Shown here piece after piece: positions 1-43,640 of a DNA stretch of 43,640 bases (positions within the stretch are counted from its first letter, which is position 1; each line of letters opens with the position of its first letter). The stretch comes from an uncultured Campylobacterales bacterium. GTDB lineage: Bacteria > Campylobacterota > Campylobacteria > Campylobacterales > CACVAW01. The notes beneath the pieces were generated by a model. The model worked only from the letters and a program-made list of their open reading frames with translations. It was not told the DNA's origin and searched no databases. Location of the stretch: positions 1 to 43,640 of the forward strand of contig CACVAW010000009.1 of the NCBI GenBank assembly GCA_902727925.1, read 5' to 3'. The translations under genes were made by a program, and so were the position numbers.

Positions 1-134
1 TTTTTTACCTCTTTTTTTAGACATATTGGACACTTTTTTACAACTCATTGTAAATAAATCCCTTTTAGACCCGATACTACAGGGCTTAACTTAACTTTTT
101 AGCAACCCAAAACCTTACTTTAACTCATATTTTA

Positions 135-151
135 ACTCTTTGAATAAGAGT
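135..151 (-). terminator. short hairpin downstream of pyrD
   Basis: Perfect ACTCTT-TGAAT-AAGAGT inverted repeat just past the pyrD stop; no strong U-tract. Confidence 0.35.
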
Positions 152-163
152 ACACTAATTCTG

Positions 164-1216
164 CTACTTTATATCTTGACCTATAGCTTTAGAAATATCG
201 TCATATCCATCATCTTCAAGAAGTTTTAATATGCCCTTATTTATATTTTTAGTTAGGCTTGGTCCTTCATATATAAAAGATGTGTATATTTGAACTAGAC
301 TTGCTCCTACTTTTATTCTTTTGTATGCTTCTTCTGCGCTATCTATTCCACCTATAGAGATAAGTGTAGTTTTAGTGTGGAATTCTTTTGCTATTTTTTT
401 GAAAAACTTATAGCTTTTTTGCTTGATTACTCGTCCGCTTATTCCACCACTTAGTCCAAGTGAGTTTTCTTTAACCTCAGGAAGTAAGCTATAGTCTATA
501 GATGTGTTATTTACTATAATGCCATTTGCTCCGTTTGATACAGCTATTTTACATATATTTATAGCGTCTTGGATATCCAAATCCGGAGCTATTTTTAAAA
601 GTATTGGCTTTTTTGTAAGTTTTTTGGCCTTTATAAAAAGCTCTTTTATAAACTCTTCATTTTGCAAATCTCTTAGACCTGGCGTATTGGGTGAAGAGAT
701 ATTTATAGCAAAATAATCAGCCTCTGTTGAGAATGTTCTTACCAGATATAAATAATCATCTTTTGCACCGAGTTCTGATGTTGTTTTGTTTTTACCTATA
801 TTTACACCTACTGGGATATTATAGTTTTTTAGTAGTCTTTGTTTTATTCTTCTTGAACCGTGATTATTAAATCCCATTGCATTTTGAAGTGACTTTTTTT
901 CTGGATATCTAAAAAGTCTTGGCTTCTCATTTCCGATTTGTCTTCTTGGAGTTACAGTTCCTATTTCAACAAACCCAAATCCAAATCCCTCTAACGGACT
1001 AATTAACTTTGCATTTTTGTCAAATCCAGCTGCTAGACCTACAGGGTTTTTGAAGTTTATACCTAAAATATTTTGATGTAACTTTTTATTATCTACAAAA
1101 AATATCTTTTTTAGAAGTGGCTTAAAAGGAGTTGAAATCCACATAAAAAAGCTTGCTATATTATGTGCTCGTTCAGGATTAAAAAGAAATAATATTTTTT
1201 TTATAATAATATACAT
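164..1216 (-). CDS. pyrD: dihydroorotate dehydrogenase (quinone), class 2
   Basis: ORF with NPVGLAAGFDKNA, GFVEIGTVTPRRQIGNEKPRLFR and FAINISSPNTPGLRDLQ motifs. Confidence 0.97.
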   Translation of the reverse strand: MYIIIKKILFLFNPERAHNIASFFMWISTPFKPLLKKIFFVDNKKLHQNILGINFKNPVGLAAGFDKNAKLISPLEGFGFGFVEIGTVTPRRQIGNEKPRLFRYPEKKSLQNAMGFNNHGSRRIKQRLLKNYNIPVGVNIGKNKTTSELGAKDDYLYLVRTFSTEADYFAINISSPNTPGLRDLQNEEFIKELFIKAKKLTKKPILLKIAPDLDIQDAINICKIAVSNGANGIIVNNTSIDYSLLPEVKENSLGLSGGISGRVIKQKSYKFFKKIAKEFHTKTTLISIGGIDSAEEAYKRIKVGASLVQIYTSFIYEGPSLTKNINKGILKLLEDDGYDDISKAIGQDIK

Positions 1217-1218
1217 AG

Positions 1219-1983
1219 TTAGATATTTTCCTTAAATACTTTTGCGTAAGATTTGCTTTGGGGTATAAACTCGTTCATTATAGCAGTATACTCAGTATAG
1301 TCGTCTTTGGATATATTACCTCTTAATATTTCGTATTTAAGATATAATAAATAAGTGTTTAAAACATCACTTTCACAATACTCTTTAATCTCTTTTAACT
1401 TGTCTTCATAGTAGAGTTCAACTACTTGATCCCCATGAACATCAAACTTCCCAGGATGTCCAAGCATAAGAGATAATGTATCAAGATTAAGACCACGTAC
1501 AGCACCATAATCACTTACCATCTCAAGTAAATCTATATGGAACTTATCACTATATCTTGCTTTGTAGTTGTCCCATTTGGTTTTGCCTAGCGTTCTATCA
1601 TCAGCATTAAAATAAGCTGGACAAGACAACCCATATTTCATAGCTCGAAGCATAAGCATAGGAAGATCAAACCCTCTTCCATTGTAAGATATTAATTTTG
1701 GGTTGTGTTTATCAATAAAGTTCAAAAAATTTCTTAATATTGTCTCTTCATCTTCGCCATCAATTGAGCTTACTTTTTGAAATCTTCCATAATCATCACA
1801 AATAACAGCAGATATAGCAACACTCTTATGAAATACTACAGGCAAAAAGCTACTACTTTTAGTTTTTTCTAGTTGAATCTCAAAAGCTTTATTTGAAACC
1901 TCTTCATCAGTACCATCTATATCAAAAATCTTTCTAGCAAGATCTGCGTCAGGGATAGTTTCACAATCAAATATACATATCAT
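1219..1983 (-). CDS. predicted 3'-5' exonuclease (PolB-related, DnaQ-like fold)
   Basis: N-terminal FDCETIPD, SYNGRGFDLPMLMLRAMKYG and CESDVLNTYLLYLKY exonuclease motifs. Confidence 0.88.
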   Translation of the reverse strand: MICIFDCETIPDADLARKIFDIDGTDEEVSNKAFEIQLEKTKSSSFLPVVFHKSVAISAVICDDYGRFQKVSSIDGEDEETILRNFLNFIDKHNPKLISYNGRGFDLPMLMLRAMKYGLSCPAYFNADDRTLGKTKWDNYKARYSDKFHIDLLEMVSDYGAVRGLNLDTLSLMLGHPGKFDVHGDQVVELYYEDKLKEIKEYCESDVLNTYLLYLKYEILRGNISKDDYTEYTAIMNEFIPQSKSYAKVFKENI

Positions 1984-1995
1984 AATAAGTTCCTT

Positions 1996-2826
1996 TTATA
2001 TTAATAATCTTGAGATCATCTCTACATTCATCTTTGAAAAAGCAAAAACTTTATTACCCAAATCTTTTAGACTAGCCCCAATATGATAAAGTGAGTTATC
2101 ATCAATCAATAAGAATCTATCATGAAATTTATTTGAAGTTTTTACTTCTATTTTATTGGGATATTGAAGACTATATTTCTTTAAATCTAATTTTAATTGT
2201 TTGCTTATACTCTTAGTATATATATGAATTTTAGCTTTTTTGTTTTTTGAAAGTAGTATTAGAGTTGAATCATCTATATAGTTATCTATCAGCACTATTG
2301 ATTTGTTGGCACTTTTAATTATATCAGACGCAAACTTATAAGCTTCAAATATCTGACCATTGTAAAATACACCTTGTTTTATTTCTAAGGTATTTTCTTT
2401 TATATGAGATTTTATTAATTTTACATCATCTTCTAAAGATAGAATTCTTTGTTGTGTTAGTTTCTCATTGTTTATTACATAGTTATTTGTAATATATTTA
2501 TGTAAAACTGTTGTAGCCCATCTCCTAAACTTTGTAGCTTTTACTGAGTTTACTCTATATCCTACAGATATAATTATATCCAAGTTATAAAAATTGACTT
2601 TTCTTTTTTTACCATCTTTTGTAACCTGTTCCAAAATGGAACAAGTTAAGTTTTTATCAAGTTCTTTAGTTTTATAAATATTATTAATATGTTTTACAAT
2701 AGCAGGTCTATGTACATTAAAAATAGATGCAATATTAGTTGTAGTTAGCCATACTGTATCTTTATCTAAAGACATAGTAAGTTCTAATTCACCATCACTA
2801 TATACAACTAAATTTTCGTTTTGCAC
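1996..2826 (-). CDS. RhuM/KilA-N-like DNA-binding protein with C-terminal PLD-like (single HxD) domain
   Basis: N-term VWLTTTNIASIFNVHRPAIVKHINNIYKTKEL and YNLDIIISVGYRVNSVKATKFRRWAT are typical RhuM; C-term KFHDRFLLIDDNSLYHIGASLKDLGNKVFAFSKM is PLD-like. Confidence 0.82.
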   Translation of the reverse strand: MQNENLVVYSDGELELTMSLDKDTVWLTTTNIASIFNVHRPAIVKHINNIYKTKELDKNLTCSILEQVTKDGKKRKVNFYNLDIIISVGYRVNSVKATKFRRWATTVLHKYITNNYVINNEKLTQQRILSLEDDVKLIKSHIKENTLEIKQGVFYNGQIFEAYKFASDIIKSANKSIVLIDNYIDDSTLILLSKNKKAKIHIYTKSISKQLKLDLKKYSLQYPNKIEVKTSNKFHDRFLLIDDNSLYHIGASLKDLGNKVFAFSKMNVEMISRLLI

Positions 2827-2874
2827 TATCTATATCCTTTGTTGTAATGAATTATACAAAACTTTATTATATAT

Positions 2875-4161
2875 TTACAAAAAGGGATTTGCTAACTCAT
2901 CTTTTAGCATATGAATAGACTTTTGATTTGTATAGTTTGTGAATGATCCATCTACAATTTTGACAAACTTTCTTTTGGTATAGTCTACTATATAGTCACC
3001 TGCTGTTTGTACGCTATACTCTACACATAAGTTTGCTCCAAGTTCTAGTACATCTTCAGGGACGTTAGTCTTATTTGTATGAAGTATGACATGAGTTGAA
3101 GGCAAACCTTGTAGGTGCATCCATATATCATTGGCTTTTGATGATTTTAATAGATATTCATTACCTGCGCTATTCTTACCATAAGATATTTTTAGTCCTT
3201 TATAGAAGATACTTTCTATATTTTGATTTTTGTTATCTTTGTTATTACTGTTTTTACGAGTCTTGAATAGTAAATAAAATTTATCTAGTTTTGTGATATT
3301 ATTTAGTAGTATGATTTTTTTATTTAAGAACTCTATTTTTTCGGCTAGATTTGAGAACTCTATATTTATATTTTTGGCTTTTTGTTTTAGTTTTTTGGCA
3401 CGAGTAAACATATCATTTATTGTTTTTGATAGTGGTTCGTTGTGTATATTTGATGTTGTGTTTATATTAGTTAGTAGCTCATTTGCTTTTGTGTATAGTT
3501 CATTTGATTCATTTATTAACTCTTCTTCGTCTTTTAGTTTGGATAGAGAGTTTTGAAGCTTTTTGATTTGATTTTTTAGAGTTACTTCTTTTGATTTTTT
3601 CAAAGAGTTTAGTTTGTTTTTTTCAAGATCTTGAAACCTATCTTCTAAATAAGACATAATATCAGGGATATTAGTCTCTTCATATTTAAAGCTTGGAACA
3701 TTGATAGAGTCCACTAATACTTCATCTTTTAGTATATTTCTAATAGAATCTTTGACAAACCTAAGTGCGTTTACTACTCTTTTTTCACTATCAAGTACTA
3801 TCACATTTGTAAACCTTGAAGTAAGTTCAATCTGAAGTGAGTAAATTTCAGTTTTATATGATGATTTTTTTTCTATATCAATTTTGAGTATCTTGTCACT
3901 ATTTACTATATCTATATTTTTTATACTCACTTTTGAAAAAAGTTTTTTGAGAGTGATATCAAAACTAGCATTAAATGTATCAAGTTCAAGTGCATTTTTT
4001 GTAGAGAATATATTACTATTACCTTTAGTAACATCAAAGTATATATAGTCCCTATTATCAAAGACAATAAGTAATAAATTCTCTTTAACTCTTTTTACTA
4101 GAGTTATATATTTGTAGGTTTTAAGGTTTTTTATTATGTTATAAAAAGTATTATATTTCAT
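2875..4161 (-). CDS. NFACT family protein (Rqc2/RqcH/FbpA-like)
   Basis: C-terminal NFACT-R signature GLKISYGKNSAGNEYLLKSSKANDIWMHLQGLPSTHVILHT; central coiled coil. Confidence 0.88.
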   Translation of the reverse strand: MKYNTFYNIIKNLKTYKYITLVKRVKENLLLIVFDNRDYIYFDVTKGNSNIFSTKNALELDTFNASFDITLKKLFSKVSIKNIDIVNSDKILKIDIEKKSSYKTEIYSLQIELTSRFTNVIVLDSEKRVVNALRFVKDSIRNILKDEVLVDSINVPSFKYEETNIPDIMSYLEDRFQDLEKNKLNSLKKSKEVTLKNQIKKLQNSLSKLKDEEELINESNELYTKANELLTNINTTSNIHNEPLSKTINDMFTRAKKLKQKAKNINIEFSNLAEKIEFLNKKIILLNNITKLDKFYLLFKTRKNSNNKDNKNQNIESIFYKGLKISYGKNSAGNEYLLKSSKANDIWMHLQGLPSTHVILHTNKTNVPEDVLELGANLCVEYSVQTAGDYIVDYTKRKFVKIVDGSFTNYTNQKSIHMLKDELANPFL

Positions 4162-6753
4162 TTAGCTCATTTGTTTAGAAATTTCTATTGTTATGTCATC
4201 TTCATTCGCGTCAATAGCTAAAGTTTGATTTTGCGTGATTTTACCTTCAAGTATCATAGTAGATAGTTTGTCTTCTATTGTGTCATATATAGCACGTTTG
4301 AGTGGTCTTGCACCATAAAGTGGATCAAAGCCTACTTTTGATATTAACTCTTTTGCTTTTGTGCTTAGTGTTATTTGTATGTTTCGCTCTTCAAGTTTTT
4401 TCTTTAGACTTAGTAGCAATACATCTATTATTTGTGATACATCTTTAAAGTCAAGTTGATTAAATATCACTATATCATCAAGCCTATTTAGGAATTCTGG
4501 TTTGAAACTCAGTTTTAGCTCATTTTGTACGGCTTTAAGTTTATCCTCTTCGTCTTTTATAGCTATTATCTTGTCACTTGCTATATTTGACGTAAGTACT
4601 ATAATAGTGTTTTTAAAGTCTACAACTACACCCTTATTATCAGTAAGTCGCCCGTCATCAAGGACTTGAAGTAGTATATTAAATACATCAGGATGAGCTT
4701 TTTCTATTTCATCAAAGAGTATTACTGAGTATGGACTCTTTCTTACGGCCTCTGTGAGCTGACCACCTTCATCATATCCTACATATCCTGGAGGTGCGCC
4801 TACAAGACGTGAGGCTGAATGTTTTTCCATATATTCACTCATATCAAACCTAAGCAAAAACTTCTCATCATCAAACAAAAACTTCGTCAATGTCTTTGCA
4901 CTTTGTGTTTTACCTACTCCTGTAGGACCCAAAAACATAAAACTACCTATTGGTTTGTTTATATCTCCAAGACCTGCTTTGTTTCTTTTTATAGCTTTTG
5001 AGATAGAAGTTATAGCTTTGTCTTGACCTATAACTTCTTTTTTGAGAACATCTTCGATATTAAGTATCTTTTCAACTTCACTTTGTTTCATCTTTGATAC
5101 ACTTATACCTGTCCATTTACTCACAATTCCTGCTATGGCATCTTCATCTACGCTGTTTTTAAGGAGTACTTCTCCTTTACTCATATCATCCCATTTTTGA
5201 TTGAGCTGGGCTTCTTCTTTTATTAGTGCTGGTATTTGACTGTATTCTATTTCAGCAGCTTTATTATAGTTAGCCTCTCTCTTTGCATTCATTGCACCTT
5301 GTCTAAGAGTATCAAGCTCACTTTTGATTTTTGCGATACCATCAAAGACTTCTTTTTCATTTTCGAACTGTGTATTTAGATTTTTCTCTGTCTCTTTTTT
5401 ATCTGCGAGTATTTTGTCTATTTCTTTAAGTCTTTTTTCATTTTTATTACTTTTTTCCATTTTAAGAGCTTCAGCTTCTACTAAAAGTGAGCTTATTTCT
5501 CTTTTTATCAAACCTAGTTTTGTTGGTTCGCTCTCTATTTGTATTTTTAGTCCAGCTGCTGCTTCATCTATAAGATCTATCGCTTTATCAGGCAAAAACC
5601 TATTTGTGATATATCTGCTACTAAGTTTCACTGCACTTACAAGTGCAGAGTCTTGTATACTTACATTATGATGAGCTTCAAGCTTTTCTTTTAGACCACG
5701 TAGTATTTGAAGAGCTTCGTTATTTGTCGGTTCATTTACAGATACCGGCTGAAAACGTCTTCCAAGAGCAGCGTCTTTTTCAAAGTATTTTCTATACTCT
5801 TTAAGTGTAGTTGCGCCTATAGTATGAAGCTCTCCACGTGCAAGAGCTGGTTTTAGTATATTTGCAGCGTCCATACTACCTTCACTTGCACCTGCTCCAA
5901 TGATAGTATGTATTTCATCGATAAAGAGTATGATATTTTTGTCACGTTGCACTTCTTTTATCACGGCTTTGAGCCTTTCTTCAAACTCTCCTCTATATTT
6001 TGCACCTGCAATGAGTAAACTCATATCAAGACTAATCACTTTTTTATTTTGTAAAGAGATCGGTACATCACGAGCAGCGATTTTGATAGCAAGACCTTCT
6101 GCAATAGCTGTTTTTCCCGTTCCTGGTTCACCTAAAAGTATAGGATTGTTTTTGGTTTTTCTTATGAGTATTTGCATTACACGCAAAAGCTCTTCATCTC
6201 GTCCAATCACAGGATCAAGTGAACCCTCTTTTGCCTTTTGTGTGAGGTTTATCCCGTATTTATCAAGTGCTTCATTTGTTTCATCTGCATTTTGAGAATC
6301 TATTTTTTTGTCTCCTCTAAGAGCGAGCAGTGTTTTTTCTAATTCATTCGTATCACAATGTTTACTAAAGAGTGCTTTTGTATTGCTGTTTTTTATATTA
6401 GCAAGTATCCAAGTATCATTAGCTATGAACTTATCTCCTAATGATGCCATATAGCCTTTAGCATTTTCTAAGGACTCATAGAAGTTTTTTGATAACTTGA
6501 TATTTTCTTTTGATATTGATGAAACTTTAGAAAGCTTATCAATCTGGCTTTTGATATCTAAAACAATAGCTTGTTTTGAAATGTTTAGCTTATCAAGTAC
6601 AACATTTAGTGTTGAGTTTGATTCATTTAAGTTTGATAATAAAAAATGTAAAGTATCTACCTCACTGTTTTTGTAATGAAGTGCTAGAGAAATAGAACTA
6701 TCTAGTAGAATTGACATTTGGTGTGTTAATTGTTCAAATATATTGTTTTGCAT
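4162..6753 (-). CDS. clpB: ATP-dependent chaperone ClpB
   Basis: Two AAA+ modules ([29 protein letters not shown]), middle coiled coil, C-terminal D2-small domain; 863 aa. Confidence 0.98.
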
Positions 6754-6778
6754 TTTAGTTACTCCTATTGTTTGTATG

Positions 6779-6814
6779 GGTAGAATTCTACCAAGTTTAG
6801 TGTGGTACTGTCAA
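6779..6814 (-). promoter_or_regulatory. clpB sigma70-type promoter with palindrome over the -10
   Basis: Minus strand TTGACA (6809-6814), 18-nt spacer, TAGAAT (6785-6790); perfect palindrome GGTAGAATTCTACC at 6779-6792; AGGAG SD upstream of the clpB ATG. Confidence 0.7.
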
Positions 6815-6952
6815 GGTTTAAGAACAGATTTTAATACTATTCTTTGGCTCCATATCACTATGTATAAGCCTAATAAGATATAATCCTCCATCAAAAAACA
6901 CAAACTAAAATTCATTTGATAAAAATGTAAAAAGTTAAACAAAGGTTTTAAA

Positions 6953-7141
6953 ATGTCAAGAAGATGTGCTATATCAGGTAAGGGACCTACAACTGGAAAC
7001 AATGTAAGTCATGCTAAGAATAGAACAAAAAGAAGATTTTTACCAAATCTTAGAACTATTAGAGTAACTTTAGAAGATGGAACAAGTAGAAAAATTAAAG
7101 TTTCAGCTAGTACTTTAAGAACAATGAAGAAAAATTCATAA
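6953..7141 (+). CDS. rpmB: 50S ribosomal protein L28
   Basis: [33 protein letters not shown]. Confidence 0.98.
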
Positions 7142-7165
7142 TCAACTTATTATGAATACCTTTAG

Positions 7166-7198
7166 TTGGTTTGACTTATAAACAATAGGTTAAACCAA
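7166..7198 (+). promoter_or_regulatory. hairpin ending at the start codon of the potassium channel gene
   Basis: TTGGTTT (7166-7172) complementary to AAACCAA (7192-7198); the 3' arm includes the A of the ATG at 7198. Confidence 0.45.
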
Positions 7199-8313
7199 TG
7201 AAAATACCTTCTAACAAAAACTTCTCCTCAAACTCGAGATACAACGACTTCAATATATATTCTCAGTTTAGATTTTTACGAATCCCTCTATTATTTTTAA
7301 TATTTATTATTATGTTTGGGACGTTGGGCTATATGATAATAGATGACTTTACTATCTTAGATGCTTTATATCAAACATGTATTACATTTACTACTGTTGG
7401 TTTTGGTGAAGTGTATGAAATATCACCAGCAGGAAGACTTTTTACTATACTTCTGATATTTCTTGGCTTTGGTATATTTACATTCTCTATTGGGGTTATT
7501 GTAGATGTTTTTAGTAGAGGTAAAATTCTCTCATTTTTCAAGGAATACAAAATGTTTAAAAAAGTATTAAGACTAACTAATCACTATGTCTTGTGTTATC
7601 ATAACAATTACACAATCGAGCTCTCAAAGCAACTCAGAAAAAACCATATACCATTCATAGTAATAGACCCTGATCCGGCGATCAAAGAACATGCCATGAA
7701 GTACAAATATCCATACTACTTACAAGCTAATCCAAATAGTGAGCTTGCATTTAAAAGAGCAAATATATCATCTGCTTCATCAGTAATAACACTAGCCAAA
7801 CATATCACAGAAAATATAGCTCAAATATCACTTACAAGACTATATGAAAAAGAAATAGCTAGAGAAAAGTACCCCTACTATATAGCAACTTGTGCTATAG
7901 ATGATGAAGATATAGAAAAACTAAAAAAAATAGGTGCTGACACTGTAATATCACCTACTCAAATCACCGCTCAAAGAATAAGTGCAGTGAGTCTTAGACC
8001 AGATATGAATAGTATGATGGAAGAATTTTTGACTGACAATAATACTCCTATCGATATAGAAGAGATAAATATACCTACAAGGTCATGGCTAAGATTCAAA
8101 AAAATACCTTCAACATTCTTTAAAACAAGAACAAATGTAAGTATCATAGGTGTAAAACATCAAGACAAAAAGCTCTTACCTATGCCTAAAGATGATATCT
8201 TAATAGCAACAAACACAAAACTACTAATAATAGGCACAACAAAAGGTATAAGAGAGACCAAAATATTAGTAGCAAGAAGAGAATTACCTGAGGAGATTGC
8301 AATAGATGAATAA
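7198..8313 (+). CDS. potassium channel family protein with RCK (TrkA-N/TrkA-C) domains
   Basis: Two TM segments around the pore motif TTVGFGEV; cytoplasmic RCK-like region. Confidence 0.92.
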   Translation: MKIPSNKNFSSNSRYNDFNIYSQFRFLRIPLLFLIFIIMFGTLGYMIIDDFTILDALYQTCITFTTVGFGEVYEISPAGRLFTILLIFLGFGIFTFSIGVIVDVFSRGKILSFFKEYKMFKKVLRLTNHYVLCYHNNYTIELSKQLRKNHIPFIVIDPDPAIKEHAMKYKYPYYLQANPNSELAFKRANISSASSVITLAKHITENIAQISLTRLYEKEIAREKYPYYIATCAIDDEDIEKLKKIGADTVISPTQITAQRISAVSLRPDMNSMMEEFLTDNNTPIDIEEINIPTRSWLRFKKIPSTFFKTRTNVSIIGVKHQDKKLLPMPKDDILIATNTKLLIIGTTKGIRETKILVARRELPEEIAIDE

Positions 8314-9526
8314 TTTTGATATTTTATCATTAGAAGGTGGACTAAATAATATTCAAGGCATATACACAAACGGTGTAAATGTAGGTATGAAAACTACAAA
8401 AGCAAATGGCTCAACAATAAAAGATGAATTTGATCCTGATGTAATGTTTTTAAGATCTGATGAACCAATGCAAATAAGTGCCATATTCACAACAAATAAA
8501 TTTCAAGCTGCTCCCATACAACACTTCCAAGAGTACCCAAAAAACTTCAAAACAAATTTCTTATTGGCAAACTCTAAAAATGCAAATGCTATGACTCTTG
8601 ATGAAGGACTAGCTGATATAAAAGATATATTTAAAGAACTCTCAAATCATATAGATATAACTAACCCTATAATGAGCTCAACTGGAGTAATAGGTCAAAG
8701 ACTAGATATCGATAAAATCACTTCAGCATTTACTAAATTTGATTTTAATTCAAAGAATAGCAACGCAAGTGCTCAAGCTATAATGACAACAGATACTTTC
8801 AAAAAAGAGCTTTGTTTCAAAGTTGAACTTACTGATGGTTCATACTTTCATATTGCAGGCATTGCAAAAGGTGCCGGTATGATAGAACCCTCTATGGCTA
8901 CTATGCTGAGCTTCCTTGTAACTGACGCCGATATACCTAAAAGTGATATGGCTGAACTTCTAGCAACTGTAAGTGATAGTTCATTTAACGCGATAAGTGT
9001 AGATGGCGATACTAGTACAAATGACACACTAATGCTACTAAGCACAAACAAACAAGCTTATGATAAAGAGGCTTTTGAAATAGCTCTTAAGATGATATGT
9101 GAAAGATTCGCTTTTGATATGCTTAGAGATGGTGAAGGATCTACAAAAGTTGTAGCTTTTGAAGTCACAGGTGCAAAAGATGACAATCAAGCAAGAATAG
9201 CAGCAAAAGCACTAAGTAACTCACTACTAGTAAAAACAGCTCTATTTGGAGAAGACCCAAACTGGGGACGTATAGCATCAACTATAGGAGCTTCAGGAAT
9301 AGAGTGTGACCCTAAAAAGCTAGTCATAAAATATGATGACTTGACTATATATAGCAGACAAAACCCACAAATGTCGCAAGACACTGAAGACAAAGCTTAC
9401 AAAATCATGAAAAATCCAGAATTCAAAATATCTTGTGATATAGGTATAGATGATGGTAAATTCACAGCTTATGGATGTGATCTAAGCTACGAATATGTAA
9501 AAATAAATGCAGAATACAGGAGCTAA
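8306..9526 (+). CDS. argJ: bifunctional glutamate N-acetyltransferase/amino-acid acetyltransferase ArgJ
   Basis: AKGAGMIEPSMATMLSFLVTDA autocleavage motif; GEDPNWGRIASTIGASG. Confidence 0.97.
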   Translation: MNNFDILSLEGGLNNIQGIYTNGVNVGMKTTKANGSTIKDEFDPDVMFLRSDEPMQISAIFTTNKFQAAPIQHFQEYPKNFKTNFLLANSKNANAMTLDEGLADIKDIFKELSNHIDITNPIMSSTGVIGQRLDIDKITSAFTKFDFNSKNSNASAQAIMTTDTFKKELCFKVELTDGSYFHIAGIAKGAGMIEPSMATMLSFLVTDADIPKSDMAELLATVSDSSFNAISVDGDTSTNDTLMLLSTNKQAYDKEAFEIALKMICERFAFDMLRDGEGSTKVVAFEVTGAKDDNQARIAAKALSNSLLVKTALFGEDPNWGRIASTIGASGIECDPKKLVIKYDDLTIYSRQNPQMSQDTEDKAYKIMKNPEFKISCDIGIDDGKFTAYGCDLSYEYVKINAEYRS

Positions 9527-9527
9527 A

Positions 9528-9815
9528 ATGACAACTGAAATGGCAGTACTAAATGTAAAAAAAGGACTTGAAAAAGACTTCGAATCAGCATTCAAAGAAG
9601 CTGTACAATATATATCAAGAACCAAAGGTTATATATCTCACTCATTACAAAAATGTATAGAAACCAAAAATAGATACTTATTCACTGTACAATGGGCAAC
9701 TCTTGATTCTCATATGATAAACTTTAGACAAAGTACTGACTATATCAAATGGAAAGACTTATTACATCATTTTTACGATCCAACTCCAGTGGTTGAGCAT
9801 TATGAAGAATTTTAA
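9528..9815 (+). CDS. antibiotic biosynthesis monooxygenase (ABM)-fold protein
   Basis: MTTEMAVLNVKKGLEKDFESAFKEA...GYISHSLQKCIETKNRYLFTVQWATLDSH; start moved to 9528 because AGGAG precedes that ATG. Confidence 0.85.
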   Translation: MTTEMAVLNVKKGLEKDFESAFKEAVQYISRTKGYISHSLQKCIETKNRYLFTVQWATLDSHMINFRQSTDYIKWKDLLHHFYDPTPVVEHYEEF

Positions 9816-10250
9816 ATGAAATTTTTTATCGGATGTGATCATGGTGGATATAGCGTAAAATCAAAAGTCATCCAAATACTCGAAAGTCTTGGAAATGAAG
9901 TAAAAGACCTTGGAACACACAGCAACCAAAGTGTAGACTATCCAGACTATGCACATAAAGTCTGTAAAAGTATACTAAGCACTCCAGGTTCAAACGGAAT
10001 ACTAATATGCGGAACGGGTATTGGTATGAGTATAACAGCAAATAGATACAAAGGTATCAGAGCAGCCCTTTGTACTGATAGCTACACAGCAAGTATTACA
10101 AAACAGCACAACAATTCAAATGTACTATGCTTTGGCCAAAGAGTTGTTGGGATGGGTGTAATTGAAGATATGCTAAGAGCTTGGTGTAAAAGTGAGTTTG
10201 AAGCTGGAAGGCATCAAGCAAGAGTTGAGAAGATAGAAAATATTACATAA
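9816..10250 (+). CDS. rpiB: ribose-5-phosphate isomerase B
   Basis: GCDHGGYSVKSKV and GILICGTGIGMSITANRYKGIRAALC motifs. Confidence 0.96.
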   Translation: MKFFIGCDHGGYSVKSKVIQILESLGNEVKDLGTHSNQSVDYPDYAHKVCKSILSTPGSNGILICGTGIGMSITANRYKGIRAALCTDSYTASITKQHNNSNVLCFGQRVVGMGVIEDMLRAWCKSEFEAGRHQARVEKIENIT

Positions 10251-10267
10251 TCTACTACTCTCACTTT

Positions 10268-10726
10268 TTATACCTTATGGTATGGATGATTGTTTTGTAT
10301 ACAAAATCCTCTATAAATCTGTTCATATAAAAAAAGCTTAGCCATGGTATGAGTAAATGTCATTTTACTCATACTAAGTTTTAAATTTGCACGTTTTAAA
10401 AACTCTTTTTCAAATCCAAAAGCCCCACCTATAAAGAAATTGATTTTAGGATGAACTAAAACTTCTGCAAATTCTTCACTAGAAAGATCTTTACCTGATT
10501 CATCTAGTATAATATTAAAGCTATTGGGTTCTATATATTTATCTAAAGCTATAGTGTAACTCTTTTTAGCCAGTTCAGATGAATTCTTTTGAGCTTTTAC
10601 TATATCTTTATTAAATATATAGTTCTCAGTAATTCTTGTCTGTTTTGATATTAGTTTCAAATAATTATTAGCTAGTTTATTTGTAACATCATTATTCTCT
10701 TTGTCTATAATATATGTATTTATCAT
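10268..10726 (-). CDS. rlmH: 23S rRNA (pseudouridine(1915)-N(3))-methyltransferase RlmH
   Basis: FFIGGAFGFEKEFLKRANLKLSMSKMTFTHTMAKLFLYEQIYRGFCIQNNHPYHK. Confidence 0.95.
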   Translation of the reverse strand: MINTYIIDKENNDVTNKLANNYLKLISKQTRITENYIFNKDIVKAQKNSSELAKKSYTIALDKYIEPNSFNIILDESGKDLSSEEFAEVLVHPKINFFIGGAFGFEKEFLKRANLKLSMSKMTFTHTMAKLFLYEQIYRGFCIQNNHPYHKV

Positions 10727-10815
10727 AAAAGCTCATTTTTTAATCCTATTATACCAAATATACTAAGAAGATTTAGGTAGGATTTAATATATAAAACCTA
10801 GGAAAAATTTTAAAT

Positions 10816-11676
10816 ATGAGAGAAATTATAAAACTACTAAGACCACGTCAATATATAAAAAACTTATTTGTCTTAGCTCCCCTACTTTTTTCTTTTATGT
10901 TCACGCTACAAAGCGTTACGAGTTCTATTTTAGCCTTTGCCTTATTCTCACTCATAGCAAGTAGTATATATATCCTAAACGATATTATGGACGTAAATGA
11001 AGACCAAAACCACCCAGAAAAGAAGCACCGTCCACTTGTATCTGGGAAAGTGTCTATAAAAACTGCTAAAGCTATCTTTGTTTTTTTATCTACGGCAACT
11101 CTTATTATTACTTATTTTGTGAATATAGATTTATTCTTCGTAATACTCTTTTATTTTGTATTAAATATTCTTTATTCAATCAAGCTTAAACATATTTCTA
11201 TTTTAGATATTTCTATTATTGCAGTTGGGTTTGTTTTGAGACTTTATGCTGGTAGCGTTGTTATTGATTCAAGCTTATCTATTTGGATTATTCTAATGAC
11301 TTTTTTATTAGCACTGTTTTTAGCTCTTGGAAAAAGGCGTGATGATATATTACTTTCAGATATGAATCTAAAAACAAGAAAAAATATAGATGGATATAAT
11401 CTAGAATTTATAAATATTTCGATGATATTTATGGGTGCTGTTACTATTACTTCATATATACTCTATACAGTTTCATCAGAAGTAATAGTAGAATTAGGTA
11501 GTCAAAATTTATACTTAACATCATTTTTTGTAATTATTGGACTACTAAGATATCTACAAATCACATTTGTAGAACAAAAAAGTGGGAATCCAACACAAAT
11601 TCTATACCAAGACACCTTTTTAAAAACAACTCTTGCTCTTTGGATAATTAGCTTTATAATAATAGTAAACATATGA
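10816..11676 (+). CDS. UbiA-family prenyltransferase, decaprenyl-phosphate phosphoribosyltransferase (DPPR synthase) type
   Basis: LLRPRQYIKNLFVLAPL and NDIMDVNEDQNHPEKKHRPLVSGKVS, the NDxxDxxxDxxHPxKxxRP motif of DPPR synthases; polytopic. Confidence 0.92.
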   Translation: MREIIKLLRPRQYIKNLFVLAPLLFSFMFTLQSVTSSILAFALFSLIASSIYILNDIMDVNEDQNHPEKKHRPLVSGKVSIKTAKAIFVFLSTATLIITYFVNIDLFFVILFYFVLNILYSIKLKHISILDISIIAVGFVLRLYAGSVVIDSSLSIWIILMTFLLALFLALGKRRDDILLSDMNLKTRKNIDGYNLEFINISMIFMGAVTITSYILYTVSSEVIVELGSQNLYLTSFFVIIGLLRYLQITFVEQKSGNPTQILYQDTFLKTTLALWIISFIIIVNI

Positions 11677-12050
11677 TTTTTATTAAATATTCTATTTTCG
11701 CTATTATTTCTACTATTGTAAATTTAGCTTTTCAATACCTTAGCTTTTATTTTTATAGTGGCTGTCTGAGCTTATATATTGCTATATTTTGGGGTACACT
11801 TTTCGGTCTTATTGTCAAATATATTTTAGACAAAAATTTTATATTTTATGATACAAGTAAAAAACACAGTAAAAAATTCGCTCTTTATTCTATTATGGGA
11901 ATTTTAACAACTGCAATATTTTGCGGTACAGAAATAGCCTTTGATCATCTTTTTGATCTTAAATATACAGGCGCTGTAGTAGGTCTTAGTATTGGATATA
12001 TAATAAAATATTTTCTAGATAAAAAATATGTATTTGAGACTAAACAATGA
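11673..12050 (+). CDS. GtrA family membrane protein
   Basis: About 4 TM small protein; KYSIFAIISTIVNLAFQYLS, FGLIVKYILDKNFIF; 4-bp overlaps with both neighbours. Confidence 0.85.
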   Translation: MIFIKYSIFAIISTIVNLAFQYLSFYFYSGCLSLYIAIFWGTLFGLIVKYILDKNFIFYDTSKKHSKKFALYSIMGILTTAIFCGTEIAFDHLFDLKYTGAVVGLSIGYIIKYFLDKKYVFETKQ

Positions 12051-13333
12051 ATCTAAAAAGTTGGGGATTATATCCCAAAATTAAATCAAAAGTTTTTCCT
12101 CTAATTAATAAAACACAACTTAGTAAACTACTCTCATCAAACAAAGAATTTATACCCTACGGTAATGGTAAAAGCTATGGAGATAGTGCTTTAAATGAGA
12201 ATATAATACATACTAAAAAATATAACTTTTTTTTAAATTTCAATGAAGGCACTGGACTTCTTCATGTACAAAGTGGAGTGACACTAGATGAAGTTATAGA
12301 GGTATTTTTACCTCGTGGATGGTTTATAAAAATTACTCCTGGAACAAAACTAATCACTGTAGGTGGAGCGATATCAGCTGATATTCATGGTAAAAATCAC
12401 CATATCGATGGATGTTTTAGCCAGTCGGTAGAAGAGTTTACTTTAATGCTTGGTAATGGAGAAATTAAAACTATCAAAAAAAACGATGAGCTTTTTTATG
12501 CAACTTGTGGAGGTATGGGTTTAACAGGAGTTATACTAGACGCAAAAATATATCTAAAAAAAGTAAACTCAAAATATATAAACCAAACAACAATAAAAAC
12601 AAAAAACTTAAAACATACTTTTGAAGTTTTTGAAAAATATCAAGACCTACCCTACTCTGTAGCTTGGATAGATTGTCTCTCCCGTGATATTGGTAAAGCT
12701 ATTGTCATGGTTGGAGATTTTAGAGATGATAATAACCTTGATTATAAGAAAGATAAAAACCTAAATATACCTTTTATGTTTCCAACGTTTGTATTAAATA
12801 AATTTAGTGTAAAGCTCTTTAATTATTTGTATTATAAAAAAGCTCCTAAAAGAATAGAAGAAAAAAAAGTAAGTATTGATTCTTTCTTTTATCCACTTGA
12901 TAAAATAAACAATTGGAATAGAATATATGGTAAAAATGGTTTTACACAATATCAATTTATACTACCAAAAGAATCAAGTTTTCAAGGACTTCAAGAGATA
13001 CTAAGCAAGATCGCTAGTAGTGGTAAAGGATCTTTTTTAGCAGTATTAAAGCTTTATGGTAAGGAAAATAAAAACTACTTATCCTTTCCTATTGCTGGAT
13101 ATAGCTTAGCACTTGATTTTAAAATTGAAAAAGGAGTGTTTGAACTGCTTGATACTCTTGATGAAATTGTGTTAAAACACGGTGGAAGAATGTATCTAGC
13201 AAAAGATGCTAGAATGAGTAAAGAAACTTTGCATAAAAGCTATCCAAAAATAAAAGAATTTTTAAATATAAGAAAAAAATATAACTTAACAGATAAGTTT
13301 AACTCACTTCAATCAAAAAGGCTTGATATATGA
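12047..13333 (+). CDS. FAD-binding oxidase, DprE1-like decaprenylphosphoryl-beta-D-ribose 2-oxidase
   Basis: YGNGKSYGDSALN, TPGTKLITVGGAISADIHGKNHHIDG, GGMGLTGVI and C-terminal YLAKDARMSKE match DprE1. Confidence 0.92.
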   Translation: MNLKSWGLYPKIKSKVFPLINKTQLSKLLSSNKEFIPYGNGKSYGDSALNENIIHTKKYNFFLNFNEGTGLLHVQSGVTLDEVIEVFLPRGWFIKITPGTKLITVGGAISADIHGKNHHIDGCFSQSVEEFTLMLGNGEIKTIKKNDELFYATCGGMGLTGVILDAKIYLKKVNSKYINQTTIKTKNLKHTFEVFEKYQDLPYSVAWIDCLSRDIGKAIVMVGDFRDDNNLDYKKDKNLNIPFMFPTFVLNKFSVKLFNYLYYKKAPKRIEEKKVSIDSFFYPLDKINNWNRIYGKNGFTQYQFILPKESSFQGLQEILSKIASSGKGSFLAVLKLYGKENKNYLSFPIAGYSLALDFKIEKGVFELLDTLDEIVLKHGGRMYLAKDARMSKETLHKSYPKIKEFLNIRKKYNLTDKFNSLQSKRLDI

Positions 13334-14055
13334 TATTAATAATAGGTGCAAAAAGTGATATAGCAAAAAAGTGTGCTCATGAATATGCCAAAAATGGATA
13401 CAACCTAACACTTGCTAGTAGAGATATACTTGAGCTACAAGATTTTGCTTCAGATATAAAAATAAGACATAATATAAATGTAATACTAAAAGAATTTGAT
13501 ATAACCAAATTTGAGACTCATCAAGAGTTTTTTGAGAGTCTAGAAAAAAAACCATTTGGGACTATAGTAGTATCAGGATACATGAATGAACAAAGTATTT
13601 GTGAGAGTAACTTTAAAGAATCTCTTAAAACTATAAATACAAACTTCACAGGGGCTGTAAGTATACTTAATATTGTAGCAAAGCACTTAGAAACAAAAAA
13701 AGAAGGTTTTATAGCAGCAGTGAGCTCAGTTGCCGGAGATAGAGGAAGAGCATCAAACTACATCTATGGGAGTAGTAAAGCAGGACTAAGTGCGTACCTT
13801 TCAGGACTAAGAAACAGACTATATAAAAGTAATATCCAAGTACTCACAGTAAAGCCAGGTTTTGTAAATACAAAAATGACAGCACATTTAGATTTACCCA
13901 AAAAGCTAACAGCAAGCCCTAAAAAAGTAGCCTCAGATATATATAAAGCAGTAGAAAAAAATAAAAATATTTTATATACTAAATGGATTTGGAAGTACAT
14001 TATGTTTATAATCAAAAGCATTCCAGAAAGTATTTTTAAAAGGCTTAATTTATGA
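13330..14055 (+). CDS. SDR family oxidoreductase, DprE2-like decaprenylphosphoryl-2-keto-beta-D-erythro-pentose reductase
   Basis: GAKSDIAKKCAHEYAKNGYNLTLASRD nucleotide-binding motif; YIYGSSKAGLSAYLSGLRNRL active site; directly after DprE1 with ATGA overlap. Confidence 0.9.
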   Translation: MILIIGAKSDIAKKCAHEYAKNGYNLTLASRDILELQDFASDIKIRHNINVILKEFDITKFETHQEFFESLEKKPFGTIVVSGYMNEQSICESNFKESLKTINTNFTGAVSILNIVAKHLETKKEGFIAAVSSVAGDRGRASNYIYGSSKAGLSAYLSGLRNRLYKSNIQVLTVKPGFVNTKMTAHLDLPKKLTASPKKVASDIYKAVEKNKNILYTKWIWKYIMFIIKSIPESIFKRLNL

Positions 14056-14642
14056 AAGAAATAGCTTTTTTTGATTTTGATGGAACTATAACTAAAAAAG
14101 ATAGCTTTATTCAGTTTATTATCTTTAGTGTTGGGGTTTGGAGATTTCTATTAGGTTTTTTTATACTATTACCTATACTTATTTTATATAAAATAAAATT
14201 AATTTCAAACTATAAAGCAAAAGAGTATGTCCTAACATATTTTTTTAAGAATATGAGAATAGAAGATTTCGATAAAATATGTAAAAACTTCTCAGAACAA
14301 AAAATAGATAAAATGATAAGAGTAAAAGCTCTAAAAAAACTAAATTATTACAAAAACTTAGACTATGAAGTGGTAATAGTCTCAGCTTCTATTGAAAACT
14401 ATCTTATCCATTGGTGTGAAAAAAATAAATTAAAATTAATAGCTACAAGCATAGAAGTAAAAAACAATTTAATTACAGGAAAACTACTATCAAAAAACTG
14501 CTACGGAAAGGAAAAAGTTGTAAGAATAAAAAAACTTTATAACCTAGAAGACTTTCACAATATCTATGCTTACGGTGATAGTAGAGGAGATAGAGAGATG
14601 CTTCGTCTTACTAACCTCTCTTTTTATAAACCTTTTTTATAA
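14052..14642 (+). CDS. HAD-IB family phosphatase
   Basis: FFDFDGTITKKDSF, VIVSASIENYL and YAYGDSRGDREML motifs. Confidence 0.92.
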   Translation: MKEIAFFDFDGTITKKDSFIQFIIFSVGVWRFLLGFFILLPILILYKIKLISNYKAKEYVLTYFFKNMRIEDFDKICKNFSEQKIDKMIRVKALKKLNYYKNLDYEVVIVSASIENYLIHWCEKNKLKLIATSIEVKNNLITGKLLSKNCYGKEKVVRIKKLYNLEDFHNIYAYGDSRGDREMLRLTNLSFYKPFL

Positions 14643-14644
14643 TA

Positions 14645-14842
14645 TCTCTTGAAGAACATAAGAAACAAATAGCAATATTCTATCTTCCTCCTTATTCACC
14701 TGAATTTAATCCTGATGAGTATCTCAATCAAGATTATAAAAGAAATACCAATAAAAATAGTCTACCTTTCACTTTATCTCAGCTTAGAAAAAACACTTTA
14801 AATTATATGAATAGTCTTGTTAAAGATACTGATAATTTTTAA
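14645..14842 (+). pseudogene. C-terminal remnant of an IS630-family transposase
   Basis: No start codon; translation SLEEHKKQIAIFYLPPYSPEFNPDEYLNQDYKRNTNKNSLPFTLSQLRKNTLNYMNSLVKDTDNF* carries the IS630 DDE-type FYLPPYSPExNPDEYLNQD signature. Confidence 0.88.
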
Positions 14843-15025
14843 ACATTCTAGTATCACTTATGCCTCTTAATTTAAACTGTATTTAGTTAGTGGAGTAATA
14901 AATTGTTTTACATTTTTAAATTATATTTTTTTGAGTTGTAAATAAAGTAAAAATATAACTAAAAAAACTCTTTTATCTATATTTAGGAAGATAATACTTC
15001 ACGCTACAAATCTTTTAAACAAAAC

Positions 15026-16642
15026 CTATTTATTCAATCTATAAATACTTGCTTCTTTAATATTTGGAAATATTTTATACATACTGCCATAATATTTTAT
15101 ACTATTAGATTTACCAACGCAATTTAAATCGAATATATAAAAATCTAGCCCTTTTATATCAGAACTAGTCTTGTCTTTTAAACTTACTTCACAACCTTTA
15201 TTTTTATAGTGTTCAAAAATTTTTTTATAACTTACTCCTAAACTCATAGCATGATAAGACTCATATTTATTTGTATAAGTATTTAAAAACTTATACTCTT
15301 TTTGTATTTTATTTGAAAAAACTTTATACTTGTCATACGCAAAAAAATCTGGTATTAAATATACACTATATCCATCTCTTAAGTATTGATTTAACTCTAC
15401 AAAAAAATCAAGTTCTTCTTTACTTCCTTTCTTTGCATCTACTGGGTGAGACTTACATTTAATACGAGTATAGTACTCTGCAAGTTTACAATTATCCATC
15501 CCAAGTAGTATTGATTTAGAAGAAGGAGTTTTAAAGTTAGTATAGAATTTTTCCACCAAATTTGAACTTGATCTATAATTCATTACAGGTAAGTTATTAA
15601 TAATTCGAAAAATAAAAATAACAGTTAGAAAAATAGACCATATAAATTTAGCATTTTTTTGAGGAATCAACTTGTTAAGAGCATAAACTATAAATACAAA
15701 CGATAAAAAACTAGGCCAAATAAAATTTCTATAAGTCATAACTGTATTGTTTGTGAGAAAAAAGCTTAAAAGTAAGAAGTTAACTAAAATGATTAAAAAC
15801 AGTAGTTTTTTTCTTTTATCTTTTTCAAAAAAATATACTAAAAATCCAAGAAATTGCAGAAAAAATAAAAATACCCCAATCCCTTTAATCCATAAGCTTT
15901 TACCTAAGTCAAACATCGCGAATCTAAACTGACCCATATATTGACTTTTACCTATATTCATAAGCTCTACAAAAAAGTTTTTATTCAATAAAGAAAGTAT
16001 TAATGCAATTACTACTATATAAATAAGAGAGTCTCTAAAAAGTGAAATTAAATGTTTTTTTTCAAAAATGTTATTTACTGTTAATTCTTTATTACTTTGG
16101 TACCAAAAAAGGAGTAGATAAAGAGGTATAAGAAATAAAACAGTCTCTTTACTCATCAAAGCTAATCCAAAAACAAACAAAGACAAAAATCTAATTTTAG
16201 AACTCTTTAAGGCAACAAAAAATGCGAGTAATACATAAAAAATTGCTATAAAGTCCTCTTTTAGATGTGAAATTGTAATCAAAGAAGCATCAAGACTCAA
16301 AACCAAAAATACTGAGGCCATACCTAAAAATTTATTTTTTGAAATATTTTTAATTATTAAATAATATAAAATAAAAGAGCAATAAGAAAGAGTAAGGGTA
16401 CATACTAATAATCCATATTTCCCAAAAATAAAATAAAAAGGAATCAAAGTTAAACTAATAATAGGTCTTCTTCCAAAATAAAAATTAAGTTCTCCGTCTG
16501 ACTGTAAATCTATCGAAGTATATAGATATAAAACGCTATCAAGGTGGTATGGTTCACTTAAACTAAACATTCCAATAAATATAAAAACTAAAAATAGTCC
16601 TATAAAAAATGCTAACTCTTGGTTTTTTCTTATAAAATTCAC
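15026..16642 (-). CDS. multi-TM GT-C-like glycosyltransferase candidate
   Basis: About 10 hydrophobic segments, N-terminal PYHLDSVLYLYTSIDL acidic loop after TM1, soluble C-terminal domain; 4-bp overlap with miaA. Confidence 0.65.
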   Translation of the reverse strand: MNFIRKNQELAFFIGLFLVFIFIGMFSLSEPYHLDSVLYLYTSIDLQSDGELNFYFGRRPIISLTLIPFYFIFGKYGLLVCTLTLSYCSFILYYLIIKNISKNKFLGMASVFLVLSLDASLITISHLKEDFIAIFYVLLAFFVALKSSKIRFLSLFVFGLALMSKETVLFLIPLYLLLFWYQSNKELTVNNIFEKKHLISLFRDSLIYIVVIALILSLLNKNFFVELMNIGKSQYMGQFRFAMFDLGKSLWIKGIGVFLFFLQFLGFLVYFFEKDKRKKLLFLIILVNFLLLSFFLTNNTVMTYRNFIWPSFLSFVFIVYALNKLIPQKNAKFIWSIFLTVIFIFRIINNLPVMNYRSSSNLVEKFYTNFKTPSSKSILLGMDNCKLAEYYTRIKCKSHPVDAKKGSKEELDFFVELNQYLRDGYSVYLIPDFFAYDKYKVFSNKIQKEYKFLNTYTNKYESYHAMSLGVSYKKIFEHYKNKGCEVSLKDKTSSDIKGLDFYIFDLNCVGKSNSIKYYGSMYKIFPNIKEASIYRLNK

Positions 16643-17508
16643 TGTATTTTTCCTTTTATCTCACGAACACTTTGAAATTGTGTTTTATTAAAAGTTCTTT
16701 GTCTTTTTGCTAGTTTATTTGTGTTTGTTACTATTTTTTCTTCTAGCTTCTCTATACTATAAAGACCATCAAAGTACTCAAAACACTCTTTTATACCAAT
16801 AGATCTAAAACATTTTGGTGCTCTTGTATATTTATTTTCTAAATATTTTATTTCGTCAAGCAGACCATTTTTTAGCATTTGTTTAGTACGTTTTTTGATT
16901 TTTTCTTTTAGTATATCTCTTGGTATATCTATGTTATAGATAATTATATTCTCTTTTATTATAGGTATTTTAGGATTATTTTTGAAATACTCTGTTACGC
17001 TTACACCACTTTCTTTATATATTTCAAACCATTTTTCGATTCTATATTTATCATTTGAAGATATTTTTAGAGCATAATTTTTGTCTGTATCAAGTATTGT
17101 TTTATAAGCATTTTCTAGATTTTCTAGATTTTTGGCTACTTCTATTTTTGTAGAAGATGATATTGTTGGCTTTGGACTAATACCCTCAATCATAGATTTT
17201 AGATAAAATCCAGTACCACCAACTATAAGTAAATTTTTATTGTTTTTTAATGCTTCTTCATAAGCCCTTTTATATTCATCAAAAAACATATTTACGTTAA
17301 AATCTTGACTAGGAAGTATTATATCAATACCAAAATGCTTTATATTCTTACGTTCTAGAAGTGTTGGTTTAGCAGATACTATATCAATCTCTTTATAAAT
17401 ACTTAATGAATCAAGAGATAATATATAAGCATCATGCTTATTTGCAAGCTCTATTGAATATGAAGTCTTACCTGAGGCTGTTGTTCCTATAAGAGCAAAA
17501 ATATCCAT
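16639..17508 (-). CDS. miaA: tRNA dimethylallyltransferase
   Basis: GTTASGKTSYSIELA, LSLDSLSIYKEIDIVSAKPT, VGGTGFYLKSMIEG. Confidence 0.96.
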   Translation of the reverse strand: MDIFALIGTTASGKTSYSIELANKHDAYILSLDSLSIYKEIDIVSAKPTLLERKNIKHFGIDIILPSQDFNVNMFFDEYKRAYEEALKNNKNLLIVGGTGFYLKSMIEGISPKPTISSSTKIEVAKNLENLENAYKTILDTDKNYALKISSNDKYRIEKWFEIYKESGVSVTEYFKNNPKIPIIKENIIIYNIDIPRDILKEKIKKRTKQMLKNGLLDEIKYLENKYTRAPKCFRSIGIKECFEYFDGLYSIEKLEEKIVTNTNKLAKRQRTFNKTQFQSVREIKGKIQ

Positions 17509-17528
17509 CTATTTGATTATACGCTTTA

Positions 17529-18134
17529 TCAAAAACCCAAATCCTCATTTACTAAGATAAGTATTATTCTATTTTTTTCATCTGCTTTTATATAAGTAAA
17601 TTTGTTTGCTATGTTTTCTATATTTTTACTTGGTTTCTTACCAAATTTAATTGATTTTGCATTCATTCTTTCTATATTTTTTACAGCTGCAACATTCATA
17701 AGTCTTGCATATCCGTCTTCTAGGGTCTCTACTATTTTATTTTTACCAACGATAATAAGAACTCTCTTAGGTCCAAATATCATAGCAGCTACTCTATTTC
17801 CACTACCATCAGCATTTACTAGCTTACCATCTTTTGTTAGAGCATTTGTACTTGTTACGTAAAGATCACTAAGCATACCCTGGCGACGTCTATTCAAGTT
17901 TTCTTCCATAGAAATACCATTTTCATATTGATTATACAAATTTATATCACTACTATTTTGTAAATACTCTAAAAGACCAATCTCATCTACACTTGTAGAG
18001 CCACCAAGCCCTACACTCATATCTTTTTTTATAAAAGTTTTTGATAGTTTTAGAGCTTCATTTTTATCTTCTACACTATGAACTTGATAGCCACAGCTTT
18101 CTAAAGACTCAATAAATTTTTGCATAATAAACAT
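17529..18134 (-). CDS. LUD domain (LutC/YkgG-like) lactate utilisation protein
   Basis: MSVGLGGSTSVDEIGLLEYL, DLYVTSTNALTKDGKLVNADGSGNRVAAMIFGPKRVLIIVGKNKIV. Confidence 0.88.
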   Translation of the reverse strand: MFIMQKFIESLESCGYQVHSVEDKNEALKLSKTFIKKDMSVGLGGSTSVDEIGLLEYLQNSSDINLYNQYENGISMEENLNRRRQGMLSDLYVTSTNALTKDGKLVNADGSGNRVAAMIFGPKRVLIIVGKNKIVETLEDGYARLMNVAAVKNIERMNAKSIKFGKKPSKNIENIANKFTYIKADEKNRIILILVNEDLGF

Positions 18135-18135
18135 T

Positions 18136-18873
<738 letters not shown>

Positions 18874-18881
18874 TTAGATAT

Positions 18882-19910
18882 TTATTTGTTTTCTCTTATA
18901 CTATTTATATATTCATAATTGATTTTTATGCTTTTAGTTTTTGGTAAGTTTGAAGCTACTCTTTTTAAAACTCCACTAAAGTCATTAAATAGATAGTTCG
19001 ACATACTTCCAGGTATTGGATTGATTTCTACCAAATATACTTCATTCTTTATTACAAAAAAGTCACATCTTATTAATGCACCTTCAAACATATTTAAATA
19101 AATTTTCTTAAAAAGTTGCTTCATTTTATTTTTTATATCATCACTTAAATCAGCTTCTTTTATGATATCACTACGCGAAAAATTAAGATATTTTTGATCA
19201 AAATCAAAAAGCCCTTCTTTTTGAGTTTTTTCTATCATAGAAAATTCAAAATCATCTCCAGTTTTTGCACCTGCAAGTGTATACTCTTCCACTCCATCAA
19301 TAAAAGGCTCAACTATCGCACTTGTATCATATTCATAAGCTGTATCAAAAGCGTAATCAAGTTCTTTTTCACTTTTAACTACTCTTATCCCCATTGAGCT
19401 ACCTGATTTTGTGGGTTTAACAATTACGGGATAATCAAATTTGATATTTGGGGTATTTTCTTTTTGTGTATAAATATAATCAAGTACATTCACCCCTACT
19501 TCTTTGGCATAAAGCTTAGTTAAGTGTTTTGAAAAACTAAGTACACAACCCTCTACCCTAGGTCCAACAAAAGGGATCTCGTAAAAATCAAACATTGATG
19601 CTAATTTACCATCTTCTCCATCTGCACCGTGAACAAGGTTAATACATACGTCAAAATCTATTTTTTTACTAAATATTCCTTTAGTAAAAAATCCACCATT
19701 TTTAAGTTCTAGTTTTTTGTATTTTTTGTATTTTGAATTTGTAAAGGTTATTGATTGAAGCTCTTTTGAGTCAATAAGATAAAACTCTCTATTTGTATCA
19801 CAAAATATATAAGCTACTTCATTCTCTAGCTTTTTAGCTACTGATATAGCACTTACTATACTTATTTCATGCTCAAAACTCTGCGCTCCAAATAGTAATG
19901 AATACTTCAT
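18882..19910 (-). CDS. ddl: D-alanine--D-alanine ligase
   Basis: LLFGAQSFEHEISIVSA, LVHGADGEDGKLASMFDF, VKPTKSGSSMGI, EINPIPGSMS. Confidence 0.96.
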   Translation of the reverse strand: MKYSLLFGAQSFEHEISIVSAISVAKKLENEVAYIFCDTNREFYLIDSKELQSITFTNSKYKKYKKLELKNGGFFTKGIFSKKIDFDVCINLVHGADGEDGKLASMFDFYEIPFVGPRVEGCVLSFSKHLTKLYAKEVGVNVLDYIYTQKENTPNIKFDYPVIVKPTKSGSSMGIRVVKSEKELDYAFDTAYEYDTSAIVEPFIDGVEEYTLAGAKTGDDFEFSMIEKTQKEGLFDFDQKYLNFSRSDIIKEADLSDDIKNKMKQLFKKIYLNMFEGALIRCDFFVIKNEVYLVEINPIPGSMSNYLFNDFSGVLKRVASNLPKTKSIKINYEYINSIRENK

Positions 19911-19954
19911 ATATAAAAAATCTCCAATTTATCATTCATAACTTATAACTTCTT

Positions 19955-20503
19955 TCATTTAGCTAGTTTTTGTAAAGCTTCTTTTACTAAAGATGCTGTA
20001 TCGTTTGCTGTACAATCTTTTAATATTGATTTTATTTTAGCATTTTTAAAACCTAAACTTTCTAATGCTAAAACAGTATCTTGTATATATTTATCTGTTG
20101 TAATATTAGTTAGTGAGAATTCACTTAGTTCTATTAATATTCTTTTTGCACTTTTGGGTCCAATACCTGGAACCATAGTAATGCTTCTCACATCATTTGA
20201 ACTTACTATACTTAAAAAGTTTTGAGGACTATATGTAGAACATACCGCCATTGCTGTACTTGGTCCTACTCCGTTGATTTTTATAAGTGTTTGAAAGACT
20301 TTTTGTTCATCAATACTCAAAAATCCATAAAGAGAGTTTGATTCTTCTTTGATTATCTGAACTATATGGAAGTTTGTAAACTCTTTTTTTAGACTTGAAG
20401 ATGTATTAATAGATACAAATAATTTATGTGTAATTCCACCTACTTTTAAATGAATAAAAGTAGGCTCTATTAATGTTATATCACCTTCAATTTCTACTAT
20501 CAT
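19955..20503 (-). CDS. ruvA: Holliday junction branch migration protein RuvA
   Basis: LIKINGVGPSTAMAVCS and MVPGIGPKSAKRILIEL helix-hairpin-helix motifs. Confidence 0.96.
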   Translation of the reverse strand: MIVEIEGDITLIEPTFIHLKVGGITHKLFVSINTSSSLKKEFTNFHIVQIIKEESNSLYGFLSIDEQKVFQTLIKINGVGPSTAMAVCSTYSPQNFLSIVSSNDVRSITMVPGIGPKSAKRILIELSEFSLTNITTDKYIQDTVLALESLGFKNAKIKSILKDCTANDTASLVKEALQKLAK

Positions 20504-20506
20504 ATA

Positions 20507-21901
20507 TTAATCATCAATTCCTAGTTTACCAGGATTTAAAATATTATTTGGATCAAAAGCTTTTTTAAGAGTTCTAAATAGATTCATCTCTTCTTCGTTA
20601 AAAGCTAGTTTCATATATGGTGCTTTTGTAGTTCCAATACCATGTTCACCACTTATTGTTCCACCAAGTTCTACAGTGTCTTTAAATATCGCTTCAACAC
20701 ACTTATGTCCATGAGCAATATGATCTTGATCACTACCATCAACCATAACATGGGTATGAATATTACCATCACCTGCATGACCATAACAAGGAATTAATAA
20801 GTCAAATTCTTTTTCTATTCTTTGTATTCTTCTTAACATTTCTGGAAGATTACTTCTTGGTACTGTAATATCTTCATTTAATTTTAGTGAGTTGTATACA
20901 AGTAAACTTGTACTTCCATTACGTCTTGCAAACCATAGCTTTTGAGCTTCTTCGTCATTTTTTGCTACTCTAAATTCAAATGCACCGTTATCCATGAAAT
21001 ATTTTTCGATTACTTCCATTTGGTAGCCAATATCATTTTTTGTATTACTATCAACTTCACTTATAAGAATTGCACCTGCTTCTTCTGGAAGATCTATATG
21101 GGGATATTTCATCTTTACGGCACGTATTGAAAGCTGATCCATAAACTCCATAGCAACAGGAACAACACCACTAGCCATAGTCTTATATACTGCATTCATT
21201 GCATCATCTATAGTCTTAAAAAGACCCATACAAGTACTTTTAAAGTTAGGTTTAGAAATAAGCTTTAAAGTTATCTCACTTACAGCTGCAAGAGTTCCTT
21301 CACTTCCTATTACTGTTCCACATATATTATATCCAGCAACATCTTTAATAGTTTTTTTACCTGCTCTTATAATATCACCATTTGGAAGAACTGCACGTAA
21401 TCCTAATACAAAATCTTTTGTTATACCATACTTTGCAGCTCTCATACCACCAGCATTTTCAACAACATTTCCTCCTATAGAAGAAAAATCTTGACTAGCA
21501 GGATCAGGCGGATAAAAAAGACCTACTTTTTCCACAGCACGTTGAAGATCTCTGTTAATAACTCCCGGTTGTACAACTGCAACCATATTATCCATATCAA
21601 TCTCAAGAATCTTATTCATATGTTTTTCAAATGCTAGTATTACACCACCACGAGTTGCTATTTGCGCACCTGTTTGAGCACTTCCTGCACCACGGGGCAC
21701 TATATTTATAAGATTTTTATTACAATATCTTAATATATCACTTATATCTTGTTCGTCTCTGGGGAAAAGTACCATATCAGGCATAGCACGCCTAACTCTA
21801 CTTGCATCATAAGAATACGAGAGGTTGTGTGCTTGATCGTCATGAGCATTATCTTCGCCCAAAAGCTTCTTGAAATATTTACTATGTTTTTTGTCTATCA
21901 T
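20507..21901 (-). CDS. glcD: FAD-linked oxidase, glycolate/D-lactate oxidase GlcD-like
   Basis: PRGAGSAQTGAQIATRGGVILAF, PDPASQDFSSIGGNVVENAGGMRAAKYG, CYGHAGDGNIHTHVM, SGEHGIGTTKAPYM. Confidence 0.93.
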   Translation of the reverse strand: MIDKKHSKYFKKLLGEDNAHDDQAHNLSYSYDASRVRRAMPDMVLFPRDEQDISDILRYCNKNLINIVPRGAGSAQTGAQIATRGGVILAFEKHMNKILEIDMDNMVAVVQPGVINRDLQRAVEKVGLFYPPDPASQDFSSIGGNVVENAGGMRAAKYGITKDFVLGLRAVLPNGDIIRAGKKTIKDVAGYNICGTVIGSEGTLAAVSEITLKLISKPNFKSTCMGLFKTIDDAMNAVYKTMASGVVPVAMEFMDQLSIRAVKMKYPHIDLPEEAGAILISEVDSNTKNDIGYQMEVIEKYFMDNGAFEFRVAKNDEEAQKLWFARRNGSTSLLVYNSLKLNEDITVPRSNLPEMLRRIQRIEKEFDLLIPCYGHAGDGNIHTHVMVDGSDQDHIAHGHKCVEAIFKDTVELGGTISGEHGIGTTKAPYMKLAFNEEEMNLFRTLKKAFDPNNILNPGKLGIDD

Positions 21902-22546
21902 TTATTTAACTCCAAATAAGTTATAAAAAAATTCTTCATCTTCAAACCAAGGTTCACTAGAACTTAATGATTTTTCAATTTCACCAAAAGATTTACCTAT
22001 TAATTTAAAACTATTACAATCTACAAAATATTCGTCATTATTAACCTTGATTAGCAACAAATTTAGATCATAAAACTTACAAAACTTACGAACTAATTTT
22101 TTCGTAGGTTGTTTTTTGTTTGCTTCAATCCTAAAAATATCATTCAAAACAAACTGATATTGTGGGAATTTAGTTTTAACATAGCTCAAGAATTCATCAT
22201 TTTTAACTATTGGTAATACTCTTTTATAGCCATATTTTATTATTACTTTATCAGTAAGTCTAATATCTTGTTTGAGTTTAGGAAGCGCTTTATTTGTAAA
22301 GTTATTGTTATTTAGTTCTAATATCGTGATATTTTTATCTACGTTTAGGATATTAAGCTTTGATACAATGAGGTTTTGATTATTAACTTTACGTATAAGT
22401 ACACCTGAAGTTCCAATATCTGAGTTAGATGCATTAGTTTTTACATATATTTTATTATCTTTGATATCTATAATTTTAGATTCATATACATCATTTCCTA
22501 AACAAAACGAAAATAAAGAAAAAATCATAATTAAGCTTCTAAACAT
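21902..22546 (-). CDS. plasminogen-binding N-terminal domain (PgbA-like) secreted protein
   Basis: Signal peptide, YESKIIDIKDNKIYVKTNASNSDIGTSGVLIRKV pattern seen in Campylobacterota PgbA-like proteins. Confidence 0.6.
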   Translation of the reverse strand: MFRSLIMIFSLFSFCLGNDVYESKIIDIKDNKIYVKTNASNSDIGTSGVLIRKVNNQNLIVSKLNILNVDKNITILELNNNNFTNKALPKLKQDIRLTDKVIIKYGYKRVLPIVKNDEFLSYVKTKFPQYQFVLNDIFRIEANKKQPTKKLVRKFCKFYDLNLLLIKVNNDEYFVDCNSFKLIGKSFGEIEKSLSSSEPWFEDEEFFYNLFGVK

Positions 22547-22580
22547 ATCGCTAAACCTTAATAAAATATTTTTGTGATTC

Positions 22581-22620
22581 TAACAGATATAGCTAAAGCG
22601 TACCTCACATTAGACCCTTA
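22581..22620. repeat. partial second copy of the candidate intergenic repeat
   Basis: TAACAGATATAGCTAAAGCGTACCTCACATTAGACCC resembles TAAATAGATATCAACTAAACACTTCATCTACATTAGACTC at 31603. Confidence 0.3.
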
Positions 22621-23106
22621 AATTTTAGTAATTTTTATGCCATTTGTAATATTGACAAATTCTTCAAATGTTTTATTATGAGTTTCTACATAACCTTTAG
22701 ATTTTAACTTATTTTTAGAATAATAGTCATAATCTATTCTTTGAGTATTGTTAACATCATAAGTTAGTCTTGCAATTATATATTTTTGTGAACTAATATC
22801 TATTTTAAAAGGTTTTTTAGAAATTTCATTATTAAGAACATATGATATTAAAAAAAGTATTTTATGAGAGTCTTTCTTATACTTAATATTCTTTTGATTA
22901 TTTTTAGTAAATCTATCATCATATAGGATTAAGTACTTTTCTCCCAAAAATATCCTAACAAGAAAATTTTTAGCTTTTGCTTTCAAATATCCTTTTTTTA
23001 TAGTTGTAATATCATCTATTTTACCTATATCCATACCTTTTAATTCGATACTAAATTCTTGTGAATATAAACTAAAAGTCAAAATAAATATAATCAAAAA
23101 TTTCAT
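22618..23106 (-). CDS. hypothetical exported protein (possibly DUF3108-like)
   Basis: Signal peptide MKFLIIFILTFSLYSQ; intact ORF with an upstream AGGACG-like SD. Confidence 0.6.
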   Translation of the reverse strand: MKFLIIFILTFSLYSQEFSIELKGMDIGKIDDITTIKKGYLKAKAKNFLVRIFLGEKYLILYDDRFTKNNQKNIKYKKDSHKILFLISYVLNNEISKKPFKIDISSQKYIIARLTYDVNNTQRIDYDYYSKNKLKSKGYVETHNKTFEEFVNITNGIKITKI

Positions 23107-23172
23107 AATTTTGTCGTCCTTTTTATTGCGTTAAGCTAGAATTTTATCAAAGTTTTCGTTTATGGATCATTT

Positions 23173-24276
23173 ATGTTAAAAACTCTTATATATTTATCAT
23201 TACTAAGTATGTACCTTTTTGGTACTTCTATGCAAACATTATCGTGGAAAAATGGGGAAACTTTTCTTAATTTCTTAGATAATAATAGTCTTCCGTCAAC
23301 CTTGTATTATGATCTAGACGATAGAGAAAAGATTCTTACAGAAGAAATTTTTGCAGGTATAGACTATCAAGTTCTAGTTAATGAAGACAATCAAACACAA
23401 CAAGTGCTAATCCCACTTGGAGAAGAACTTCAAATACACATTTATAAGACATCAAATGATTACGAACTTAAAATAATACCTATTATTTATCAGACAAAAA
23501 CAAAAACTGATTATGTAACAGTACTTACATCTCCATATAAAGATATAATAGACACCACATCAAACCCGGAACTCGCTCGTGCATTTTTAAGTGCTTATGG
23601 CAAAAGTATCAATTTCAAAAAAGATATTAGATTTGGCGATATTATTGTAATTCATTACGAACAAAAGTACCGCTTAAATGATTTACACTCAACCCCAACT
23701 ATACTAGCAGCACTCAGCGAAACAAATAGAGCCAAAAAATATATATTTAACTTTCAAGATGGGTATTATGATGAAAAAGGAAAAGAACTAGATAAATACT
23801 TCATGGTTGAACCCTGTAAATACAAAAGAATATCAGATGGATTCACACATAAAAGATGGCATCCGATAAGAAAAAAATATAGACCTCACTTAGGTGTTGA
23901 CTATGCAGCAAGAACAGGAACTCCAGTAAATGCTGCAGCTTCAGGGAGAATAACCTTCATAGGTAACAAAGGTGGTTACGGTAAAACAATAGAAATAAAA
24001 CACCAAAATGGCTACAAAACTCTTTATGCTCACTTAAATAGATATGCCAATGTAAAAAAAGGGCAATACGTCAAAAAAAATAAAAGAATTGGCTATGTAG
24101 GATCTACAGGTCTTAGCACTGGTCCTCACCTACACTTTGGTTTATACAAACATAATAGAGCAATAAACCCTTATAAAGTAATAGAAAAAACTAAAATAAA
24201 AATAACAGCAAAATATAAAAGTGCTTTTAGACAAAAAGTTAAAACTTATAAATCTACCTTAGATCAGTATCTATAA
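23173..24276 (+). CDS. M23 family peptidoglycan DD-metallopeptidase
   Basis: HLGVDYAARTGTPVNAAASGRITFIGNKGGYGKTIEIKHQNGYKTLYAHL and GPHLHFGLY. Confidence 0.96.
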   Translation: MLKTLIYLSLLSMYLFGTSMQTLSWKNGETFLNFLDNNSLPSTLYYDLDDREKILTEEIFAGIDYQVLVNEDNQTQQVLIPLGEELQIHIYKTSNDYELKIIPIIYQTKTKTDYVTVLTSPYKDIIDTTSNPELARAFLSAYGKSINFKKDIRFGDIIVIHYEQKYRLNDLHSTPTILAALSETNRAKKYIFNFQDGYYDEKGKELDKYFMVEPCKYKRISDGFTHKRWHPIRKKYRPHLGVDYAARTGTPVNAAASGRITFIGNKGGYGKTIEIKHQNGYKTLYAHLNRYANVKKGQYVKKNKRIGYVGSTGLSTGPHLHFGLYKHNRAINPYKVIEKTKIKITAKYKSAFRQKVKTYKSTLDQYL

Positions 24277-24290
24277 ACTAAGGTATAACC

Positions 24291-25583
24291 ATGCAAACAA
24301 ATATAAATAACTTAGTAAAAGAGCTAGAATTAATAAAAAATAGTAATGAAAAACTGTTCTTTACAAAACTTAGAGAACTTGAAGCTGCCGAACTTGGAGC
24401 TGTTTTACTTGAACTTTCTGACTCAAGTCTTGAGGACTCCCTTGATGTTTTAAAAAATGAAAAAATATCAAATGCTATTGGTGAACTTGAAAGTGATGAT
24501 GCAACTGACTTGATGCAAACACTTGAAGATATAGATCCCGAAAAAGCTCAATTACTTCTTAATCAACTTGACCTAAAAGATCAAATTGAAATAAATACAT
24601 TAAAACAATATGAAGACAATCAAGCTGGCGCATATATGCAAAAAGAGTTACTTAAAGCTAATCATAACGATACAGTAGAAGAATTTATCAATAGGATAAA
24701 AAGCTTTGATATTGATCTTGATACAGTTACTCAACTATATATTGTAAACAACCAAAATTCTATTGAAATGACTCTACCCATAACAAAGCTTTTAATACTT
24801 GACTCTAGTGTTAAATTCAAAAACATATGGACAAAAATACCTGAAGAATATATCCCAAAACACATTCTTGACTCTAGCGATGTACAAGAAGCTCTTAGAC
24901 TATTTGAAGAATATGACTTAAGTTCGCTTCCAGTAATAGATTCTGAAAACTCAATTGTAGGAAGAATCACATATGATGATATATATGACCTTATTGAAGA
25001 AAAAGCTACAAAAGATATATATAACCTTGCAGGTGTAAATGACGAAGCTGAAGAAGATACAAATTTATTTAGAACCATCAAAACAAGATTTAATTGGCTT
25101 TTTATAAACCTTATAACATCTATACTAGCATCTCTTGGTATTGCTCTTTTTAGTGATGCCATTACAGAAATTGTAGCACTTGCTATATTGATGCCAATAA
25201 TCGCTTCTATGGGTGGGAATTCAGGAACACAAAGTCTCGCTGTAACTGTAAGAAAAATTGCCCTAGGTGATATAGATAAGAATAACGCATATGCAACTCT
25301 GAAAAAAGAGTTTTTAATATCTCTTACCAATTCTATACTTTTTGCTATTATTTTAGGAACTATCACCTATTTATGGTTTCATTCAATCGGTTTAAGTATA
25401 ATAGTGTGTATAGCTATTATAGCAAACTTAATAGTTGCAGGCATATTTGGGGCATTAATACCGCTCCTATTAAAATCAATAAAAATTGATCCAGCTATCG
25501 GAAGTACCGTAGTGCTTACAACTATAACTGATGTGGTAGGATTTATGAGCTTTTTAGGACTCGCAAAAGCTTTTATATTATAA
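24291..25583 (+). CDS. mgtE: magnesium transporter MgtE
   Basis: MgtE-N superhelix, two CBS-type segments, GGNSGTQSLAVTVRKIALGDI membrane motif. Confidence 0.96.
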   Translation: MQTNINNLVKELELIKNSNEKLFFTKLRELEAAELGAVLLELSDSSLEDSLDVLKNEKISNAIGELESDDATDLMQTLEDIDPEKAQLLLNQLDLKDQIEINTLKQYEDNQAGAYMQKELLKANHNDTVEEFINRIKSFDIDLDTVTQLYIVNNQNSIEMTLPITKLLILDSSVKFKNIWTKIPEEYIPKHILDSSDVQEALRLFEEYDLSSLPVIDSENSIVGRITYDDIYDLIEEKATKDIYNLAGVNDEAEEDTNLFRTIKTRFNWLFINLITSILASLGIALFSDAITEIVALAILMPIIASMGGNSGTQSLAVTVRKIALGDIDKNNAYATLKKEFLISLTNSILFAIILGTITYLWFHSIGLSIIVCIAIIANLIVAGIFGALIPLLLKSIKIDPAIGSTVVLTTITDVVGFMSFLGLAKAFIL

Positions 25584-25613
25584 ATTTATTCATAAAAGAT
25601 GAAGGAAAACTAA

Positions 25614-27296
25614 ATGACAATCAACAAAAAATATTTTTTAATCTTACTCATATTAATAACTCTTATATCTTGTAGTCTAAACGAATCGGAGACTGAGGGC
25701 TACCTTAGCGGTCAAAAAGAAATTTTTTATCTGAACAGTGATCAAAGTAGTTCATTAACAGCAATACTAGCAAAATCAACTACTATAGATTTACCAACAT
25801 CTAAATTAAATAAAAGTGAATCAGAAATAAACCATACCCTTAGTGAAACTTTTGGAATATATGAAATTGATGATAACTCAACTGATGTAAACTACAGTAT
25901 AGATCTTGGTTCAGAAAACAAAAATGTATATTTCATATATACTAATAAAGATACAATCTCAACACTTCCAACAAGTACTAGTAATGCAAAACAAACTTTC
26001 AAGCAAGAGTCATTGACAAATATAAAAACTCTATCAAATAACTTTCAAGCTAAACATTTTGAAAGTAATTTCACAAGACCAAAACTCACAAAATCTACTA
26101 AAATGTTCAAAAACAATAATGAACTAGTAGATAATAACCAGTTCAAACTAAACATTTGGGTTGATGAAAATGCTTATGGTGCAGAATGCAATGATGGTAA
26201 ATGTATTACTGAAGAAATTATAGAGTTTTTTAGTAATGTATTCTTAAAAGATGGAAATAATAACGATATTTATGACTATGTTACAAATATCTATGGAGAG
26301 GAATGGGGCACACACTCTTATATAGATTTGATAGAAGATACCAATACTATTGATATCTTACTTTTTGATATAGATAATGATGGAACTCCTTCACAAACGG
26401 GTGGAGTCTTAGGATACTACTTCTCAAAAGACAATTTTACTAGAGATGCTGTCTCTGGTTCAAATGAAAAAATAATGTTTTATATTGATTCATATCTTCT
26501 AGCTAATTCAAGTAATAGCGACGGTGTGGATGACGGTGTATGGGAAGAAAGTGACTTTTTTCCTCAAGTTATGGTATCTACTCTTGCACATGAATTTCAA
26601 CATATGATCCATTTCTACCAAAAAAATGTTGCAAGAGGTATAACTACTCGAACAGATACTTGGATAAACGAGATGATGTCTGAAATGACAGAAGATTTAG
26701 TTGCTTTTAATATAAACAATCCTGGACCAAGAAATATACTTGGAGATGGTAGTGCTGGAAATTCAGATAATATAGATGGAAGAATACCTGTATTTAATAA
26801 GTTTTCTCAGGATTCCCTTACTGTTTGGGGCAATTCATATATAGATTACAGTACAGTATACTCTTTTGGATCATTTTTACTTAGAAATTATGGTGGAGCA
26901 AGCTTACTACATACTATGATGCAAAATAACTTAACAGATGAACAAATAGTTACGGCAAGTCTAGGAAATTCAAAAACACTAGAACAACTTATCCAAGACT
27001 GGCAAACAAGTGTTGTACTATCAAAACATACAAATGCTCCTTCTGGATATATCTACAATACAGGTGACTGGATAAACTCTACATATAATGGTGTTACTTA
27101 TAAATTAGGATCAATAAACTTCTTTAACTATAATCCAACACTTAACCTAAACCAAACTCATACTACACAAATACATTCAAGTACTATAGTTCAAGTTGCA
27201 AATGACAAAAATGGTACTTTTGAAACTAATATAACAAAAGATGCTAATACTATGATAAAGGTTGTAGTAGAACCTGTAATAGAAGATAATATCTGA
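25614..27296 (+). CDS. lipoprotein zinc metallopeptidase with HEFQH motif (M30/hyicolysin-like)
   Basis: Lipobox LISC; STLAHEFQHMIHFYQK (HEXXH at 26589-26603); WINEMMSEMTED as candidate third-ligand segment. Confidence 0.82.
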   Translation: MTINKKYFLILLILITLISCSLNESETEGYLSGQKEIFYLNSDQSSSLTAILAKSTTIDLPTSKLNKSESEINHTLSETFGIYEIDDNSTDVNYSIDLGSENKNVYFIYTNKDTISTLPTSTSNAKQTFKQESLTNIKTLSNNFQAKHFESNFTRPKLTKSTKMFKNNNELVDNNQFKLNIWVDENAYGAECNDGKCITEEIIEFFSNVFLKDGNNNDIYDYVTNIYGEEWGTHSYIDLIEDTNTIDILLFDIDNDGTPSQTGGVLGYYFSKDNFTRDAVSGSNEKIMFYIDSYLLANSSNSDGVDDGVWEESDFFPQVMVSTLAHEFQHMIHFYQKNVARGITTRTDTWINEMMSEMTEDLVAFNINNPGPRNILGDGSAGNSDNIDGRIPVFNKFSQDSLTVWGNSYIDYSTVYSFGSFLLRNYGGASLLHTMMQNNLTDEQIVTASLGNSKTLEQLIQDWQTSVVLSKHTNAPSGYIYNTGDWINSTYNGVTYKLGSINFFNYNPTLNLNQTHTTQIHSSTIVQVANDKNGTFETNITKDANTMIKVVVEPVIEDNI

Positions 27297-27380
27297 TATA
27301 GTTAAGGTCATATTGTTTTTATAATATCATAAAAATAAAGATACAATATAACTAATACTATTTTAGATAAAGGAAAATAA

Positions 27381-29261
27381 ATGCATAGTGTCTATGTTTT
27401 AGTAATAATGATATTTTTAGGTTGTGAAAGTATTGAGTCTACTTCATCCACAAATCAAGCTCCCATAGGTATTAACGACCACGTTACAATAGAAGCAAAC
27501 ACAACAAATAAACAAATCTTTGTTCTAAACAATGACTATAGTGAAAATACACTATCTATATCAAGTCTAACTCAACCAACAAATGGATCAGCAAATATAA
27601 GTGCTACAAATATACTTTATACTCCAACTTCAGGGTTTACAGGAAGTGATAGCTTTACTTATAGACCTTTTGACGGTAGTCTACTTGGAAACATCACCAC
27701 TGTAAATATAATTGTAAGTTCATCATCAACGTCAATAGCTATAACACATTCAGTAAACTCAACTTATGGTCTGTTTAAAGTTAACACTGATAGTGTTACG
27801 AATATAGACTACACTCTAAACCTAGGTGGATTTTCAAAAGATATCTTCTTTGCTTATACAAATAAAGAAAATGTGATATCAGCTCCAAGTACTTCAAAAG
27901 TCTTAGAAAAAATCAGTACTCAAAAAAAGTCACTTACTAAAAAACCACAAGTAAAACATTTTAAAAATAATTTAGTTCTACCTAAATTTACAAAAGTACA
28001 AGGCTATCAAGAAAAAATCACTCCATCATATAATACAGTAGGTGATTCTTTAAAATTTTCAATTAACTCAGAAGATAGAACTAATACTATTGATTCTAGA
28101 CTAAAAAAAAGTGTAACAGTACATGGTATTACTCTTAATATTTGGGTAGATAATAATGCTTATGGTAGCGGGTGTAATGAAGTTGATTGTATTACAGACA
28201 CTATGATAGATTACTTAAGCGATAGCTTTTTGATACCTGGAAATAATAACGATATATATGAGCTTGTCACTAATATTTATGGTATAGAGTGGGGAGCAAC
28301 ATCCTTTGGTAATTTAATAACAGATACCAATACTATAGATATTTTACTTTTTGATATTAATGGTGACAATGCAACAGATACTAGTGGAGGAGTTTTAGGA
28401 TATTACTTTGCAAAAGACAACTACTTAACAAGTAGTTTACCTGGTTCAAATGAAAAAATCATGTTTTATATAGATTCAAATTTCTTTGCCAGTACATTAA
28501 ACTCGGATCTTTTAACCGATGATGAAGTCTGGTCCATTGATGATTATTGGCCACCAATAATCATATCTACACTTGCTCATGAATTCCAACATATGATTCA
28601 CTTCTATCAAAAAACTGTACTTAGGGGCCTTACAAGTACTGATACTTGGATTAATGAGATGTTATCTGAACTAACAGAAGATATCATAGCCTGGAATATA
28701 AACAATCCAGGACCAAGAGGTAATATTTCCCTTGATGCTGGTACTCCTGGAAACAGTAATGGAAGACTACCAAGTTTTAATAGTACTCCAACAGATAATG
28801 CAATCTCAAACTGGACAAATTCATCACTTAACTATAGTACTGTATACTCATTTGGTGCATACTTAATAAGAACTTATGGTGGTCCATCACTACTTAACGC
28901 TATGCTTCACAATAACTTTACAGACGAACAAGCTATAACTTCTGCTGTAGGTAATGGAAAATCATTTAATACTTTACTCCAAGACTGGGCGATGAGTATT
29001 CTTCTATCTGATAAAACAAATGCACCTGAAGGCTATAAATTCAATGTAAATGATACATCTTTTGAATATAACTATAATGGTGTTGATTATAAACTAGGTT
29101 CGATAAACTTCTTTAACTACTCACCTACCCCAAACTTAAATGATATAACGGGTAAAAAGTATTCAATAAGCTTTAAACAAATTGCAAGTGAAGAAACAGG
29201 AAGTTACCAAACTAGCATATCTAAAGATGAAGATACCACTATAGGAATAATCGCAAAATAG
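27381..29261 (+). CDS. paralogous lipoprotein HEFQH metallopeptidase with N-terminal Ig/cadherin-like domain
   Basis: Lipobox FLGC; VLNNDYSENTLSISSLTQPTNGSANI...YTPTSGFTGSDSFTYRPFDG domain; STLAHEFQHMIHFYQK (HEXXH at 28578-28592); extensive match to the upstream ORF. Confidence 0.83.
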   Translation: MHSVYVLVIMIFLGCESIESTSSTNQAPIGINDHVTIEANTTNKQIFVLNNDYSENTLSISSLTQPTNGSANISATNILYTPTSGFTGSDSFTYRPFDGSLLGNITTVNIIVSSSSTSIAITHSVNSTYGLFKVNTDSVTNIDYTLNLGGFSKDIFFAYTNKENVISAPSTSKVLEKISTQKKSLTKKPQVKHFKNNLVLPKFTKVQGYQEKITPSYNTVGDSLKFSINSEDRTNTIDSRLKKSVTVHGITLNIWVDNNAYGSGCNEVDCITDTMIDYLSDSFLIPGNNNDIYELVTNIYGIEWGATSFGNLITDTNTIDILLFDINGDNATDTSGGVLGYYFAKDNYLTSSLPGSNEKIMFYIDSNFFASTLNSDLLTDDEVWSIDDYWPPIIISTLAHEFQHMIHFYQKTVLRGLTSTDTWINEMLSELTEDIIAWNINNPGPRGNISLDAGTPGNSNGRLPSFNSTPTDNAISNWTNSSLNYSTVYSFGAYLIRTYGGPSLLNAMLHNNFTDEQAITSAVGNGKSFNTLLQDWAMSILLSDKTNAPEGYKFNVNDTSFEYNYNGVDYKLGSINFFNYSPTPNLNDITGKKYSISFKQIASEETGSYQTSISKDEDTTIGIIAK

Positions 29262-29274
29262 TATTTTATACAGA

Positions 29275-29299
29275 AGAGCTTGTAAAAAATACAAGCTCT
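29275..29299. terminator. intergenic hairpin between convergent genes (candidate bidirectional terminator)
   Basis: Perfect 10-bp stem AGAGCTTGTA / TACAAGCTCT with AAAAA loop between peptidase and psd stops; the flanking T-run is weak. Confidence 0.7.
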
Positions 29300-29318
29300 C
29301 TAAATCTAACAATTAAAC

Positions 29319-30128
29319 TTAATACCTACCTAGTTTATCTGTAAATTTTATTTTTTCATTAAGCTTAACATCAAAATTAAACTCATCTTCAAACATCATA
29401 AGTACTGTAGAACCCATTTTAAAATAGCCTAAAGTATCTGCTTTATTTAATTCTAAATTCTCATAATCATATACTTTTATATTTCTATTCTCATTATTAG
29501 TAGTTAGCTTCTCATCAAAATCAAATGCTATACTACCAACATTAAAAGCACCTACAAAAACCATCAAAAATCTTTTGTTCTCTTTTGTAAAACATTCTAA
29601 TATTACTCTTTCATTTTTATTAAATAAAGAATCTACTTTTCTAAGATATTTAAAGTTCACAGGATATAAATCACCAGGAATATGAATAGCTTTTGATACT
29701 CTCATGTCTATAGGAGCATGATACCTATGATAGTCATTAGGTGCAAGATATAGGTTAATATAGCTCTTATCATAGAACTTAGATATATTATCTATTTGAG
29801 AGCCTGTAAGTTCATTTATACTATATTCAAAGCCTTTTATTTGTAGTGAAAGATCTTTTTTCATTTGTCCTACAGAAGATATCAAAGAATCAGCAGGAGA
29901 TATAAAAACATCTTCTTTCTTTGAATATACCCTCTTCTTTTCCAATTTTCTAGTAAAAAGTGCTTGCAAACTATCATACTGAGAATATTTTTTGTACTCA
30001 CTCATATCTAGTTTCATTAACTTTACATAGGAATAATTTATAAATTTTTGTGAGAACCTATTAAATTTACGACTAGCAAATCTACCAAAGTAATATGAAG
30101 CTTTATTCTTCCAAGTTTTGTCAATCAT
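29319..30128 (-). CDS. psd: phosphatidylserine decarboxylase
   Basis: YHRYHAPIDMRVSKAIHIPGDLYPVN; C-terminal LGYFKMGSTVLMMFE (LGST-type processing site). Confidence 0.95.
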   Translation of the reverse strand: MIDKTWKNKASYYFGRFASRKFNRFSQKFINYSYVKLMKLDMSEYKKYSQYDSLQALFTRKLEKKRVYSKKEDVFISPADSLISSVGQMKKDLSLQIKGFEYSINELTGSQIDNISKFYDKSYINLYLAPNDYHRYHAPIDMRVSKAIHIPGDLYPVNFKYLRKVDSLFNKNERVILECFTKENKRFLMVFVGAFNVGSIAFDFDEKLTTNNENRNIKVYDYENLELNKADTLGYFKMGSTVLMMFEDEFNFDVKLNEKIKFTDKLGRY

Positions 30129-30949
30129 TAAATTACCTTTTGGTGTAATACAGATGTGTCTTCACTATATTCGTTATTTTCAATCATATCTTCAATATCA
30201 TCTTGAGAATAAGAATTATGATTATAAAGAACTACATAAATCTCATCATCAATTTTTAAATAATTACTCTCTCCAAACTCTGTATATCTTGTAGCACCTA
30301 TAGAAATAATACAATTTTTAGGTTTATTATTAGTTTTTATTAACTCTTGAATATTTTCTAATGGACCAAAATCTTCTTGAGTATTTAGTTTATTTATAAT
30401 CCAATCTTTTAACTTAGTATAAAAATAGCTATATCCAAGTAATTCGCTATTTTCTCCATATTGTATTAATTCTTCATCTCTTTTTATAAATGAAACTAAT
30501 GAATATTCATCCATAAGTCCACCATCTTCAAACTGATCAACACATAACCAAGTCTTACTAATACCTTTTGAATTAGCTCCCCAGTTTTTTTTCTGTGATA
30601 TTTTATCTGCACCCTTCACTCTTAAAGAGCAATCATTATATGCCATAAAGTATTCTGGAGTAATATCAACTATTTCATTATCTTTATATTTAATACTACA
30701 ATATAGCCCAACTTCTGGTTCCATCTGCATATTGACATTTTTATTAGCAATACTATCACCAGAAAATGGAAATACATTCAAAAATGTTTTAGAATTTTTT
30801 GAATATGTTGGGAATATCCCTTTAGGAGCTGATTCTTCATCAACTTTTACATCTACAAAATCATCACCTTCACCAGCTTGTTCTAAATGATTTGCAAAGT
30901 TTCCTGCAATTCCAAATCCAATTGTATTTTCATCTAATAAATTAATCAT
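30128..30949 (-). CDS. DUF5718-like protein (possible FAH-fold relative)
   Basis: MINLLDENTIGFGIAGNFANHLEQAGEGDDF...; resembles Campylobacterota proteins of this family; 1-bp overlap with psd. Confidence 0.7.
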   Translation of the reverse strand: MINLLDENTIGFGIAGNFANHLEQAGEGDDFVDVKVDEESAPKGIFPTYSKNSKTFLNVFPFSGDSIANKNVNMQMEPEVGLYCSIKYKDNEIVDITPEYFMAYNDCSLRVKGADKISQKKNWGANSKGISKTWLCVDQFEDGGLMDEYSLVSFIKRDEELIQYGENSELLGYSYFYTKLKDWIINKLNTQEDFGPLENIQELIKTNNKPKNCIISIGATRYTEFGESNYLKIDDEIYVVLYNHNSYSQDDIEDMIENNEYSEDTSVLHQKVI

Positions 30950-30965
30950 TTCTATAAAGTTCCCA

Positions 30966-31580
30966 TTATTTATTTATTTTTTCTTTTATTTTTTCACTTA
31001 AGTTCAATATCTCTTTTCTCTTTTGAATAAAACTATTTTGATTAGCTATTAAATGTGCGGTACTTGTCATTATCTCACGGTCAACTTTGAGACCATTTTG
31101 CTTCATTGTAGTTCCAGTTTCTACGATATCAACTATGGCATCACTTAGACCTATAAGAGGTGCAAGTTCAATAGAGCCATTTAGTTTGATTATTTTTGCA
31201 CTTATTGCGTGAGATGCAAAATATTTTTTAGCTATATTCTCTAGTTTTGTTGCTATTGTGATTTCTGGGCTATTAAGATTTAGTGTTGAGTCATTTGGAA
31301 TGCCTATACAAATACGGCATTTACCAATACCAAGATCAAGTAAATGCATAATGTCAAACTGTTTTTCTTCTAATACATCAAGCCCTACCACACCCAAATC
31401 AGCTGCACCATTATATACATAGGTAGGAACATCTTGATTTCGTACTAATAAAAACTCAAAATCATCAACTCTTAAAATAAGTTTTCTATCTTCAAAATTA
31501 AACTTCTGATTAAAAATAGATTCAAATATATCAAGTGTTTCTTTTGCTATTCTACCTTTAGGTAATGCAATTTTTAACAT
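30966..31580 (-). CDS. hisG: ATP phosphoribosyltransferase, short form
   Basis: LKIALPKGRIAKETLDIF; GAADLGVVGLDVLEE; DAIVDIVETGTTMKQNGL. Confidence 0.97.
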   Translation of the reverse strand: MLKIALPKGRIAKETLDIFESIFNQKFNFEDRKLILRVDDFEFLLVRNQDVPTYVYNGAADLGVVGLDVLEEKQFDIMHLLDLGIGKCRICIGIPNDSTLNLNSPEITIATKLENIAKKYFASHAISAKIIKLNGSIELAPLIGLSDAIVDIVETGTTMKQNGLKVDREIMTSTAHLIANQNSFIQKRKEILNLSEKIKEKINK

Positions 31581-31602
31581 GAAATTTCCTTATATATAAC
31601 GT

Positions 31603-31765
31603 TTAAATAGATATCAACTAAACACTTCATCTACATTAGACTCGTAAAGTTTACTCCAAGCCGTTTAGGCTTGAATTTCCTTTACTCCTTACTTATATTT
31701 GAACAAATCCAAATACAACTCTTGGGCAGAGTGCTCTCGGTACTTTGTACATCTAAAAAATTATG
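31603..31765. repeat. candidate structured intergenic repeat (copy 1, between purF and hisG)
   Basis: Hairpins CAAGCC-GTTTA-GGCTTG (31657-31673) and GTAC-TTT-GTAC, plus a block similar to 22581-22620 (AGATAT..CTAAA...ACATTAGAC). Confidence 0.4.
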
Positions 31766-33106
31766 CTACTTCGTAACAAAATAATCTCCATTAAAGCTAT
31801 CTAGTGCATAATTTCTTTCTTCACCTATGGCTTTTACTAGGTTTGGTATTGATAAGAAGCATATTGAGTCTGCTCCTATTTTTTGTCTTATCTCTTCTGG
31901 AGTATAATTAGCACTCATAAGCTCAGATTTTGTAGGAGTATCTATCCCATAAAAACATGGGAATTTTATCTCTGGAGCAGCTATTGCCATATGTACTTCT
32001 TTTGCACCTGCATTTTTAAGCATTGTTACGATTTGTTTTGAAGTAGTTCCTCGGACTAGAGAATCATCTATAACAACTACTCTTTTGCCTTTTATATCTT
32101 CTTTATTTGGAGAAAGCTTAAGCCTTACTTTAAGATCTCTTACACTTTGTGTAGGCTCAATAAATGTTCTTCCAACATAATGATTTCTTACTATTGCCAT
32201 CTCAAAAGGAATACCACTTGCTTGTGAATATCCAAGAGCAGCTGCCACTCCACTGTCAGGCACAGGTATAACAATATCAGCGTCTACTTTATGTTCAGCA
32301 GCTAACTCTTTTCCTATTCTTTTTCTTACACTATATACTGTTTTACCGTCTATTACACTATCAGGTTTTGCTAGATATATATATTCAAAAGCACAAGGTC
32401 TAAACTCATCATTAAAGAGTTGTATACTTTTTGGCTCTTCACAATCAGGAGAGAATACAAGCATTTCACCAGGCTTAACATCTCTAATAAACTCAGCGCC
32501 AACAAGATCAAATGCACAAGTTTCACTTGCAACTATATATCCACCACTTTGAAGCTTACCTAAGCTTAAAGGTCTAATACCATGTCTATCACGTACTACA
32601 AACATTTTTTTTCTAGATTGTATTATGAAGTTATATGCGCCTATTGTTTTGTTTAAAGCTTCTATAATTCTTTCCTGTAAACACTCTTTGGGATTTTTAG
32701 CTATTAGGTGTACTAAATTTTCTGTATCCATAGAAGTTGAGTATATAGCACCTTTATCGATTAAATCATTTCTAACTTCATCTTTATTAATAAGATTTCC
32801 GTTATGTACTATTGATATAGCTCCAAGCTTATAGTTTGCAACTATAGGTTGAGCATCAAGTACAGAGTCTTCTCCAGCAGTTGAATACCTATTATGACCT
32901 ATCGCGCATTTCCCCTTAAGTATATCAAAAGACTTTTCGTCAAATATCTTAGTGACTAATCCACGGTCTTTAATAAGATTTATCTTACCATCACAACTAG
33001 AACTTATTCCTGAAGCTTCTTGACCTCTGTGCTGCATAGCAAATAATGCATAGTAAGCAACTCTCGATGCATTTTCATTTCCATATACTCCAACTACTGC
33101 ACACAT
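31766..33106 (-). CDS. purF: amidophosphoribosyltransferase
   Basis: MCAVVGVYGNENASRVAYYALFAMQHRGQEASGI; VVVIDDSLVRGTTSKQIV. Confidence 0.98.
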   Translation of the reverse strand: MCAVVGVYGNENASRVAYYALFAMQHRGQEASGISSSCDGKINLIKDRGLVTKIFDEKSFDILKGKCAIGHNRYSTAGEDSVLDAQPIVANYKLGAISIVHNGNLINKDEVRNDLIDKGAIYSTSMDTENLVHLIAKNPKECLQERIIEALNKTIGAYNFIIQSRKKMFVVRDRHGIRPLSLGKLQSGGYIVASETCAFDLVGAEFIRDVKPGEMLVFSPDCEEPKSIQLFNDEFRPCAFEYIYLAKPDSVIDGKTVYSVRKRIGKELAAEHKVDADIVIPVPDSGVAAALGYSQASGIPFEMAIVRNHYVGRTFIEPTQSVRDLKVRLKLSPNKEDIKGKRVVVIDDSLVRGTTSKQIVTMLKNAGAKEVHMAIAAPEIKFPCFYGIDTPTKSELMSANYTPEEIRQKIGADSICFLSIPNLVKAIGEERNYALDSFNGDYFVTK

Positions 33107-33107
33107 A

Positions 33108-33875
33108 TTATATCCCTAACATATCATTTATTGAATAAAGCTTATTTTCTTTTTGGCGTATTAACCATTCTGCTGATTTAACTGCACCTTTTGCAAAAGT
33201 CTGTCTACTTGTAGCTGTATGATTAAGTTCTATGAATTCACCATCATTATAAAATCCCACAGTATGACGGCCTACTATATCTCCACCTCTAAGACTCATG
33301 ACAGCTATTTCATCTTTGCTTCGTGCTCCTATTTCACCATCTCGTCCACTAATACGTACTTTATCAAGATTAAGATCTCTTGCATCTGCTGCAGTATGAG
33401 CAAGTGTCATAGCAGTTCCACTTGGAGCATCTTTTTTATATCTATGATGTTGTTCTACTATTTCACAGTCAAATTCTTTTAGCTTTTGTGAAGCTAAACT
33501 TACAAGCTTATTTAGTACAGCTACTCCAAGAGATGTATTTGTAGCGTATAATACAGGAGCTTTTTGACTGAGTTCATTAATAAGGTTAGTCTGATGTTGA
33601 TTAAGTCCTGTTGTCCCACAAACAAGAGCTTTTGGATTACTTATAAGATTATCAAGTAACACTTCACAAGCACTTGCTATCGTAAAGTCTATAATTATAT
33701 CACTATTTTCGATAAGAGTATTAATATCACTTGTTTCAATAACACCGTCCAAATTAAGATCTAATTTACTATTTGAAAATAATACCGATATTTTAAGATC
33801 CATACTAGAAAGCAAATTTTCAACAATAAGTTTGCCCATCTTCCCACTAGCACCATAAACTCCAACTTTTTTCAT
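33108..33875 (-). CDS. dapB: 4-hydroxy-tetrahydrodipicolinate reductase
   Basis: [36 protein letters not shown]. Confidence 0.97.
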
Positions 33876-33902
33876 CTATTTCCTTATCTCTAAATATAAA
33901 TT

Positions 33903-34832
33903 TTAATCGTTTACGTACTCTATAGCACCTATTCCTGCAGTTGCACCATCACCTGAAGCACATACTACTTGTTTTGCTGCGTCTATTCTTATATCACCAG
34001 CAGCAAAAAGTCCTGGTACTGATGTTTTCATTTTAAGATCAACTACTATTTGACCTGCTTTGCTTAATTCACATAAGCTTTTGTCATTTTCATCAAAAAG
34101 AATTTTGTTTTGTGGAAGCATCCCAACAAATACAAATATTCCAGGTACTTTAATGTCTCTAGTCTCGCCATCTTTATTTTTTGTAATTACACCTGTAACA
34201 CCTGCATTATCACCTTGTATTTCTTCTACAGTTGAATTTAATACTAATTCAATTTTAGGGTTATTAAGAACTTTTTCCGTTGTACTTGGAGCAGCTCTGA
34301 ACTCTTCACGTCTGTGTATAAGGTATACTTTAGAACAAATATTTGCTAAAAATAGTGCTTCTTCAAGAGCAGTATCACCACCACCTAAGACTGCAACTTC
34401 CCCGTCTTTATAGAAAAACCCATCACAAGTAGCACATGTACTCACCCCACGTCCAAAAAATTTATCTTCACCTTCAACTCCAGCACGTCTAGGCTTACTT
34501 CCTGTACATATTAGTACACTTTTGGCTTCTACTATTTCATCTTTTGCAAATAGTAATTTAAAGGTATCACCTTCTTTTGATACATTTAGTACTTCTTTTA
34601 TTTCGTGTTTAAGACCAAATCTTTGACATTGTTCTGGCCAGCTTTCCATTAGTTCCATACCAGTAACTACTTTTGGTACTCCTGGGTAATTTTCTATTTC
34701 ACTACTTTGAGTTATCTGACCACCAGGCATCCCGAATTCATACATTACTACATCTTTTAATCCACCACGAGTTGCATAAAGTCCTGCAGTAAGTCCAGCT
34801 GGACCACCACCAATAATTGCTAAATCTATCAT
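33903..34832 (-). CDS. trxB: thioredoxin-disulfide reductase
   Basis: [50 protein letters not shown]. Confidence 0.97.
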
Positions 34833-34938
34833 TATAGTTATTCCTTAATATGTAAGTTTTAAATATTTAATAATTTGTTTTTTGAATGCGTATTGTATCA
34901 TATTGATACTATTCTTTTTGACTCAAGTAAAGTGAAAA

Positions 34939-35832
34939 TTAACTTAACAAATCTTTTAAGCTAATTTTAGGGTCTTTACCATTAAGTACGTCAAAGACTT
35001 CATTCACTATAGGTGTGTATATTTTGTGTTTTGATGATAAGAGTTGTATAGATTTAGTTGTTTGAATACCTTCTGCTATCTCGCCAAGTTCTTTTAGAAT
35101 ATTTTCTATACTTTTTTCTTGAGCTAAACCAAGACCTACTCTATAGTTTCTTGACATAACTGAAGTAGCACTCAAAACAAGATCACCCATACCACTAAGA
35201 TCCAAAAATGTTTTTGCATCTGCTCCAAAATACTCACCAAATCTAGCCATTTCAACAAGACCACGACAAAGAAGTGCTGCTCTTGCATTATTTCCAAGAC
35301 CTAAGCCATCACAAATACCACTTGCAATTGCAATCACATTTTTATAAGCACCTGCAATTTCTGCGCCTAATATATCACTACTTTGATATGTCTTTATAAA
35401 GTCAGGGAAAAAAGAAGAATATGTATTAGCTAGTTTTTTATTTGTAGAATTTACTACAACAGCAGTTGGTAAAGACTGCATAACTTCACTAGCAAACGAT
35501 GGTCCACTTAGATATGCTATATTTTTTTCAGGTAGATATTTCTTAACAATATCATGCAAAAATTCACCATTAGTAGTAATACCTTTTGACGCTATAAGAA
35601 GTTTTTGATTTTTAAGTTGTAATTTTTCGCACCAATCGCCTATATGATTTGATGACATTACATAGATTAGGTATTCACATTTTGTTATATCTGAGTTTGA
35701 AACAAAGTCTTGAGTATCACGAAAAGTTCTTGAAGTAATTAAGACTTTGTTATTTTGGGAGATAGCAAATTTTAGAGCATTGCCCCATTTACCAGCTCCG
35801 ATGATTCCAATTGATGATTCAGCAATACCCAT
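34939..35832 (-). CDS. gpsA: glycerol-3-phosphate dehydrogenase [NAD(P)+]
   Basis: IIGAGKWGNALKFAI; AYLSGPSFASEV; GAYKNVIAIASGICDGLGLGNNARAALLCRGLVEM. Confidence 0.97.
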   Translation of the reverse strand: MGIAESSIGIIGAGKWGNALKFAISQNNKVLITSRTFRDTQDFVSNSDITKCEYLIYVMSSNHIGDWCEKLQLKNQKLLIASKGITTNGEFLHDIVKKYLPEKNIAYLSGPSFASEVMQSLPTAVVVNSTNKKLANTYSSFFPDFIKTYQSSDILGAEIAGAYKNVIAIASGICDGLGLGNNARAALLCRGLVEMARFGEYFGADAKTFLDLSGMGDLVLSATSVMSRNYRVGLGLAQEKSIENILKELGEIAEGIQTTKSIQLLSSKHKIYTPIVNEVFDVLNGKDPKISLKDLLS

Positions 35833-35841
35833 AAAATATAA

Positions 35842-36378
35842 TTATTTTTTAGGAACTACTAACATATTTACATATCTTCCGTCAAGTTTTGGCTTGCCAT
35901 CTCTATCAGCTACATCTTCTACAAGTTTCCAAATCTGTTCAAGTATTTCTACGCCAGACTGAGGATGAGCCATTTCACGGCCTTTTAAGAATACTCTCAT
36001 TTTTACATGTTTTCCAGCAGCCAAAAACTCACGTGAATGTTTCACTTTGTAGTCAATATCATTTTGAGCAATTTTTACAGAAAATTTAATCTCTTTTACA
36101 TCAATTTTTTTCTGATTTTTTCTTGCTTCTTTTTTCTTTTTTTCTTGTTCATATTTGAACTTACCATAATCCATTATTTTACATACTGGAGGTTTTGCAT
36201 TTGGAGATATAAGTACAAGGTCAAGACCTTCATCATTTGCTATAGCTAAAGCTTCAGCACTTGATATAATACCATGGCTAGTACCATCATCAGAAGTACA
36301 TCTAACTTCTGGTAATCTTATATTTTCATTTAAAAGGGTATCGTCTTTTTTCTTTCTTAAATTGTTATCTCTTCTCAA
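35842..36378 (-). CDS. infC: translation initiation factor IF-3 (TTG start)
   Basis: [41 protein letters not shown]; plus-strand CAA at 36376-36378 gives a TTG start overlapping the thrS TGA stop. Confidence 0.96.
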
Positions 36379-38186
36379 AAATTTACCTTATTTTGTTTTT
36401 GTATTAATTCTAAAAACTCTTGTTTTGTCATACTATATTGAGTTTTTTCTCTTCTGTCTCTTATAGCAACACTATCACTTTTTTCTTCATCATCTCCGAC
36501 TATCACTACAAAAGGAACTCTTTGCTTCTCAGATAATCTTATTCTTTTGTTTAGACTATCATTTGAATTATTCACTTTTACGTCAATATCATGACTTGTA
36601 AAAAACTTAGCTAATTTATTTGCATATTCGTGATGAGCTTCACTAATAGGTACTATTATAGCATTAATTGGAGCTATAAATGTTGGGAACTCGCCATTTG
36701 TATGTTCTATTAGTATACCTATAAATCTTTCAAAAGAACCAAGTATCGCTCTATGAATCATTACTGGAGTTTCTTTTTCGTTATTTGTATTTATAAAGTT
36801 TAAGTTAAATCTCTCAGGTAAATTAAAATCTATTTGTATAGTTCCACATTGCCATTTTCGCTTTAATGCGTCTGTGATTTTGATATCGATTTTAGGACCA
36901 TAAAATGCTCCTCCACCTTCATCTATTCCATAAGTAAGGTTGTTTTCATTAAGAGCTTCTTTTATAGCGTCTGTAGCCTTATCCCATACTATATCATCAC
37001 CTATAGCTTTTTCTGGTTTGGTCGATACTTCCATCTCATATTTAAAACCAAATATATTCATTACATTATCAACAAAAGAAAGAATTTCTAAAATGTTTTC
37101 TTTGATTTGATTCACTGTACAAAATATATGTGCATCATCTTGGGTGAATTCACGAACTCTAAAAAGACCGTGTAAAACTCCACTTTTTTCATGTCTATGA
37201 ACTACACCATATTCAAAGAACTTAAGAGGAAGATCTTTATAGCTAACCATATCATTTTGATATACTTTAATATGACCTAGACAGTTCATAGGTTTTATAC
37301 CATATTCCATATCATCAATAGTAGTGAAATACATATTTTCACCATAGTTTTGATAGTGTCCGCTTATTTCCCATGTATTTGATTTGAGAATTTCTGGACC
37401 ACGTACTGGTTCGTATCCTCGTCTTCTATGAGCTTTAAAGAGTATTGATTCAAGTTTACTTCTTAGTTTAGCACCATTTGGTAGCCATATAGGAAGTCCA
37501 GCTCCAACTTCTTCATCAAAAGCAAAAAGCTTTAGTTCATTACCAAGCTTTCTATGATCTCTTTTTTTTGCTTCTTCAATTAGGGCTAAATACTCTTTTA
37601 ATGCTTCTTTTGTTGCAAATGCTGTACCATATATACGTGTAAGCATTTCATTTTTTTCATTTCCACCTAGATATGCACCTGATATTTTAGTAAGTTTAAA
37701 AAAGTTAAGAGATTTTACACTGGGTAAATGTGGACCACGACAAAGATCTTCAAAGTCACCTTGTTTATAAATACTAAGTTCATCGTCTGGAATATTTTCT
37801 ATTACTGCAAGTTTTAAATTATCATTTTTGAATTTTTCTTTCGCTTCTATTTTACTCATACTATATTTAGTAATTTCGTATTTTTTCTTGACTATTTGTT
37901 TCATCTGTTTTTCTATTATTTTAAGGTCACTCTCACTAAGAGTAGCATCAACTTTAAAATCATAATAAAATCCATCTTGGATAACAGGTCCAACAAAGAA
38001 TTTAGCTTCTGGATAAAGCTCTTTTATAGCTTGAGCTAGTAAGTGAGCACAAGTATGTCTTAATACTTCTAAAGATTCTGTTGAGTTATCTAAAAGTATT
38101 TTTGTATGTTCAGTGTCATTTTGTGAAGAGGCGCTTTGGGTGTCTACAAGCTGTCCATCTACTATATAAGCGATTTCTTGTTCCAA
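36375..38186 (-). CDS. thrS: threonine--tRNA ligase
   Basis: [34 protein letters not shown]; class II core [20 protein letters not shown] start inside the cca 3' end. Confidence 0.97.
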
Positions 38187-39280
38187 ATATCATTCCCTAT
38201 TTTTTGTATTTTTAATATCCTAATTCTATATAAAAAGTCCTTAATCTCAAGCCCACTATTAAAGCTTTCATTTTTTAATAACTTAGTCGCATCTGTATAT
38301 ACTTCATAAAACTCATAAAAATAGTTGTAATTTTGAATATTACTATTTGTAACACAAGCTAAGAATAATATAAAATCATCTAGGCTATCTTTATTTTGTA
38401 TATTATCAAAAAATTCTACTACTATTTCTACATCTAAACATTTTGTAATATCACTATATTTTGAAGCTAGTATTATGAATTTATAAATATTATTAGGTAG
38501 TGTTAAATAATCTTTTATTTTTAAAGTTTCTTCTGTTTTCTTCACATTAAAAATTTTATAAAGTAATACACTAAATAATATTTTTAATTTTTGCTTATTA
38601 TTTTGGAATATTTGATTAGTTGCAGTGTCCAAGATATCAAAATCTTTATTTGAATATTCACTTATAAAAGGGAATAAATCTCCTAAAAGTTTTAAATCAA
38701 GAAGTGTTATAAAAAACAATGATGATTTTTTAGATGTCAAAAACATTTTTTCTAACTCTTTATATATTCTTTCATTTGTCAACTCTTTTAACAAACCATT
38801 TTTTTGCATATATTGAACTAAAACTTTTGTATCACTGTCTATATGAAAATCTACAAACCTAGATTTAAATCTAGCTAGTCTTAATACTCTTAATGGATCT
38901 TCAATAAAAGCATCTGAAGTATGTCTTAAGATTTTATTTTTGATATCGTTGATACCATTGTATGGATCTATATAGTTACCCTTGGAATCTTTAGCAATTG
39001 AATTTATAGTGAAATCTCTTCTTTTTAAGTCATCTTCTAAAGAAACATTTTTTGTAGATGTATCAAAGCCATGATATCCAGTAGAAGTTTTGAGTTCAGT
39101 TCTTGCTAGTGCGTATTCATTACCATCTTTTAAAAATACAGGAAAATCAGCTCCTACTTTTTTATATCCTAGACTAAGAAGTTCGTTTTCACTACTACCT
39201 ACAACAACATAGTCCTTATCTTGAGACAAAACCCCCATAATCTCATCTCTTACACTTCCCCCTACTCTATAAACATCCAT
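38162..39280 (-). CDS. CCA tRNA nucleotidyltransferase / poly(A) polymerase family
   Basis: VYRVGGSVRDEIMG; KRRDFTINSIAKDSKGNYIDPYNGINDIKNKILR; PLRVLRLARFKSRF. Confidence 0.94.
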   Translation of the reverse strand: MDVYRVGGSVRDEIMGVLSQDKDYVVVGSSENELLSLGYKKVGADFPVFLKDGNEYALARTELKTSTGYHGFDTSTKNVSLEDDLKRRDFTINSIAKDSKGNYIDPYNGINDIKNKILRHTSDAFIEDPLRVLRLARFKSRFVDFHIDSDTKVLVQYMQKNGLLKELTNERIYKELEKMFLTSKKSSLFFITLLDLKLLGDLFPFISEYSNKDFDILDTATNQIFQNNKQKLKILFSVLLYKIFNVKKTEETLKIKDYLTLPNNIYKFIILASKYSDITKCLDVEIVVEFFDNIQNKDSLDDFILFLACVTNSNIQNYNYFYEFYEVYTDATKLLKNESFNSGLEIKDFLYRIRILKIQKIGNDIWNKKSLI

Positions 39281-39291
39281 TTATTATGAAT

Positions 39292-40248
39292 TTACCACTT
39301 AAGTTGTAGTCCTAAATGATATTCATCTATAGATGAGTAGTTTTTAAACATTGCTACAGTATTGATATTCTGATTGATTTTATAGCTCAGACCTGCTAAT
39401 CTAGTTTTTGTGTCTTCAAAAGAACTATACATTCCAAACAAGTTCAAATTTTTATTAATACTATAGTCCCCACTAAAAGAGTATCCATCTTTACTAGCTT
39501 CATTTTGTACTTTTGAGTCGATGTACTGAACTGAAAGAATAACAAAGTCATTTTTGTAGACTAAGTGAACACCATATACATTAGAATTATTGCTTGATTC
39601 TAATTCGTTGTTATTATTATTATTTCCTAATACTGACAAGTTTAAATAGTCTTTTTTATAACTATTACCTAGTATATGATATGTAAGCCTTGCTTCCACA
39701 CTAAGACCCTTACCTTCACTATTTCTATTTTGTCCTTCACCATCATATACACCAACTGCTGATGAAAAATAGTCTAAGTTTGTTATTAGTTTAAACCCTA
39801 AATCAGCACTTGCAAGTAGATTAGCCCCACTTCTATCATCTAAAAATACTCTTGAAGCTAAATCATATTTCCATGAAGATTTTTTTTCGTAGTCTATCCA
39901 TGTAGTATGAGCCTGACCAATTTCAAGATCTGTATAGGGTAATACTTTTTTGAAATATATATAAGCATATTTTAGACTATTATCCCAATCTCCATCATCA
40001 TTTTGATATACATCATAAGTAATTCTAAAATTTATATAATCATTAAGCTTATTTTTAAATGTTAAGTAGTTTCTTCTTACATTAAATTTATATGTAGTCT
40101 CTGTATTGTTATCTACAGTATTAAAAGCGAAATAATGAATCCCTGAAAAGCTTTGATTGTTGAAATATTTACTTAAATTTTGTTCCCATATAGTTTCAGC
40201 TCCAAAAGAAAAAGCTGTCACAAGGAAAATAAAGATAATTTTTTTCAT
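39292..40248 (-). CDS. outer-membrane beta-barrel (porin-like) protein
   Basis: Signal peptide, alternating beta-strand pattern, C-terminal ...HLGLQLKW aromatic end. Confidence 0.75.
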   Translation of the reverse strand: MKKIIFIFLVTAFSFGAETIWEQNLSKYFNNQSFSGIHYFAFNTVDNNTETTYKFNVRRNYLTFKNKLNDYINFRITYDVYQNDDGDWDNSLKYAYIYFKKVLPYTDLEIGQAHTTWIDYEKKSSWKYDLASRVFLDDRSGANLLASADLGFKLITNLDYFSSAVGVYDGEGQNRNSEGKGLSVEARLTYHILGNSYKKDYLNLSVLGNNNNNNELESSNNSNVYGVHLVYKNDFVILSVQYIDSKVQNEASKDGYSFSGDYSINKNLNLFGMYSSFEDTKTRLAGLSYKINQNINTVAMFKNYSSIDEYHLGLQLKW

Positions 40249-40250
40249 TA

Positions 40251-40889
40251 TTACTCCATAATATTTTTTATTTTTATAATTGATTCTTGCTTATCAAGAC
40301 CTGTTAATTTAAACTCTTTTTTAACATGAATAGTTATTTTTGAAAATGGTTTTGGAATTATAAAACTATCCCAACTTCTTAGCTTCCAATATTTTGAAGA
40401 CTTAAATGTTGAAGCTACAATATAGAGGTCTTTTTTTTGCGAAAGTGCTATTATCCCATTTGCTACACTTTTTGCTGGACCTTTTGGACCATCAGGTGTT
40501 ATAGCTACATCGTAACCCTCATTTATAGTTCTAAATGATTTTTTAAGTACTCCAACAGCACCATCTCTAGTACTACCACGAACTGTACCAAACCCAAAAA
40601 ATGATATCGTACGTGCTATTATATTACCATCAAAATGATGGCTTATTATAGTTTTGATTTTACCTTTTGGCTTTATCTTATTATATGAAAAAGGTTGCAT
40701 AAATATCTCTCCATGCCAAAAAGCAAAAATAAACTGCGAAGACTTGATTTCATCTGAAATATCTATTATAAATGTTTTTTTACAAGTAAGAGAAATAAAC
40801 CTCATAAAAATATTAAATATAGGAGGTAAAAGAAAACTAAATATTTTTCTTTTTATGAGTTTAAAACGTCTTTTTTTAGGCAAGTTCAC
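40251..40889 (-). CDS. DUF374 lysophospholipid acyltransferase family protein
   Basis: [67 protein letters not shown]. Confidence 0.92.
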
Positions 40890-42186
40890 CTACCATATCC
40901 ATTCTTTTTGTTTCTATTATCTTAACATCTCTTATAGTTCCTAAAACTGAGTCATCACTACATTTTAGTTTGACTAAGAAGTTATCATCAGTTCTTCCAG
41001 CGATATACCCATCAGATTTTAACTGATCAAAATACACTTTACAAGTACTATTTAATTTTGTAGGCATTAATTCATCAAGCATCTCTTTATGTAAGTTTTG
41101 TAGTTTTAGTAGTCTAGCTGATGCTAATTCATTAGGTACTTGATCCTCGAAATCTTGTGCAGGTGTATGAGGACGAGGAGAATATTTAAAAGAAAATATC
41201 TGAGAAAAGCCTACTTGTCTTATAACGTCTAAGCTATCTTCAAAATCAGCATCACTTTCACCTGGAAAACCTACTATTATATCTGTACTAATTGTCGCTT
41301 CTGGGCAAAGTTCTTTGAGTCTAGAAGCGACTTTTATGAACCACTCTTTTGAATAGCCTCTTTTCATTGACTTAAGAAGTGATGTTGATCCACTTTGTAG
41401 TGGCATATGCATATTTTTAGCAATTTTTGGATTATTTGCGAACTCTTGTAAAAATTTCTCACCCATATGAAGAGGATGAGGAGATGTAAATCTTATTCGC
41501 TCTACTCCATCAATTTCGCTGATAGTCTTTAATAAGTCTGTAAAATCCATTTTAGGTAGTTCTTTGTTTGTGAACTGTCCATAATTGTTTACATTCTGAC
41601 CTAATAAAAATATCTCTTTTGCACCATTTGCAACTGAGCTTTTTATTTCATTTATTATTATTTGTGGAGGAATAGATATCTCAACACCTCTTGTATTTGG
41701 AACAATACAATAAGTACATCTCTTATCACAACCTGACGAAATATTTACATAAGCTTTATAAGGACTACTATTATTCGTAGCAAATTCATATTCACTCTCA
41801 TCATTTGTAATATCAACTGCTACAAACTTAGGTGTTTTGATAGCCTCTGTAATTTTAGATACATTTCTTGCACCTAATACAAAATCTACAATCGGAGCTC
41901 TTTTGATTATGTCTTGACCAAGATGTGAAGCAGTGCACCCACAAACACCTAGTTTTGATCCTTCTTTTCTTATCTTTTTATATACTCCAATTTCAGAGAA
42001 AAGCTTTTGTACAGGCTTTTCTCTAATACTACAAGTATTTATCATAATAAGATCAGCATCTTTTGGATCATCTGTTTGTTTATAGTTTTCTTTTTGATTA
42101 AGTTCGGCTAGTATATGCTCTGTGTCTTTGGTATTCATAGCACAACCCAAAGTCTGAATATACATTTTTTTCAATTTTTGCTCCAT
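40876..42186 (-). CDS. miaB: tRNA (N6-isopentenyl adenosine(37)-C2)-methylthiotransferase
   Basis: [36 protein letters not shown] radical-SAM motif; TRAM domain. Confidence 0.97.
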
Positions 42187-42199
42187 TTACAGGAATTAT

Positions 42200-42436
42200 T
42201 TATTTAATAATATGTAATTCATAAACATAGTTTTCATCCATGTTTATTTGAGCTTCTCTTAAATGTACACTATAATCTTTGTCTTCTAATACACTTTTTA
42301 GTTTTACTATATCTTTATCAGCGTTACTCTCATCAAGGTATACATAACACTCTTTTTTATCATTTAAGTTTTCTATTATATCTTTGTCAGTTATGCTTTC
42401 TTTTGTTTTGTTTGTTCCTGCTAGTTTTAGCTTCAT
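42200..42436 (-). CDS. HP0268-like small protein
   Basis: 78 aa; MKLKLAGTNKTKESITDKD...CYVYLDESNADKDIVKLKSVLEDKDYSVHLREAQINMDENYVYELHI, HP0268-type. Confidence 0.75.
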   Translation of the reverse strand: MKLKLAGTNKTKESITDKDIIENLNDKKECYVYLDESNADKDIVKLKSVLEDKDYSVHLREAQINMDENYVYELHIIK

Positions 42437-42664
42437 TTATGACTGCCTTTATATGTAAAATAACTCGGGATTATAGCATAGCAATATTATTTACTAATTA
42501 ACTCTTTTTTTATTTCGAACCCTGCGTCAATTCTTTTAATCTTTTTTCTACTTTATGCATATTTCTACCCTGTATAAAATATTTTCATCAAAGTATATCA
42601 TTAAACTATAAGCAAAAAAAATATTCTTTTGTTATTATACGGAAAATTAACAAGGATATTAGAA

Positions 42665-43640
42665 TTGTTATCCAAACAAAGACTTAAAAGTGTATTATTA
42701 TCAGGAAATAGCCAAGAGGAAAAAAGAGCTGAAATTAAAAAAAACTTTTTACAAACTTATGAATTATATGAAAAACTTTTTGAGTGTATAAAAAATGATA
42801 AAGCATATTTTAAAAAATCAAATAGACTTAGACATCCTTTAATATTTTATTATGCACATACTGCTGTGTTTTTTGTCAATAAGCTAATGCTTTTAGGAGT
42901 ATTAAAAAAACCTTTAAATCAACATATAGAAGCGACTTGTGCTATAGGTGTAGATGAGATGAGTTGGGATGACCTCGATGAAAAAAACTATAATTGGCCT
43001 AGTATATCAGATGTAAAGAAATATAGAGATGATGTAAAAAATATAGTTTTAGAATTAATTGAAACCCTACCACTTAGTTTACCAATATCTTGGAATAGTG
43101 AATTTTGGATAATACTAATGGGCATTGAACACGAAAAAATACATTTTGAAACATCAAGTGTACTCATTAGAGAATTGCCTATAGCAGATGTACAAACACA
43201 TAAAGACTTTACTATATGTAAGCAAGACTCAATTTCACCAAAAAATGAAATGATAACTATAGAAAAAAGTAAAATAACTCTAGGTAAAGAAAAAGACTCA
43301 ACTCTTTATGGATGGGATAACGAGTATGGAGTACATGAAGTAGATATAGATGAATTCCAAGCTTCAAAATTTTTAGTCTCAAACAAAGAATTTTTGGAAT
43401 TTGTTGAAGCTAAAGGTTATGAAAATATTAACTACTGGAGTGATGAAGGCTGGAAATGGAGAGAATTCACAAGCGCTGTACATCCAGTATTCTGGCAAAA
43501 AAATAATGTCAATTCAGAATATCAGCTTAGAACCATGCTTGAACTTGTGCCTATGATGTGGAGTTGGCCTGCTGATGTGAACTGCCATGAAGCAGAAGCT
43601 TTTTGTAAATACAAAAGTGAACAAACAAACCAAAATATAT
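42665..43640 (+). CDS. ovoA: OvoA-like 5-histidylcysteine sulfoxide synthase, 5' portion (truncated by window end)
   Basis: Not in the ORF track (runs off the edge). TTG start after AAGGAT SD; RHPLIFYYAHTAVFFVNKLMLLGVL, AIGVDEMSWDDLDEKNYNWPS, GIEHEKIHFETSSVLIRELP (HxxxHxE) and TTL/GWDNEYGVHEVDI. Confidence 0.87.
   Translation, partial: MLSKQRLKSVLLSGNSQEEKRAEIKKNFLQTYELYEKLFECIKNDKAYFKKSNRLRHPLIFYYAHTAVFFVNKLMLLGVLKKPLNQHIEATCAIGVDEMSWDDLDEKNYNWPSISDVKKYRDDVKNIVLELIETLPLSLPISWNSEFWIILMGIEHEKIHFETSSVLIRELPIADVQTHKDFTICKQDSISPKNEMITIEKSKITLGKEKDSTLYGWDNEYGVHEVDIDEFQASKFLVSNKEFLEFVEAKGYENINYWSDEGWKWREFTSAVHPVFWQKNNVNSEYQLRTMLELVPMMWSWPADVNCHEAEAFCKYKSEQTNQNI

Follow-up and report, generated by a model that had tools for sequence, protein, structure and literature searches.

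In the genome of an uncultured Campylobacterales bacterium we found a five-gene cassette that very probably encodes a pathway to a lipid-linked D-arabinofuranose donor, feeding a periplasmic GT-C transferase that would decorate a surface glycan. Tuberculosis bacteria use an arabinose-carrying lipid in wall building, and the mycobacterial decaprenyl-phospho-arabinose pathway comprises Rv3806c, Rv3807c, DprE1 (Rv3790), DprE2 (Rv3791) and the GtrA-like Rv3789. The window analysed, a stretch of 43,640 nucleotides, had previously been given a sequence-only reading that placed genes for a UbiA protein, a GtrA protein, a DprE1-like oxidase, a DprE2-like SDR and a HAD-IB phosphatase on one strand at 10,816-14,642. 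All five ORFs were present on the plus strand at exactly these coordinates, the family assignments were upheld by HMM searches, and the motifs NDIMDVNEDQNHPEKKHRP, DIHGKNHH and YLAKDARMS were found as claimed. The five reading frames are intact, and each of the four junctions between them is a 4-base stop/start overlap. As the identical order UbiA-GtrA-DprE1-DprE2-HAD recurs in Campylobacterota relatives, the arrangement is not due to chance; its distribution in the phylum is patchy, with 14 of 299 genomes and 10 of 59 genera carrying it. In the proposed pathway the UbiA protein would transfer 5-phosphoribose from PRPP to undecaprenyl phosphate and the HAD protein would take off the 5-phosphate, after which oxidase and reductase would invert C2 to give undecaprenyl-phospho-D-arabinofuranose. 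GtrA may then help to bring the donor to the periplasmic side, and a GT-C transferase there would pass arabinofuranose on to a surface glycan.

The first gene (10,816-11,676, plus strand, 286 aa) encodes a UbiA-superfamily protein, a predicted polyprenyl-phosphate phosphoribosyltransferase (DPPR synthase or PPPRS) of the Rv3806c type. It passed the NF008977 model 'decaprenyl-phosphate phosphoribosyltransferase' with 235.7 bits (cut-off 234) and matched PDB 8j8j with E 5.5e-33. As PRPP/Mg contacts we used the M. tuberculosis Rv3806c residues R22, K28, Y70, N73, D77, K87, R90, Q135, Y138, K143, Y157 and K208, of which K28 and Y70 contact the 5-phosphate and R22 and K87 the beta-phosphate (PMC10994848). 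In the alignment, 10 of these 12 positions were identical in the window protein (R9, K15, Y52, N55, D59, K69, R72, Y120, K125 and K189 in its own numbering); of the remaining two, Q135 is replaced by N in every aligned cassette homologue including this one, and Y157 by F, likewise in some mycobacteria. Superfamily membership would also suit a quinone or heme prenyltransferase with incidental neighbours, but this identity is hardly conceivable and was rejected at the sequence level: the named 4-hydroxybenzoate and heme O synthase models scored at most 34 bits against 236 for DPPR synthase, and the two other UbiA paralogues of the genome, which are of quinone/heme type and probably fill those roles, do not have R22, K28, Y70, K87 and K208. 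In agreement with the DPPR synthase role read from the sequence earlier, a tree joined the window protein to Rv3806c, apart from the paralogues of its own genome (100/99 support, with long branches).

The GtrA-family small membrane protein (11,673-12,050, plus strand, 125 aa) reached 136 bits with NF037976 (cut-off 50) and was also above the cut-off of PF04138. Nearly all Campylobacterota relatives have its gene in the same place, flanked by those for UbiA and DprE1; it is a putative flippase or accessory protein for the lipid-linked pentose. The following FAD-dependent oxidase (12,047-13,333, plus strand, 428 aa) is a relative of DprE1, as had been proposed, judging from its matches to the solved DprE1 structures PDB 4aut and 4fdn (E 5e-78 to 4e-75). 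With 397.5 bits it did not reach the NCBIfam equivalog cut-off of 500 for NF053785 and is therefore named DprE1-like. This cut-off was reached in none of the 299 Campylobacterota genomes and appears to be tuned to Actinobacteria, since five DprE1 homologues from other genera fall short as well (384-439 bits). Alignment to M. smegmatis DprE1 revealed identity at Y60, H132, K134, W230, Q334, Q336, K367 and K418 (Mtb numbering), which we take, partly from general knowledge, to be active-site residues. C387 is replaced by Ala355, from which the enzyme is predicted to be insensitive to covalent benzothiazinones; if so, it would be a convenient control for these compounds. From its sequence the protein is expected to act as a polyprenyl-phospho-ribose 2'-oxidase at C2.

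Directly 3' of the oxidase gene, in the window as in most of the about 90 loci examined, lies the SDR gene (13,330-14,055, plus strand, 241 aa). Its best model was PRK07102 (350 bits, cut-off 267), and as it stayed below the equivalog cut-off of DprE2 (NF053786; 170.9 bits, cut-off 250) it is named DprE2-like. The Y-GSS-K catalytic pair is recognisable, and the protein would serve as a polyprenyl-phospho-2-keto-pentose reductase. The low equivalog scores of both enzymes would also fit a pair acting on another lipid-linked or free sugar and yielding a product such as ribofuranose or a different pentofuranose epimer, and in Citrobacter O2 the Xylf donor is indeed made by a single SDR (PMC11127046). 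We regard such a product as very improbable, because the DprE1 active-site residues are kept and most loci show the pair in direct linkage with a DPPR synthase gene. In addition, according to Kelly et al., the systems behind glycans with Araf have DprE1/E2 homologues, and Xylf depends on an epimerase unrelated to them (PMC11127046).

The last gene (14,052-14,642, plus strand, 196 aa) encodes the HAD-IB phosphatase, with 105.4 bits for TIGR01490 (cut-off 98.3) and the motifs DFDGT, VSAS and YGDSRGD. A stand-alone HAD gene was present in 40 of 65 loci with a short UbiA versus none of 15 with a HAD-UbiA fusion. Other loci fill the phosphatase slot with this fusion or with a DUF212/PAP2 protein, the latter being present in the two Pseudomonas loci that we found, and among the loci compared the stand-alone HAD never occurred beside either. 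It is remotely homologous to the fused N-terminal domains of the HAD-UbiA proteins (hhalign 97.8%, E 8e-13), and a HAD phosphatase domain is carried by Citrobacter ORF15 (PMC11127046). This mutually exclusive replacement and the Citrobacter domain support the earlier suggestion that the HAD protein is the DPPR phosphatase, and we propose that it removes the 5-phosphate of polyprenyl-phospho-ribose-5-phosphate. That HAD proteins stand in for Rv3807c is a testable prediction from the cassette.

At the 3' border of the cassette, the HAD stop codon is abutted by the remnant of an IS630-family transposase (14,642-14,842, plus strand; last 66 codons, PF13358 DDE_3 with E 2.7e-10) that shares 99% DNA identity with a full-length copy elsewhere in the genome, on contig C26. 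As the operonic GT-C gene of several relatives is missing at the corresponding place, the insertion might have taken out the original transferase and left a decaying cassette whose donor is no longer used. This is improbable in view of the five intact frames, the conserved active-site residues and a HAD C-terminus that is intact against those of the relatives. Beyond the remnant, and convergent to the cassette, follows a low-GC gene (15,026-16,642, minus strand) for an orphan polytopic membrane protein of 538 aa with 11 predicted TM segments in a GT-C-like layout, which we consider the first candidate for the pentofuranosyltransferase of the proposed pathway. It gave no family match above cut-off, and a family of putative glycosyltransferases matched weakly (E 2.3e-4; 20 bits, cut-off 200); no relatives were detected in the 299 Campylobacterota genomes, nor any significant similarity to the GT-C proteins of the cassette relatives. 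Its single-sequence AlphaFold model had a pLDDT of 44 and was left out of the fold search. The sequence-only reading was silent on the remnant, on this gene and on the GT-C genes beside the relatives' cassettes.

Of 23 Campylobacterota loci, 16 have a large polytopic gene within the cassette or next to it, and such genes made up 18 of 49 cassette neighbours compared to 5 of 187 genes farther off. Those linked to the cassette are of the PMT_2 type or belong to an AftB-like family, whose profile matched the arabinosyltransferase AftB with E 3.2e-28 (E 3.9e-6 for one Sulfurimonas member by itself). An AlphaFold model built on seven sequences for the relatives' GT-C had a pLDDT of 46, and ALG12, ArnT and Emb were among the Foldseek hits, none with E <= 0.001, so that the link to AftB rests on the sequence profile. 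A search of the window's genome, run without a positive control, did not find the AftB-like family. It is nearly an even chance that the donor is made as proposed and the transferase is encoded elsewhere, perhaps by a GT-C-like gene of a polysaccharide cluster on contig C61, the 538-aa neighbour being an unrelated membrane protein or using another donor. This neighbour is convergent, lies behind the IS630 remnant, has a low GC content and is an orphan in the phylum, and the C61 cluster encodes a number of large polytopic proteins, including one within a GtrA/GT-C/GT2 trio. Against a distant transferase speaks the strong enrichment of large polytopic genes right beside the relatives' cassettes. 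Moreover, none of the large C61 proteins resembles the cassette-linked GT-Cs; the sole match was a 398-aa protein encoded outside that cluster, and it is to a neighbour gene at one locus (L034) and not to the PMT_2 gene. More tentatively, and rather unlikely as a whole, a constant D-Araf donor cassette may move between Campylobacterota while the GT-C gene that goes with it is swapped, the whole acting as a surface-antigen switch, with the 538-aa orphan as an arabinofuranosyltransferase of an undescribed GT-C family.

As acceptor a surface glycan in the form of an O-antigen-type polysaccharide is most likely: the genome carries a large surface-polysaccharide cluster with a Wzy/WaaL-type protein, and in some relatives the cassette-linked large polytopic gene lies beside surface-polysaccharide genes. 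A pilin is less likely, and a motif search found no pilin genes beside the cassettes. Flagellin, also named earlier, is an unlikely acceptor, as the genome, 99.2% complete, yielded no flagellin gene. Outer-membrane beta-barrels were also searched for, with no useful outcome. The placement of the host in the Arcobacteraceae is not supported, as the search returned no further genome of the host's own family despite good sampling of the remaining families in the order. We are aware of no report in which D-arabinofuranose or its lipid donor was detected in Campylobacterota, and our literature search gave no paper combining arabinofuranose with this phylum. With the cassette, the mycobacterial type of arabinofuranose donor synthesis would reach a phylum from which the literature searched gave no earlier report of it. 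Its overlapping five-gene operon is well suited to reconstitution, and the sequence-diverse cassette-linked GT-C genes, AftB-like ones included, are candidates for new arabinosyltransferase specificities.

Compared with mycobacteria, the window shares a DPPR synthase, DprE1, DprE2 and a GtrA-like protein as well as PRPP-site and oxidase active-site residues. It differs in a HAD instead of the PAP2-type phosphatase Rv3807c, a presumably undecaprenyl lipid, the organisation of five genes in one overlapping operon and the exchange of DprE1 Cys387 for Ala, and no Emb/Aft arabinan machinery was found beside the cassette. Within the phylum, loci of Aliarcobacter, Sulfurimonas and others with an AftB-like GT-C carry the same donor cassette (DprE1 63-70% identical to that of the window), whereas nothing like their AftB-matching GT-C was found in the window's genome. 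The D-Araf pilin system of P. paraeruginosa (PSPA7_6245-6251 with TfpW; PMC12369383 and references therein) likewise combines D-Araf donor genes, including a UbiA gene, with a GT-C transferase, for which the window offers a candidate; it differs in its pilin gene, absent beside the window cassette, and in a phosphatase of another family (PMC11127046). Outside mycobacteria the lipid-linked pentofuranose pathway has already been described as widespread, with three-component pentofuranose systems in Citrobacter youngae O1/O2 and a Citrobacter undP-Ribf pathway together with its Araf/Xylf extension (Kelly et al., 2024; PMC11127046). As the pathway is known from these other Gram-negatives, the window represents a new host and not a new kind of system. 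In Citrobacter the HAD is fused and the flippase is a MATE protein; in the window the HAD is separate, the putative flippase is GtrA and the GT-C candidate gave no match above cut-off that would place it in GT136 or any other family. Common to the Gram-negative systems of Kelly et al. and to the window is the combination of PPPRS, HAD phosphatase, epimerase and flippase, the last being putative in the window; in the former it feeds a periplasmic GT-C, as it would in the window.

The five genes at 10816-14642 lie exactly where the sequence-only reading had placed them, on the plus strand throughout and with a 4-base overlap at each junction, and Pfam and NCBIfam named their products UbiA, GtrA, FAD_binding_4/DprE1, SDR and HAD-IB. 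The UbiA protein scored 236 bits against the DPPR-synthase model, slightly above the cut-off, and at most 34 bits against the named 4-hydroxybenzoate and heme O synthase models. Its closest solved structure is Rv3806c, the M. tuberculosis DPPR synthase (8j8j; E 5.5e-33), other UbiA structures reaching E 1e-4. When aligned to Rv3806c, it shares 10 of the 12 PRPP contacts listed in the structure paper (PMC10994848), the exceptions being Q135 (Asn) and Y157 (Phe). Two further UbiA proteins of the genome lack R22, K28, Y70, K87 and K208, and the UbiA tree set the cassette proteins and Rv3806c apart from these paralogues (support 100/99, long branches). Model score, conserved contacts and tree grouping support the assignment as a DPPR synthase. 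DprE1 structures matched the cassette oxidase over 394 residues (E 5e-78), which, with retention of the oxidase active-site residues, bears out the claimed kinship to DprE1. The position of Cys387, the benzothiazinone anchor that is dispensable for activity (PMC6128881), is occupied by Ala, as in all seven Campylobacterota sequences aligned. Neither window protein reached the NCBIfam cut-offs for DprE1 and DprE2, and both are therefore called DprE1-like and DprE2-like; the DprE1 cut-off was reached in none of 299 Campylobacterota genomes and was also missed by five homologues (two Pseudomonas species, Ancylobacter, Chitinophaga and an Aliarcobacter bin). The core proposal of a D-Araf lipid-donor cassette is upheld.

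For the phosphatase step, loci around DprE1 relatives were surveyed, 65 with a short and 15 with an N-terminally extended UbiA. A stand-alone HAD of the cassette's family was nearby in 40 of the short-UbiA loci; the extension of about 190 residues is remotely homologous to HAD, and none of the 15 loci carrying it had a stand-alone HAD. Five more loci (L054, L059, L063, L067 and L076; two from Pseudomonas and one from Glaciecola among them) encode a DUF212 'divergent PAP2' protein in place of HAD, and both together were never seen in one surveyed locus. Neither was in view in 20 short-UbiA loci, some ended by contig borders. The fused HAD of Citrobacter ORF15 has been assigned dephosphorylation of the lipid product, and Rv3807c was reported as a phosphatase without kinship to HAD proteins (PMC11127046). 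The most economical interpretation is a single phosphatase slot filled three ways. Rv3807c is PAP2-type, and the DUF212 protein is a candidate DPPR phosphatase equivalent to it.

The genome comprises 1.50 Mb in 69 contigs (99.2% complete), the window being one entire contig, and as housekeeping genes dominate the rest of the window we regard the cassette as an accessory island. It is flanked by rlmH on one side and by a GT-C-like gene and a miaA-like gene (named by eye) on the other, with a GC content of 27-29% in the cassette and 24% in the GT-C-like gene. A short way upstream, past rlmH, is rpiB (ribose-5-phosphate isomerase B; 9816-10250, plus strand), which could supply ribose-5-phosphate for PRPP, or its nearness may be coincidence. 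Elsewhere the window encodes a RhuM-family protein (1996-2826, minus), a match to the N-terminal domain family of the Helicobacter plasminogen-binding protein PgbA (21902-22546, minus) and two adjacent Peptidase M30-like proteins (25614-27296 and 27381-29261, both plus), the latter bearing a bacterial Ig (Big_9) domain at its N-terminus.

The cassette contains or adjoins a gene for a large polytopic membrane protein in 16 of 23 Campylobacterota loci, and such genes made up 18 of 49 neighbouring genes versus 5 of 187 farther off (Fisher p 4.5e-10, a generous value as the loci are related). Some are PMT_2 proteins located between DprE2 and HAD. A second family has members in Aliarcobacter, Sulfurimonas, a Campylobacteraceae bin, Pseudomonas and others, with cassette-linked GT-C genes at L044:3776-5635, L045:4871-6718 and L050:2099-3688 (all plus strand); its profile matched mycobacterial AftB with E 3.2e-28, and one Sulfurimonas member did so as a single sequence (E 3.9e-6). 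The GT-C-like gene of the window (15026-16642, minus) resembles these proteins in layout; its predicted structure was not usable, and no relatives were found in the 299 Campylobacterota genomes searched. HAD and this gene are separated by what is left of an IS630-family transposase, its C-terminal part (14642-14842, plus). The first base of this remnant is the final base of the HAD stop codon, and full-length copies (345 aa) are present elsewhere in the genome, on contigs C26 (99% DNA identity) and C68 (81%). From the remnant and the intact 99% copy on C26 it follows that the 3' border underwent a recent rearrangement; a transferase gene of the operon may have disappeared there or been replaced.

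Regarding the acceptor, flagellin, one option of the sequence-only reading, is disfavoured by the lack of any flagellin gene found in the 99.2% complete genome. Pilin is possible, since pilin-like N-termini and three secretion/pilus ATPases are present. On contig C61 (about 8131-50149; stretches L135-L137), a large surface-polysaccharide cluster spans about 40 kb and contains genes for nucleotide sugars, for glycosyltransferases and for a Wzy/WaaL-type protein. Inside it, a trio of GtrA, polytopic protein and GT2 (18046-20773) is probably a separate lipid-donor glycosylation system. In relatives the cassette lies within or adjoining polysaccharide genes; L035, for example, has a sugar transferase, a UDP-GlcNAc 2-epimerase and a polysaccharide-biosynthesis dehydratase, and L044 and L016 have glycosyltransferases. 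We infer that the acceptor is most likely a polysaccharide of the cell surface.

Of the 299 Campylobacterota genomes, 14 carry DprE1 relatives, distributed over 10 of 59 genera, and a scan of species genomes gave at least 578 candidate loci spread over many phyla. In the DprE1 tree Campylobacterota are intermixed with Thermodesulfobacteriota and others, which fits gene transfer, and metagenome binning errors may contribute as well. Toxin-antitoxin-like pairs (RelBE-, HEPN/MNT- and MazEF-like, by eye) were noted inside the cassette of two relatives, at L014:396-3165 and L016:9475-10054, and in L013 two further ORFs (526 and 248 aa) lie between DprE1 and DprE2. This kind of system is already known: Kelly et al. 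(2024) described it as widespread, with DprE1/E2 homologues in Araf-containing systems (PMC11127046), and the D-Araf pilin genes of P. paraeruginosa are an older precedent (PMC12369383). To these the present analysis adds a record from Campylobacterota, a phosphatase slot with interchangeable occupants, an association with GT-C genes (AftB-like and others) and the IS630 scar.
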